IMG/VR virus record: IMGVR_UViG_3300025872_000096
Span: 1 to 45,017 of that record
DNA: 45,017 nucleotides
Origin: a virus
Direction: 5' to 3' (one strand)
Shown: positions 1-45,017 of the stretch, piece by piece
Layout of the letters: each line of letters opens with the position of its first letter
Numbering within the stretch: the first letter of the stretch is position 1
Notes under the pieces: generated by a model
Database searches by the model: none
What the model was told of the DNA's origin: nothing
What the model saw: the letters and a program-made list of their open reading frames with translations, nothing else
Made by a program: the position numbers and the translations under genes

Positions 1-431
1 TAACAGCTTACAAAAATTTCTTAAAATCAGATTCAGACTATTTAATTTTGATGGAAGATGATATTGTTTATAAAGATGGCTTCTTTAGTAGTCTTGTAAA
101 CTATCTAAATCAACTTCCAGAAGATTGGGATGTCTTTTTTTATTATGCACCACAAAACAAAATTCCATCTGAAATTTATTCAGACGATAAAGATGTCTGT
201 AGGGCATATCAAGACTGGTCCTGCCTTTGCTATGTAATAAATAGAATTACCGCAAAAAGAGTGGTGGATGATGTTTCTAATAATCAAATTAGTCTCCCAA
301 TAGACTACTATTTTTTAAAACAAAATAAATATAATTGTTATACAGTAAAACCAAATTCTAAATTTTACTGTGAAATTGCAGATATTGAATCTACATTTCA
401 AACTAAGCAACAAAGAAAGGTATTAGCATGA
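1..431 (+). CDS. GT25-like glycosyltransferase, 5' end outside window
   Basis: The reading frame is open to the left edge, so the gene begins before the window and only its last 142 codons are seen. The stretch around residues 11-20 of the visible part reads YLILMEDDIV, the acidic signature of the glycosyltransferase family 25 fold, where the Asp pair binds metal and sugar nucleotide. A later CYVINRITAKRVV and PIDYY fit the family's C-terminal half. It would move a sugar onto a glycan or protein. It overlaps the next methyltransferase gene by ATGA, suggesting both act in one modification pathway (inference). Substrate unknown. Confidence 0.65.
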   Translation, partial: TAYKNFLKSDSDYLILMEDDIVYKDGFFSSLVNYLNQLPEDWDVFFYYAPQNKIPSEIYSDDKDVCRAYQDWSCLCYVINRITAKRVVDDVSNNQISLPIDYYFLKQNKYNCYTVKPNSKFYCEIADIESTFQTKQQRKVLA

Positions 432-1045
432 GTAGAGAGTTAGCAGAAAAATTACCAAATTGGTTTTTAGGAAATAAAACTCAAGAAGATTTTGATAGAC
501 TGCTTGATGAATTTAGAGGTAAGCCAAATCTAAAGTTTCTTGAAATAGGTTCTTTTTGCGGTAATAGTGCAGCGTGGACAATTGAAAATATTTTAACGGA
601 TAAGACATCTACATTAACATGCATAGATCCATGGAATGGAAATATTGTCCATGAAGAATTTGATTTTGCAGATGTTGAAGCAGCTTTTGATCAACAATTA
701 GATCCATTTAAAGATCAATTAATTAAACAAAAAGCCTATAGTGATGAGTGGCTAATGAAGAATCGTTCAATTCAATATGACTTTATTTATATTGATGGAG
801 ATCATATGCCGCAAGCATTTATGATGGATGCCTTGCTTTCTTGGGAGATACTAAAACCAGGAGGGATTATGGCAATTGATGATTATGCATGGACACATCC
901 TAGGGGGATAAGATATAATCCTGGTCCAGCAATTGATATGTTTGTTAGCATGTATTCAGAACATTTAACAGTTTTGGAAAAAGGCTGGCAAGTATGGATA
1001 AGAAAGAATGTTGATTATGTTCGCCCTGAACATATTCATGAATAA
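428..1045 (+). CDS. Class I SAM-dependent methyltransferase
   Basis: 205 residues. Residues 37-45 read FLEIGSFCG, the SAM-binding motif I; CIDPW at 65-69 supplies the acidic residue that holds the ribose; FIYIDGDH at 119-126 and ILKPGGIMAIDDY at 141-153 match motifs IV and V of the Methyltransf_24 type. This subfamily often methylates sugars or small molecules. ATGA overlap with the upstream glycosyltransferase suggests glycan modification, perhaps of virion or host surface. No target-recognition domain is seen, so a DNA methylase is unlikely. Confidence 0.75.
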   Translation: MSRELAEKLPNWFLGNKTQEDFDRLLDEFRGKPNLKFLEIGSFCGNSAAWTIENILTDKTSTLTCIDPWNGNIVHEEFDFADVEAAFDQQLDPFKDQLIKQKAYSDEWLMKNRSIQYDFIYIDGDHMPQAFMMDALLSWEILKPGGIMAIDDYAWTHPRGIRYNPGPAIDMFVSMYSEHLTVLEKGWQVWIRKNVDYVRPEHIHE

Positions 1046-1056
1046 AAGGCGGAGAG

Positions 1057-1389
1057 ATGTTAGAACCAGTATTTCCAGACTCCATAGACTTTAAATGCGA
1101 AGATCTATATTTACTTACAGTTGGAACAGAAGCAGGTAAAGAAATTTGGCATACCTGCCATGAAATTGCACACATGCTTATTAAGAAAAATATTGCTTAT
1201 GGCAATTCAGCCCTTGACCCTGTTCGCATATTTTCAAAGGCGGGGCCAAGAGAGCAGCTTCATGTCCGTATTGATGATAAATTAAATAGACTTATGAAGG
1301 GTACAGATTATCCAGGAGATAATGATATTGATGACCTAATTGGCTATTTAGTTCTATTAAAGATTGCCAAAAGCCAACAATCCAGTTGA
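1057..1389 (+). CDS. DUF1599/MazG-like nucleotide-associated protein
   Basis: 110 residues with a helical pattern: AHMLIKKNIAYGNSALDP, then RIDDKLNRLMKG, then GDNDIDDLIGYLVLL. The order K-x-x-x-YG, R-x-DK-x-R and D-x-x-DLIGY resembles DUF1599 (nucleotide modification associated) and the wider all-alpha NTP pyrophosphohydrolase group. If correct it would act on nucleotides, which fits the ribonucleotide reductase and thioredoxin elsewhere in the window. A GGAG Shine-Dalgarno lies before the ATG. Family assignment is by pattern only. Confidence 0.5.
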   Translation: MLEPVFPDSIDFKCEDLYLLTVGTEAGKEIWHTCHEIAHMLIKKNIAYGNSALDPVRIFSKAGPREQLHVRIDDKLNRLMKGTDYPGDNDIDDLIGYLVLLKIAKSQQSS

Positions 1390-1414
1390 TTTTTTAGTCG
1401 ACTAGGAATATAAT
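1386..1414 (+). promoter_or_regulatory. Promoter of the terminase operon (leaderless)
   Basis: TTGATT at 1386-1391, 17-nt spacer, TATAAT at 1409-1414. Only 8 nt separate the -10 from the terS ATG, so the message probably starts at or next to the start codon; no Shine-Dalgarno fits in that space. Confidence 0.75.
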
Positions 1415-1422
1415 GTATATAT

Positions 1423-1962
1423 ATGGACATTGAATTAGCAGATCATTATGATCGAATGAACAAGGTAGTCTCAGAACTACTAAAGGGTAATAACCCTACT
1501 CAGATTGCCACCCTAACGGGTTTTAAACGGGCAGAGGTCTTAGAGTATATAGAAGAGTGGAAGCAGGTCGTTAGAAGCGATTCTGGGGCTCGTGAGAGGG
1601 CAAAGGAAGCCATCTCTGGGGCAGACCAACACTATGCCATGCTTATTAAAGAGGCTTGGAAGACCGTAGAGGACGCAGACACTCAGGGTCAATTAAACGT
1701 AAAAGCAACGGCATTAAAGCTAATTGCTGATATTGAAGGCAAGCGTATAGGTATGCTTCAAGAGGTTGGCCTATTAGATAACGCAGAGCTTGCTACACAA
1801 TTAGCAGAAACAGAACGCAAGCAAGATGTTCTTGTAAAGATTTTAAAAGAAGTTACAGCAACATGCCCTAAGTGTAAGCTAGAGGTGGCAAAGAGACTGT
1901 CCCAAATTACTGGAGTAGTTGAACCAGTTGTAATAGATGCAGAGCAGGTAAGTGGATCTTAA
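1423..1962 (+). CDS. terS: Terminase small subunit (probable)
   Basis: 179 residues, mostly helical. The N-terminus (LLKGNNPTQIATLTGFKRAEVLEYIEEW) reads as a helix-turn-helix, as in phage small terminases that recognise the packaging site. A CPKC motif lies near residue 149. It directly precedes and overlaps the large subunit, the usual order. The ATG sits 8 nt after a TATAAT box, so translation is probably leaderless. Assignment rests on position plus HTH; sequence identity to a named family was not tested. Confidence 0.7.
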   Translation: MDIELADHYDRMNKVVSELLKGNNPTQIATLTGFKRAEVLEYIEEWKQVVRSDSGARERAKEAISGADQHYAMLIKEAWKTVEDADTQGQLNVKATALKLIADIEGKRIGMLQEVGLLDNAELATQLAETERKQDVLVKILKEVTATCPKCKLEVAKRLSQITGVVEPVVIDAEQVSGS

Positions 1963-3739
1963 TTTCAATGATCTGATAGATATACTCGATGGCGAAGAAT
2001 TTGATGAGAGGCCAGTCGACCTACAGACATTTGTAACAAGTCCAGATTATCTTGGGCTTCCGCCACTTTCAGATAATCAATATACATTAATTGAAAAGTC
2101 TTCTCAGATTTATAAAGAGTCCACGCTAATTAAATTGTTTGGGGAAGAAGAAGGTAAGCGTAGATTTAAGCAAACATGCAATGAGGTTATTGCACAATTG
2201 GGTAAGGGTTCTGGAAAAGATTATTGCTCAACCATATCTGTATCGTATATAGTATATTTACTATTATGCCTCAAAGATCCAGCAACCTATTATGGTAAGC
2301 CACCTGGAGACACTATCGATATTATTAATATTGCTGTTAACGCACAACAGGCAAACAATGTTTTCTTCAAAGGTTTTAAAACACGCATAGACAGATCACC
2401 TTGGTTTATTGGAAAGTATGATCCCAAAGCTTCTGAAGTTAGATTTAATAAAAATGTAAACGTATATTCTGGACACTCTGAGCGTGAAGCATTCGAAGGT
2501 TATAACGTAATCGCTGTAATCCTTGACGAAATTTCTGGCTTTGCCACAGAGAACACAACTGGTCATGACCAAGCAAAGACTGCTGATGCTATTTATGATA
2601 TGTATCGTGGATCTGTTGTATCTCGTTTCCCAGACTACGGTAAGGTTATTCTGCTTTCATTCCCCCGCTTTAAGAATGACCCTATTCAAAAATTCTATGA
2701 TTCAGTGGTGGCGGAAAAAGAAACTATTATTAGAAGCAAGACAATGAAGATGGACGATAACCTTCCAGACGGTACAGAGGGAAATGAGATAACAGTTGAA
2801 TGGGAAGAAGACCACATCGTATCTTATACTATCCCTAAAGTCTATGCCTTGAAGCGTCCCACATGGGAGATTAACCCAACTAAAACAATTGAGAATTTTA
2901 AGGTAGAGTTCTATAAGAATATGCCAGATGCTCTTAGTCGTTTTGCTTGCATGCCACCAGAAGCAGTAGATGCATTCTTTAAATCTCGTGAAAAGATTGA
3001 AAAGGCATTTAGTAATATGGCTCTAGCAATTGACTCATTCGGCAGACTTGAGCCATGGTTTGCGCCAGATCCAGATAAAGAATATTTCTTGCATGTTGAC
3101 TTAGCGCAAAAACATGACCATTGTGCCGTTGCTATGTCTCACGTAAACAAATGGGTAAATGTAAAAGTAACAGACACATATTCGCAGGCTGCTCCAATTG
3201 TAGAAGTTGATGCGGTTAGATATTGGACTCCAACATCAGATAAGTCTGTAGACTTTACTGAAGTTAAAGATTATATACTAAGCCTAAGATCAACTGGATT
3301 TAATATACGTGTCTGCACATTTGACAGATGGAATTCTCATGACATGATGCAACAATTAAAGGCATACGGAATTAATACAGAAACATTGTCTGTAGCCAAA
3401 AAGCATTATGACGATATGGCTATGGTAGTTCTAGAAGAAAGATTAACTGGACCACACCTACCGCTTTTGATAGATGAATTGTTACAGTTAAAAATTATGA
3501 GAGATAGAGTTGACCACCCAAGAAAAGGATCTAAGGACTTAGCAGACGCAGTCTGTGGATCTATTTATAATGCTATTAGTAGAACTAAGTCTAGTAGTAT
3601 AGGGGAAATAGAGGTCCATACATACGATAGTTTTAAGAGAGATACTGAGCAGGAGTATGCAAGAAGCATGAATGTTATAGAAGCCCCTAGAATGCCTAAA
3701 GACTTGGCGGATGTAATAGAAGGAATGGAAATAGTATGA
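1952..3739 (+). CDS. terL: Terminase large subunit
   Basis: 595 residues, normal for the family. The ATPase half has a Walker A variant QLGKGSGKD at about 82-90 and Walker B VIAVILDE at about 186-193. The nuclease half carries HVDLAQKHDH (Asp383), then FDRWNS and KDLADAVCG, the acidic positions expected of the RNase-H-like fold. It pumps genome into proheads and cuts concatemers. The start is a GTG overlapping the terS end by 11 nt, which suggests translational coupling. Confidence 0.93.
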   Translation: MDLNFNDLIDILDGEEFDERPVDLQTFVTSPDYLGLPPLSDNQYTLIEKSSQIYKESTLIKLFGEEEGKRRFKQTCNEVIAQLGKGSGKDYCSTISVSYIVYLLLCLKDPATYYGKPPGDTIDIINIAVNAQQANNVFFKGFKTRIDRSPWFIGKYDPKASEVRFNKNVNVYSGHSEREAFEGYNVIAVILDEISGFATENTTGHDQAKTADAIYDMYRGSVVSRFPDYGKVILLSFPRFKNDPIQKFYDSVVAEKETIIRSKTMKMDDNLPDGTEGNEITVEWEEDHIVSYTIPKVYALKRPTWEINPTKTIENFKVEFYKNMPDALSRFACMPPEAVDAFFKSREKIEKAFSNMALAIDSFGRLEPWFAPDPDKEYFLHVDLAQKHDHCAVAMSHVNKWVNVKVTDTYSQAAPIVEVDAVRYWTPTSDKSVDFTEVKDYILSLRSTGFNIRVCTFDRWNSHDMMQQLKAYGINTETLSVAKKHYDDMAMVVLEERLTGPHLPLLIDELLQLKIMRDRVDHPRKGSKDLADAVCGSIYNAISRTKSSSIGEIEVHTYDSFKRDTEQEYARSMNVIEAPRMPKDLADVIEGMEIV

Positions 3740-3987
3740 GCGTATATCAAGATAAAGCTAAAGAATGTAAATGTTGTGGTAAGCATGTCCCATTGCCAAC
3801 AACCCTAAAGGAGTATAATGGTACTATGCTCTGCCCTACCACGTTTGCTAACGTGGTGGAATACAAAAGAATATGGAAGGCTTCTGGCACTAGACCGCCT
3901 GGAAGTATTAGAAAACATTTCTCTGATTATGTACAGCAATTAGTTGAAGTGACTATTGACAAGAATGATGACGGCACAATACAATAG
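3736..3987 (+). CDS. Small zinc-ribbon-like protein, unknown
   Basis: 83 residues. Begins in an ATGA overlap with terL. The N-terminus has CKCCGKHVPLP and a further Cys (MLCPTTF), which could bind zinc. No family recognised. Its coupling to terL suggests expression with the packaging genes. Confidence 0.7.
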   Translation: MSVYQDKAKECKCCGKHVPLPTTLKEYNGTMLCPTTFANVVEYKRIWKASGTRPPGSIRKHFSDYVQQLVEVTIDKNDDGTIQ

Positions 3988-3994
3988 GCTATTC

Positions 3995-4068
3995 GCAACA
4001 GTAGCCAAGTTGGTTAAGGCCCCGAACTCATAATTCGGTTATCGTCAGTTCAAGTCTGACCTGTTGCA
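3995..4068 (+). tRNA. tRNA-Met(CAT) or tRNA-Ile2
   Basis: Full cloverleaf: acceptor GCAACAG pairs with CTGTTGC; anticodon stem CCGAA/TTCGG holds loop CTCATAA with anticodon CAT; T stem GTCAG/CTGAC. Discriminator A at 4068; a complete CCA is not encoded. CAT could be elongator Met or, if lysidine-modified, Ile for ATA codons, which are common in this AT-rich DNA. Confidence 0.93.
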
Positions 4069-4079
4069 CAGGAGGCAAA

Positions 4080-4400
4080 ATGGAAAACCATGGAGATTCA
4101 GAAGACGAAAAAATGGCATACTATTTAGAGATAGGTGCTATAGAGTTAGCTGGAGTAGATGAAAGCGGAGAGATGATCTTTGCTATAAATGAAATTGCTG
4201 AAGAAATTGCCCCAGAATTATGGGAAGCGCATACACAATATGTCGATAAGACTTTAGTAGAGTTATATGAGGCTGGATATATTAAGGTAGACTATAATGA
4301 AAATTTAGAAGCAATGATTAGTCTAAGCCAAGAAGGTTACGAAATTGCAAAAGAAAAAGGCATACTGCCAATAGATATGCCAGAAGCACCAAATAATTAG
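4080..4400 (+). CDS. Hypothetical acidic protein
   Basis: 106 residues, acidic, predicted mostly helical, not recognised. AGGAGG lies 5 nt before the ATG, just after the tRNA. The tail EGYEIAKEKGILP resembles the end of a winged-helix fold, but no family call is made. Confidence 0.75.
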   Translation: MENHGDSEDEKMAYYLEIGAIELAGVDESGEMIFAINEIAEEIAPELWEAHTQYVDKTLVELYEAGYIKVDYNENLEAMISLSQEGYEIAKEKGILPIDMPEAPNN

Positions 4401-4408
4401 GAGGAAAT

Positions 4409-4585
4409 ATGCCATACGATGTAAAACAAGGAGCAGCAGGCTGTAAAGGTTGGGCTGTAGTAAATGATAAAGGCGAACTTAAAGGTTGCCACCCGTCTAA
4501 ATCTAGAGCTCAGGCACACCAACGAGCCCTATATGCAGCAACTGCAAATGAAGAAAAAATGAAAGATAAAAAGCGAATCTTGTAA
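4409..4585 (+). CDS. Short conserved phage protein
   Basis: 58 residues. GGAGG precedes the ATG. The core reads GCKGWAVVNDKGELKGCHPS followed by RAQAHQRALYAA, a pattern seen as a short domain in many phage proteins (often at the end of prohead-related proteins): a two-strand unit followed by a helix ending in ALYA. Function unknown. The stop lies within the -35 of the hsp20 promoter. Confidence 0.7.
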   Translation: MPYDVKQGAAGCKGWAVVNDKGELKGCHPSKSRAQAHQRALYAATANEEKMKDKKRIL

Positions 4586-4608
4586 TTCAAAATACAGTTT
4601 GCTATAAT
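4580..4608 (+). promoter_or_regulatory. Promoter of hsp20
   Basis: TTGTAA at 4580-4585, 17-nt spacer, TATAAT at 4603-4608. Followed at once by a hairpin leader. Confidence 0.75.
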
Positions 4609-4639
4609 ATATGTGGGTCGCCGTAAGGGGCCCACATAT
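4609..4639 (+). promoter_or_regulatory. 5' leader hairpin of hsp20 mRNA
   Basis: ATATGTGGG (4609-4617) pairs perfectly with CCCACATAT (4631-4639), just after the -10 box and before an AAAGGAGG ribosome site. It could protect the 5' end or act as a thermosensor-like element; only the pairing is seen. Confidence 0.55.
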
Positions 4640-4667
4640 TAATTTATTCGCTTAAAGGAGGAATAAA

Positions 4668-5090
4668 ATGGTAACAACATTTGCCATGGATCTCTTTAGG
4701 GATCCTTTTTTTATCGGCTTCAATCGTGAAGTAGAAAGACTCAACAATATCCATCGAGAGGCAGTCTCTCAATCATTCCCGCCATACAATATCGTCAAGG
4801 TTGACGAAGATACATACCGTGTATCTCTTGCTGTGGCTGGCTTTGACAAAAAGGATGTTGAGGTAACTGTAGATAATGGAACTCTTATCGTTAAGGGTGA
4901 AGTTAAAGCAGAAGAAGAGTCTGGAGAAATTCTTCACAAGGGTATCGCCGCCCGTAAATTCACACGCACATTTGCGCTTGGTGAATATATGGAAGTGGTA
5001 GGAGCCGAATTCAAGAATGGTATGCTGCATATTGATGTAGATCGTATTGTTCCTGAAGAGAAAAAGCCTAAAACAATCAAAATTAAATAA
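4668..5090 (+). CDS. hsp20: Small heat-shock protein Hsp20
   Basis: 140 residues. The alpha-crystallin domain spans about 37-130: YRVSLAVAGFDKKDVEVTV, then GIAARKFTRTFALGEYMEV and AEFKNGMLHIDV, the typical closing strands, and a short KKPKTIKI tail similar to the IxI anchor. It would hold unfolded proteins in soluble form in the cytoplasm during infection. Its own strong promoter, leader hairpin and ribosome site suggest high expression. Many phages carry hsp20 genes near structural genes. Confidence 0.92.
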   Translation: MVTTFAMDLFRDPFFIGFNREVERLNNIHREAVSQSFPPYNIVKVDEDTYRVSLAVAGFDKKDVEVTVDNGTLIVKGEVKAEEESGEILHKGIAARKFTRTFALGEYMEVVGAEFKNGMLHIDVDRIVPEEKKPKTIKIK

Positions 5091-5092
5091 GG

Positions 5093-5098
5093 TATAAT
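5093..5098 (+). promoter_or_regulatory. -10 box before FmdB-like gene
   Basis: TATAAT at 5093-5098 just after the hsp20 stop; no good -35 at the expected place. Confidence 0.5.
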
Positions 5099-5200
5099 AT
5101 AAGTCTGCACCCCGTCACTGGGGAGTCGCAGATGCGGGCATAGTTGCCTAGGATCCACCTGAGCATGTGGCTAAACTGCTCCTTAAAATTTAGGAGAAGA
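5099..5200 (+). promoter_or_regulatory. Structured 5' leader, about 100 nt
   Basis: The leader can fold: TCTGC and GCAGA enclose CCCC/GGGG near 5104-5133, and CCAC/GTGG lie near 5157-5170. It ends in TAGGAG before the ATG at 5201. Not a tRNA. Could be a regulatory leader. Confidence 0.4.
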
Positions 5201-5383
5201 ATGCCAAATTATGATTACAAGTGTGTGATTTGTAATTACACAAAAGAAATACCAAAACCTTTTTCGCAAGCAGACATGGTTGAGCTTTGTGAAAAGTGCG
5301 GTGCTGCAATGGTTAAGCAGTTCGGTACATTTGGTATTCAGTTTAAAGGTAACGGCTTCTACAAAACAGATAACGCTAAATAG
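5201..5383 (+). CDS. FmdB-family zinc-ribbon protein
   Basis: 60 residues. MPNYDYKCVICNY at the start and CEKCGAAM at about 36-43 form the two CxxC knuckles of the FmdB/CxxC-CxxC-SSSS zinc ribbon. TAGGAG 4-5 nt before ATG 5201 decides this start over an upstream in-frame codon. Such proteins are proposed regulators; the role in phages is unknown. Confidence 0.8.
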   Translation: MPNYDYKCVICNYTKEIPKPFSQADMVELCEKCGAAMVKQFGTFGIQFKGNGFYKTDNAK

Positions 5384-5391
5384 TCAGATGA

Positions 5392-5397
5392 TATAAT
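5392..5397 (+). promoter_or_regulatory. -10 box before PA14 gene
   Basis: TATAAT, 36 nt before the TTG start of the PA14-domain gene. Confidence 0.5.
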
Positions 5398-5403
5398 TAA
5401 CTT

Positions 5404-5420
5404 GTTACAAGATTTGTAAC
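5404..5420 (+). promoter_or_regulatory. Inverted repeat at the transcription start
   Basis: GTTACAA-GAT-TTGTAAC, a perfect 7-bp inverted repeat 7 nt after the -10 box. It could be a repressor site or a leader hairpin in front of the TAGGAG ribosome site at 5421-5426. Confidence 0.5.
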
Positions 5421-5432
5421 TAGGAGTTATAG

Positions 5433-7469
5433 TTGACTAGGACTAAAGCATGGAGATTGTCATTAGCCGCCATTTTAGCGTTTGGTTGGCTATTTTTAAC
5501 ACCTGCTTATAGTGATGATCCGTTAAGTTTGGCGGCTCAGGAAATATCTGAGCTTAATGAAAAAGTATCAAATCTTACACAAGAGGCTGAAACTAGAGCC
5601 TTAATAGATATAGCAGAAGATAAATATGATGCAGCAGTTGCTGCAAAACAAGCAAGAGACACAGCCTATGCAGAGTATGATACAGCCGTTGCTGCAGAGG
5701 CTACTGCATTATCTGAAAAGACTACAGCACAATCTGCAGTAGATGGACAAACAGTGACAGTTGCTACTGCATTATCTGAAAGAAATTCTGCTCAAACCGC
5801 TCTCGATATATCAATAATCAACTTAGCAACAGCAAACACTAACCTTCAATCTGCTCAAAATGCTGTAAATAATGCTGGATCAGCAGGACTTCAGTACACC
5901 GTTTATCATTTATTAAGAGACGGTTATGTTAATGGACAGCATATAGCAGTGCCTGGTTCTGTTATATGTACTGGTGTTTGGAATTCCGCTTCTATGAACC
6001 TTCCAGTTTGTGGACACTATTCAGATATTATTGTTAAATTTACTGGAAAAATTACAGTACCATCAGATTGGACAGGCGTGTACTTTGCTGGTTACACAGA
6101 CGACGGATTTAGAATGTATGTTGACGGACAACTGGCTGTTGATAATTGGGTAGAACAAGGTGCTACCTGGAGCCCATACTCTCCAATATATAATGTTAGC
6201 CAAGATAAAACTTTAGATGTAGAAATATGGTGGTACAACGGTGGAGGCCCAGGATCGTATCTCCTTGGTTGGTCAATTCCTGGAGGTTGGACTACAGCAG
6301 GATGTGCGTATACTGGTGGCTGGGGTGTAGGATTTAGCTGTAACCTAAATACATTTTCTTATGGATCTGGTGCAACACAACAGCAATTAAATAATTTAAC
6401 TTCTGCACAACAAGCACAATCAGCGGCACAACAAGATTACAATACTAAATTAGCAACACGTAATACAAAAGTAAATGTATACAATACTGCTAATTCAACT
6501 TTATCTACATATAATCAAACTTTAACAACTAAATCTACTGCATATGACAATGCAGTTACAAATACATCAAATAAATTAACTGCTAAAAATAATGCTCAGT
6601 CTACTTATGATCAAGCAATTATTGATATGAATGATGCAATACAAGATGCTTGGGATTTATATAATGAGACTTATCTATTTGAAGAACAACAAAGAGTTGC
6701 CGCCGCAATTGCTGCAGCTATGGCAAATCAGCCTCAGACACCCATAGACCCAACACCACAACCAGAACCAACGACAGAACCGACAGAAGAATCAACACCT
6801 GAACCTACTCCTGACCCATCAAACGAGCAAACTGAACCAGACGATCCCAATCCAGAGCCAAGTTCCGATACCACAGATGAGGAGAATGTAGATCCAACCC
6901 CTGAGCCAAAGCCAACTCCTGAGCCTTCACCAGAGCCTTCACCTCAGCAAACGGATAAAGATCCAGAGCTAACTCCTGAACCAGAGCCAGCTCCTTCTGA
7001 ACCTTCTGAAGAATCATCACGGCCTAATAGTATCACAGAAGAAACAGCAAATCTAATTGCAGATTTAACAAGCAAAGATACATTAACTAAATTAACTCCA
7101 GAGCAAAAAGCGGCGGTTGCAGAAGGTCTTGGAATTAAAACATCAGAAATTGCAAAGGTTGCAGCATTAGCGGCATCAGAACCAACAATTGCAAAAGCCC
7201 TTGAAGAATTTGGTGATAGAATTAAAGAAAATGGAGCAGCGCCTATGCCATATACTTTAGCGGATGCAACAACTGAAATTGCAACAGAAGCATTTTTATC
7301 GGATCCAATTGGCGCTATATCAGATATTGATTTTGAAAAATTACTTAGCCCATCAGAATGGGGCAAAGATATGACAGACGACCAAAGAGAAAAGGCGCAG
7401 GAAGTGATTGTGCCAGTAATTATTGCAGGAAATATTGTGGCAGCAGCCATGACAAGGAGGATAGGATGA
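5433..7469 (+). CDS. Secreted PA14-domain protein with Pro/Glu repeats
   Basis: 678 residues. TTG start 6 nt after TAGGAG; the first about 27 residues are a signal peptide (basic start, LAAILAFGWLFLTPAYS). A coiled region rich in Ala and Thr is followed at about 155-300 by a PA14-like beta domain (YFAGYTDDGFRMYVDGQ, then VEIWWYNGGG), known to bind sugars. A second coiled segment, a tail of PEPTPE-like repeats at about 430-520 and a helical C-terminal domain ending in a hydrophobic stretch (IVPVIIAGNIVAAAM) follow. It lies just upstream of the lysis genes. It may be a surface adhesin or part of lysis; function inferred only. Confidence 0.75.
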   Translation: MTRTKAWRLSLAAILAFGWLFLTPAYSDDPLSLAAQEISELNEKVSNLTQEAETRALIDIAEDKYDAAVAAKQARDTAYAEYDTAVAAEATALSEKTTAQSAVDGQTVTVATALSERNSAQTALDISIINLATANTNLQSAQNAVNNAGSAGLQYTVYHLLRDGYVNGQHIAVPGSVICTGVWNSASMNLPVCGHYSDIIVKFTGKITVPSDWTGVYFAGYTDDGFRMYVDGQLAVDNWVEQGATWSPYSPIYNVSQDKTLDVEIWWYNGGGPGSYLLGWSIPGGWTTAGCAYTGGWGVGFSCNLNTFSYGSGATQQQLNNLTSAQQAQSAAQQDYNTKLATRNTKVNVYNTANSTLSTYNQTLTTKSTAYDNAVTNTSNKLTAKNNAQSTYDQAIIDMNDAIQDAWDLYNETYLFEEQQRVAAAIAAAMANQPQTPIDPTPQPEPTTEPTEESTPEPTPDPSNEQTEPDDPNPEPSSDTTDEENVDPTPEPKPTPEPSPEPSPQQTDKDPELTPEPEPAPSEPSEESSRPNSITEETANLIADLTSKDTLTKLTPEQKAAVAEGLGIKTSEIAKVAALAASEPTIAKALEEFGDRIKENGAAPMPYTLADATTEIATEAFLSDPIGAISDIDFEKLLSPSEWGKDMTDDQREKAQEVIVPVIIAGNIVAAAMTRRIG

Positions 7470-7663
7470 AAATAATTAAAGGATTTTTTAATTGGATCTG
7501 GGAAGCAGTAAAGGAAAGCATAGCCCAGCTATGGACCCTCCTTGGCTTTTTTATAGCTTGGCTTACCCTAACAGGCACAGCCCAAGACGTAGTGGGCCTA
7601 GCCACAATAATTGTTACCGTTATTTGGCTAATAACCATCCCTTTAAGAAAAGACGAGGAATAA
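7466..7663 (+). CDS. Small two-helix membrane protein, holin candidate
   Basis: 65 residues starting in ATGA overlap with the PA14 gene, with GGAGG before it. Two membrane helices: LWTLLGFFIAWLTLTG and DVVGLATIIVTVIWLITI, ending in a charged KDEE tail. Size, topology and place two genes from an endolysin fit a holin, but another membrane protein lies between. Confidence 0.6.
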   Translation: MKIIKGFFNWIWEAVKESIAQLWTLLGFFIAWLTLTGTAQDVVGLATIIVTVIWLITIPLRKDEE

Positions 7664-7665
7664 GG

Positions 7666-7671
7666 TATAAT
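7666..7671 (+). promoter_or_regulatory. -10 box of lipoprotein gene (leaderless)
   Basis: TATAAT exactly 6 nt before ATG 7678. Confidence 0.6.
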
Positions 7672-7677
7672 AGAGGC

Positions 7678-7899
7678 ATGAGAAAAATAATTGCCTCATT
7701 TTCAAGCGTAGTGCTGGCCTTGACCCTAACTTCTTGTGGGTATCAGGGCAGTTTCCGCTATCCTTGTCAGGATCAAGCAAATTGGGATAAGGCAGAATGT
7801 AATCCTCCAATCTGTGAATCAACAGGAACGTGCAGCAAAGATATTGTTGGCGAAAAAATATGGACAGATTATCAGAATAGTAAGGTAAAAAATGGCTAA
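7678..7899 (+). CDS. Small lipoprotein
   Basis: 73 residues. MRKIIASFSSVVLALTLTSC ends in a lipobox (LTSC), so the mature protein would be lipid-anchored from Cys20. The remainder has four more Cys (CQDQ, CNPP, CEST, CSKD), perhaps disulfide-paired outside the cell. Phage lipoproteins near lysis genes may block superinfection or take part in outer-layer lysis. ATG lies 6 nt after TATAAT, leaderless. Confidence 0.75.
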   Translation: MRKIIASFSSVVLALTLTSCGYQGSFRYPCQDQANWDKAECNPPICESTGTCSKDIVGEKIWTDYQNSKVKNG

Positions 7900-8335
7900 A
7901 GAAAGATTAACACCAGCAGATCTTGATGCAAGATTAAAGTTTATTCTAGGATTAACTCTTGGAACAATTCTTCTTCTTACATCAGTAGGAATTTTGTACG
8001 GGCTATTGTTCGTATCACAACCAATCGGAGCACAGTCAGAAAATGATAAGATGTTCTTCAACGTATTGGGTAGCGTTGCAACATTTATTACAGGAACTTT
8101 GGCGGGTCTATTAATTGGACAATCAGGTGCTAAAGATATTATGAAGGCACAGTTGGATAACAAGGAAGTAGATGCAAAGAATACTCAAGCAGACAAGAAG
8201 CTTGAATCAGAATTAGCAATCAATGAACTAAAGGCAGACGTAGAAGCAGACGCAGTACGTGCACGTTTGGCAGCTAAGCCAGATGGCGCAATGCCAGCAG
8301 AACAACCAGTTGATGCAGATTGGGATAAGGAATAA
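7892..8335 (+). CDS. Two-helix membrane protein, holin candidate
   Basis: 147 residues. Two membrane segments, FILGLTLGTILLLTSVGILYG (about 17-37) and FNVLGSVATFITGTLAGLLIG (about 56-76), then a charged coiled tail with Ala/Asp/Lys. It overlaps the lipoprotein end and is followed 2 nt later by the endolysin, the classic holin position. Could be the main holin or an accessory. Confidence 0.6.
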   Translation: MAKERLTPADLDARLKFILGLTLGTILLLTSVGILYGLLFVSQPIGAQSENDKMFFNVLGSVATFITGTLAGLLIGQSGAKDIMKAQLDNKEVDAKNTQADKKLESELAINELKADVEADAVRARLAAKPDGAMPAEQPVDADWDKE

Positions 8336-8337
8336 AC

Positions 8338-8934
8338 ATGAGTGATTTTCCAGTACCAGCAGAAACAGCAAAAGCTCCAGCAGGAACCGCTGCTCGTTTA
8401 ATTCAAGTTGCTAAATCTCAAGTAGGATATATTGAAGGTCCAAAAGATAATGAAACAAAGTATGGTGCATATACAAAAGCTAATTTCCAGCCATGGTGCG
8501 GATCTTTTGTTAACTGGTGTGCTAATGAAGCAGGAGTAAAGATTCCTAATACAGTTTATACACCAGGTGGCGCAGCAGCATTTAAGAAGGCTAACGCATG
8601 GATTGATGGAGACATTGCAGATCCAGAGCCAGGAGATATCGCCTATTTTGATTTCCCTTCAGACGGTGTCGATAGAATTTCTCACGTAGGAATTGTTATT
8701 GAAGATAATGAAGACGGAACTGTTTGGTGTATTGAAGGTAATACTTCAAGCAACAAAAAGGGCAGTCAGAGAAATGGCGGAGAATGCTGTAAGCAGCTTC
8801 GTGCATATAAGAAAAACAAAGCAGGAGTAATGGTTTCAATCGTAGGATTTGGTCGTCCGAAGTTTAAATCTGGAGGAACAGCAGTTAAACCTGCACCTAC
8901 AGCAGACGGAAAGTGCCCTACTTGCGGTAAATAA
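8338..8934 (+). CDS. CHAP-domain endolysin
   Basis: 198 residues. The CHAP amidase/peptidase fold shows WCGSFVNWC with catalytic Cys54, SHVGIVIE with His116 and IEGNTS with Asn135. PEPGDIAYFDF is typical of the region before the His. The C-terminal CPTCGK could bind zinc. It would cut peptidoglycan peptide bonds at lysis; no signal peptide, so it needs a holin. It follows the holin candidates within 2 nt. Confidence 0.88.
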   Translation: MSDFPVPAETAKAPAGTAARLIQVAKSQVGYIEGPKDNETKYGAYTKANFQPWCGSFVNWCANEAGVKIPNTVYTPGGAAAFKKANAWIDGDIADPEPGDIAYFDFPSDGVDRISHVGIVIEDNEDGTVWCIEGNTSSNKKGSQRNGGECCKQLRAYKKNKAGVMVSIVGFGRPKFKSGGTAVKPAPTADGKCPTCGK

Positions 8935-8935
8935 A

Positions 8936-9079
8936 ATGAATACCTATAGGATTAAACTTGAGGTTGATGCAGAAGTCCAAGCATTCAGCGAGGAAGATGC
9001 AGCAGATTATATTAATGATATATTCGGAGTTGACGATGAAGTTAAAAACGTCAAAGTCGTTAGCGTGAAGGAGAAATAA
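8936..9079 (+). CDS. Small hypothetical protein
   Basis: 47 residues, start 1 nt after the endolysin stop. YRIKLEVDAEVQAFSEEDAA then NVKVVSVKEK gives a beta-alpha-beta pattern common in tiny phage proteins. Not identified. Ends in ATGG overlap with the next gene. Confidence 0.65.
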   Translation: MNTYRIKLEVDAEVQAFSEEDAADYINDIFGVDDEVKNVKVVSVKEK

Positions 9080-9888
9080 TGGCTAAAGAAGGATACAAAC
9101 CAACAGGAGGAATGAAGTCTGCAGCAAAGCGGGCTATACGTTGGAAACAAGAGGGTAAAGCAACAGGTGCTGGTACAGCAGTTGGCTGGACCCGTGCTGG
9201 ACAATTAGCTAGAGGTGAAACACTCAGCCTCTCTACTGTCAAGCGAATGTACTCCTTCTTTTCAAGACATGAAGTAGACAAGAAAGGTAAAGACTTTTAC
9301 AATACTTCTAACCCTTCGAATGGTAGAATTATGTGGGACGCATGGGGTGGAGATGCTGGTTTCTCTTGGTCTCGCAAAATTGTAGAACGGGAAAAGAATA
9401 TGAAGAAATCATTAACCCAAGATGATCTTGTAGAAGAAATTAAAGATATGCTTGAAGATGCCGTAGAGCCATTTGATACAGTAATTGAAATTGATGACGA
9501 TGAAGAAATTAAAAAAGCTCTCCGTCCTGAAATAACCAAGGAACAACTTGGCATGGTAATTGAGCATTTGATGGAGGCTATCGAGGGAATGATCGAAATG
9601 CCAGAAGTTGAAACAGAAACAGAAACAGAGACAGAAGCCCCAGAGTCAGAAGACTCTACAGAAATGGAAGATATGTCTAAGTCAGATATATATAAGTCTG
9701 ATGATGAAGAAGATGACAAGTGGGATAATGAGATGCAGAAGTGTTGGACTGGCTATAGGCAAGTCGGCATGAAAGAAAAAAATGGCCGAATGGTCCCAAA
9801 TTGCGTACCAGTAGATAAAGCATACGACGTAGAGGACAAAGAAGAGCCAGTAAAAAAGTCCATATGGGATGGAACTTTTCTTAAGTAA
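9079..9888 (+). CDS. Conserved phage protein, acidic
   Basis: 269 residues. The first about 110 residues (KEGYKPTGGMKSAAKRAI, LSLSTVKRMYSFFSRHE, WDAWGGDAGFSWSRKI) form a conserved domain seen in phage and plasmid proteins. A very acidic stretch with TETETETEA repeats follows. Near the end, CWTGYRQVGMKEKNGRMVP is a short motif I associate with phage prohead-protease-type proteins. Possibly virion-related; no catalytic triad is visible, so no enzyme call. Confidence 0.65.
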   Translation: MAKEGYKPTGGMKSAAKRAIRWKQEGKATGAGTAVGWTRAGQLARGETLSLSTVKRMYSFFSRHEVDKKGKDFYNTSNPSNGRIMWDAWGGDAGFSWSRKIVEREKNMKKSLTQDDLVEEIKDMLEDAVEPFDTVIEIDDDEEIKKALRPEITKEQLGMVIEHLMEAIEGMIEMPEVETETETETEAPESEDSTEMEDMSKSDIYKSDDEEDDKWDNEMQKCWTGYRQVGMKEKNGRMVPNCVPVDKAYDVEDKEEPVKKSIWDGTFLK

Positions 9889-9891
9889 CTA

Positions 9892-9921
9892 TTGACATAG
9901 CCGCAGCAAAACCTGTATAAT
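9892..9921 (+). promoter_or_regulatory. Consensus promoter before the WhiB operon
   Basis: TTGACA at 9892-9897, 18-nt spacer, TATAAT at 9916-9921. It drives the run of small genes that includes whiB. Confidence 0.8.
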
Positions 9922-9961
9922 ATATATCAGTGGGATGCTGCGGTTAATTTATTAGGACGGC

Positions 9962-10186
9962 ATGCTAAAGTTAAATGAAATTGGCGTAAATCTCTTAATC
10001 AAGAGAGCCAAGGATGTTACTCCATATTGGGACAATTATGACCTAGTAATATGGAAAAAGGATCCATCAGGGTTCACAAGCATAAAAGGACTATTTAGAA
10101 ATACTTGGGGCATTGCAGAAAGAATTTCTGTAAATAACGAAGGCGTATGGGAACTTCCAAAAAAATATGTCAAGTATTTTAAGTAA
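9962..10186 (+). CDS. Hypothetical protein upstream of WhiB
   Basis: 74 residues, basic, Trp- and Lys-rich, with beta-strand pattern (YDLVIWKKDPSGFTSIKGLF). AGGA lies before the ATG. Overlaps whiB by 20 nt. No family recognised. Confidence 0.7.
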   Translation: MLKLNEIGVNLLIKRAKDVTPYWDNYDLVIWKKDPSGFTSIKGLFRNTWGIAERISVNNEGVWELPKKYVKYFK

Positions 10187-10478
10187 TCTAGGAATAGATG
10201 AAGAAGATTTTGATTGGTACTCGCTTGCGATATGTCGTGGAATGGACACAAATTTATTTTATGACCAATACGAAGCCGATCCAAACATTGCAAGAAATAT
10301 AGATGAGATGTGCTTATCTTGCCCAGTTGTTAGTATTTGCTATAAAGCTGGTCAGGATATGAATGAATATGGAGTATGGGGAGGTGTCTTTATGACTTCT
10401 GGATCTATTGATAAGTCTAAGAATTTGCATAAGACTGCCGAAACCTGGAAGAGATTGAAGAAGAAAAATGTTCATTGA
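10167..10478 (+). CDS. whiB: WhiB-family iron-sulfur transcription regulator
   Basis: 103 residues. Four cysteines in the WhiB pattern: Cys23, then CLSCPVVSIC giving Cys49, Cys52 and Cys58, followed by GVWGG at 69-73 and a basic tail (KRLKKKN). The cysteines bind a 4Fe-4S cluster and the tail contacts DNA or sigma factor. WhiB proteins occur almost only in actinobacteria and their phages, so this is strong host evidence. It may redirect host sigma factor during infection (inference). Confidence 0.92.
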   Translation: MSSILSNLGIDEEDFDWYSLAICRGMDTNLFYDQYEADPNIARNIDEMCLSCPVVSICYKAGQDMNEYGVWGGVFMTSGSIDKSKNLHKTAETWKRLKKKNVH

Positions 10479-10794
10479 TAAGAGCCAAGACAAGCTTAAA
10501 GAGCATTTTAAATACGGAATTAATCAATGGACTGGCGAACCAAATAAGCCCGTATTCTATAACGATGAAATGAAAAAGAGAGTGCACGAGATACAAAAGC
10601 CATCAATGCTTTTGATGGACATAGTAAAATATCCCGACTTTCTCGCATTAAGATTATATGAAGATAACTTTATACAGTTTGAAGGAACCAAAAAAGAAAT
10701 GGTTATTGATTACGTAAGTAAGGTAAAGAAATTAATTGAATCATATGGTGTAAGATGCGAGTTAGAGGGAGTTCCAAGTGCGAGAGTACTCTGA
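10468..10794 (+). CDS. Hypothetical protein
   Basis: 108 residues, overlapping whiB by 11 nt and the next gene by 17 nt. LYEDNFIQFEGTKKEMVIDY then KLIESYGVRCELEGVPSARV looks like a small alpha/beta protein. Not recognised. Confidence 0.7.
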   Translation: MFIDKSQDKLKEHFKYGINQWTGEPNKPVFYNDEMKKRVHEIQKPSMLLMDIVKYPDFLALRLYEDNFIQFEGTKKEMVIDYVSKVKKLIESYGVRCELEGVPSARVL

Positions 10795-10975
10795 TGTCAT
10801 ATATATCGTTTGGCTTCATGACGAACAACGTTATGGAATGCTGGAAAAACTCGGAGCCTTTGCCTCTATGGTAAAATATAACATAGACGGAGAAGAGTAC
10901 GAAGATTTAGTAGAGAATGAGAATTTCACCATAGTGGATGAAATTGTTCATCAACATGTTGAGGAATCAAATTAA
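10778..10975 (+). CDS. Hypothetical protein, GTG start
   Basis: 65 residues from GTG 10778. IYIVWLHDEQRYGMLEKLG is compact and amphipathic. Ends in a 1-nt TAATG overlap with the next gene. Confidence 0.6.
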   Translation: MREYSDVIYIVWLHDEQRYGMLEKLGAFASMVKYNIDGEEYEDLVENENFTIVDEIVHQHVEESN

Positions 10976-11211
10976 TGGAAAAAATACTTTGCTATAGTTG
11001 CAATAAGACTAAGGCTAAATTAGATGTAAAGAAGTCTTCATTGCTTCCTATAAATCTGCTAATGTGCGAGACATGCATCTCGTCTAAATTTGAGCCACGC
11101 TGGGTAATTATTTTGGCGGGTAGATCAAATGGACCAGACCATGTTAAGGAATTTATTATCCGCCGTCGCTATGTTGGCAATGAAGTATCAGCGTCAGAGT
11201 TGCTAGTTTAG
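10975..11211 (+). CDS. Zinc-ribbon protein
   Basis: 78 residues. CYSCNKTK and CETCISSK form two CxxC knuckles about 25 residues apart, then a basic tail (FIIRRRYVG). This form of small zinc protein is widespread in actinobacteriophages. Function unknown. Confidence 0.72.
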   Translation: MEKILCYSCNKTKAKLDVKKSSLLPINLLMCETCISSKFEPRWVIILAGRSNGPDHVKEFIIRRRYVGNEVSASELLV

Positions 11212-11225
11212 ACTTAATTTTACGG

Positions 11226-11231
11226 TATAAT
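11226..11231 (+). promoter_or_regulatory. -10 box (near-leaderless gene)
   Basis: TATAAT, 9 nt before ATG 11241; a weak TTGCTA lies upstream. Confidence 0.55.
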
Positions 11232-11240
11232 TAATCTATT

Positions 11241-11549
11241 ATGGATTATACCTCAATCGTAATTGCCCTATTTGCTGCCACATTATCTGGATTTGCAACT
11301 GCCTTGGTCGCTGCCGTAAGAGACAGTAAAAAGGAAAAAGTACGTAGGGCTGAGCGGGAACAAGATCATCTTAAATTAGAGATAAAAGACCTCAAAATTG
11401 AGTTATATAAATTAGAAAAAGAACTGATCGACTGGAAAGATAAATATTATTCTTCTATCCAAGAATTAATTCAGGTAAAGGCTGAGCTTGAAAATGCCCT
11501 AGTTCAATTAAATATAATTGAATTTAGGGATATGGACTCGGAATATTAA
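11241..11549 (+). CDS. Membrane-anchored coiled-coil protein
   Basis: 102 residues. One N-terminal helix (IVIALFAATLSGFATALVAA) and a long charged coiled coil with Lys/Glu/Leu heptads to the end. Spanin-like in shape, but actinobacterial hosts lack the usual spanin target; could anchor a complex to the membrane. Confidence 0.65.
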   Translation: MDYTSIVIALFAATLSGFATALVAAVRDSKKEKVRRAEREQDHLKLEIKDLKIELYKLEKELIDWKDKYYSSIQELIQVKAELENALVQLNIIEFRDMDSEY

Positions 11550-11555
11550 AAATAG

Positions 11556-11561
11556 TATACT
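11556..11561 (+). promoter_or_regulatory. -10 box of Ntn-hydrolase gene (leaderless)
   Basis: TATACT, exactly 6 nt before ATG 11568. Confidence 0.6.
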
Positions 11562-11567
11562 AGGGGT

Positions 11568-12134
11568 ATGACCTGTATAGTCGCCCTAATTCATGAAAAC
11601 AAGGTTCTCCTTGGCGGAGATGCTGCTGCATCCGACGATAAAAGTGGTTTAATATTTCAAAGAACTGATCCAAAAGTTTTTAAAGTAGGACAATTTGGTA
11701 TTGGGTTTGTTGATAGTTTTAGAATGGGTCAGATACTTCAATACAATTGGACACCACCTGTTTATAAGCCAACTGCAGGGTATAGAAATCTAGATAAGTT
11801 TATGAGAACTAGATTTGTTGAATCAATTAAAGATGCTTTTAAGGAACAAGGTTATGGAAACTTCAGTTCAGGAACAGAGGACGGAGATCTTGGTGGCATC
11901 TTTTTAATAGCAGTTCAAGGTGCTGGAAGAATTTTTGCGATGGACTCTGATTTTCATATTGGAGAAGCAGATGTTCAATATATGGCAGAAGGAGCAGGAC
12001 AAGAACTTGCCCTTGGCTCTCTATTCTCTACAGCTCAGGTTAAGACTCCACGTAAACGTGTTAGAATGGCTTTAGAGGCGGCGGCTAAGTTTAATATGAG
12101 TGTCAGACCACCCTTTACAATAATTGAAGTCTAG
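11568..12134 (+). CDS. Proteasome-like Ntn hydrolase
   Basis: 188 residues. After Met removal the protein begins TCIVAL, placing Thr2 as the N-terminal nucleophile. GGDAAASDD gives the Asp of proteasome beta and HslV subunits (Asp18 here), and DPKVFKVGQFGIGF supplies the Lys (Lys36) before the second strand pair. A GGIFLIAV-like strand and GAGQELALGS resemble the family's later GSG region. It would be a self-compartment protease or a peptidase using the Ntn fold. The host proteasome could be a partner or target. Not tested against beta subunits. Confidence 0.75.
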   Translation: MTCIVALIHENKVLLGGDAAASDDKSGLIFQRTDPKVFKVGQFGIGFVDSFRMGQILQYNWTPPVYKPTAGYRNLDKFMRTRFVESIKDAFKEQGYGNFSSGTEDGDLGGIFLIAVQGAGRIFAMDSDFHIGEADVQYMAEGAGQELALGSLFSTAQVKTPRKRVRMALEAAAKFNMSVRPPFTIIEV

Positions 12135-12142
12135 GATATAAT
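12114..12142 (+). promoter_or_regulatory. Promoter (leaderless gene at 12149)
   Basis: TTTACA at 12114-12119, 17-nt spacer, TATAAT at 12137-12142, 6 nt before the ATG. Confidence 0.75.
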
Positions 12143-12148
12143 AGATTT

Positions 12149-12505
12149 ATGAAATGGCTAAATCGATTAGCCGCCCTACTGTTCGGCTTGTTATCAGTCG
12201 GGGTAGCGAGAGACTTCTTTAGCAAGTACGAGTTGCTTGTATTAAATAAAGAAAGTATTGAGCCTTATGAAGAGGAAGAGCAAATGGGAGATATCATTAA
12301 CCTGAGACCTCAAAACTATGATCATGCAATGGATGTTCGTGGTACTCCTACTCATGTATGTCCATGTGGATGTAACATATGGAACATAAAAGCAATTTTT
12401 GATGATTTTGAAATAGCAACTTACTTCCTAGATATGGAATGTGCTAATTGTGGTAGCCTTGCAACTGCTCCCACTCCGATAGATAAAGACAGAACGGATA
12501 TATGA
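12149..12505 (+). CDS. Membrane-anchored zinc-ribbon protein
   Basis: 118 residues. A short N-terminal membrane helix (LAALLFGLLSVGVA) and a C-terminal domain with CPCGC and CANCG knuckles. An internal ATG at residue 46, preceded by GAGGAAGAG, could give a soluble short form. Leaderless start 6 nt after TATAAT. Function unknown. Confidence 0.65.
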   Translation: MKWLNRLAALLFGLLSVGVARDFFSKYELLVLNKESIEPYEEEEQMGDIINLRPQNYDHAMDVRGTPTHVCPCGCNIWNIKAIFDDFEIATYFLDMECANCGSLATAPTPIDKDRTDI

Positions 12506-12666
12506 GAAAGTCAGAAAGAATCAGGGTGCTGGAACTTGAAGTATTACGCCAGCAGTATGAATTAGAATATTTAAAGATAACTTTGCAGGCTATGATGGAA
12601 TCAAAAGGATTAAATATTCCTGAAATGGATGCTGGCAAATGGTACAACAGGAAACCTAAAGAATAG
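12502..12666 (+). CDS. Small coiled-coil protein
   Basis: 54 residues, ATGA overlap with the gene before. Leu/Glu/Arg heptads (RIRVLELEVLRQQYELEYLK) predict a coiled coil. Its stop codon lies 3 nt before the subtilase promoter. Confidence 0.65.
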   Translation: MRKSERIRVLELEVLRQQYELEYLKITLQAMMESKGLNIPEMDAGKWYNRKPKE

Positions 12667-12668
12667 TA

Positions 12669-12697
12669 TTGACAGGTTCTACGCTATTTAGTAGAAT
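12669..12697 (+). promoter_or_regulatory. Promoter of the subtilase gene
   Basis: TTGACA at 12669-12674, 17-nt spacer, TAGAAT at 12692-12697, 7 nt before ATG 12705. Confidence 0.8.
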
Positions 12698-12704
12698 AGT
12701 CTAC

Positions 12705-13643
12705 ATGAATAAAAAAATCCTAACGGCTCTAATTGCCGTATTAATTGCTGTACCAACGAGTTCATTTGCAAATGTAAAGAACTCTACGCTGAAAAATAGC
12801 ACATCAAATGTGCCTACATTAGCTATCCTAGATACTGCGATAGACAACTCAATTCCTGACATTAAATCAAAATTAGTTTACGAGGTGTGTGTTTTAGAAT
12901 GGACAACATGCCCTAATGGAAGATCATTTATGGAAGGTCCAAATTCTGCTACATTGCCACTAAATGCCATTACCAAAAATGGTTTTGATCATGGCACACA
13001 GATGGCCTCTGCAGCAATTCAGACTAACCCAAATATGAATATTGTATTTGTACGTATTGTTGGTCAAAATATTAACTACGATAGACAAATTAACACAGAT
13101 GCATCAGTATGGATGGCCTTGGATTGGGTAATTCAAAATAGAGATAAGTTTAATATTCAAGCAGTTTCGATGTCACAAGGACACCATAATTTGTTATCTT
13201 CAACAGACTACTGCCCAAAAAGCACCTTAGTTGAAAATAAGATAAAGGTTCTTGTTGATTCTGGAGTACCAGTATTTTTTGCTTCAGGCAATACCTATGA
13301 CTATAAAAAGATTGACTGGCCTTCATGTATCCCTAACTCAATTTCAGTAGGCGCTGCTACAAGAAATGGCATAGAGGTATATAGTAACTATGATGCTAAC
13401 TTAATTGATTTTACTGCAAACTCACGAGCACAAGTATTTGTTCCAGGCGGGGCAAGAGTGAATGCTACTGGCACATCTATTTCAACTCAAGTAGCAGCAG
13501 CATCATGGCTAGCGGTTAAGTCTGCTAAACCAACATTATCATATACACAACTATATGATTTGATTAAAGCTAAGTCTAGACCAGTTAAAGGTAAGCAAGG
13601 AAACGGCATACTAATTGATCTTGCAGGAGCATTAAATGGCTAA
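12705..13643 (+). CDS. Secreted subtilisin-like serine protease
   Basis: 312 residues. The start at 12705 is chosen because the promoter occupies the longer frame and the next residues make a signal peptide (KKILTALIAVLIAVPTSSFA). Catalytic triad of peptidase family S8: Asp43 in LAILDTAID, His96 in FDHGTQMAS and Ser258 in ATGTSIS, with Asn196 (FFASGN) for the oxyanion. No long propeptide. It would work outside the membrane, perhaps on host surface proteins or on the phage's own secreted proteins. Overlaps the next gene by 8 nt. Confidence 0.88.
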   Translation: MNKKILTALIAVLIAVPTSSFANVKNSTLKNSTSNVPTLAILDTAIDNSIPDIKSKLVYEVCVLEWTTCPNGRSFMEGPNSATLPLNAITKNGFDHGTQMASAAIQTNPNMNIVFVRIVGQNINYDRQINTDASVWMALDWVIQNRDKFNIQAVSMSQGHHNLLSSTDYCPKSTLVENKIKVLVDSGVPVFFASGNTYDYKKIDWPSCIPNSISVGAATRNGIEVYSNYDANLIDFTANSRAQVFVPGGARVNATGTSISTQVAAASWLAVKSAKPTLSYTQLYDLIKAKSRPVKGKQGNGILIDLAGALNG

Positions 13644-13848
13644 TCAAGTAACTGTACTGGAAGCAATTATCGGAGACGTTGCAATTGCGTTATATCAGAA
13701 ATGGTATAACGCAATGCCAATCGAAGAAAGAAGCGAATTGGCAGAAGAAGCATTAAAAAAGAATGCACAAGAAAGCACATTATTTGTAATTCAAATGTTT
13801 ATGGATAAATTTAATGAGGCTGCCGAAGAATTAAAAAATCAAGACTAG
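13636..13848 (+). CDS. Hypothetical helical protein
   Basis: 70 residues, helical and acidic, overlapping the subtilase gene. ALYQKWYNAMPIEERSELAE resembles a small helical hairpin. No family recognised. Confidence 0.7.
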   Translation: MANQVTVLEAIIGDVAIALYQKWYNAMPIEERSELAEEALKKNAQESTLFVIQMFMDKFNEAAEELKNQD

Positions 13849-13850
13849 TA

Positions 13851-13879
13851 TTGACTAGCCTTATATTATTTAGTAGGAT
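13851..13879 (+). promoter_or_regulatory. Promoter (leaderless repair gene)
   Basis: TTGACT at 13851-13856, 17-nt spacer, TAGGAT at 13874-13879, 6 nt before ATG 13886. Confidence 0.75.
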
Positions 13880-13885
13880 AGGACT

Positions 13886-14359
13886 ATGCAAACATTTCTA
13901 CCACACGCAAATTTTGATAAGACTGCAAAACACCTAGATCGTAAACGTCTTATCAAGCAAAGCGTTGAGAACCTACAGGTACTCAAGTCCTTGGCGGGTT
14001 ACTATGATGAATCAGGTGCTTGGATAAATCATCCAGCAGTTAAGATGTGGCGTGGACATGAAGACTGGCTATTTCTTTATAATGAATCTATTATTAAGGA
14101 AATTATTCTTCGTGGCTATAAAAATAGCACACACGCAAAGTTTGACGAGATTTATGAAGAGAATTTCATGGGTCTAGAGTCAGACAGACCTTGGTGGCTT
14201 GGAGATGAAAAGCTTCATTACTCACACAAGGGCAGGTTATTTGAGAAAGATCCTGAAAAATATTATTTCTATAGCGAATATTCTGACTATCGTGAGTTGG
14301 GCTATACTTGTTGCGATAAATGCCAATATTTTTGGCCTACTCATGTGGAGGCAATATGA
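13886..14359 (+). CDS. Pyrimidine dimer DNA glycosylase-like (MSMEG_6728 type)
   Basis: 157 residues. MQTFLPHANFDKTAKHLDRK, then QSVENLQVLKSL and NHPAVKMWRGHEDWLFLYN match the actinobacterial family related to T4 endonuclease V, where an N-terminal Thr after Met is the nucleophile (here Thr3). WWLGDEKLHYSHKGRLFEKD is a strong family block. It would cut DNA at UV dimers. A Cys-rich tail (CCDKC) is extra. Sunlit freshwater would make such repair useful (inference). Confidence 0.8.
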   Translation: MQTFLPHANFDKTAKHLDRKRLIKQSVENLQVLKSLAGYYDESGAWINHPAVKMWRGHEDWLFLYNESIIKEIILRGYKNSTHAKFDEIYEENFMGLESDRPWWLGDEKLHYSHKGRLFEKDPEKYYFYSEYSDYRELGYTCCDKCQYFWPTHVEAI

Positions 14360-14658
14360 TAATCACAGACGATACATTTGGTCAGGCTATATCAGATAAT
14401 AGTCTTATCTTGGTAGATTTCTGGGCAGACTGGTGTGGTCCTTGTAAAAAGATGAATCCAATCTTAGAAGAACTCTCAAGTGAGACTGGACTGTTAATAG
14501 GAAAGTTAAATGTTGATGAAAATCCAGGAAAATCTCAGGAATACTCTGTACAATCAATACCGACTATGGTATTATTTAAGGATGGAAATCCAGTCCACAC
14601 AGTCGTAGGTGCAATGCCTAAGCACAGACTGTTAAAGGAACTAGCACAATGGATTTAA
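14356..14658 (+). CDS. trxA: Thioredoxin
   Basis: 100 residues. WCGPCKK active site at 26-32, cis-Pro at SIPT (69), and a normal thioredoxin length. Start 14356 is chosen over an upstream in-frame codon because GGAGG precedes it and it makes an ATGA overlap with the repair gene. It would reduce disulfides and can feed electrons to ribonucleotide reductase. Confidence 0.93.
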   Translation: MIITDDTFGQAISDNSLILVDFWADWCGPCKKMNPILEELSSETGLLIGKLNVDENPGKSQEYSVQSIPTMVLFKDGNPVHTVVGAMPKHRLLKELAQWI

Positions 14659-14882
14659 CATTTGACGAATGGATTTCATACGGGCTTGAAAAAGGTTGGT
14701 GCGGACCTCCTGTATGTTACACACACGACGGACTACCAATGTCTGAACATGAAATGCAAGGATTTGATAATGGCGAAGATCCATGTATGCATGTTGTAAG
14801 AATGTACGAAGACATTGATATGAAAAATGAAATTGAGGATAATCACTCACCGTCACAATGGCGGAACTCGTACACAAACTAG
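14649..14882 (+). CDS. Small conserved actinophage protein
   Basis: 77 residues, overlapping thioredoxin by 10 nt. GWCGPPVCYTHDGLPMSEHE is a pattern I associate with short actinobacteriophage proteins. The Cys/His could bind metal. Function unknown. Confidence 0.7.
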   Translation: MDLTFDEWISYGLEKGWCGPPVCYTHDGLPMSEHEMQGFDNGEDPCMHVVRMYEDIDMKNEIEDNHSPSQWRNSYTN

Positions 14883-14930
14883 AATTCCATTTTCACAAGA
14901 ATATGGATAATATAAGGAGAAATAAATTAA

Positions 14931-16004
14931 ATGAAATCATTTAAGAAAATCGCCCTAGCCGTGGTTGCAGCCATGACTATGAGCACCCTTGTTGCAACAT
15001 CTGCAAGTGCTGCACCCATGGTCATTACTTCTGTAAAGAAGAATACAGGAACAATTGCTTCCCCGACATGGACAACACAAACAGCAGGTACAGCAGCGAC
15101 TGCACCAATTACAATTCCAGTTCCTACAGATAATTCTGTAGATTCTGTCGATGTAGTTGAATTTGTAGTAACAGTTGACACAGGAACAGCAGTTTCTGTT
15201 AGCGCAACTAACGCAACTGTAGTTCCTGCATTTGCAACATCTACAGCACCAGTAACATCATCTTCAGGATCATCTACATGGTCATTGAATGTTGGTACAG
15301 GTACAACAGCAACGTTTTATGTATATACTAAAACGACAGCAATTAGCTCTGTAGCAATTTCAAATCAGGGCACAACAGCAACATACTTCATTCAGGGTAC
15401 ATCTACACTGATTGATAAGATCGCTCTTTCTGGCGTTGATTCAGCACCAGCAGGAACATCAGTAACAGTAACAGCAACTGCACAAGACGTATTTGGAAAT
15501 AAAATTTCTGGAAAGACTCTAAATGCAATTGCTAATGGAGCAACACTTGATACCGTAACAGTAACAACTGGTGCAACATTGACTAATTTTGGCACAGCAG
15601 ACGTTAAGTTTGTTGCTCCAGCAACTGGTCCAGTTACAATCGTTTTCTATGCTGCATCAGCAGACATGGCAGCAGCAGTTACTGGATTTAGCACACCTTC
15701 TGCATCATCTGTAAAGGTAATTGCAGTTCGTGATTTGAGTGGTGAAGTTGCTGCTCTTACAGCACAACTTGCAGCAGCAAATACTGCTCTTGCAGCAGAA
15801 CGTGCAGGCCGTGCAGCAGATAAGACTGCAGCAGACAAGGCTCTTGCAGATGCTAAGGTTGCCTCTGATAAGGCCCTAGCAGATGCTGCAGCAGCAAAGG
15901 CTGCTTCAGATAAGTCTATTGCGGATCTAAAGGCTGCCTTCAATAAGTTGGCTCGTCAGTGGAATGCAAAGAATCCAAAAGCTAAGGTTACTCTAGTAAA
16001 GTAA
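14931..16004 (+). CDS. Secreted Ala/Thr-rich protein with coiled-coil tail
   Basis: 357 residues. Signal peptide MKSFKKIALAVVAAMTMSTL with cleavage near ASA-AP. Two beta-rich sections rich in Thr/Ser/Val follow; SAPAGTSVTVTATAQDVFGN looks like a bacterial Ig-like domain. The end is a coiled coil with ADKALADAK-type repeats. AAGGAG lies before the ATG and a strong terminator follows, so it is a single-gene transcript, likely highly expressed. It resembles surface-layer or cell-wall proteins of the host group; a receptor mask or adhesin is possible. Confidence 0.7.
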   Translation: MKSFKKIALAVVAAMTMSTLVATSASAAPMVITSVKKNTGTIASPTWTTQTAGTAATAPITIPVPTDNSVDSVDVVEFVVTVDTGTAVSVSATNATVVPAFATSTAPVTSSSGSSTWSLNVGTGTTATFYVYTKTTAISSVAISNQGTTATYFIQGTSTLIDKIALSGVDSAPAGTSVTVTATAQDVFGNKISGKTLNAIANGATLDTVTVTTGATLTNFGTADVKFVAPATGPVTIVFYAASADMAAAVTGFSTPSASSVKVIAVRDLSGEVAALTAQLAAANTALAAERAGRAADKTAADKALADAKVASDKALADAAAAKAASDKSIADLKAAFNKLARQWNAKNPKAKVTLVK

Positions 16005-16013
16005 TCTAAATTT

Positions 16014-16053
16014 AATAAGGGGGCAGGGCTCAAGGGTCTTGCCTCCTTATTTT
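16014..16053 (+). terminator. Rho-independent terminator
   Basis: AATAAGG (16014-16020) pairs with CCTTATT (16045-16051), extended inward by GGC/GCC and AGG/CTT pairs, then a T run. It ends the secreted-protein transcript. Its 3' arm holds a TTGCCT (16039-16044) that serves as the -35 of the next promoter. Confidence 0.85.
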
Positions 16054-16067
16054 ATAAATGATAGAAT
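16039..16067 (+). promoter_or_regulatory. Promoter inside the terminator arm (leaderless GTG gene)
   Basis: TTGCCT at 16039-16044, 17-nt spacer, TAGAAT at 16062-16067, 6 nt before GTG 16074. Confidence 0.65.
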
Positions 16068-16073
16068 AAGATT

Positions 16074-16202
16074 GTGGAAGAATACTTACAAGAAAAAGTC
16101 AGAAAAGACATAATAAGAGAAATAGGTAATCTTGAACTCCCAAAAGAATGGGAGCCACAAATGGTGATCGATTATATAATCAGAAAGATAGACAAAAAAT
16201 AA
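16074..16202 (+). CDS. Small hypothetical protein, leaderless GTG
   Basis: 42 residues, charged and helical (EEYLQEKVRKDIIREIGN). GTG lies 6 nt after TAGAAT; stop overlaps the next ATG by 1 nt. Not recognised. Confidence 0.6.
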   Translation: MEEYLQEKVRKDIIREIGNLELPKEWEPQMVIDYIIRKIDKK

Positions 16203-16405
16203 TGTTTGATAAATTAAAGAAATGGCTTTTTCCAGAAGAGTTCAAGTACACAACTCTTGTTTTAGAAGAGCCTGAAAGAAAGGTGACAGTTGTGAAGAAA
16301 ACAACCAAGAAGGCAGCACCTAAGAAGAAGGCTCCTGCAAAGAAGTCTCCAGCTAAGAAGACTGCTCCAAAAAAGACCGTCAAAAAGTCTACAAAGAAGA
16401 AGTAA
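16202..16405 (+). CDS. Histone-H1-like basic protein
   Basis: 67 residues. A short N-terminal part (MFDKLKKWLFPEEFKY) is followed by a Lys/Ala/Pro tail of KKAAPKKKAPAKK-type repeats, like the C-terminal tail of histone H1 and of actinobacterial HupB. It should bind DNA or RNA without sequence preference. Start 16202 is chosen because it overlaps the previous stop (TAATG). Possible role in compacting phage or host DNA. Confidence 0.75.
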   Translation: MFDKLKKWLFPEEFKYTTLVLEEPERKVTVVKKTTKKAAPKKKAPAKKSPAKKTAPKKTVKKSTKKK

Positions 16406-16527
16406 TGTCGCAAGACGAAAAATGCGAGGTGAAGGGTTGTGGCAATGCTGCAACCCGCATCACCAGCACAGAAACTAGATATATTATGGTCTGCGACCAT
16501 TGCTGGGAAGAGAAGTATAGAAATTAG
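16405..16527 (+). CDS. Zinc-ribbon microprotein
   Basis: 40 residues. CEVKGC near the start and CDHC near the end give two pairs of cysteines for zinc. TAATG overlap with the basic-protein gene, so likely co-translated. Confidence 0.65.
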   Translation: MSQDEKCEVKGCGNAATRITSTETRYIMVCDHCWEEKYRN

Positions 16528-16533
16528 AAATGC

Positions 16534-16539
16534 TATAAT
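16534..16539 (+). promoter_or_regulatory. -10 box before leader peptide
   Basis: TATAAT, 6 nt before ATG 16546; no clear -35. Confidence 0.55.
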
Positions 16540-16545
16540 GGGAAT

Positions 16546-16584
16546 ATGGATGGATTTCTAGACCCATCTAAATTGACCCTATAG
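16546..16584 (+). CDS. Leaderless 12-residue leader peptide (possible)
   Basis: MDGFLDPSKLTL then TAG. The start is 6 nt after TATAAT, and the TAG overlaps the TAGGAG ribosome site of the next gene. Could be a translated leader that opens or tunes the downstream start. Only the frame and signals support it. Confidence 0.4.
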   Translation: MDGFLDPSKLTL

Positions 16585-16593
16585 GAGAAAAAA

Positions 16594-16746
16594 ATGGCAG
16601 AAGGAATTAACTTGGACGGATTTACTGGTCCTAAAGTAAACGATGCACCTGTTTGGAACGGCGAGCAATACGCAGCAGATCCTGCAGCAGCATTCCCAGC
16701 AGAGGACAAGTCAACACAAGGTCCAGCAGGAACAACAAAGAAGTAA
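16594..16746 (+). CDS. Small hypothetical protein
   Basis: 50 residues, rich in Ala, Pro and Gly, with no strong secondary structure (GFTGPKVNDAPVWNGEQYAA). TAGGAG precedes the ATG. Not recognised. Confidence 0.65.
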   Translation: MAEGINLDGFTGPKVNDAPVWNGEQYAADPAAAFPAEDKSTQGPAGTTKK

Positions 16747-16748
16747 TC

Positions 16749-16904
16749 ATGTGCGTAGAATGCGGATGCGAAAACATAGGTAGCGAATCTGGAATGGCAA
16801 AAATTCCAGGAGGCATGCTTGACGTCACACGAGATGGAGAAGCAGGTTTGACACTAAACATGACTGCTACTCAAGAAGAGAGAACGAGATTTATTAATGA
16901 ATAA
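16749..16904 (+). CDS. Small Cys-rich protein
   Basis: 51 residues beginning MCVECGCEN; the three Cys suggest a metal site. Start 16749 follows the previous stop by 2 nt. The rest is short beta strands (GGMLDVTRDGEAGLTLNM). Function unknown. Confidence 0.6.
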   Translation: MCVECGCENIGSESGMAKIPGGMLDVTRDGEAGLTLNMTATQEERTRFINE

Positions 16905-17106
16905 TGGTACAGGAATGGATACTCCTCCAAATACACAGCCATCAGGAGCTGTAACTTCGCAAGAAGCAACTAGGAAAAATCCAAGCCAAGGCAAATTTAA
17001 ATCTGGTATCTCAAAGCCTGCAGTAAAAATAGATCGTAATAAACACGGTATACGTAGAGAAACTTCATTAGTTCCAAAGCGTACTGGTAGGCAAAAGAAA
17101 GTTTAA
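16897..17106 (+). CDS. Small basic disordered protein
   Basis: 69 residues, low complexity, Pro/Ser/Lys-rich and basic at the end (RRETSLVPKRTGRQKKV). Overlaps the gene before by 8 nt. Possibly nucleic-acid binding; a guess from charge only. Confidence 0.6.
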   Translation: MNNGTGMDTPPNTQPSGAVTSQEATRKNPSQGKFKSGISKPAVKIDRNKHGIRRETSLVPKRTGRQKKV

Positions 17107-17116
17107 TTAAGGAGAA

Positions 17117-17140
17117 CCCCCGCTGAAAGGCGGGGGATTT
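17117..17140 (+). terminator. Strong GC hairpin, terminator-like
   Basis: CCCCCGC-TGAAAG-GCGGGGG (17117-17136) then ATTT. It follows AAGGAG (17109-17114) and precedes ATG 17143, so it could end the operon or sit in a leader. Confidence 0.65.
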
Positions 17141-17142
17141 CT

Positions 17143-17214
17143 ATGTGTAAGCAGTGCGGAGATTGTACAAAACAACACGAATATAATATAGATGAGGCTA
17201 TTGACAAAGTCTAA
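17143..17214 (+). CDS. CxxC micropeptide (possible)
   Basis: 23 residues starting MCKQCGDCTKQHEYN, with three closely spaced Cys as in the MCVECGC gene nearby. The only ribosome site, AAGGAG, is on the far side of the hairpin, which might bring the two together. Weakly supported. Confidence 0.35.
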   Translation: MCKQCGDCTKQHEYNIDEAIDKV

Positions 17215-17230
17215 GACCTTGGTCTATAAT
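17201..17230 (+). promoter_or_regulatory. Promoter of the 17255 operon
   Basis: TTGACA at 17201-17206, 18-nt spacer, TATAAT at 17225-17230. Confidence 0.75.
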
Positions 17231-17254
17231 TAGTATCTAAAGAAAGAGGCGGAT

Positions 17255-17494
17255 ATGTGGGACTTGTTTTGGAACATTTTAATATTTATGAGCGGTATCG
17301 CTATTGGTAGGGCTCAAGGAGTAAATAAAGACATAGTTTCTCAAACAGCATATATGCAAGACTTAATAGATCAAGCATACGAAAAAAGAGATAGTATGAA
17401 ACAAATGTGGCTTGATGCACAAGAAAAATCAGAAAGCTGGGAGCGTAGATACTGGGCTCTTATAGAATCGGAAGAAGAACAAGTTGGATCTTGA
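17255..17494 (+). CDS. Membrane-anchored coiled-coil protein
   Basis: 79 residues. One N-terminal helix (LFWNILIFMSGIAIG) then a charged helix with heptads (QAYEKRDSMKQMWLDAQEK). First gene after a good promoter. Not recognised. Confidence 0.65.
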   Translation: MWDLFWNILIFMSGIAIGRAQGVNKDIVSQTAYMQDLIDQAYEKRDSMKQMWLDAQEKSESWERRYWALIESEEEQVGS

Positions 17495-17750
17495 AGCAGC
17501 AGAAACATCACATTTAAGAGACCCTAGAGACCAGATAAGTTATAGTAAAACTGTCTGGAAGTGTCCCTGCAATGGCTGTAAAAAGGCTGAGAAAAGAGAG
17601 CGGGAAAGAATTGCTTCTTTGATACAAGAACAGCATTTACTCTCAGCATCAGGAGAATTAAGACGGTACGGATTAAGAACGGCAGAATGTATGACCAGCA
17701 CTTGTGATTGCTATGCAATAATAGAAATGATCATGGAGGATAAAAAGTGA
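17484..17750 (+). CDS. Cys-rich protein, TTG start
   Basis: 88 residues from TTG 17484, overlapping the gene before by 11 nt. CPCNGC near 27-32 and CMTSTCDCY near 69-77 could bind zinc, joined by a basic helix (KKAEKRERERIASLIQEQ). Function unknown. Confidence 0.6.
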   Translation: MDLEAAETSHLRDPRDQISYSKTVWKCPCNGCKKAEKRERERIASLIQEQHLLSASGELRRYGLRTAECMTSTCDCYAIIEMIMEDKK

Positions 17751-17935
17751 TTAAGTATATGTTTAAATGTAAAACCTGCAATACATTGATGAGTATCGAG
17801 ACAGAACTGCCAGAAGAAAAGATTCATAAAGCCCCTCCTTGCCCTTGTGGTAAGTCTAGGATGCTTAGTTTAAGCTCATATGAATACGCATACGGAGCAA
17901 CAGAGTTACCAAGAAAGTACAATGGCTGGGAATGA
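17747..17935 (+). CDS. Zinc-ribbon protein, GTG start
   Basis: 62 residues. CKTCNTLM and CPCGKSRML knuckles about 24 residues apart. GTGA overlap with the gene before. Resembles an FmdB-type ribbon in shape. Confidence 0.65.
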   Translation: MIKYMFKCKTCNTLMSIETELPEEKIHKAPPCPCGKSRMLSLSSYEYAYGATELPRKYNGWE

Positions 17936-18120
17936 AAATAGAAAACAATATAAAAGAAACAAAGTGCTATAGTTTTGATGTAAACATGGTTATTCAGATT
18001 TTGGCGGAAGATGAAAAGACTGCCATTGATCAACTAAACAAGCAGGGCGGGTATATCACAAAGCGTGATGTAATACTAAGGGATGTAGTAACTCTATTTA
18101 ATGGAGAAGATAATGAATAA
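17932..18120 (+). CDS. Small hypothetical protein
   Basis: 62 residues, ATGA overlap. CYSFDVNMVIQILAEDEKTA then GGYITKRDVILRD suggests a beta-alpha-beta fold similar to other tiny genes here (compare 8936). No named family. Confidence 0.65.
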   Translation: MKIENNIKETKCYSFDVNMVIQILAEDEKTAIDQLNKQGGYITKRDVILRDVVTLFNGEDNE

Positions 18121-18250
18121 AAAGGTACTTGTCGCAGCAGGGCTAATTGCCTTCATGGCATTTACAGCAGTGGTTACATATAAGTCCCTAGAGAATCTTG
18201 ATCAACTAGATCTAAGTGACCCATTTGAAGTAGATATGGATGATGAATAA
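18113..18250 (+). CDS. Single-helix membrane microprotein
   Basis: 45 residues. MNKKVLVAAGLIAFMAFTAV is a membrane helix or uncleaved signal; the outer part is acidic (DPFEVDMDDE). Overlaps both neighbours. Confidence 0.6.
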   Translation: MNKKVLVAAGLIAFMAFTAVVTYKSLENLDQLDLSDPFEVDMDDE

Positions 18251-18459
18251 TGCAGATAGCGGAATGCACGGGCATGGACAAGGCGTTTAAGGCAGAACTA
18301 ATTCATGCAATGTGCCTTAAAGATATAGAAGAAAAGCTTCCAGGAATCGATATGGATAAGGCTAGATCCTTGGCTAAGATTAAGGCGGAATCTTTAATCT
18401 ACCAAAAAATTACTCACAATCAATTTGATGAGATTATAGATAAAATTAAGACTAATTAG
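18250..18459 (+). CDS. Small helical protein
   Basis: 69 residues, TAATG overlap with the gene before. Helical (FKAELIHAMCLKDIEEKLPG). Not recognised. Confidence 0.65.
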   Translation: MQIAECTGMDKAFKAELIHAMCLKDIEEKLPGIDMDKARSLAKIKAESLIYQKITHNQFDEIIDKIKTN

Positions 18460-18503
18460 ATCGCAATTAGTGAACCGAAAAGTGCGGCGAGAAGAGAGAA
18501 GAC

Positions 18504-18887
18504 ATGCGTAATTTTTTAGATGATTCAATTGCAGAACATAACTCTAAGCCACCGTTGCGGTGGATAGCTAATATAGCAGGATCCATAGCATCTAAAGGCA
18601 TGCTAAAGATAGCCTATATGGAAGAAGATGGATATACAGGCTGGAAGTATAAATTTAATGGATGGCTATGGGATACATTTTGGCCCATCTACAGTAAATA
18701 TGGAACATTCTATAAATTAAATATGGATTTAAGCGGGGCAGAATGGGATGACTATGATGCTGATGGTATTCCATATTGGGAGAAAACTGGTACAGTAGAT
18801 CCAGATTATGATATTTTTCATTGGGACTTCGTGGATGAAGAGACAGGCGATGCCTTCAAGGTAATCAATTTTGGCGGGAAAGAATGA
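18504..18887 (+). CDS. Trp/Tyr-rich hypothetical protein
   Basis: 127 residues, rich in Trp, Tyr and Asp (WKYKFNGWLWDTFWPIYSKY, then DPDYDIFHWDFVDEETGD). Many aromatics suggest a compact binding protein. No family recognised. Confidence 0.65.
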   Translation: MRNFLDDSIAEHNSKPPLRWIANIAGSIASKGMLKIAYMEEDGYTGWKYKFNGWLWDTFWPIYSKYGTFYKLNMDLSGAEWDDYDADGIPYWEKTGTVDPDYDIFHWDFVDEETGDAFKVINFGGKE

Positions 18888-18961
18888 AATACGCTATAGG
18901 GCTTTTAGTCATACTATTTGCTATACTTAATTACTTCGCATATTTACAGGGAAAGGTTTAA
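18884..18961 (+). CDS. 25-residue membrane microprotein
   Basis: One membrane helix (YAIGLLVILFAILNYFAYL) and almost nothing else. ATGA overlap with the gene before; stop 1 nt before the SpeD start. Could act on a membrane complex. Confidence 0.5.
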   Translation: MKYAIGLLVILFAILNYFAYLQGKV

Positions 18962-18962
18962 C

Positions 18963-19439
18963 ATGATATATCATAAGCATTTATTGGTAAATGCCAAAAT
19001 AAAGAATCCGATCAATACGGAAGAGCAAGGAATTGAATTTTTACGCAATTTAGTCGAGCAGATCGACATGAAGATTATTAAGGGTCCATTTGCATCCTAT
19101 GTAGATAAGGAAGGCAATAAGGGTCTCACAGCTATTGTTATGATTGAGACCAGTCATATCGCCTTTCATATCTGGGATGAAGTAGACCCAGGGCTAATCC
19201 AATTTGATCTCTATACTTGTGGTCGACTAGAATTAGATAAGGTTATATCGATATTTAAAGATACCTTTAATCTAGTTGAAATGGACTATGTCCTATTCGA
19301 TAGAGAGAATGGATTTGTTGTAGAACAAAAAGGGCGGGAAGCTAATGGAGTCCAATATAACCAATACCCTAATGGTACAAACCCTAGTCAAATAGATCAA
19401 GATGCTCTATGGGCTTCACAACAATCATTTGAAGAATAA
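18963..19439 (+). CDS. speD: S-adenosylmethionine decarboxylase-family protein (SpeD-like)
   Basis: 158 residues. IETSHIAFHIWDE at 61-73 and FDLYTCG at 81-87 match the prokaryotic pyruvoyl AdoMet decarboxylase, where Ser64 would form the pyruvoyl group after self-cleavage, His65 helps, and Cys86 is the proton donor. The residue before Ser is Thr rather than the common Glu. Start 18963 follows a GGGAAAGG site. The family feeds polyamine synthesis; some members have switched to ornithine or arginine, so the substrate is open. The long acidic tail after residue 125 is extra. Confidence 0.8.
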   Translation: MIYHKHLLVNAKIKNPINTEEQGIEFLRNLVEQIDMKIIKGPFASYVDKEGNKGLTAIVMIETSHIAFHIWDEVDPGLIQFDLYTCGRLELDKVISIFKDTFNLVEMDYVLFDRENGFVVEQKGREANGVQYNQYPNGTNPSQIDQDALWASQQSFEE

Positions 19440-19606
19440 TGGGATTTCTAGACAATCTTGAGGCATGGCTAGACTTTGAAGAAGATATAGACAAAGATCC
19501 AGAAATGGGTCATTCTAATCCAGAAATAGGATATTCTACAGGCAAATGGTCAGATGAGGATGATAGACATCCTGTCATAACTCCTGTATTTGGACCAAAT
19601 AGGTAG
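19439..19606 (+). CDS. Small acidic protein
   Basis: 55 residues, TAATG overlap with SpeD. GFLDNLEAWLDFEEDIDKDP is acidic and aromatic. Last gene of the plus-strand block. Confidence 0.6.
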   Translation: MGFLDNLEAWLDFEEDIDKDPEMGHSNPEIGYSTGKWSDEDDRHPVITPVFGPNR

Positions 19607-20052
19607 ATATCTCTCCACTACCCCCCACCTTTTTTCTCCTCTCTATGGCCTTTCTAAGGCCTTTTAAGTGGAGTATAGTGGAGCATTGTGGAGTAAAATG
19701 GTTATCAATTTACTATCAATTATTATCATATATTAGATTTAATATTATATGAGTAATTGGACGCCATCTCAAAATATGGACGTAATCCCAATTTGACCCA
19801 TATAGCATATATCCATGCATGTTGTCAATAGCTGCATATTCTGGGAATTTTGTCAATAGGTCGTAAATATAGAATTTGGCCCATTCAGGCCTATTTTTTA
19901 GCTCTCCGTAAACGGAAAATTTGGTCCATATTCTGGCAGATTTAGATCACATTTTGTTATATTCTATATAGATTATATTAGATTTATTATAATATTTCTG
20001 GGATTTTAGATCATTCTTCGTAAAAGCGAAATTCGGCCCATATGCCCACAGC
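19607..20052. other. AT-rich gap with imperfect repeats between convergent blocks
   Basis: No gene seen. Four diverged copies of a unit starting CGTAA and continuing to TTGGCCCATAT-like sequence begin at 19781, 19862, 19907 and 20019. TTGTCAATAG occurs twice (about 19823 and 19850), and TTCTGGGATTTTAGATCA-like sequence three times. Candidate iteron or regulator region; nothing else is recognised. Confidence 0.5.
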
Positions 20053-20098
20053 AAAAAAACCCCAAAACGGACAATTTGGATATGTCCGAATTGGGGTT
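20053..20098 (-). terminator. Strong terminator of the minus block
   Basis: AACCCCAA (20058-20065) pairs with TTGGGGTT (20091-20098), and inside it CGGACA (20068-20073) pairs with TGTCCG (20083-20088). For minus transcription it is followed by seven T. It ends the minus-strand block just after the gene at 20112. Confidence 0.9.
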
Positions 20099-20111
20099 AT
20101 ATTGTGTTTAT

Positions 20112-20399
20112 TTAGGGCAACTTGATATGATTGAAGTTGTTTGCCTCTTTGATTCTATTGATTAGATTGTCTAATGTATATGCTAGGGCAAGGCCTTCGG
20201 AGATTTCTTGTTTCCCCGCCTTGTCTTTATATACACCAGCATTCTTCTCAATAATCCAGCAGACGACCTCCATTACCCTGTCGATTGTCCAGTTAGGTTG
20301 CTGGCTGAGATAATGACCCAGCGTTGCTGGGTTGAACCAGTAGTCTTCTACTGAGTTTGCTAGTAGTTCGCCTACCTTGATTTCTTTTGATTGCGCCAT
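20112..20399 (-). CDS. Hypothetical protein, end of minus block
   Basis: 95 residues. VGELLANSVEDYWFNPATLG then VMEVVCWIIEKNAGVYKDK. Last gene of the minus block. CACGAAAGGTGGG lies before the start. No family recognised. Confidence 0.65.
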   Translation of the reverse strand: MAQSKEIKVGELLANSVEDYWFNPATLGHYLSQQPNWTIDRVMEVVCWIIEKNAGVYKDKAGKQEISEGLALAYTLDNLINRIKEANNFNHIKLP

Positions 20400-20420
20400 A
20401 TTCCCACCTTTCGTCTTTGG

Positions 20421-20442
20421 ATTATATCAGAAGGGGCTGACT
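20421..20442 (-). promoter_or_regulatory. TGTCRG-type promoter (site 1)
   Basis: On the minus strand AGTCAG (variant first base), 10 nt, TATAAT. Serves the 20112 gene. Overlaps the hairpin of the upstream gene. Confidence 0.55.
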
Positions 20443-20454
20443 TGCGCCAGCCCC
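20433..20454 (-). terminator. Hairpin terminator
   Basis: GGGGCTG (20433-20439) pairs with CAGCCCC (20448-20454), 18 nt past the stop of the 20472 gene on the minus strand. Short T content follows. Confidence 0.6.
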
Positions 20455-20471
20455 CGTCTCATTATATGAGA

Positions 20472-20618
20472 TTACTTCTTAGGAGTCTTAGACTCAGCTA
20501 CGAACTTGATCCCCTGGCTTTCCGCCTCCTGGAGAGCTTGCTTTGCAGCGGAAGAGAAACGGCCACGGCGGCCAACAGTAATTCCCTTTGATGCTAGATA
20601 TTCTCGCTTTGTTGTCAT
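20472..20618 (-). CDS. Small GRRGRF-motif protein (Lsr2-neighbour type)
   Basis: 48 residues. KREYLASKGITVGRRGRFSS then AAKQALQEAESQGIKF. This short form with a GRxGRFS core is common in actinophages and their hosts; the basic core suggests nucleic-acid binding. Not the full Lsr2 fold. Confidence 0.65.
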   Translation of the reverse strand: MTTKREYLASKGITVGRRGRFSSAAKQALQEAESQGIKFVAESKTPKK

Positions 20619-20646
20619 TTATTCTATCCTTTCATGATAGGTATTT

Positions 20647-20675
20647 ATTATATAGGATATTCACGAATTTGTAAA
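20647..20675 (-). promoter_or_regulatory. Consensus-type minus promoter
   Basis: On the minus strand TTTACA, 17-nt spacer, TATAAT. One of few minus-block promoters with a normal -35. Serves the 20472 gene. Confidence 0.65.
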
Positions 20676-20689
20676 TAGTCCCGTAACGA

Positions 20690-20932
20690 TTAATTTGTTC
20701 CCCCAATGATAATCCCACTTTCCATTGATGGATAATCGTCTTCTACATTATCTTTATTTAGTTGTAAGTCCAATAGCTCCACATGATGTGGTTCAATTGG
20801 GTCATCTATCTCTACCTCAAACCACTGCATTGGATCCTTATAGGCAATGTCATATGCCTCACCTGGATCTGCTGCAGCAATGTCTGTATAGAATTCTTGG
20901 GTCCTGGAACCATATACTCTAAATGTCTGCAA
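20690..20932 (-). CDS. Hypothetical protein, TTG start
   Basis: 80 residues, TTG start after GGGAG. TFRVYGSRTQEFYTDIAAAD then WFEVEIDDP suggests a beta-alpha-beta fold seen in other small genes here. Overlaps the gene at 20919. Confidence 0.6.
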   Translation of the reverse strand: MQTFRVYGSRTQEFYTDIAAADPGEAYDIAYKDPMQWFEVEIDDPIEPHHVELLDLQLNKDNVEDDYPSMESGIIIGGTN

Positions 20933-21152
20933 GTAGCTCCCTCATTTCCCACTCTGCATATGTACGGACAATAAAATCCCGTCCCAAATTGTAACAGAAT
21001 TGGACAGCTTCTGTCAAGGACTCTGTCTCATATATTGGAAGCTGGACAGGTTCTATCTCAGATTTATCATAGACTTCAAATGTATCTACCCCACCAGGTG
21101 ATACAGAATAGTTTACTTCCAGGATTTCTAAGCTTGGTGCGTAATTACTCAT
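20919..21152 (-). CDS. Hypothetical protein
   Basis: 77 residues. GAGGAGGG precedes the ATG. FEVYDKSEIEPVQLPIYETE; acidic. No family recognised. Confidence 0.65.
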   Translation of the reverse strand: MSNYAPSLEILEVNYSVSPGGVDTFEVYDKSEIEPVQLPIYETESLTEAVQFCYNLGRDFIVRTYAEWEMRELLADI

Positions 21153-21267
21153 TTATGCCCTCCTCTATAATCGACCTGACCAGGTCCCTGGCCAAGTCTT
21201 GCTGCCCGCTTTGAATCCAAGCACGGGCCAGCTCCAACTTAAAATTAATTATTTCTTGGTCAGTCAT
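21145..21267 (-). CDS. Small helical protein
   Basis: 40 residues (MTDQEIINFKLELARAWIQS). Overlaps both neighbours. A single amphipathic helix pair; the stop is inside the next gene's start (ATGAGTAA). Confidence 0.6.
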   Translation of the reverse strand: MTDQEIINFKLELARAWIQSGQQDLARDLVRSIIEEGINE

Positions 21268-21625
21268 CTAACCAACCGTCGTCATCCAGAGAAACCAGGA
21301 AATCATTGTCAATCATCCAGTCACGAATAACCTCTTCGACAATTTCTCCGCCGTGGTCCATGCTGAGTCCTAGATTGTCTACATCCTCCCAGAACTTATC
21401 AAAGATTTGTTTTAACTCTGTGCCCTCTGCAATGACATAGTCATTGTATTCGGCAACCTCCTTGTGGTCTTCGTAGATGTTACGTAGCACATCAAAGGCC
21501 CATGTCCACATCAATGACGGGAAGACAGGCAAGGCTGACAACTGGTCGACAATCTTGTTTAATTCATTATAAACGTTGTCCCTGCGTTCTAGATCTGTAG
21601 GTAGTTCAACTTCCTTAATTGCCAT
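21260..21625 (-). CDS. Hypothetical helical protein
   Basis: 121 residues. Start 21625 chosen: AAGGAGG lies 6 nt before it, while the longer frame is a shadow of the next gene. Acidic, Trp-rich (SLMWTWAFDVLRNIYEDHKE). Not recognised. Confidence 0.65.
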   Translation of the reverse strand: MAIKEVELPTDLERRDNVYNELNKIVDQLSALPVFPSLMWTWAFDVLRNIYEDHKEVAEYNDYVIAEGTELKQIFDKFWEDVDNLGLSMDHGGEIVEEVIRDWMIDNDFLVSLDDDGWLDD

Positions 21626-21902
21626 TCTTTGCCTCCTTATCAGCAATTGCAAATGATAGGTCATATGTGAGGCTGTACAATGCCGCCAGAGCGTCTGTAT
21701 AGCCTTCCCAGTACTTGCGTTCCATGGATTCCATAGCGTCGCTATAGTCGTTCTCTTCCTCAATCTCCTGAGCCATTTGCAGTTCTGCTTCAGCCTCCAG
21801 CATTTTGATTTTGAGTTCTCCGTGCATGATATCAATGCCGCTAACACCAAGGTTAACGAGTTTATGTAGACGTGGGTCTAGTTCAGTTGCTGTTATATTC
21901 AT
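21615..21902 (-). CDS. Leaderless acidic coiled-coil protein
   Basis: 95 residues. Start 21902 lies 6 nt after TATAAT of a TGTCRG promoter. A helical, Glu-rich protein (LKIKMLEAEAELQMAQEIEE). Function unknown. Confidence 0.65.
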   Translation of the reverse strand: MNITATELDPRLHKLVNLGVSGIDIMHGELKIKMLEAEAELQMAQEIEEENDYSDAMESMERKYWEGYTDALAALYSLTYDLSFAIADKEAKNGN

Positions 21903-22063
21903 GAGCCCATTATATCCTCTGCCACTGACAAAAGGTGGGCGGTGGTAGACCAAGAAGCCTCTAGTATTTTATAGGGAACTACATCCTCAGAATGTAATTT
22001 CTCCATATCTTGCTCTAAACTAATTAAATGAAGTTTCATATATTCGATTAATTGATTAGACAT
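21899..22063 (-). CDS. Small protein whose end holds the next promoter
   Basis: 54 residues, ATGA overlap with the gene at 21902. The codons for its last residues (LLSVAEDIMGS) also spell TGTCAG, the 10-nt spacer and TATAAT. An alternative start is 22069. Confidence 0.6.
   Translation of the reverse strand: MSNQLIEYMKLHLISLEQDMEKLHSEDVVPYKILEASWSTTAHLLSVAEDIMGS
21909..21930 (-). promoter_or_regulatory. TGTCRG-type promoter (site 2)
   Basis: TGTCAG, 10 nt, TATAAT; then 6 nt to ATG 21902. Embedded in the coding end of the gene at 22063. Confidence 0.75.
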
Positions 22064-22292
22064 TTTCATCCCATTCTAAGTAATATTGGTCTTCAGGGTT
22101 CAAATCATAAAATAGATTAAACCTACCTTTGATATAGTTATCATTGGACATTTCTGCAAATCTATAATCTGCATACATCTGCCCTTCATCTAAATTAGAT
22201 TGAACCCAATCTTCGACAAGTTGTTCACCTATCTCATGATAGATTGCGTCTATAACCATTTGGTTCTCATTTTCTAGAAATGATTCAGCCAT
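22056..22292 (-). CDS. Hypothetical protein
   Basis: 78 residues, acidic and aromatic (EGQMYADYRFAEMSNDNYIK). Overlaps both neighbours by 8 nt. Not recognised. Confidence 0.65.
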   Translation of the reverse strand: MAESFLENENQMVIDAIYHEIGEQLVEDWVQSNLDEGQMYADYRFAEMSNDNYIKGRFNLFYDLNPEDQYYLEWDENV

Positions 22293-23064
22293 TGATTTGC
22301 TCCATTCTATAATCAGGGACGTGCTCGGAATCCAAGTATATCTTATGGGTCTGACATTCTGCTACACATTCTAGGTCTGCCTCACCCATATAATTACAAG
22401 ATGAACATATCTCTCCACATTCATTCTCGCAATAATCCATTGTGTTTATTTCATCACAATCTCTGCAACGATTCTCATAATCTAATAGTTCTGTTACATT
22501 GCCACGAAGAATTTCATATTCCCCACCCCAACCTGTTTCTTCCTCAAATGATAAAGTAAGTAAAGAATTAGGAACAAGATTAGATAGTTTAGTTAGAACT
22601 GTTACAGCAGGAGACCAAGCAGTATTATATTTATATACAAGCCAGTTATCCTCACCCTCTGATTTATATTCAAGTAATTCTGTTTCAGGCCATTCGTCAC
22701 CGTCACGAACAGCAACATCCCATTTGGTTCCCCAATTAGATGTATTCCAGTTATACCAATCCTTTTGAGTTTTGGCATGTGCAATTTCTTTAGCAAACCA
22801 TTCAGGGTCTTGTGGGTCAATTCCTAGACGACTAGGTTGCTGAACATATTCTTCCATGGTAATACCCTCTTCAAGTGGAGAGTGGATATTCCAGAATGCA
22901 AAGACAGGGGCGGAATAATGAGTTTCAGATACTTCCATCTCCATAGTCTTAGGATTCCAACTATCATGTAATACATCAAATGGACGATTCAATCTATCTT
23001 TGATATAATCAATTTCTGACTTTGGACCTTGTATGGTCAAAGTGTTATATACCCAATTTGGCAT
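22285..23064 (-). CDS. YubB/DUF1281-like protein
   Basis: 259 residues. Begins MPNWVYNTLTIQGP, and later NWNTSNWGTKWDV, both typical of the ferredoxin-like YubB/DUF1281 domain found in plasmids and phages. The C-terminal part (about 195-240) has about nine Cys (CRDCDEI, CENECGEICSSC), a possible zinc domain. Served by a TGTCRG promoter and a CCTTTCGTT (minus AACGAAAGG) leader. Function unknown. Confidence 0.75.
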   Translation of the reverse strand: MPNWVYNTLTIQGPKSEIDYIKDRLNRPFDVLHDSWNPKTMEMEVSETHYSAPVFAFWNIHSPLEEGITMEEYVQQPSRLGIDPQDPEWFAKEIAHAKTQKDWYNWNTSNWGTKWDVAVRDGDEWPETELLEYKSEGEDNWLVYKYNTAWSPAVTVLTKLSNLVPNSLLTLSFEEETGWGGEYEILRGNVTELLDYENRCRDCDEINTMDYCENECGEICSSCNYMGEADLECVAECQTHKIYLDSEHVPDYRMEQING

Positions 23065-23091
23065 TTTATATCCTTTCGTTGATATGACCTA

Positions 23092-23113
23092 ATTATATAT
23101 CCCACCACTGACA
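23092..23113 (-). promoter_or_regulatory. TGTCRG-type promoter (site 3)
   Basis: TGTCAGTGG, 10 nt from TGTCAG to TATAAT, for the YubB-like gene. Confidence 0.75.
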
Positions 23114-23222
23114 TTTGTCTATATGGCATGGATCACATGCCAAAGCTGACCATATTGTGAGAATTTCAGGAAATATACTTGACATCCGTAAAACAGATAT
23201 GCTACCCTCACCATCTGCGGGC
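23114..23222. other. Gene-free stretch with decayed regulatory module
   Basis: Between the YubB-like gene's promoter and the candidate small RNA. Contains a half-kept palindrome (TGTGA at 23156-23160) and an ACTTGAC...GTAAAAC pair shared with the 28.6-kb module. No coding signal. Confidence 0.45.
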
Positions 23223-23266
23223 AAAAAAGGAGATCCCCGCTTTTACCGTAGTAATTGCGGGGACCT
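23223..23266 (-). terminator. Rho-independent terminator, minus strand
   Basis: Stem AGGTCCCCGC/GCGGGGATCT on the minus strand, with an inner TTAC/GTAA, then CTCC and TTTTTT. Ends the transcript coming from 23395-25019 or the candidate small RNA. Confidence 0.85.
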
Positions 23267-23377
23267 GACAAATAGGGCTGCTAGTCAAACGAAAGGAATT
23301 AAGTAAACCTGCTTTACTTAGCGACTTGGTAAGGACCTAATTAGCCGCACCCTATAAATGAATAGACCGTTTGGCCT
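23223..23377 (-). ncRNA. Candidate small RNA complementary to start-associated sequences
   Basis: On the minus strand, after TATAAT (plus 23384-23389), the sequence has a perfect 8-bp hairpin (plus TAAGTAAA 23300-23307 with TTTACTTA 23313-23320), then a free CCTTTCGTTTGACTAG (plus 23282-23297), then a 10-bp terminator stem (23231-23240 with 23257-23266) and six T. CCTTTCGTTT is the exact complement of the AAACGAAAGG before many minus-strand start codons. It could be a separate RNA or a processed 3' UTR of the gene at 23395. Not proven to be transcribed. Confidence 0.5.
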
Positions 23378-23383
23378 ATTCAT
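23358..23383 (-). other. Hairpin after the 23395 gene
   Basis: ATGAATAG pairs with CTATTCAT (23376-23383). It lies just past the stop of the 23395 gene with a TATAAT at its edge; could be a processing stem or part of the small RNA's 5' end. Confidence 0.45.
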
Positions 23384-23394
23384 ATTATATCATA

Positions 23395-23802
23395 CTAGTT
23401 GACTAGTATTCCTTCCAAGGCGTACTTCTCACAGAATGTCGAAAGGTCCATTGTGAATAGTGCCTCGTTCTTCATACCACGTACCTTGTTTGAGGTATTG
23501 CTAAAACTATCCTCTTCATGAAGACTAAACGTTTGCTGATTGAAATCAACGATAGCAATCTTGTGCTCGTTGTCTGCAATCTCATTTACGTGTAGACCCC
23601 ACCCAGTCTCTGAGTTCCAGTCGTCCTTGATTAGTTGGCTGATAGCAATGCGTGTAGCATATGCTGTGTCATTCCAACGTGGACGTGCTGCGATTACAGC
23701 ATCCGCCAAACGGCCCAACATTTGATGTCCAGCCCAGTGTCCATACAGTACAATTGTGTTTCCATTCGGCTGTACAAATCCGAAGTTTGCTCTGTCACCC
23801 AT
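23395..23802 (-). CDS. Conserved actinophage hypothetical protein
   Basis: 135 residues. GDRANFGFVQPNGNTIVLYG and HWAGHQMLGRLADAV are features I associate with a protein found in many actinophages. GGAAG before the ATG. Function unknown. Confidence 0.7.
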   Translation of the reverse strand: MGDRANFGFVQPNGNTIVLYGHWAGHQMLGRLADAVIAARPRWNDTAYATRIAISQLIKDDWNSETGWGLHVNEIADNEHKIAIVDFNQQTFSLHEEDSFSNTSNKVRGMKNEALFTMDLSTFCEKYALEGILVN

Positions 23803-24007
23803 TTATTTCTTCCTTTTCTATTAGTGGTGTTTCTATCTTGTTCAATTCTACTATTTCATAGGAGACCTTGTCAAGGGCCTCTTTATTTTTATTAAAGTGA
23901 TGGCCACAGAAAGCTAGCTCCCCTGATAATAGTTTAATTAAATACATTGCTTGAGCTGAACCACATTGGTCACACCCAATCCATTTATTTAGATCCTCAG
24001 AGGTCAT
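23795..24007 (-). CDS. DUF7455-like zinc protein
   Basis: 70 residues. CDQCGSAQAMYLIKLLSGEL then FCGHHFNK: CxxC and CxHH pairs as in the small actinobacterial zinc proteins of DUF7455. ATG overlaps the gene before by 11 nt. Confidence 0.65.
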   Translation of the reverse strand: MTSEDLNKWIGCDQCGSAQAMYLIKLLSGELAFCGHHFNKNKEALDKVSYEIVELNKIETPLIEKEEING

Positions 24008-24152
24008 AGTCGACGGTTCCGAATTCTAGGCGGTCAGCGATATCATCATATGCCTGCCCGTCCTCAGATGTTTCAGCCCACAAGCGGATATTATTAATAA
24101 TAACCTCTCGTGCAAATTTAACACCGTCTTCAAATCCATCCTGATAATCCAT
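23997..24152 (-). CDS. Small acidic protein
   Basis: 51 residues (DYQDGFEDGVKFAREVIINN). GGAGA lies before the ATG. The repeat-like DG spacing is typical of small phage adaptor proteins; no family. Confidence 0.6.
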   Translation of the reverse strand: MDYQDGFEDGVKFAREVIINNIRLWAETSEDGQAYDDIADRLEFGTVDYDL

Positions 24153-24153
24153 T

Positions 24154-24366
24154 TTATCTCCTTATATATCCCGTCGGTTGTGCATCCGCCGTATAAGATT
24201 CAACTAAGTTAAACTTATCTCTAATCCGACTTACTTTCTCAATGCTACCAGTTCCAACATTGAATGTCAATGGTGGCATGAATTCGGGGTCTAGTCCAGA
24301 AATTTGTGCTTCCCAATAGGCCATCTCAAGAGACAGCCTATCGGGAGCGGTAAGTTCAAAATACAT
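24154..24366 (-). CDS. Hypothetical protein
   Basis: 70 residues. YFELTAPDRLSLEMAYWEAQ then ESYTADAQPTGYIRR. The 3' end meets the next gene directly and the 5' end overlaps the gene before by 1 nt. Not recognised. Confidence 0.65.
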   Translation of the reverse strand: MYFELTAPDRLSLEMAYWEAQISGLDPEFMPPLTFNVGTGSIEKVSRIRDKFNLVESYTADAQPTGYIRR

Positions 24367-25019
24367 TAGAACTCAATATCTGCATCTTCAACATCAAATG
24401 ATTCAACGATTACATCTCCGTTGTATGCATCTAAAGTTAGAGTGTCTTGTGCAAAGTAGCGAGCATCGAAATCTTCGACCTCGTCGAGTGGACAGTCATA
24501 GCGTAACTCGAATGTCATAGTTCCTGTGATTCGAATTTCCTGCTTTGGCTCGTGGTCCAGAATTTCACAGAGTTCACGAAGAACTTCGTCCTTATCTGTG
24601 TTTGGGTTGTACCACTCTTGAACAGTTAGTTTATCAATAATCTGTCGAATTGTTCCCTGTGAACGGGACAAAAAGTCTTCTAGATTCTTGATGCGTTCTA
24701 ACTTATACTCAAGGTCATTCACCTTGATGATTGGAAATGTAACTTCACCGTTAGTGATATCCTTGTATTGCACAAGGAGATTAGCATTATAGGTCGTTGG
24801 GACCTCTGTAGTTGTTTCCATGGTATTCCTTTCGTTTATTGGTTGAATTGTAGCATGTTGCACTGACAATAGGTTTGGTTTACGGCCACACGGACATGTG
24901 ATTTCAACCACACCTGAAGGAAATCCAAATCCATCAGATGATGTTACTTCAATCAAGCAATCACATTCGTCTGGGTCGCAGGCAAATGTATATTTAGATG
25001 AAACCAGTTCGTTTGACAT
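24366..25019 (-). CDS. Two-part protein: zinc module plus beta protein, two possible starts
   Basis: 217 residues from leaderless ATG 25019 (7 nt after TATAAT). The first about 57 residues form a small zinc-like unit (ACDPDECDCLIEVTSSDG, then TCPCGRKPN). In the same frame at 24821 lies a second ATG with its own TGTCRG promoter and AACGAAAGG leader, giving a 151-residue protein (METTTEVPTTYNANLLVQYK) that looks complete. So the locus may make a long and a short protein, or be a recent in-frame join of two genes. Function unknown. Confidence 0.65.
   Translation of the reverse strand: MSNELVSSKYTFACDPDECDCLIEVTSSDGFGFPSGVVEITCPCGRKPNLLSVQHATIQPINERNTMETTTEVPTTYNANLLVQYKDITNGEVTFPIIKVNDLEYKLERIKNLEDFLSRSQGTIRQIIDKLTVQEWYNPNTDKDEVLRELCEILDHEPKQEIRITGTMTFELRYDCPLDEVEDFDARYFAQDTLTLDAYNGDVIVESFDVEDADIEF
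24847..24868 (-). promoter_or_regulatory. TGTCRG-type promoter (site 4), inside a gene
   Basis: TGTCAG, 10 nt, TACAAT; for the internal start 24821. Confidence 0.65.
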
Positions 25020-25026
25020 GACGAGA

Positions 25027-25048
25027 ATTATACACCCCTGGACTGACA
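25027..25048 (-). promoter_or_regulatory. TGTCRG-type promoter (site 5)
   Basis: TGTCAG, 10 nt, TATAAT; 7 nt to ATG 25019. Confidence 0.7.
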
Positions 25049-25117
25049 ATTGTCCAGGCATTCGGGGATATTTTATGTGATCCGTAACACACGATTCCCG
25101 CCTTCAGCTGTGGGGGC

Positions 25118-25136
25118 GTCTCATTATCTGAGATTA
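25118..25136. repeat. 19-bp repeat, copy 2 (copy 1 at 20456-20474)
   Basis: GTCTCATTATCTGAGATTA differs from 20456-20474 at one base; both contain TCTCA-N5-TGAGA palindromes and lie next to transcript ends. Confidence 0.6.
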
Positions 25137-25150
25137 TATTTCTCAAATAG

Positions 25151-25224
25151 CGATTCGTACGGGACTTGAACCCGTGATCTCTACCGTGACAGGGTAGCGC
25201 TTTAACCAACTAAGCTAACGAACC
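25151..25224 (-). tRNA. tRNA-Asp(GTC)
   Basis: On the minus strand: acceptor GGTTCGT/ACGAATC (one GT pair), anticodon stem CTACC/GGTAG with loop CTGTCAC, anticodon GTC. Discriminator G. CCA not encoded. Lies downstream of the DUF932 gene's terminator. Confidence 0.93.
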
Positions 25225-25225
25225 A

Positions 25226-25259
25226 AATAAAAAGCGGGGGAATTTTTAGTTCCCCCGCT
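25226..25259 (-). terminator. Terminator of the DUF932 gene
   Basis: AGCGGGGGAA (25233-25242) pairs with TTCCCCCGCT (25250-25259), then TTTTTAT on the minus strand. Confidence 0.9.
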
Positions 25260-25273
25260 AGTTTATCATTTTG

Positions 25274-26281
25274 TTAGAATGATTTTACTAACTTGAGAAT
25301 TTTATTTTTCTCAGCAGTAAGAACAGGGTCAAAGCCACTTGCGCCCGCCATTAGCGATTCGCTATTGCCACGACCAGAACGGAAATAATCAAGGCGTTCA
25401 GTTAGAGCATTGAATGCGCCCCACTTAGTTCCCTTGATATTAGCATTCGTAGGGGAGTTATGATAAAGGTCATCTAGCAAGACAACTTTATTTTCCCACT
25501 TAGTAAGAGCAACCTTAGACGAATCCTTATCAGGCTTCGGATAGATTGTCTGAATCAACTTAGAGAATTCAGCGTCAGTAATTGCTTGATTGAATAAGCC
25601 CTGCGCTTCTTTCTCGAATTCGTCAAAGTATCCAAGAGCAAGACCAAGAGTCTCACGAGCAACTTGAATGCGACCTTCGACAGATTGAGTATGACGAATC
25701 TTGAATGATTGCTTAGCATTACGCATAGCAAGATTCAAAGTGTTTTGGCATACAACACGAACAGGTGTAATCGCTGCTTGAACAGCAACAGAGCCATCGT
25801 GTGATGTCCATACGATTAGATAAAGTTTAGTTTGGTCATTAGCACCTTGTGGGTCTAATACCATTGTGCGTGGAATATCAACAGTTCCGAACACAACTTT
25901 ACCTTGCTTTAGAGAGCCAGCAGATTCCCAACGGCAATCGGGATTAGCATCGTGAATATTATCTGCGAAAGCAAATAGTTCTTCATTCTGAACAGGCTTA
26001 TATCGCTTACCAACAGTAGCAAGAACATCAGTTCCGCCATTGAATGGGTTATCACGAATAACTAATTGAGCATTAGATACATCGTTCCATTCGGTAGAGA
26101 TATGGTCAGTCAATGGAGACAAGCGAACATTCCAATTGGAAAGTTTTGCTTCGTCAAGCATTGTTTGAGTAGAGACATCTTCATCTTGTGAGAAGATTCG
26201 ATTTGCGAGATTATGCCAAGCGGGAGTTCCACGCAAAGCAAAGGCAACTTCGCTGCCATTAGTTTCTAGGTTATGAGCCAT
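25274..26281 (-). CDS. DUF932 phage/plasmid-like protein
   Basis: 335 residues. MAHNLETNGSEVAFALRGTP, AWHNLANRIF, then VRVVCQNTLNLAMRNAK are the hallmarks of the DUF932/TIGR03299 family of phages and plasmids, whose role is not known. Full-length. It has its own TGTCRG promoter with a CRP-like palindrome upstream, a GAAAGGAAAA leader and a strong terminator: an independent transcription unit, probably well expressed. Confidence 0.85.
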   Translation of the reverse strand: MAHNLETNGSEVAFALRGTPAWHNLANRIFSQDEDVSTQTMLDEAKLSNWNVRLSPLTDHISTEWNDVSNAQLVIRDNPFNGGTDVLATVGKRYKPVQNEELFAFADNIHDANPDCRWESAGSLKQGKVVFGTVDIPRTMVLDPQGANDQTKLYLIVWTSHDGSVAVQAAITPVRVVCQNTLNLAMRNAKQSFKIRHTQSVEGRIQVARETLGLALGYFDEFEKEAQGLFNQAITDAEFSKLIQTIYPKPDKDSSKVALTKWENKVVLLDDLYHNSPTNANIKGTKWGAFNALTERLDYFRSGRGNSESLMAGASGFDPVLTAEKNKILKLVKSF

Positions 26282-26314
26282 AGATTTTTCCTTTCATTAG
26301 TTAGATTGAGCCTA

Positions 26315-26336
26315 AGTATAACAGACACCACCGACA
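26315..26336 (-). promoter_or_regulatory. TGTCRG-type promoter (site 6)
   Basis: TGTCGGTGG, 10 nt from TGTCGG to TATACT, for the DUF932 gene. Confidence 0.75.
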
Positions 26337-26375
26337 TTATCAATAGTTAGTTACAATATGTCCGAATTGTCCAGG

Positions 26376-26391
26376 TGTGATGAATATCACA
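26376..26391. promoter_or_regulatory. CRP/GlxR-type palindrome A
   Basis: TGTGA-TGAATA-TCACA, perfect arms. Centre 68.5 bp upstream of the end of the site 6 -10 box. Confidence 0.65.
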
Positions 26392-26463
26392 AGATCCAGG
26401 GAGCGTGTCGACTTGACGTAACGGGGGCTCGCCCCCCACAGTTGTGCGGGCCTTCGGGAAGAT

Positions 26464-26491
26464 GGGGCGGGGGAACATAGAATCCCGCCCC
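26464..26491. terminator. GC hairpin
   Basis: GGGGCGGG (26464-26471) pairs with CCCGCCCC (26484-26491), followed on the plus side by T-rich sequence. Lies just past the 26499 gene stop. Confidence 0.65.
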
Positions 26492-26498
26492 AAGCTTT

Positions 26499-26741
26499 TT
26501 ATCCGAGAAGTTTTGTTAGTTCCGTTTTCTTAGGAATAACTTCCATCGGTAAATAAAGTGCTGTTGTTTTCTTTTTCTTTAGATTATCAAAAACATAAGC
26601 ACGAACATTACCAGAAAAGCGGCGGAGATTAGAAAATACAAGTTCAGTTAGATATTCTTTATTCACGCCCTCATCTGAGTAAAGAGTTAGGTCATTATCT
26701 TTGATTTCGTCAAAGATTTCTACACGATAACGATTTTTCAT
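26499..26741 (-). CDS. Hypothetical basic protein
   Basis: 80 residues, ATGA overlap with the gene before. RYRVEIFDEIKDNDLTLYSD with a beta pattern and a Lys-rich end. Not recognised. Confidence 0.65.
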   Translation of the reverse strand: MKNRYRVEIFDEIKDNDLTLYSDEGVNKEYLTELVFSNLRRFSGNVRAYVFDNLKKKKTTALYLPMEVIPKKTELTKLLG

Positions 26742-26938
26742 TTTGCGGACACCAATCCTGCTCGATTGAAATTTTTGGTATACATTTTGCCTGTTGGCAT
26801 TGAGAGATTATAGGTTGCCTCATTTTCAGCAAAGCCCACATCTATACATCTTGCGAAAGCCTCAAACGCTTGTAGGGCATCTGAGTATTGGTAAGTAGCG
26901 AATACATCGCCATCGTATAATACTGTTAGTTTATACAT
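26738..26938 (-). CDS. Hypothetical protein
   Basis: 66 residues. Start 26938 (MYKLTVLYDGDVFATYQYSD) is chosen because a TAAAAT box and AGAAAG site precede it; the longer frame reads through the promoter. Not recognised. Confidence 0.6.
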   Translation of the reverse strand: MYKLTVLYDGDVFATYQYSDALQAFEAFARCIDVGFAENEATYNLSMPTGKMYTKNFNRAGLVSAK

Positions 26939-26978
26939 TTGTTTTCTTTCTGTTAGTAGGGATAAATATTTTAGCATA

Positions 26979-27003
26979 GGGGGCTAGATTTTGTCTAGCC
27001 CCC
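26979..27003. terminator. Hairpin terminator-like
   Basis: GGGGGCTAG and CTAGCCCCC pair perfectly with a 7-nt loop, just past the 27011 gene stop on the minus strand. Confidence 0.65.
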
Positions 27004-27010
27004 GCTAAGA

Positions 27011-27433
27011 TTACAAGTATCTTGCGATAGCGTTGTAAGTAGAAGTGCTTACGACTTCCTCATCGGTCATCTTGAGAATACGGATAGCGTTCTCAATTTC
27101 ATCTACCATTTCCTTGTATTGCCAATCGTGAAAAGTCTCAAAATCCTTTTCAGGTTCAGCAGGTAGGTCTAGGCTACCTTTTGGAATAGAGAAAGATACA
27201 TTTAGTTCGCCATTGTATCTTGTGTGAGCAGATAAGTCATTTGCTTTGGTAATGTTAGCAAGGGCAATCTTAGCGATTTCCTTGTTATACTTTTCCATAG
27301 CCTTTGAGTATTTCTCCTCGTTGATTTTTTGGTTAGCCTTGTCTTTCTTGACTTGTGCTAACTTGTTTTCCAAAGCCTTGATAACTTTGGTTGTAGCGAT
27401 TTTCACGCTAATAGATTTTCCGTTTCTAGCCAT
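27011..27433 (-). CDS. Conserved phage hypothetical protein
   Basis: 140 residues. A Lys-rich helical N-terminal half (ALENKLAQVKKDKANQKINE) and a C-terminal end (NAIRILKMTDEEVVSTSTYN). TGTCRG promoter and AAACGAAAGGAAATC leader. Function unknown. Confidence 0.7.
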   Translation of the reverse strand: MARNGKSISVKIATTKVIKALENKLAQVKKDKANQKINEEKYSKAMEKYNKEIAKIALANITKANDLSAHTRYNGELNVSFSIPKGSLDLPAEPEKDFETFHDWQYKEMVDEIENAIRILKMTDEEVVSTSTYNAIARYL

Positions 27434-27463
27434 TTGATTTCCTTTCGTTTAGGTTAGAGAGAG

Positions 27464-27485
27464 ATTGTAGCAGAGCCCACCGACA
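27464..27485 (-). promoter_or_regulatory. TGTCRG-type promoter (site 7)
   Basis: TGTCGGTGG, 10 nt from TGTCGG to TACAAT, for the 27011 gene. Confidence 0.75.
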
Positions 27486-27508
27486 TTTTGGTGAGCCCTG
27501 CCATTTGA

Positions 27509-27661
27509 TTAGATAGATACGCTTGTCCAGCGTTCTGAGCCATTTACATCAAGAAGCACACGAGCCACACCTGAAGGGTGGTTATCTACTGCCTTGATTA
27601 CACCGATTACACCTGATTTCTCAGTTGTGAAGGTTTGTCCGATTTCTAGCGTTGTTGCCAT
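27509..27661 (-). CDS. Small beta-rich protein
   Basis: 50 residues (TTLEIGQTFTTEKSGVIGVI), beta-strand pattern ending in NGSERWTSVSI; looks like a small barrel of the KOW or SH3 sort. No family call. Confidence 0.65.
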   Translation of the reverse strand: MATTLEIGQTFTTEKSGVIGVIKAVDNHPSGVARVLLDVNGSERWTSVSI

Positions 27662-27687
27662 TTATTTTTCCTTTCTGTTAGGGTTGT

Positions 27688-27709
27688 ATTTTACCAGACC
27701 CCACCGACA
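27688..27709 (-). promoter_or_regulatory. TGTCRG-type promoter (site 8)
   Basis: TGTCGGTGG, 10 nt from TGTCGG to TAAAAT, for the 27509 gene. Confidence 0.75.
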
Positions 27710-27734
27710 AGCGGTAGGGTTGGAAAGTGTGATT

Positions 27735-28010
27735 TTAGTCATACTGCGGAAGCCAAGCGTCTAGGTGGTGAGCCTCTACGATAGCGGAAGCAGGTGCTTG
27801 ATTTTGATCCCGCCAAGTAATAGGTGCGGGTAGGTCAATAAGGCGTTGGTAATCCTCATCGTGATAAGCATCTATGGCGGCAATACAAGGTTCTACCATA
27901 GAGCGGGGAACGGGTGGATAATGATTAGCTGATAAGTGGATAGCAATACTATCCTCTAAAGATAAACCTAAATCTAGTTCAGCTAAATCGGTTGCGAAAT
28001 TACTCCCCAT
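27735..28010 (-). CDS. Hypothetical acidic protein
   Basis: 91 residues, acidic. LGLSLEDSIAIHLSANHYPP then LPAPITWRDQNQAPASAIVE. Overlaps the gene before by 11 nt. Not recognised. Confidence 0.65.
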   Translation of the reverse strand: MGSNFATDLAELDLGLSLEDSIAIHLSANHYPPVPRSMVEPCIAAIDAYHDEDYQRLIDLPAPITWRDQNQAPASAIVEAHHLDAWLPQYD

Positions 28011-28275
28011 TGTTCATTACCTCATCTCTCATTGTTTCCAATTCGTCAATAGCGTTCATTAGGTCTATGATTTCATCTTCGCTTAGTAAAACTTTCATAG
28101 CCTTATCTACTGCGAGAGAAGCAAGCATACAAGAATAAACATAAATAGACTTAGCGAATTGTTCAGTATCCAAGTCTTTAGCATTGTGGCAGAAAGCCTG
28201 AGCAAAGCCCATTACTTCCTCATCAAAAATACTCTGTTCGGTTGCTTCGATAAGGGCGGTTGCGGTTGATAACAT
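28000..28275 (-). CDS. Hypothetical helical protein
   Basis: 91 residues. Start 28275 is chosen because AACGAAAGGAAAC precedes it and the longer frame runs into the promoter. All-helical (ALIEATEQSIFDEEVMGFAQ). Not recognised. Confidence 0.65.
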   Translation of the reverse strand: MLSTATALIEATEQSIFDEEVMGFAQAFCHNAKDLDTEQFAKSIYVYSCMLASLAVDKAMKVLLSEDEIIDLMNAIDELETMRDEVMNNGE

Positions 28276-28305
28276 TTGTTTCCTTTCGTTGTTGTGGTGG
28301 GCTAG

Positions 28306-28327
28306 ATTATACACTAGCCCACCGACA
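28306..28327 (-). promoter_or_regulatory. TGTCRG-type promoter (site 9)
   Basis: TGTCGGTGG, 10 nt from TGTCGG to TATAAT, for the 28000 gene. Confidence 0.8.
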
Positions 28328-28330
28328 TTG

Positions 28331-28582
28331 TTAGGCTAAGGCTACGAGAGCCTGCGAAGCGCCAGCATTTATGCGGTCTAACTCATCTTGCAATTCTTGA
28401 CGAGTAAAGAGAGCAGGATTACCGATTAGTTCAGTTACCATACGAGTATTTTCAGCAGTAAATACTCCAGCAGGCAGGCGTTCTACTTGTGGATAGAAAG
28501 AGCCTTGTGGGTCTAGTTTAGATACAAAATCTACACCCTCGACGGAAAACGGGTAAGAAGCCCAGTTATCTGTGTTTAGCAT
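28331..28582 (-). CDS. Hypothetical protein
   Basis: 83 residues. Start 28582 follows AAACGAAAGGAAAC. WASYPFSVEGVDFVSKLDPQ then LFTRQELQDELDRINAGASQ. Not recognised. Confidence 0.65.
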   Translation of the reverse strand: MLNTDNWASYPFSVEGVDFVSKLDPQGSFYPQVERLPAGVFTAENTRMVTELIGNPALFTRQELQDELDRINAGASQALVALA

Positions 28583-28610
28583 TTGTTTCCTTTCGTTTGT
28601 TGATAGCGCA

Positions 28611-28632
28611 ATTATAGCCGAAGCCACCGACA
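28611..28632 (-). promoter_or_regulatory. TGTCRG-type promoter (site 10)
   Basis: TGTCGGTGG, 10 nt from TGTCGG to TATAAT, for the 28331 gene. Confidence 0.8.
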
Positions 28633-28669
28633 TTTACCATTTGGCTATCGGCGTGTCGTAGATTTATTT

Positions 28670-28685
28670 TGTGATAAACCTCACA
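28670..28685. promoter_or_regulatory. CRP/GlxR-type palindrome B
   Basis: TGTGA-TAAACC-TCACA, perfect arms; centre 66.5 bp upstream of the site 10 -10 end. Confidence 0.65.
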
Positions 28686-28746
28686 AATTTCAGGGTGTGT
28701 CGTAACTTGACGTAAAACAAATTTTGCCCCCATACGTGTGCGGGCT

Positions 28747-28926
28747 CTACAGCTCGTTTTTATAAAATTGATATGCAGCTAAGAACGTTGCATGCATTTC
28801 AAATTTATCACATTCGCTCCAGTCTAAATAAAAATAAGTATCGATAACATTTTGAATTGATTCTGCAACATTTAAAGGGACCTCCAAATATTCTGCGATC
28901 TGATTAGTAAAAATATTAGCAGGCAT
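28747..28926 (-). CDS. Small helical protein
   Basis: 59 residues, TAATG overlap with the GP88-like gene. ANIFTNQIAEYLEVPLNVAE; aromatic and acidic. Not recognised. Confidence 0.65.
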   Translation of the reverse strand: MPANIFTNQIAEYLEVPLNVAESIQNVIDTYFYLDWSECDKFEMHATFLAAYQFYKNEL

Positions 28927-29645
28927 TATTTTTTACTCGCAGAAAATCGAATGTCTGCTTTACCGTACACACATAGGCCACACGATACGCAGGCAGAACC
29001 ATTAGTAGAAATTAGAGGAATTTTCTTAGCATTCTCAGGACATTTAGCGCCAGGCTTGCCAGTCAATTCTTTCATTGTGCTTTCGGTGACAGCAAACGTT
29101 TTGCCTAAGTAAGCAAGGCGGATACCTTGATTTAGTTTTAGGTCATGAGCAATTTCTTTATTTTCATCGTCGGTAGAATAATAAAGAGATAGATTAGGTG
29201 TACCTCTAAGAATAAGCGCTGCAGACTTTACTCGTGTATATACCCAAAATTGAATGTCAGGATGATTAGATATAACAGTCTTCCAGGCATATGCGTAAGT
29301 ATCATTGAAGAAATCGCCATCCCAGTGAATACGGAATAATTTTTTAGCATTGCGCTTTTCACAATCATTGACAAAGTCAACAATCATCTCATCTAGTAAT
29401 AGCAGCATGGCATCCATGTCGGCATTACGTAGGAGCTCCCAATTATGGAGAAGAGTAGCCTTTACTCCCTTGTATACCTTTTCAAGTTTACCAGCGTAGC
29501 AAACACTTTCACAGATAGACGTTGCGCCAGGACATGAATAAGCCTTTCCTGCGGGTAATCCGAAGGTGTTAGCAATTGTTGGGGTTTTACCATTTGGGGA
29601 GACGGCATTAGTTACTTTCCTATCGTTAGAGCGTTTTAGTTTCAT
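28926..29645 (-). CDS. GP88-family protein
   Basis: 239 residues. CPGATSICESVCYAG at 38-52 and CVSCGLCVYG near the end give a set of cysteines that could bind an iron-sulfur cluster or zinc. The pattern SPNGKTPTIANTFGLPAGKA with LFRIHWDGDFFND matches the phage family GP88 (named after a mycobacteriophage gene product). Function unknown; the Cys pattern suggests redox or nucleic-acid work. Served by TGTCRG site 11. Confidence 0.75.
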   Translation of the reverse strand: MKLKRSNDRKVTNAVSPNGKTPTIANTFGLPAGKAYSCPGATSICESVCYAGKLEKVYKGVKATLLHNWELLRNADMDAMLLLLDEMIVDFVNDCEKRNAKKLFRIHWDGDFFNDTYAYAWKTVISNHPDIQFWVYTRVKSAALILRGTPNLSLYYSTDDENKEIAHDLKLNQGIRLAYLGKTFAVTESTMKELTGKPGAKCPENAKKIPLISTNGSACVSCGLCVYGKADIRFSASKK

Positions 29646-29670
29646 TTATAGACCTTTCGTTATGGGCCCT

Positions 29671-29692
29671 ATTGTAGCAGGGCCCACCGACA
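29671..29692 (-). promoter_or_regulatory. TGTCRG-type promoter (site 11)
   Basis: TGTCGGTGG, 10 nt from TGTCGG to TACAAT, for the GP88-like gene. Confidence 0.75.
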
Positions 29693-29693
29693 T

Positions 29694-30188
29694 TTACCAA
29701 GATGAGTTATAGTAGAAGGACAATTGGTCGAAATCGGGCAATTCGAACAAGCGGTCTAGTTTCTTGATAGTACGCTTGATATCTTCCCAATACCATTCAT
29801 CGATATCATATGAGCCAAAGAAGAAGCCAGCCTGCGGCGGCAGCAAACTAGGGTCTTTAGCGAATAAGGCTTGACGGCAAGTCTCTCGCAATTCCTTTAG
29901 TTTATCTTTAGACACATAGTAATTGCCGCAGTCATCATTTCCACCTTGTACATTATCGACAAACCATTTGTGAATTTGATTAGACTTACGCCAATAAGCA
30001 GCAGTTACTTCAACATTTACACCATAGATATCGGTAGCAATATCTTTCATTCCTGCCGTTTCTACAATATCATTCCAGAGTGGCATGATAGCCTCATCGC
30101 TATCCATGTCAAGGTCTAAATCTCTCAATTTATTCCAGTCAATTTTTTCCACATACTTTTTAGCGTGGAGATACATATCTAAACCCAT
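29694..30188 (-). CDS. GLDMYL-type conserved protein
   Basis: 164 residues. The start MGLDMYLHAKKYVEKIDW and the block NQIHKWFVDNVQGGNDDCGN are typical of a widespread phage and bacterial family without known function. Followed by GSYDIDEWYWEDI. A GAAAGGAAAA leader precedes it. Confidence 0.75.
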   Translation of the reverse strand: MGLDMYLHAKKYVEKIDWNKLRDLDLDMDSDEAIMPLWNDIVETAGMKDIATDIYGVNVEVTAAYWRKSNQIHKWFVDNVQGGNDDCGNYYVSKDKLKELRETCRQALFAKDPSLLPPQAGFFFGSYDIDEWYWEDIKRTIKKLDRLFELPDFDQLSFYYNSSW

Positions 30189-30218
30189 TAGTTTTTCCTT
30201 TCGTTGGGATACGCAGCA

Positions 30219-30240
30219 ATTATAGCGTAAACGACTGACA
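30219..30240 (-). promoter_or_regulatory. TGTCRG-type promoter (site 12)
   Basis: TGTCAG, 10 nt, TATAAT, for the 29694 gene. Confidence 0.75.
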
Positions 30241-30267
30241 TTTTCAGCGACACGCCGCAGGTTTCGG

Positions 30268-30283
30268 GGTGATTATTATCACA
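30268..30283. promoter_or_regulatory. CRP/GlxR-type palindrome C
   Basis: GGTGA-TTATTA-TCACA, 9 of 10 arm bases; centre 56.5 bp upstream of the site 12 -10 end, one turn closer than A and B. Confidence 0.6.
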
Positions 30284-30304
30284 TTCGTAAGGACACGCCC
30301 GACC

Positions 30305-30321
30305 CCGCACCGTGTGCGGGC
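30305..30321. terminator. Intergenic hairpin
   Basis: CCCGCAC-CGT-GTGCGGG, just after the stop of the 30337 gene on the minus strand; the same hairpin type occurs in each long intergenic module. Confidence 0.55.
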
Positions 30322-30336
30322 TTGTTGAAATTTCAA

Positions 30337-30492
30337 CTATCTAAAAAACGGAGCGATCAGCTCGCAATAAGTTTTTAGATATTTTTCTTTTTGATTTTTT
30401 GATTTTCGTTTATATTTTTTCTTAGACGGAATTGGTGTTGCCGCATTACTGCGGCGCAATTCTTGAACACGTTTTACTTTTTCTTTTGTCAT
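30337..30492 (-). CDS. Small basic protein
   Basis: 51 residues, strongly basic (KKKYKRKSKNQKEKYLK). Likely binds nucleic acid. No family recognised. Confidence 0.6.
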   Translation of the reverse strand: MTKEKVKRVQELRRSNAATPIPSKKKYKRKSKNQKEKYLKTYCELIAPFFR

Positions 30493-30500
30493 TTTATTTC

Positions 30501-30689
30501 CTAACTTCTAAAACTTGGAATTTTATAATTCGCTGCGGAATAAAATCTATTCGCATCAAATCTCGGATTATCTTTCGCAAACATTTCTGCGAAATCAACA
30601 ACCATTTTAGAAAAAACGGCAGGGTGAGTTTTATCGCTAACATAGTTTAGAATTTTAGCGGTTTCAACATAGTCTTTACGGGTCATCAT
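30501..30689 (-). CDS. Small conserved phage protein
   Basis: 62 residues. MTRKDYVETAKILNYVSD then FDANRFYSAA, a pattern found often in phages (MTRKDY...FD..RF). Start could be 30689 or 30686. Function unknown. Confidence 0.7.
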   Translation of the reverse strand: MMTRKDYVETAKILNYVSDKTHPAVFSKMVVDFAEMFAKDNPRFDANRFYSAANYKIPSFRS

Positions 30690-30835
30690 TATTCTGATAC
30701 CTCCAAAACATCAAAAGCGTCAAACTTTACTAATTCGCTATCAGGCAAAGTAGAAAGAGATTTATTCAGGGCAAAGATAGCAGACAAATCGCTGTCTGCT
30801 TCTACTACATAACTAATCAAAACATTTTTTTTCAT
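30689..30835 (-). CDS. Small hypothetical protein
   Basis: 48 residues (NVLISYVVEADSDLSAIFAL). Overlaps both neighbours by 1-3 nt. Not recognised. Confidence 0.6.
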   Translation of the reverse strand: MKKNVLISYVVEADSDLSAIFALNKSLSTLPDSELVKFDAFDVLEVSE

Positions 30836-31044
30836 TAGATAGCCTCCCCTGTTGCGAATAGTTGATTTTCTGAAAGTATGCCATTATCAAAAATGACATC
30901 TTTCCCGTCAAGAATAATCCCATAAGGATTACAAATACAGTCCTCGAAATCGTAGTCCTCTCCATTAGAGAAATACTGAGCACCGACACCATTACACAAA
31001 TCGCAGTCTAGGATTTGATTTACAATGTATTCTAGTTTTTCCAT
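30835..31044 (-). CDS. Small Cys-containing protein
   Basis: 69 residues. CDLCNGVG and CICNPYG form a possible zinc site resembling half a DnaJ-type knuckle. TGTCRG site 13 and AACGAAAGGAAAAC leader precede it, inside the gene upstream. Confidence 0.65.
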   Translation of the reverse strand: MEKLEYIVNQILDCDLCNGVGAQYFSNGEDYDFEDCICNPYGIILDGKDVIFDNGILSENQLFATGEAI

Positions 31045-31046
31045 TT

Positions 31047-31175
31047 TTAGTTTTCCTTTCGTTCTGTTGTTGCTGGAATTGTAGCAGAAGCGACTGACAA
31101 AATCGCCTGTAAGTTTTGCGCCTGTTGCGCCTTGCGTTGCTCTATAACAAGAGCCTTGAATTCATCTAGTTTCAT
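31047..31175 (-). CDS. Small protein with embedded downstream promoter
   Basis: 42 residues. Its last 18 codons (ILSVASATIPATTERKEN) also contain the TGTCAG box, TACAAT and the AACGAAAGG ribosome site of the next gene. Helical, Gln-rich N-terminal part. Confidence 0.55.
   Translation of the reverse strand: MKLDEFKALVIEQRKAQQAQNLQAILSVASATIPATTERKEN
31078..31099 (-). promoter_or_regulatory. TGTCRG-type promoter (site 13), inside a gene
   Basis: TGTCAG, 10 nt, TACAAT, for the 30835 gene. Confidence 0.7.
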
Positions 31176-31203
31176 TTAGTTTCCCTTTCGTTTAGTTGAT
31201 TAG

Positions 31204-31225
31204 ATTATAGCGGAAGCCACCGACA
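31204..31225 (-). promoter_or_regulatory. TGTCRG-type promoter (site 14)
   Basis: TGTCGGTGG, 10 nt from TGTCGG to TATAAT, for the 31047 gene. Confidence 0.8.
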
Positions 31226-31227
31226 TT

Positions 31228-31443
31228 TTAGTAGTCGGCGACCCTGACGGCTACTGTTGCCCATTCGTCATTGAAGCGACCTGTTGGGCGGTAGCGAATA
31301 GCGAAAGCCTCATAGCCTTCTGGTAAATAAATATCCTCACGCTTTTCTGCGTGGTTGATAATTCCGCCATTGAAACGACGGCGGAGAGAAGTAGGTGCGT
31401 AGTAAGTATCTACTAGCAAATCGACAATTGAATAACTTTTCAT
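31228..31443 (-). CDS. Small protein, paralog of the 33075 gene
   Basis: 71 residues. Start 31443 follows ATGAAAGGAAAAC; the longer frame enters the promoter. The end FAIRYRPTGRFNDEWATVAV aligns with LVRIRPTHGLSDKYRIVAV of the 33075 product. Beta-rich, unknown function. Confidence 0.65.
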   Translation of the reverse strand: MKSYSIVDLLVDTYYAPTSLRRRFNGGIINHAEKREDIYLPEGYEAFAIRYRPTGRFNDEWATVAVRVADY

Positions 31444-31475
31444 AGTTAGTTTTCCTTTCATTTTGTTACTCCGTA

Positions 31476-31497
31476 ATTTTACCAAAAGCCACTGACA
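31476..31497 (-). promoter_or_regulatory. TGTCRG-type promoter (site 15)
   Basis: TGTCAGTGG, 10 nt from TGTCAG to TAAAAT, for the 31228 gene. Confidence 0.75.
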
Positions 31498-31546
31498 TTC
31501 TTCAACTTACTAGCGAGTAATTTCATATTTTGAGACGCTCAAGCCG

Positions 31547-31562
31547 TGTGAGAAAATTCACA
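31547..31562. promoter_or_regulatory. CRP/GlxR-type palindrome D
   Basis: TGTGA-GAAAAT-TCACA, perfect arms; centre 78.5 bp upstream of the site 15 -10 end, one turn farther than A and B. Confidence 0.65.
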
Positions 31563-31683
31563 AATTCCTCGGCGTGTCGCAGGGATCTGGCAAATCGGAC
31601 ATAATGGACTTAAAAGACAAATCGCCCCCATAGCTTTTGTGCGGGCAGCTGATCATTTTGTCAAGTCGACACGCTATTTATTT

Positions 31684-31896
31684 TTATTCAAAATAAACTG
31701 CGCCTCTAACATTTTTATGATTTACGCAAACATTTCCTTTTGCGATTTCTTTATGACAAACAAAGCAAAGCATTTTCACTTCTGCTTTTGTTAGCATTGC
31801 TAATTCCAAATCTAGTTTAGTAGAAGTGGAAGCATTTTCTAATGATACCCAACCAGCACCATTTTCATTCATTTCAAAAATTTCTAAATAACCCAT
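31684..31896 (-). CDS. Zinc-type small protein
   Basis: 70 residues. CFVCHKEIAKGNVCVNHKNV near the end gives CxxC and CxxH, a possible zinc finger or half of an HNH-like knuckle. GAAAGGAAAAC leader. Function unknown. Confidence 0.65.
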   Translation of the reverse strand: MGYLEIFEMNENGAGWVSLENASTSTKLDLELAMLTKAEVKMLCFVCHKEIAKGNVCVNHKNVRGAVYFE

Positions 31897-31912
31897 TATT
31901 AGTTTTCCTTTC

Positions 31913-32110
31913 TTAGTTAGGTAGGATTTCTGTTCCGTAGTATTCTACGGCGGAATACAAATCCATCATTCCTTTATAGTCACGACATCTAGGGCAGAAA
32001 GCGTTCCACCCGTCTGTTAGAGATGAGCAAAATACGCAGATTTTATCTGTTACGCAAAAATCATTATCTACTAAGTATCCGATTATTTCATTTTTATTTA
32101 GTGTAGTCAT
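31913..32110 (-). CDS. Zinc-ribbon protein
   Basis: 65 residues. CVFCSSLTDGWNAFCPRCRD: two CxxC pairs 15 residues apart, ideal for zinc, perhaps as recognition of a partner protein or RNA. Served by TGTCRG site 16. Confidence 0.7.
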   Translation of the reverse strand: MTTLNKNEIIGYLVDNDFCVTDKICVFCSSLTDGWNAFCPRCRDYKGMMDLYSAVEYYGTEILPN

Positions 32111-32145
32111 TTTCTGACCTACCTTTCTTTTATCTTGATACTAGT

Positions 32146-32167
32146 ATCCTAACATAGACCACTGACA
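32146..32167 (-). promoter_or_regulatory. TGTCRG-type promoter (site 16)
   Basis: TGTCAGTGG, 10 nt from TGTCAG to TAGGAT, for the 31913 gene. Confidence 0.7.
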
Positions 32168-32205
32168 TTTTGACCCGTTTTTCGGGCGTGTCGCAAAACT
32201 ATTTT

Positions 32206-32221
32206 TGTGATTTAGGTCATG
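32206..32221. promoter_or_regulatory. CRP/GlxR-type palindrome E (degenerate)
   Basis: TGTGA-TTTAGG-TCATG; centre 67.5 bp upstream of the site 16 -10 end. Touches the first DnaA box. Confidence 0.45.
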
Positions 32222-32281
32222 TGGATAACTTACGCTCAAAATCCAGGGGTTTTCCACACCTGTGTATAAAGCTGTGAATAA
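32220..32281. other. Cluster of four DnaA boxes, candidate origin
   Basis: TGTGGATAA (32220-32228, complement of TTATCCACA), TTTTCCACA (32250-32258, one mismatch), TGTGTATAA (32261-32269) and TGTGAATAA (32273-32281), the last two matching TTATNCACA on the minus strand. Four boxes in 62 bp is far more than expected by chance. It may be a phage origin using host DnaA, or a DnaA titration site. Confidence 0.65.
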
Positions 32282-32309
32282 CGCCCGCAAGAACGTGCGG
32301 GCCAGCTGC

Positions 32310-32324
32310 CGATTTGTCAAATCG
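32310..32324. repeat. Short palindrome with GTCAAxTCGACACGC repeat
   Basis: CGATTTG-T-CAAATCG, perfect. It is continuous with ATCGACACGC, a motif repeated in other intergenic modules. Confidence 0.55.
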
Positions 32325-32346
32325 ACACGCCGATCCTTTTTGTGAT

Positions 32347-32505
32347 TTACCTTACACGCTTGCGCTTTAGATAAAATCGGCGGGCTAGAATAAACGCTCC
32401 CGCAATTAGTAGCAGATTATAACTAATAGATAAATAAAACCATGCGCTATCTATTGTAAATCCATATTCATCTAGGTGAATACCTAAGAAATCATTTTCC
32501 CACAT
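32347..32505 (-). CDS. Single-helix membrane protein
   Basis: 52 residues. A membrane helix (WFYLSISYNLLLIAGAFILA) flanked by an acidic outer part and a basic inner tail (RRFYLKRKRVR). Function unknown. Confidence 0.6.
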   Translation of the reverse strand: MWENDFLGIHLDEYGFTIDSAWFYLSISYNLLLIAGAFILARRFYLKRKRVR

Positions 32506-32676
32506 TTAGAAAACCTCCTCCTCTAAATCAAAACCATCTTCCATTATTTCTTCAAGAGAGATTTCCTCTATTTCGTTTTCTTCTTCTTCATCATAGAAAT
32601 CTATTTCAGAATATCCGTGTTGAATACTTTCGTATTTGTAGTCACGATTATTTAGTTCCCAAGACATAGCATACAT
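32506..32676 (-). CDS. Small very acidic protein
   Basis: 56 residues. Start 32676 (TAATG overlap) is preferred to an upstream in-frame ATG. Glu/Asp-rich (DEEEENEIEEISLEEIMEDG): a possible DNA mimic or protein decoy. Confidence 0.6.
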   Translation of the reverse strand: MYAMSWELNNRDYKYESIQHGYSEIDFYDEEEENEIEEISLEEIMEDGFDLEEEVF

Positions 32677-32795
32677 TACGCTAACTCCTTTACACATTCG
32701 CAGGGTTCAATATGAAAGTCATTTTCATCACCGATGAAAACTAAGCCCTCACCATAGCACGATGAGCATTTGATTACTTGAACGGCGTTTATCAT
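32676..32795 (-). CDS. Zinc-type microprotein
   Basis: 39 residues. CSSCYGEG and CEC near the end form a possible zinc site like other micro-ribbons in this block. Start follows a GAAAGGAAAC leader. Confidence 0.6.
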   Translation of the reverse strand: MINAVQVIKCSSCYGEGLVFIGDENDFHIEPCECVKELA

Positions 32796-32812
32796 TTATC
32801 TAGTTTCCTTTC

Positions 32813-32971
32813 TTAGTTGTATTGGCTAACTGCTGTAATTGTAAGAGTTGCCTCTTTATCTAGTTTCTGTATTTCCTTTAGAAACTCTAGGGCTTCATCT
32901 GAAGTAGAGAAACTAGGCACTGCTAAAACTCTTGTTTTCTTACCATTCCATATTGCGGTTTCGATTTTCAT
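32813..32971 (-). CDS. Small hypothetical protein
   Basis: 52 residues (MKIETAIWNGKKTRVLAVPS then EFLKEIQKLDKEATLTI): beta-beta-alpha pattern. TGTCRG site 17 and CGAAAGAATAGG leader precede it. Confidence 0.65.
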   Translation of the reverse strand: MKIETAIWNGKKTRVLAVPSFSTSDEALEFLKEIQKLDKEATLTITAVSQYN

Positions 32972-33017
32972 TTATTTATTTCCTATTCTTTCGTTTTGTT
33001 TATTTTGTTATGTCGTT

Positions 33018-33039
33018 AGACTATCAGACTTGACCGACA
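33018..33039 (-). promoter_or_regulatory. TGTCRG-type promoter (site 17)
   Basis: TGTCGG, 10 nt, TAGTCT, for the 32813 gene. Confidence 0.65.
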
Positions 33040-33067
33040 TTATCAAGCCGACACGCTAGGGCGTAGG

Positions 33068-33083
33068 TGTGATACTAATCACA
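33068..33083. promoter_or_regulatory. CRP/GlxR-type palindrome F
   Basis: TGTGA-TACTAA-TCACA, perfect arms; centre 57.5 bp upstream of the site 17 -10 end. Overlaps the end of the 33075 gene. Confidence 0.65.
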
Positions 33084-33269
33084 CGCTACGGCTACGATAC
33101 GATACTTATCGCTAAGCCCATGAGTAGGGCGGATACGGACAAGGTACGCATTAGCGTTATCATAGAAGACATCAGACGGCTCAGCGTCTTGGATTATACC
33201 CTCTAGGGTACGGCTACGATAAGCCTTGCCTACTAGTAGGGATTGGACATTGTATAGATTAGCACTCAT
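33075..33269 (-). CDS. Small protein, paralog of the 31228 gene
   Basis: 64 residues. LVRIRPTHGLSDKYRIVAVA matches the end of the 31228 product. AACGAAAGGTAGG leader. Its CDS end overlaps palindrome F. Confidence 0.65.
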   Translation of the reverse strand: MSANLYNVQSLLVGKAYRSRTLEGIIQDAEPSDVFYDNANAYLVRIRPTHGLSDKYRIVAVACD

Positions 33270-33310
33270 TTGGCTACCTACCTTTCGTTAGTTAATTTTG
33301 TTGGGAGCGA

Positions 33311-33353
33311 TTATTTGCTAGGCTCACCCTTTCGGTTTATTTGCTAGGCTCAC
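33311..33353. repeat. 17-bp direct repeat in a leader
   Basis: TTATTTGCTAGGCTCAC at 33311-33327 and again at 33337-33353. On the minus strand it lies in the about 110-nt leader of the 33075 gene. Confidence 0.7.
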
Positions 33354-33385
33354 GCTCTAATTCTTATTTAATTGTTATGTCTGTA

Positions 33386-33407
33386 AGACTATCACCTATG
33401 ACCGACA
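33386..33407 (-). promoter_or_regulatory. TGTCRG-type promoter (site 18)
   Basis: TGTCGG, 10 nt, TAGTCT, for the 33075 gene. Confidence 0.65.
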
Positions 33408-33427
33408 TTATCAAGGCGACACACCCT

Positions 33428-33526
33428 CTAATCGGTGTGATTATGAACACACTGAGATTCTATCTCGTGTCCAAACTCCTCTACTAATTCCTCGTAGATT
33501 TCGTCCATATAGTCTAGATAATCCAT
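33428..33526 (-). CDS. Acidic micropeptide
   Basis: 32 residues (MDYLDYMDEIYEELVEEFGH) with an ideal AACGAAAGGAG leader and its own promoter (site 19). The 3' end carries palindrome G. First gene of the minus block. Confidence 0.6.
   Translation of the reverse strand: MDYLDYMDEIYEELVEEFGHEIESQCVHNHTD
33436..33451. promoter_or_regulatory. CRP/GlxR-type palindrome G
   Basis: TGTGA-TTATGA-ACACA, 9 of 10; centre 57.5 bp upstream of the site 18 -10 end. Confidence 0.55.
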
Positions 33527-33555
33527 TGTGGTTATCTCCTTTCGTTATATATATA

Positions 33556-33577
33556 ACTCTACACGACCCCACCGACA
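33556..33577 (-). promoter_or_regulatory. TGTCRG-type promoter (site 19)
   Basis: TGTCGGTGG, 10 nt from TGTCGG to TAGAGT, for the 33428 gene. Confidence 0.65.
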
Positions 33578-33611
33578 ATTTCAAGGGGACAATTCGGACA
33601 TATTAGGACAT

Positions 33612-33627
33612 TGTGAGGCACATCACA
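33612..33627. promoter_or_regulatory. CRP/GlxR-type palindrome H
   Basis: TGTGA-GGCACA-TCACA, perfect arms; centre 63.5 bp upstream of the site 19 -10 end. Confidence 0.6.
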
Positions 33628-33767
33628 TACTTTTTTCTGTGAGTTAGAACACATATGGGCGCACTAATTAGACAAAACGGACATTTTAAAATCGTGGATC
33701 ATACAAATTAAAATTATATTAACATTTTTATAAATCTAAATTACTAGTCAACTAGAATCAAATATGA

Positions 33768-33773
33768 TATTAT
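33768..33773 (+). promoter_or_regulatory. -10 box (leaderless gene at 33780)
   Basis: TATTAT, exactly 6 nt before ATG 33780. Confidence 0.5.
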
Positions 33774-33779
33774 TCCTAC

Positions 33780-33893
33780 ATGGCAGCTAATCGAATCGTT
33801 GTTTGTGATAAATGCGGGGCGGAAATAGATGTTAGATCTGACTTTGCACACATGACTTTAAGCAATCATAAAAAAGTTTGTAAAAACTCTTGA
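33780..33893 (+). CDS. Zinc-finger microprotein
   Basis: 37 residues. CDKCGAEIDVRSDF then LSNHKKVC: Cys-x2-Cys and His-x3-Cys spacing of a classical finger. Leaderless. Likely a DNA or protein binder. Confidence 0.65.
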   Translation: MAANRIVVCDKCGAEIDVRSDFAHMTLSNHKKVCKNS

Positions 33894-33919
33894 CCTATCA
33901 AAATCTTTAATGTTATACT
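33890..33919 (+). promoter_or_regulatory. Promoter overlapping a stop codon
   Basis: TTGACC at 33890-33895 (contains the stop of the previous gene), 18-nt spacer, TATACT at 33914-33919. Confidence 0.65.
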
Positions 33920-33923
33920 TATC

Positions 33924-33989
33924 ATGGTTTGTGGGGGGCTTACACTGATACTCAAATATACCAGATGTCAGCTTCTCTATCTCAAATAG
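33924..33989 (+). CDS. Possible leaderless leader peptide
   Basis: 21 residues (MVCGGLTLILKYTRCQLLYL) starting 4 nt after TATACT. Followed by a 100-nt AT-rich leader containing GGGGGG-TA-GGGGGG and an AGATATC/GATATCT inverted repeat before the gene at 34095. May be a leader RNA rather than a peptide. Confidence 0.3.
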   Translation: MVCGGLTLILKYTRCQLLYLK

Positions 33990-34094
33990 ATTTTTAATCT
34001 ATGGGGGGTAGGGGGGCTTTGCTAAAATCTAAATTCCCAGATATCAATATATATCTATATGATATCTATGTAATAAAATAAGGCGGGTAATACA

Positions 34095-34169
34095 ATGGAT
34101 GCAGTAATTTTCATAGGACTAACTCTTTGGGTTCTATATTTTATGTTTATTAAAAACCCTAAAGAATGA
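34095..34169 (+). CDS. 24-residue membrane microprotein
   Basis: DAVIFIGLTLWVLYFMFI is one membrane helix with a short basic tail. GGCGGG lies before the ATG; ATGA overlap with endonuclease VII. Confidence 0.55.
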   Translation: MDAVIFIGLTLWVLYFMFIKNPKE

Positions 34170-34537
34170 CTCAAAGGTTTAGAACTTGTCGTGTATGTAA
34201 AGTAGAAAAACCAATTGAAGAAATGGTTATTGCTGTTACAAGCACAAAGAAAATTCATTACAAATCTGTATGTCGTCCTTGTCAATCTATATCTCAAAAA
34301 ATTACTAGTCGACTAAAATTAGAGAATCCATATCCAGATGAAAATTATAGATGTCCAATTTGTGGCGGGGATTCTCCAAAATGGTATCTAGATCATGATT
34401 GGAAAACAGGAGCATTCAGATCATGGCTCTGTAATTCTTGTAATATCGGATTAGGACAATTCAGAGATGATATTGATCTACTAAATAAAGCAATTGCATA
34501 TTTAAGTCCTACTCCTAAATGGTATGAACATGGCTAA
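34166..34537 (+). CDS. Recombination endonuclease VII
   Basis: 123 residues. CPICGG at 63-68, YLDHDWKTGAFRSWLCNSCN at 74-93 and IGLGQFRDD are the His-Me finger core of the endonuclease VII family: His77 acts as base, and the Cys pairs hold zinc. An added N-terminal CRVCK...CRPCQ knuckle lies at 8-40. It resolves branched DNA such as Holliday junctions, needed for packaging. Confidence 0.88.
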   Translation: MTQRFRTCRVCKVEKPIEEMVIAVTSTKKIHYKSVCRPCQSISQKITSRLKLENPYPDENYRCPICGGDSPKWYLDHDWKTGAFRSWLCNSCNIGLGQFRDDIDLLNKAIAYLSPTPKWYEHG

Positions 34538-34596
34538 GCCATGTATAAGCATGGTTAAAATTTAAAAAAGGCGGGTAGTCGAAAAAATTTCCTTGA

Positions 34597-34602
34597 TATA
34601 CT
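34597..34602 (+). promoter_or_regulatory. -10 box (leader peptide of HNH gene)
   Basis: TATACT, 8 nt before ATG 34611. Confidence 0.45.
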
Positions 34603-34610
34603 AGAGCCAT

Positions 34611-34643
34611 ATGATCCCTTGTTCTAGGCATTATAACCAATGA
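34611..34643 (+). CDS. Leaderless 10-residue leader coupled to HNH gene
   Basis: MIPCSRHYNQ then TGA; the TGA overlaps the ATG of the HNH gene (ATGA). The HNH gene has no Shine-Dalgarno, so ribosomes ending this peptide may restart on it. Confidence 0.4.
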   Translation: MIPCSRHYNQ

Positions 34644-34921
34644 AGACTGAAAAGCTCTCTATTGCCAAGCAAAAGGCTTATTTGGCCAAGTATATACGAG
34701 AGCTCAAGGAGAGGACTCCTTGTTTGGACTGTGGGATCAATTATCCATATTATGTCATGGACTTTGACCACGTCCGTGGTAAGAAACATGCAAATGTAAT
34801 GGAATTAATCCCAACTCTGTCCAAGAAGAAGATAGATGAAGAAATTGCTAAATGTGAGATCGTATGTAGCAATTGTCATCGTATTAGGACTCATTTCAGG
34901 AAAATACGTAAGGCTTCGTAA
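34640..34921 (+). CDS. HNH-type endonuclease
   Basis: 93 residues. CLDCG at 28-32, DFDHVRGKK at 41-49 (catalytic His44), and CEIVCSNCHRIRT at 72-84 form the zinc-bound HNH finger. Small HNH proteins serve in packaging or as homing nucleases. Not next to terminase here, so a free-standing nuclease or mobile gene is possible. Confidence 0.82.
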   Translation: MKTEKLSIAKQKAYLAKYIRELKERTPCLDCGINYPYYVMDFDHVRGKKHANVMELIPTLSKKKIDEEIAKCEIVCSNCHRIRTHFRKIRKAS

Positions 34922-34942
34922 ATAGGATAATTGGCCCTCTAT

Positions 34943-34958
34943 TGTTTCATGTGAAACA
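34943..34958. promoter_or_regulatory. parS-like site
   Basis: TGTTTCATGTGAAACA matches the bacterial parS TGTTTCACGTGAAACA at 15 of 16 bases. Lies between the HNH gene and the tRNA cluster. Confidence 0.5.
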
Positions 34959-34995
34959 TCTCTTCTAGTCCCGCCGCACTTTTTTCGGGCGCACT

Positions 34996-35030
34996 TTTCA
35001 TTTCGCACTACATTTAGTATACTTATAATA
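34996..35030 (+). promoter_or_regulatory. Promoter of tRNA cluster
   Basis: TTTTCA at 34996, 17-nt spacer, TATACT at 35019-35024, with an overlapping TATAAT at 35025-35030; tRNA-Asn starts at 35034. Confidence 0.55.
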
Positions 35031-35033
35031 ATT

Positions 35034-35109
35034 GGACCATAGCTCAGTCGGCAGAGCGGGAAGCTGTTAACTTCTAGGTCCCAGGTTCGAGCCCTGGTGG
35101 TCCAGCCAT
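35034..35109 (+). tRNA. tRNA-Asn(GTT)
   Basis: Acceptor TGGACCA/TGGTCCA, anticodon stem GGAAG/CTTCT, loop CTGTTAA, T stem CCAGG/CCTGG. Discriminator G, CCA encoded. Confidence 0.93.
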
Positions 35110-35110
35110 G

Positions 35111-35183
35111 CGGATGTTGCATATTGGTAGTGCCTCTGCCTTCCAAGCAGAAGGGGTGAGTTCGATTCTCATCATCCGCTCCA
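35111..35183 (+). tRNA. tRNA-Gly(TCC)
   Basis: Acceptor GCGGATG/CATCCGC, anticodon stem TCTGC/GCAGA, loop CTTCCAA. CCA encoded after discriminator T. Confidence 0.93.
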
Positions 35184-35184
35184 C

Positions 35185-35259
35185 GCCCGATTAGCTCAGT
35201 GGCAGAGCATCCGCCTTGTAAGCGGAGGGTCATCAGTTCAAATCTGATATTGGGCTCCA
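35185..35259 (+). tRNA. tRNA-Thr(TGT)
   Basis: Acceptor GCCCGAT/ATTGGGC, anticodon stem TCCGC/GCGGA, loop CTTGTAA, T stem ATCAG/CTGAT. CCA encoded. Confidence 0.93.
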
Positions 35260-35260
35260 T

Positions 35261-35333
35261 ACCTCTGTAGTTCAGTGGATAGAACAATGGACTTCTAAGC
35301 CATGTGTCGCAAGTTCAATTCTTGCCAGGGGTG
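35261..35333 (+). tRNA. tRNA-Arg(TCT)
   Basis: Acceptor ACCTCTG/CAGGGGT, loop CTTCTAA with anticodon TCT (one mismatch closes the stem), T stem GCAAG/CTTGC. CCA not encoded. TCT reads AGA, common in this AT-rich genome. Confidence 0.9.
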
Positions 35334-35349
35334 CTCTATATAGGACAAA

Positions 35350-35377
35350 ACCCATTCAGAGGCGGATCCGAATGGGT
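35350..35377. terminator. Hairpin between tRNA cluster and minus genes
   Basis: ACCCATTC (35350-35357) pairs with GAATGGGT (35370-35377), with a T run on the minus side (TTTTGTCC). Ends the minus transcript and probably the tRNA transcript. Confidence 0.65.
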
Positions 35378-35467
35378 CTTGCTGCACTTACGTGCAAGCA
35401 CTGGGAGCAAAAGTGGTGGGATGCTACAACCAGTGCAAGATTATTATCACATAGCGAATTTTCTAAG

Positions 35468-35683
35468 TCAAGAGTTTTCTGAAGAATCTTCAGATGGTGT
35501 ATATGCTGGAGTGGGACCCAATAAAAATCCTTGTTCATGATACTGTATAAGTTTGGATGTATCTTCAGGTCCCACTAGCTTATTTGCAATAATTGTTAAT
35601 AGATCATAAATTCTATGTAGCATGATGTAATTAACCATGTCTAGGTTATCTTCTAAATTTTGTGATTTTTCGTTTTCAGTCAT
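35468..35683 (-). CDS. Hypothetical protein
   Basis: 71 residues. YIMLHRIYDLLTIIANKLVG is a helix that may bind a partner; the end is acidic (PSEDSSENS). Overlaps the gene before by 8 nt. Not recognised. Confidence 0.65.
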   Translation of the reverse strand: MTENEKSQNLEDNLDMVNYIMLHRIYDLLTIIANKLVGPEDTSKLIQYHEQGFLLGPTPAYTPSEDSSENS

Positions 35684-35798
35684 TTGGTCTGCCCAAGTCT
35701 TCCCAGAATTTTTCTCTACCCATAGCGTCTGTTTCTTTTATTTGACCGCCGTCGGTTTGGATTTCAGATATTTCTGACGGCTTTTTCCATTCGTTCAT
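35676..35798 (-). CDS. Small protein
   Basis: 40 residues (NEWKKPSEISEIQTDGGQIK), overlapping both neighbours. No family recognised. Confidence 0.6.
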   Translation of the reverse strand: MNEWKKPSEISEIQTDGGQIKETDAMGREKFWEDLGRPND

Positions 35799-35970
35799 AT
35801 TCTACAAGTCCAATGTTATTTCTATACTGGCATGCTAGGCAGTATACATAAATTATATCATTTAAATCCTGGTTAGGCATCAGAAGGCCCTGGCATAATG
35901 GACAATCCATTTTCTGCACAAGGCCCTCTGCTGCTAAAGCCAAATATTTAGATACTATCTGTACCTTCAA
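35764..35970 (-). CDS. Zinc-ribbon protein, TTG start
   Basis: 68 residues from TTG 35970, with GGAG 6 nt before it. CPLCQGLLMP and CLACQYRNN: two CxxC pairs. A shorter start at MDCPLC has no ribosome site. Confidence 0.6.
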   Translation of the reverse strand: MKVQIVSKYLALAAEGLVQKMDCPLCQGLLMPNQDLNDIIYVYCLACQYRNNIGLVEYERMEKAVRNI

Positions 35971-35987
35971 TGACTTCTCCGTTCCTA

Positions 35988-36548
35988 TTAATTAGGAAAC
36001 TTTCCTAACCACTCTTTCATCGCCCCAGTTGTATGGGATGACCATGAACTCCAATCATTACCGCCTTGGGTCATGTAGTACGTTATCTCTGCGTTTATTA
36101 CTGGGTCAAACAATAATATGTTCGACTTTAATTCGAATTTCTCTTTACGATCAATGCCGAGTTTTCCCAACATGTTAATCTGAAAAATTCCGTAGGAACT
36201 GTCTCCAGTATTCCTGTTGCCATTATATGCCATCGGGCGTCCATTAGACTCCGCTTTGGCAATGGCCCAAGCCTTTTTCAAGGCTACTCCTTCAAATCCT
36301 ACTGCCTTCAACAGATTTTTTAATTCTGTATCTGACAACATTTCTGAAGGTTTGTATACAGTGTTGCTGAATTTTTCCAGCGTTTCTTTCTTCAGTTGTA
36401 GTTGTGTCTTGCTTGGTTCTACTACCAATGCCTGCGCCGATTCTATCGGTTGAGGCTGGACACCAAATAGAAATAATGTTATCATTGCTATTGATGTCCA
36501 AGTATGAGCAACTTCGCTCACACGTTGTTTGATATTCTCCATGGGCAT
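35988..36548 (-). CDS. Lysozyme-like lytic transglycosylase
   Basis: 186 residues. N-terminal membrane or signal segment (WTSIAMITLFLFGVQPQPI), linker, then a lysozyme-fold domain: AIAKAESNGRPMAYNGNRNT with catalytic Glu100, SSYGIFQINMLG, and DPVINAEITYYM with GNDWSSW at the end. It would cut peptidoglycan glycan strands outside the membrane, perhaps as part of the virion or a second lysin. AGGAGG before the ATG. Confidence 0.82.
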   Translation of the reverse strand: MPMENIKQRVSEVAHTWTSIAMITLFLFGVQPQPIESAQALVVEPSKTQLQLKKETLEKFSNTVYKPSEMLSDTELKNLLKAVGFEGVALKKAWAIAKAESNGRPMAYNGNRNTGDSSYGIFQINMLGKLGIDRKEKFELKSNILLFDPVINAEITYYMTQGGNDWSSWSSHTTGAMKEWLGKFPN

Positions 36549-36588
36549 TTCCTCCTATAGAGATAACGAACTATAATAATAGCATTGT

Positions 36589-36605
36589 TTGACAATTAGT
36601 GTCAA
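36589..36605. promoter_or_regulatory. Divergent -35 boxes forming an inverted repeat
   Basis: TTGACA-ATTAG-TGTCAA. Read left to right it is a -35 for the GT4 gene; read on the minus strand it is a TTGACA 18 nt before TATTAT, for the transglycosylase gene. A regulator bound here would control both. Confidence 0.55.
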
Positions 36606-36625
36606 GCTGGTTGACTAGGAATTTA

Positions 36626-37630
36626 ATGCATATATCTTATTACACAATTAAGGCGGGATTAAATCCAGCAGTAGGTTTCGGCTATGCTGGACAAAATATT
36701 GTTCGTACATTACAAGAATTAGGACATAAAGTAGATTTTGCAAATCCTCAAGCTCAACTTCAATTAAACTTTACACAACCTCATCATTATAAATTACATA
36801 AAAATCAATATCAGATTGGTTATACTCCGTGGGAATCTACTAAGATCCGTCCAGAATGGACAGAGCGTATGAATTTATGTGATGAAGTTTGGGCAACATC
36901 TGATTGGTGTGCAGATGTATATCGTAATAATGGAATAACTAAACCAATATATGTTTATCCACATGGTATAGAGTCAATATGGAAACCTGTAAAAAGAATT
37001 ATTAAAGAAGGACAACCGTTAAAGTTTTTGCATGTAGGAGAACCTTCTCCAAGAAAAGACGGGCAGGCAGTAGTAGATACTTTCATTAAACTATTTGGTA
37101 ATAATCCAGAATATCAATTAACAATAAAATCAATAGGTCCACATACTATTAGATTATATGATGATGAAAATCTTATATTGCCAGAACATAAATATAGTAA
37201 TATTAAGGTTATTACAGAAGAGTATCCAATAGATAGGCTAGTAGATCTTTATCATTCCCACCACGTTTTGGTTTATCCTACATGGGGAGAAGGATTTGGA
37301 TTTATTCCACTACAAGGGCTTGCTACAGGCATGCCAGTTATAACAACTTATGATTGGGCACATTATAAAGAATTTATTGGTCCATTAAAGTTAAAGTCAA
37401 GGTTTACAGATGCAGAAACAGAAGGAGTTCCTAAAGCAGTAGGAGATCCACATTTAGGAAGTTTCTTTAAGCCAGATCGTGAGCATTTAGAAGATCAAAT
37501 GGTTTTTGCCGCAATTAATTTTAAAGCTTTATCTGGTTATTACTTTGCTCAGTCAACTAAAATACATGAACAATATAGTTGGACTCAGTTGACTAAGAAT
37601 GCATTTAAACATTTAGAAGAAAGATTCTAA
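36626..37630 (+). CDS. GT4-type glycosyltransferase
   Basis: 334 residues. Start 36626 (MHISYYTIKAGLNPAVGFGY) chosen because the longer frame runs through the promoter; no Shine-Dalgarno, so possibly leaderless. GYAGQNIVRTLQELGHKV is the usual N-terminal Rossmann turn; FLHVGEPSPRKDGQAVVD and VYPTWGEGFGFIPLQGLATG are the GT4 donor-binding blocks with the E-x7-E-like acidic region. It would add a sugar from a nucleotide sugar. Confidence 0.85.
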   Translation: MHISYYTIKAGLNPAVGFGYAGQNIVRTLQELGHKVDFANPQAQLQLNFTQPHHYKLHKNQYQIGYTPWESTKIRPEWTERMNLCDEVWATSDWCADVYRNNGITKPIYVYPHGIESIWKPVKRIIKEGQPLKFLHVGEPSPRKDGQAVVDTFIKLFGNNPEYQLTIKSIGPHTIRLYDDENLILPEHKYSNIKVITEEYPIDRLVDLYHSHHVLVYPTWGEGFGFIPLQGLATGMPVITTYDWAHYKEFIGPLKLKSRFTDAETEGVPKAVGDPHLGSFFKPDREHLEDQMVFAAINFKALSGYYFAQSTKIHEQYSWTQLTKNAFKHLEERF

Positions 37631-37724
37631 AACCTCTTCCCACACTAAATAAAGTTTGGTAGAATTGGTATCTATTCAATTTTTTAAATTAAACCGCAAG
37701 GCGGAGAAGGAGCTTTACTCAAAA

Positions 37725-39659
37725 ATGTCAAGAACTATTGAAAACCCCTATGAAAACTTTATTGCATTGTCACGATATGCAAGATGGATCCCTGAAGAAA
37801 ACCGTCGTGAAACATGGGGTGAAACTGTAGATAGATATTTTGCGTATATGCTTGATCATCTTTTTACTAACTATGCATATGAGCCAGATTCTAAACTTGT
37901 AGAAGATTTAAAGAAGGCTGTATATGACAGAAGCGTAATGCCTTCAATGCGAGCAGTAATGACTGCAGGTGCTGCTCTTGAAAGAGACCATGTTGCAGGA
38001 TATAACTGCTCATTTGTTCCAGTAGATTCACCACGATCATTTGATGAGACGATGTATATTCTTATGTGTGGTACAGGTGTTGGTTTCTCTGTAGAATACA
38101 AGTATGTTAATAAGCTTCCTGCCGTCCCAGAATCATTTGAAAAGTCTACAACTACAATCGTAGTTGAGGACTCTAAAACTGGTTGGGCAAAAGCATACCG
38201 AGAACTTCTTGCAATGCTATGGGCGGGACAGATTCCATCTGTAGATGTTTCTAAACTTCGTCCAGCAGGTGCACGTCTTAAGACAATGGGTGGTCGTTCT
38301 TCTGGACCACAACCATTAATTAACCTTTTTGACTTTACAATTGCAAAATTTAAAGCTGCAGCAGGTCGCCAGTTGAAGCCTATTGAGGCTCATGATATTA
38401 TGTGTAAGATTGGCGAAATCGTTGTGGTTGGTGGAGTTCGTCGTTCTGCGATGATCTCTCTTTCAAATATTAATGATATTGAAATGGCAGCAGCAAAATC
38501 AGGAAACTGGTGGGAAAACAACTCACAGCGAGCCCTTTCAAATAATTCAGTAGCATATTCTCGTAAGCCAGAAATGGAACAGTTTATTGCGGAATGGAAG
38601 AATCTATATGATTCCAAATCAGGTGAGCGTGGCATATACAATGTTGCCGCTGCTCAAAAGCAAGCAGGAAAATGGGGAAGGCGGGATCCTGAAATCCATT
38701 ATGGAACCAACCCCTGCTCAGAAATTATCCTTAGACCTTATCAGTTCTGTAATTTATCCGAAGTTGTAATTCGTGAAAACGACACTCCTAAAACCGTAGC
38801 AGAAAAGGTACGTCTAGCAACTATCCTTGGAACATGGCAGTCAACTCTTACAGACTTTAAATACCTACGTAAAATCTGGAAAGATAATACAGAAGAAGAA
38901 CGTCTATTAGGAGTTTCTCTTACTGGACAGTTTGGAAACAAATTCTTTTCTGGAAAGCAGGACTTGAAGAAGCTTGAGCAGACACTAGAAGGGCTTCGTG
39001 AATACGCTAGAGAAATTAATGCTGAAATGGCTGCATCTCTTAAGATTCCAGTATCAGCAGCAATTACATGCGTTAAGCCTTCTGGAACAGTATCACAACT
39101 TGTTGGAGTATCTTCAGGAATGCATCCATGGCATTCACAGTATTATATTCGTACAGTTCGTGGAGACAAGAAAGACCCATTATCAACATTTCTAAAAGAA
39201 GTCGGAATTCCAGTAGAAGATGACTTCATGAAGCCAAATGATACATACGTATTTTCATTTCCAGTAAAAGCACCAGAAGGTGCAATTCTACGTAATGATC
39301 TTACAGCAATTGAACATTTAAATACATGGTTGGTTTACCAACGTGCTTGGTGTGAACACAAGCCATCAATTACAGTTTCTGTTAAGGAAGATGAATGGAT
39401 GGAAGTAGGGGCATGGGTATATAAGCATTTTGATGAGGTATCTGGAATTTCATTCCTACCGCATTCAGATCACTCATATAAGCAAGCACCATACCAAGAA
39501 GTAACTGAGACTGAATATCTTGAACTTCTTTCTAAAATGCCTTCTTCTATTCGATGGGAAGATTTGTCTTTCTATGAAACAGAAGACGGAACATCTGGGA
39601 CTCAAACTCTTGCTTGTACTTCAGACGGCAATTGTGAGATTGTAGACATTTCCGCCTAA
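37725..39659 (+). CDS. nrdJ: Class II (B12-dependent) ribonucleotide reductase
   Basis: 644 residues from ATG 37725; AAGGAG is 12 nt before it. Active-site cysteines: Cys95 (NCSF), Cys331 and Glu333 in NPCSEI and Cys342 in FCNLSEV, with the same C-x-E and 11-residue spacing as the Lactobacillus adenosylcobalamin enzyme (Cys408, Glu410, Cys419). PSGTVSQLVGVSSGMHPWHS is the conserved phosphate-binding loop, and the C-terminal CTSDGNC supplies the shuttle thiols. It makes deoxynucleotides without oxygen and needs adenosylcobalamin, so the host must make or take up B12. Shorter than the 739-residue enzyme. Confidence 0.93.
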   Translation: MSRTIENPYENFIALSRYARWIPEENRRETWGETVDRYFAYMLDHLFTNYAYEPDSKLVEDLKKAVYDRSVMPSMRAVMTAGAALERDHVAGYNCSFVPVDSPRSFDETMYILMCGTGVGFSVEYKYVNKLPAVPESFEKSTTTIVVEDSKTGWAKAYRELLAMLWAGQIPSVDVSKLRPAGARLKTMGGRSSGPQPLINLFDFTIAKFKAAAGRQLKPIEAHDIMCKIGEIVVVGGVRRSAMISLSNINDIEMAAAKSGNWWENNSQRALSNNSVAYSRKPEMEQFIAEWKNLYDSKSGERGIYNVAAAQKQAGKWGRRDPEIHYGTNPCSEIILRPYQFCNLSEVVIRENDTPKTVAEKVRLATILGTWQSTLTDFKYLRKIWKDNTEEERLLGVSLTGQFGNKFFSGKQDLKKLEQTLEGLREYAREINAEMAASLKIPVSAAITCVKPSGTVSQLVGVSSGMHPWHSQYYIRTVRGDKKDPLSTFLKEVGIPVEDDFMKPNDTYVFSFPVKAPEGAILRNDLTAIEHLNTWLVYQRAWCEHKPSITVSVKEDEWMEVGAWVYKHFDEVSGISFLPHSDHSYKQAPYQEVTETEYLELLSKMPSSIRWEDLSFYETEDGTSGTQTLACTSDGNCEIVDISA

Positions 39660-39665
39660 AAGGTA

Positions 39666-39671
39666 TATAAT
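39666..39671 (+). promoter_or_regulatory. -10 box before membrane gene
   Basis: TATAAT, followed by two hairpins. Confidence 0.5.
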
Positions 39672-39676
39672 AAATA

Positions 39677-39712
39677 TTGGGGAAACCCAAAATTCCTGGG
39701 CACAAGGCCCAG
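39677..39712 (+). promoter_or_regulatory. Two leader hairpins
   Basis: TTGGG-GAAA-CCCAA (39677-39690, GAAA loop) and CTGGGC-ACAAG-GCCCAG (39696-39712), then TAGGAGG. Same promoter-hairpin-ribosome-site layout as hsp20. Confidence 0.55.
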
Positions 39713-39727
39713 AAATAGGAGGATCTT

Positions 39728-39955
39728 ATGGCAAAAGAAGATCTAAATAATGATGGAAAGGTAACAATGCAAGAGAAAATTCTAGCAGCGTTAGCAAGCT
39801 ATGGTCGTCACTTTCTTGGTGCAGCCATTGCTCTATATATGACTGGTAACACAGACCCAGGAGATTTAATTAAGGGCGGTATTGCCGCATGTCTCCCAGT
39901 TATCCTGAAGGCACTCAATCCAAATGAGCCAGCTTTCGGCTTCACAAAGAAGTAA
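39728..39955 (+). CDS. Small membrane protein, holin-like
   Basis: 75 residues. Starts KEDLNNDGKVTMQEKI, an EF-hand-like loop, then hydrophobic helices (FLGAAIALYMTG, GGIAACLPVILKAL) and an FGFTKK tail. Could be a third holin-type protein or a virion membrane protein. Strong leader signals suggest high expression. Confidence 0.6.
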   Translation: MAKEDLNNDGKVTMQEKILAALASYGRHFLGAAIALYMTGNTDPGDLIKGGIAACLPVILKALNPNEPAFGFTKK

Positions 39956-39979
39956 TAACTTAATAAGTAGTTAGGATAG

Positions 39980-40009
39980 CTCCTATGCTAAAATGGGCGT
40001 AGGAGTTTT
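39980..40009 (+). terminator. Rho-independent terminator
   Basis: CTCCTATGC (39980-39988) pairs with GCGTAGGAG (39997-40005, one GT pair), then TTTT. Ends the membrane-protein transcript. Confidence 0.85.
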
Positions 40010-40032
40010 CCTATTTTAGGAGATTTTAGCAA

Positions 40033-40383
40033 ATGGCAGGACAAAAAAATTGGGAAGTGGATCAAAACACTACCTTCACATTTACCGTTGAATATAAAGA
40101 CAACGATGGAGATCCCATTGATATCACTGGTAGCACCGCAAAAATGCAGGTTCGTGATACAAAGGGCGGAAGCAAATTAGCTTTCACATTAACCTCACCT
40201 TCTACAGGTGGAATAACAATTGACGGGCCAAATGGTAAATTAACCATTAAGATTACTCCTACTCAGACTAATAAGTTATTCTATCCAAAATCCTCATATG
40301 ACATCATGCTTATTGACAGCAATTCAAATAAAATTAAATTGCTAGAGGGCTTTATGACATTGAGTAGATCGGTGACAATTTAA
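40033..40383 (+). CDS. Tail-associated beta-rich protein
   Basis: 116 residues. FTFTVEYKDNDGDPIDITGS, TAKMQVRDTKGGSKLAFTLT: an Ig-like pattern seen in baseplate and tail proteins just before fibres. TAGGAG before ATG. Its place opens the fibre run. Confidence 0.7.
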   Translation: MAGQKNWEVDQNTTFTFTVEYKDNDGDPIDITGSTAKMQVRDTKGGSKLAFTLTSPSTGGITIDGPNGKLTIKITPTQTNKLFYPKSSYDIMLIDSNSNKIKLLEGFMTLSRSVTI

Positions 40384-40841
40384 TGCCTATTATAAATAAT
40401 AACGATAACCCAACAGTAGTAGTAACAGAACAAGTTAGTAAAGTTGTAGTAAATACCCCTGGTCCACAAGGTCCCCGTGGTAAAACAATTCTTAATGGAA
40501 ATGGGATTCCAGCAGAGAATTTGGGTCTAGAGGGAGATTTCTACTATGATAAGACAACTACAAAATTTTATGGCCCTAAGCCTACAGACCTAACTTGGGC
40601 TGGAGCAACAAGCTACTACCTAAATGCCACATTTGTTTACTCTTGGGAAATGGCTCAAGTCACTGGACCAGTAGATGGAATATATTCAGTAGCGATACCC
40701 CATAATTTAGGAATAAAGCCTAATGTTACGGTTAAGTCAAGCGCTGGAGATGTATTAGAAACTGGAATAGACTATAATAATAACAACACTTTAACACTGA
40801 CAATGGCTCAACCGTTTTCAGGGACAGCGTACCTGTCTTAA
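40383..40841 (+). CDS. Fibre-type protein with collagen-like stretch
   Basis: 152 residues, TAATG overlap. A short GPQGPRGK collagen-like stretch near residue 30 then a beta domain (FVYSWEMAQVTGPVDGIYSV, GIKPNVTVKSSAGDV). Trimeric fibre part likely. Confidence 0.75.
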   Translation: MPIINNNDNPTVVVTEQVSKVVVNTPGPQGPRGKTILNGNGIPAENLGLEGDFYYDKTTTKFYGPKPTDLTWAGATSYYLNATFVYSWEMAQVTGPVDGIYSVAIPHNLGIKPNVTVKSSAGDVLETGIDYNNNNTLTLTMAQPFSGTAYLS

Positions 40842-40853
40842 GGAGCAAAGCAA

Positions 40854-42266
40854 ATGGCAAGAAAATTTTTAGTTAGCGTTGATCTCAATAAGAATGAGTT
40901 ACAAAACGCTCGAATTCAGAACTTAGGTTCGGCTCCGTCCAGCCCAGTTTCTGGTCAGATTTATTATGATACATCGAATAACACGATGTACTATTACAAT
41001 GGATTGGCATCGCCTAATGGCCCATGGATGCCAATGTCTGGTTCCACAGAAGTAATCCAAGATGTAATTGGATCTTCCGTAATAGGTGGAGTCGCCCTCA
41101 CAGCAACATATGATGATAATGCTGGAACTACAACTATCGATCTTGATAATACTACAGTAACTGCAGGATCATATGGTTCAACAACACAGATTCCAACATT
41201 TACAGTAGATGCACAAGGTCGTTTGACTGCTGCAGGAACTGTAAACGTAGCAACAACACTTTCAATTGCTGCAGAATCTGGAACAGCAGATACAGTAAAC
41301 CTTCTAACCGATACTCTCACATTTGCGGCGGGAGAAGGAATTGATACAACTGTAACAAATAATACAATTACAATTGCTGGAGAAGATGCAAGCACATCTA
41401 ATAAAGGTGTTGCTTCATTCAATGCAGATGATTTCAATGTAACTACTGGACATGTAGAGCTAGAAGATACAGTAGTTAAGACAGTTACAACTGATTCTGG
41501 TGCTTTAACGCCATCAGGACATAGCCTATCAATTCTAGGCGGAGAAGGAATTGATGTAACTCATACTGGAACATCAATTACGGTAGCTGGCGAAGATGCA
41601 TCGATATCTAATAAGGGTGTTGCTTCATTCGCAGATGCAGACTTTACAGTAACAAATGGTGCAGTAAGCATCAAGAATGTTAACCTTGCAACTCAAACAA
41701 CTGGCAATTATGTAGCTACAATAACTGGAACAGCTGGAGAAATTGAAGTATCTGGTTCAGGATCAGAAAATTCAGCAGTAACAATTGGACTTCCAGATAG
41801 CGTAACAATTACCAGCGACTTGACAGTTGGCGGAAACTTAACAGTTAACGGAACCCTAACATCACTAAATACAGAGCAAGTAACAATTGAAGATAACGTT
41901 GTTGTATTAAATAGTAATGTTACGACTTCTCCTACAGCTAATGCTGGTCTTGAAGTTGAACGTGGAACAGAGACAAATGTATCAGTACTTTGGAATGAGA
42001 CAAATGATAACTGGACCCTTACAAATGATGGTACAAATTACCACGCAATTACACGTAAGTATGTTCAAACTCTTTCAACTTCAGCAACATCTTATACAGT
42101 AACACATAATTTAGGAACTACAGATGTGATGGTTCAGGTATCTGAAACTGCATCACCTTATGCTAAGGTAGAAACAGATGTCGAACTTACATCTGCCTCT
42201 GCTGTAACAATTAAATTTGCTACAGCCCCTTCAGCAGGAGCATACAAGGTAATAGTAGTAGGTTAA
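40854..42266 (+). CDS. Tail fibre protein with internal duplication
   Basis: 470 residues. A repeated block: GEGIDTTVTNNTITIAGEDA at about 161-180 and GEGIDVTHTGTSITVAGEDA at about 231-250, each followed by NKGVASF. The beta-rich shaft (LTVGGNLTVNGTLTSLNTEQ, then GLEVERGTETN) and the C-terminal head are typical of phage side fibres. It would bind host surface. AAGGAGC before ATG. Confidence 0.8.
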   Translation: MARKFLVSVDLNKNELQNARIQNLGSAPSSPVSGQIYYDTSNNTMYYYNGLASPNGPWMPMSGSTEVIQDVIGSSVIGGVALTATYDDNAGTTTIDLDNTTVTAGSYGSTTQIPTFTVDAQGRLTAAGTVNVATTLSIAAESGTADTVNLLTDTLTFAAGEGIDTTVTNNTITIAGEDASTSNKGVASFNADDFNVTTGHVELEDTVVKTVTTDSGALTPSGHSLSILGGEGIDVTHTGTSITVAGEDASISNKGVASFADADFTVTNGAVSIKNVNLATQTTGNYVATITGTAGEIEVSGSGSENSAVTIGLPDSVTITSDLTVGGNLTVNGTLTSLNTEQVTIEDNVVVLNSNVTTSPTANAGLEVERGTETNVSVLWNETNDNWTLTNDGTNYHAITRKYVQTLSTSATSYTVTHNLGTTDVMVQVSETASPYAKVETDVELTSASAVTIKFATAPSAGAYKVIVVG

Positions 42267-42267
42267 C

Positions 42268-42732
42268 GTGGCAAAGCAATTTAAGACAACGATTGCTCCG
42301 CCAGCCCTAAGTTCAGATCCTACAGGATCTTATGTTGGAGAAATTTACTATAACAGTACAATTAATGCTTTGAAGTTTTTCAATGGCGCTACTTGGTCTA
42401 TAATTGGAACAGGAAGCGGCGGAGGAAGTGGAACTTCAAACTCATTTGAGGTATTAGCAGATGCTCCAGCATCTCCAGCACAAGGAAGAGTGTATTTTGA
42501 TTCTTCTGAAAATACAATAAAGGTATATAACGGAAATATCTGGTATGACGTGGCTGGTCCTAAAGAATTATTGGATCACCAACACTACGCTGGAGAAGGT
42601 CTTGTTCGCCATGTTGATTATGGTCAATATGTTTCAGATTTAAATTATATTGTATCTATGGACGGTGGAGCGGCAACTTCAAACTATTCATCAGCACCAA
42701 ACAATGATATAATAGACGGAGGAGCAGCATAG
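42268..42732 (+). CDS. Short fibre protein, GTG start
   Basis: 154 residues. GSYVGEIYYNSTINALKFFN and RVYFDSSENTIKVYNGNIWY are a repeated fibre unit that also occurs in the 40854 product (GQIYYDTSNNTMYYYNG). His-rich end (LDHQHYAGEGLVRHVD). Confidence 0.75.
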   Translation: MAKQFKTTIAPPALSSDPTGSYVGEIYYNSTINALKFFNGATWSIIGTGSGGGSGTSNSFEVLADAPASPAQGRVYFDSSENTIKVYNGNIWYDVAGPKELLDHQHYAGEGLVRHVDYGQYVSDLNYIVSMDGGAATSNYSSAPNNDIIDGGAA

Positions 42733-42735
42733 AAA

Positions 42736-45017
42736 ATGGCAGTTAGAATTCAATTACGCAGAGACACCGCCGCAAACTGGGTATCAGCAGATCCCGTTCT
42801 TCGTGCAGGTGAGATAGGTATTGAAACAGATACCCTTAAATTTAAAATTGGTACTGGTGCAACATGGACAGCCACACCAAATTATGCAAACGTAACTCCT
42901 TCAGGTTTATCAAATAGTCTTAATCAATATATTTTAGCTGCAGACCAAGGAGCTCCTGGCGGACCAGCAGAACTAAATTCTAGTGGAGACTTAGTAATTC
43001 CAGAAAACTCAATTATTCTCTGGAACGATGCAGACTATACATATAGCACAACTGTTACAGCTACACAGCCTACAGCAGATAGAACAATTACTCTTCCAAA
43101 TAATTCAGGAACTGTTATTACTAGTGGAGATACAGGCACAGTTACAAATACTATGCTTGCAGGATCAATTGCAAATAATAAACTTGCAAACTCTTCTATT
43201 ACAATTAACGGATTCCCAATCCCACTTGGTGGAGAAGCAGCATATTCAACAGATAATATTCAAGAGGGTACTACAAATAAATACTTCTCTGCAGAATTAG
43301 CTCAAGATGCAGCAGCACAAGCATTGGCAAATGGAACTCATACAAATATTACAGTTTCATATAATGATAATGCTAACTCAATCAGCCTTGCAGCCGCTCC
43401 TGGATATACAGACGAAGAAGCACGAGATGCTGTAGCTGGATTAATTACAGGATCTACTCATGACGGAGTTTCTGTAGCATATACAGATTCTGGAACAGGT
43501 GCAGGAACCCTTGCCTTTACTAATACAGATAAAGGGTCATCACAAAATATATTTAAAAATATTGTCGTAGGCGCAACTACAGTTGTAGCAGATGGCAATA
43601 ACGACACTCTAACATTTGTCGGAAGCAATGGTGTTGGAGCACTAGCAAATGCTACAAATGACGTAATTGAATTTTATAACACTGGTGTAACATCATTAAC
43701 TGGTACAGCAAATGAGGTAGAAGTTGATACATCTACTGGAGCAGTAATTGTTGGACTTCCAAATGATGTAACAGTTTCTAATAATCTAACTATAACTGGA
43801 AAAATTTCCTCAGTTGACTCGATTCAAATTGATAAAACAGCAACAGTAACTCCTGCAGAAGGAGAATTATCATGGAATGCAACTGATGGAACCCTACAGC
43901 TGGGATTAATTGGCGGAAACTTTGCAAATCATATTGGTAGAGATATTGTTCTCAAAGTATTTAATGCTCAAGGCTCAACAATTCCTAAAGGTTCAGTAGT
44001 TTATCTATATGGAGCACAGGGAGACAGGCCTTCTGTAAGATTAGCCTCTAATTCATCAGATACAACATCTTCAAAAACAATCGGTATTGCAGCAGAATCA
44101 ATTGCAGCATCAGCCGATGGTTTAATTATTACGCAAGGAATGCTTTCTGGACTTTCGCTTGGATCATATACACCAGGAGACATACTCTGGCTTGGTTCAA
44201 CACCAGGATCATTTACATCAACAAAGCCATCTGCTCCAAACCATATGGTATTTATTGGAGTGGTAGCAAAAGCAAATAATGGCAATGGTATGGTTTATAT
44301 TAAGCCACAGAATGGATATGAGCTAAATGAACTACATGACGTAGCAATATCTTCTGTTGCTAATAATGATGTTCTAAAATATGATTCAACTTCTGGTAAC
44401 TGGGTAAATACAAAAACCTTATCAATTCAAAATTTAACTCTATCTGGAAATCTTACAGTTAATGGAACAACTACAACTGTAAATACAGCAGACTTAATTG
44501 TAAATGATCCACTTATTTATATTGGAGAGGGAAATACTGGAAACTCAGTAGACCTTGGATTTGTAGCATCATTTGATAATGGCACATATCAACATGCGGG
44601 ACTTGTTCGTGATGCTTCAGATAATAAATGGAAACTATTCAAAGGCGTAACAGATGAGCCTACAACAACAGTTAATTTTACTCAGGGATCTCTAGATACC
44701 TTAGCAGTAGCCACACTCGAAGGAAATGTAAGTGGAAATGTTACAGGTAATCTTACTGGTAATGTAACTGGTGATGTTTCTGGAAATGCAGGAACTGTAA
44801 CAAATGGAGTTTATACTACAGGAAGCTATTCAAACCCATCCTGGATAACAGGGCTTGCATGGACTAAGATTTCTTCAACTCCAACTACAATTTCGGGATA
44901 TGGAATTACAGATGGCGTTTCAACTGGTGGAACATATTCAAATCCATCATGGTTAACAAGCTTAGCTTGGTCTAAGATTTCATCAACCCCTACAACAATT
45001 GCAGGATATGGAATTAC
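42736..45017 (+). CDS. Large tail fibre, 3' end outside window
   Basis: Open frame to the right edge, more than 760 residues. VRIQLRRDTAANWVSADPVL, then AGEIGIETDTLKFKIGTGAT is the N-terminal anchor domain of many phage fibres (as in Mtd-type tropism proteins). Then long beta shaft repeats such as NLTVNGTTTTVNTADLIVND, and near the edge tandem 35-residue units (YSNPSWITGLAWTKISSTPT). Receptor-binding fibre, likely the main host-range protein. Confidence 0.88.
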   Translation, partial: MAVRIQLRRDTAANWVSADPVLRAGEIGIETDTLKFKIGTGATWTATPNYANVTPSGLSNSLNQYILAADQGAPGGPAELNSSGDLVIPENSIILWNDADYTYSTTVTATQPTADRTITLPNNSGTVITSGDTGTVTNTMLAGSIANNKLANSSITINGFPIPLGGEAAYSTDNIQEGTTNKYFSAELAQDAAAQALANGTHTNITVSYNDNANSISLAAAPGYTDEEARDAVAGLITGSTHDGVSVAYTDSGTGAGTLAFTNTDKGSSQNIFKNIVVGATTVVADGNNDTLTFVGSNGVGALANATNDVIEFYNTGVTSLTGTANEVEVDTSTGAVIVGLPNDVTVSNNLTITGKISSVDSIQIDKTATVTPAEGELSWNATDGTLQLGLIGGNFANHIGRDIVLKVFNAQGSTIPKGSVVYLYGAQGDRPSVRLASNSSDTTSSKTIGIAAESIAASADGLIITQGMLSGLSLGSYTPGDILWLGSTPGSFTSTKPSAPNHMVFIGVVAKANNGNGMVYIKPQNGYELNELHDVAISSVANNDVLKYDSTSGNWVNTKTLSIQNLTLSGNLTVNGTTTTVNTADLIVNDPLIYIGEGNTGNSVDLGFVASFDNGTYQHAGLVRDASDNKWKLFKGVTDEPTTTVNFTQGSLDTLAVATLEGNVSGNVTGNLTGNVTGDVSGNAGTVTNGVYTTGSYSNPSWITGLAWTKISSTPTTISGYGITDGVSTGGTYSNPSWLTSLAWSKISSTPTTIAGYGI

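Follow-up and report, generated by a model that had tools for sequence, protein, structure and literature searches.

Start-associated sequences (SAS) have been described in the cluster K mycobacteriophages and in Microbacterium cluster EF phages; according to the accessible parts of these reports they occupy the ribosome-binding position of 10–19 phage genes, in one orientation, and contain bases beyond those pairing with 16S rRNA (PMC3203893, PMC7302621). The cluster K SAS, GGGATAGGAGCCC, is given there as a 13-bp sequence at the start of 13–19 genes (PMC3203893). One inverted copy, unlinked to a gene start, was noted in 2011 in the K1 genomes of Anaya, Adephagia, Angelica and CrimD. The available sections of the 2011 paper leave room for an RNA or a protein product, and the role of SAS is still called unknown in the accessible text of papers from 2024–2025. 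No RNA partner of SAS is described in the accessible portions of the open-licence cluster K literature.

Bacterial trans-acting small RNAs with C/U-rich anti-Shine-Dalgarno loops include RsaE/RoxS and the actinobacterial 6C RNA, and pairing over Shine-Dalgarno bases blocks initiation in known cases. Among phage RNAs, c4 of P1 and P7 is a case of antisense pairing that blocks initiation (PMC12197685).

The locus considered here lies in the window, i.e. the whole stretch of 45,017 nt analysed (IMG/VR virus record IMGVR_UViG_3300025872_000096). At a probability of roughly 77%, we read it as encoding an antisense RNA that acts in trans, preventing ribosomes from binding at about 11 tagged early phage genes. 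The computational results establish the gene, its strand, fold and conservation, the set of leaders, and a matched change of loop and leader. The RNA resembles c4 (P1/P7), sar (P22) and OOP (lambda) in being phage-encoded and, putatively, in having phage messages as its pairing partners. Translation initiation is the step at which c4 and sar act, and in c4 the complementary segments are in loops. However, each of these three RNAs is described for one message, whereas the seed in the window matches about 11 leaders. As in RsaE/RoxS and 6C, a pyrimidine seed, in a loop or single-stranded, faces the ribosome-binding sites of many messages; unlike them, the RNA is encoded by a phage and aimed at a repeated tag in the phage's own genes, and it has a covarying scaffold, a pseudoknot-like display of the seed and no Rfam family. 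The tag is likewise conserved, found in one orientation at start codons and extended beyond the 16S pairing, the properties by which SAS are recognised in the accessible part of PMC3203893. However, its sequence (AACGAAAGG, against GGGATAGGAGCCC or GGGAAAGGACCCC for SAS) makes it SAS-like and not the cluster K SAS.

The window contains 12 copies of AACGAAAGG, against 0.27 expected and a maximum of 1 in 100 shuffles. Eleven minus-strand copies each precede an ATG by a few to a dozen nucleotides, and the only inverted copy is inside the RNA, at 23288–23296. Both observations agree with the first-pass annotation, a reading of the letters alone, which had counted at least 11 tagged minus-strand starts and had seen the exact complement of the tag in a candidate small RNA. 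The minus-strand tags are located at 23072–23080 (before ORF 22285–23064), 24828–24836 (ORF 24366–24821, start 24821), 27441–27449 (ORF 27011–27433), 28282–28290 (ORF 28000–28275; earlier misplaced at 28272), 28589–28597 (ORF 28331–28582), 29653–29661 (GP88-family ORF 28926–29645), 30197–30205 (ORF 29694–30188), 31055–31063 (ORF 30835–31044), 31184–31192 (ORF 31047–31175), 33281–33289 (ORF 33075–33269) and 33538–33546 (ORF 33428–33526, 32 aa). Among the tagged genes are one for a GP88-family protein, the 259-aa ORF adjoining the RNA and several short ORFs. TGTCRG is present upstream of 10 of the 11, no such promoter being seen for the tag at 33281.

The early-gene promoters on the minus strand between 20000 and 34000 have the form TGTC[AG]GTGG-N8-TAnAAT. 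They resemble what we take to be the consensus of RecA-NDp/PafBC DNA-damage promoters, TGTCRGTG-N8-TAnnnT. Relatives of the GP88-family protein (28926–29645) occur in 373 phage records, nearly all of Mycobacterium or Streptomyces phages, and together with the promoter type they suggest an actinobacterial host.

The RNA gene occupies 23223–23377 on the minus strand, with a predicted transcript of about 155 nt. This strand folds at −49.4 kcal/mol (z −3.84), and the plus strand has a less distinct fold (z −2.44). Much of what had been noted at first pass was recovered: the minus-strand TATAAT is part of an extended −10 promoter, TGATATAAT (23392–23384), the 10-bp terminator stem with T6 belongs to an intrinsic terminator at 23223–23263, ending at 23223, and the CU-rich unpaired stretch is CCTTTCGTTT at 23296–23287. 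The hairpins seen then are also present, but the true fold is larger. P1 (AUAGGG 23355–23350 with CCCUAU 23277–23272) closes a conserved core (23272–23355). Within it, P2 (GCGGCU 23348–23343 with AGUCGC 23326–23321) carries an apical hairpin, P2b (23337–23328), the two spanning 23321–23348; the P3 hairpin, AAGUAAA/UUUACUU (23301–23319), is restricted to type A relatives; and P4 (23280–23312; GCAG 23312–23309 with CU-A-GC 23284–23280, the A bulged) encloses the seed UUCCUUUCGUUU (23287–23298), which is complementary to the leader tag AAACGAAAGGAA. All of these elements are on the minus strand. P4 is pseudoknot-like with P3 in the window and a plain hairpin in other subtypes. A perfect 8-bp hairpin reported at the 5′ end does exist in the window, but its left arm overlaps the predicted transcription start, so that its inner part alone can be transcribed, and it is variable and missing in several relatives. 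The gene has its own promoter and terminator away from its targets, and a conserved unpaired seed facing the ribosome-binding regions of several messages, as is usual for trans-acting antisense small RNAs.

Searching Rfam with the whole window at gathering thresholds returned only tRNAs, and no family matched 23000–23600 at E up to 5. Four tRNA genes (Asn, Gly, Thr, Arg) are clustered at 35033–35334 on the plus strand, with a further tRNA-Met at 3995 and tRNA-Asp at 25150. The segment GGUGCGGCU had been considered as a look-alike of the 16S rRNA 3′ end; this was dropped, as the segment is P2 and changes with its partner. On the plus strand, just past the RNA terminator, 23179–23209 forms a conserved TTGACA-N18-TACCCT block in which TTACG and GGGT are near-invariant (23 aligned records). 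Judged by its sequence, this could be a sigma-A-like promoter aimed back into the RNA gene, giving an antisense of the RNA.

Homologs of the RNA were found in about 80 virus records. A scan of IMG/VR with a 16-mer from the loop gave 16 true homologs, and three further scans that left the loop free gave more; none of the true homologs listed from these loop-free scans lacked the loop core. With a covariance model built on 30 type A cores, the window scores 96.4 bits and the other subtypes 48–69 bits. All 66 aligned homologs share the loop core CUUUCG(U/A)U unchanged, amid stems that are rewritten. In the 30-row type A alignment the stated structure has 93% of its cells paired, and two-sided changes occur in 55 cells against 15.4 in shuffles. 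The covariation score is 0.259 against 0.107 shuffled for these 30 MAFFT-aligned sequences, a cleaner figure than the 0.380 against 0.124 for 66 sequences, where the alignment was fitted to the model. Sliding the stem partners on the 30-row alignment destroyed the signal, and adding P4, which had been suggested by RNAalifold, kept it.

P1, P2 and P4 covary. P1 shows two-sided changes at 5 of its 7 pairs, P2 includes the pair types GC/CG/AU/UA and GU/UG/CG/AU among the 66 sequences, and the P4 strands are rewritten jointly across subtypes (e.g. GCAGAG/CTCTAGC and GCATCG/CGATAGC). A G.U or U.G pair is found in P2 in 58 of the 66 rows, which identifies the minus strand as the RNA strand because on the opposite strand it would be an A.C mismatch. 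Directly upstream of the RNA, 48 of 50 records have TGnTATAAT, which is not accompanied by the early-gene TGTCRG motif, and a terminator hairpin follows in most relatives (L112 and L117 have no obvious one). This is very likely a real structured-RNA gene family. A BLAST search of the RNA against INPHARED phages gave no match, nor was there one for the MPNW gene, and two GTDB genome matches (L075, L076) were discarded as chance since the rest of the element is absent.

Pairing of the seed with the leaders was evaluated by duplex energies. The window seed reaches a mean of −13.96 kcal/mol against promoter-defined leaders, compared with −5.11 kcal/mol for shuffled seeds (0/500 as low as the real seed) and −10.11 kcal/mol when CCUUUC was kept and its flanks shuffled (1/500 as low). 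In the analysis as a whole a number of hypotheses were considered, and some of the tests had not been planned in advance. Promoter-defined leaders had replaced a set of 52 ‘early’ starts from a crude caller, on which shuffled seeds equalled the count at −10 kcal/mol. Complementarity extended to 12–13 nt had been claimed at first pass for several leaders; the best seed–leader match is 13 nt, at 24828. Part of the complementarity is ordinary Shine-Dalgarno sequence. The actinobacterial anti-Shine-Dalgarno includes CCUUUC and does not pair AAC. Among promoter-defined leaders, 82–88% contain GAAAG, preceded in 63–85% of those by AAC; ribosome pairing does not account for this AAC, which lies beyond the 16S pairing. 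The loops of types A and C pair better with the leaders of their own group than with leaders from the other large groups; for loop B the fit to leaders of groups C and D is slightly better than to those of group B. The cross-type energy comparison (A–D), consistent but small and confounded with ancestry, lends weak support.

From its sequence, the RNA is likely to pair with the leaders. According to the proposed mechanism, its own extended −10 promoter and terminator would yield the transcript of about 155 nt, which would fold into the conserved scaffold (P1, P2/P2b and P4, here with P3) and present the loop UUCCUUUCGUU. This loop would pair with AAACGAAAGGAA, which holds the Shine-Dalgarno bases GAAAGG and immediately precedes the start codon in about 11 minus-strand, presumably early, genes. 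With the pairing in place, all tagged starts would be closed to the 30S ribosome at the same time, and the RNA would thereby limit or end expression of the tagged regulon. Transcription of the RNA, pairing in cells and early-to-late timing are what we infer for this model. The same pairing evidence would also suit an RNA that activates or protects the messages, by stabilising their 5′ ends or delivering them to ribosomes. Its strong extended −10 promoter, lacking TGTCRG, could make it available from the start of infection, and, judging by how conserved the scaffold is, a protein or the ribosome could be its partner. We nevertheless regard activation as unlikely, and repression of the regulon as the more likely outcome, since the pairing covers the Shine-Dalgarno bases themselves, as in the known cases where initiation is blocked. 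Base pairing alone would not require a scaffold as conserved as this one; the RNA therefore likely has a protein partner or a second function.

The co-occurrence of RNA and leaders was examined from both directions. The 49 relatives picked through the RNA each contain exactly one RNA, and 48 of them have AACGAAAG leaders before ATG, with few exceptions on the strand of the RNA. Conversely, 28 of the 49 records picked by promoter and leader alone gave a strong covariance model match (<1e-6), and three more (L264, L266, L268) contain the same RNA, in which the loop sequence has shifted to a different hairpin. In these three, the P2b loop holds UUCCUUUCG and P4, a short hairpin, lacks it; scaffold, promoter, terminator and setting are all kept. 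The first-pass annotation had pointed to relatives that keep the leaders as decisive for its small-RNA interpretation; there, the hairpin RNA and its loop are kept alongside them, and the interpretation is supported. Two leader-bearing records, G051 and G095, have no RNA at the expected place, which both include, and the remaining ones are partly fragments ending before the RNA locus. Since some leader-bearing records have no recognised RNA, the leader may also work without it.

Unrelated hairpins with anti-leader loops were found in other leader-bearing phages. G075, which lacks the main RNA, has two tandem perfect hairpins (L285 13123–13210; z −4.72), each with the loop UAAUUCCUUUC; a U-rich stretch follows the pair. 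In G089 and G072 the loop UAUUCUUGUCCUUUC is presented by a hairpin. Scanning with this loop gave 61 stretches, of which L321, L327, L337, L345, L351 and L355 have hairpin arms of at least 9 bp; all of these except L321 are in records with ACGAAAGG leaders, L351 and G089, the record that first showed the loop, being one and the same contig. In these unrelated-hairpin phages GAAAGGACA leaders go with UUGUCCUUUC loops: among records with a strong hairpin and a TATTCTTGTCCTTTC loop, 24/29 leaders in G099 and 10/15 in G100 are GAAAGGACA, as are 6/12 in G089, and the distinguishing position is C in 4% of type A leaders. Loop and leader therefore differ together between groups. A candidate hairpin in G094 was not counted (z=−0.09). 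The L327, L337 and L355 hairpins are GC-rich, with 13–14 bp and the loop TATTCTTGTCCTTTC, and their records have 15–30 ACGAAAGG leaders, nearly all on one strand.

That the RNA is a broad anti-Shine-Dalgarno decoy against host messages, its match to the phage leaders being mostly a by-product of 16S resemblance, might be proposed from the occurrence of CCUUUC in the actinobacterial anti-Shine-Dalgarno as well. It is hardly probable, given that the seed extends over AAC, which 16S rRNA leaves unpaired, that flank-shuffled seeds keeping CCUUUC fit worse (1/500 as low), and that the GAAAGGACA leaders accompany UUGUCCUUUC loops. Least probable of all is that there is no RNA function and that the locus is the relic of an inverted leader, as the first-pass annotation had allowed, or a binding site at the level of DNA, oppositely oriented: the core does equal the leader sequence read backwards and adjoins the conserved promoter-like block on the plus strand, but this explains neither the RNA-strand-specific covariation with its G.U pairs, nor the conserved promoter and usual terminator, nor the relocated seed in L264, L266 and L268, nor the unrelated scaffolds with an anti-leader loop.

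The antisense reading might be carried to the cultured phages through the inverted SAS. With up to 2 mismatches allowed, Anaya has 16 forward SAS sites; its one inverted copy, near 59870 in the unannotated gap between gp96 and gp97, reads GGCCTCCTATCCC on the gene strand and is part of the loop of a hairpin. Angelica, Peanam and Amelie have this loop too, on stems that differ, several pairs being kept by two-sided changes (read by eye). All four are phages of Mycobacterium smegmatis mc2 155, a laboratory strain. The noncoding gap region, Anaya 59682–60066 (L376 9783–10167), has matches in 177 mycobacteriophage records, 8 of which were examined. A second strong hairpin adjoins the inverted-SAS hairpin in the Anaya gap. 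No good inverted copy was present in the stretch examined of the cluster K phages Ekdilam, Keshu, SirPhilip and LeMond, or at up to 2 mismatches in Pixie 25000–60000. For AnnaSerena, where the prediction was made beforehand, 20000–56707 gave only three weak inverted hits (3 mismatches), all inside annotated genes, and the gaps listed within this range hold no 7-nt inverted SAS match.

The unrelated scaffolds, the joint change of loop and address, and the cluster K SAS with its inverted copy as a cultured case would fit a general strategy of actinobacteriophages, in which an address at the start site tags a gene set and one RNA loop reads the address. We put this forward tentatively, at somewhat less than even odds. 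The phage antisense RNAs that we found described act on single messages; if the present reading is true, one phage RNA controls a whole tagged gene set in a single step. The purpose of SAS, a question open since 2011, becomes directly testable via the inverted copy in a noncoding hairpin loop, and the pairing of seed and address would offer a way into the early regulons of uncultured phages.
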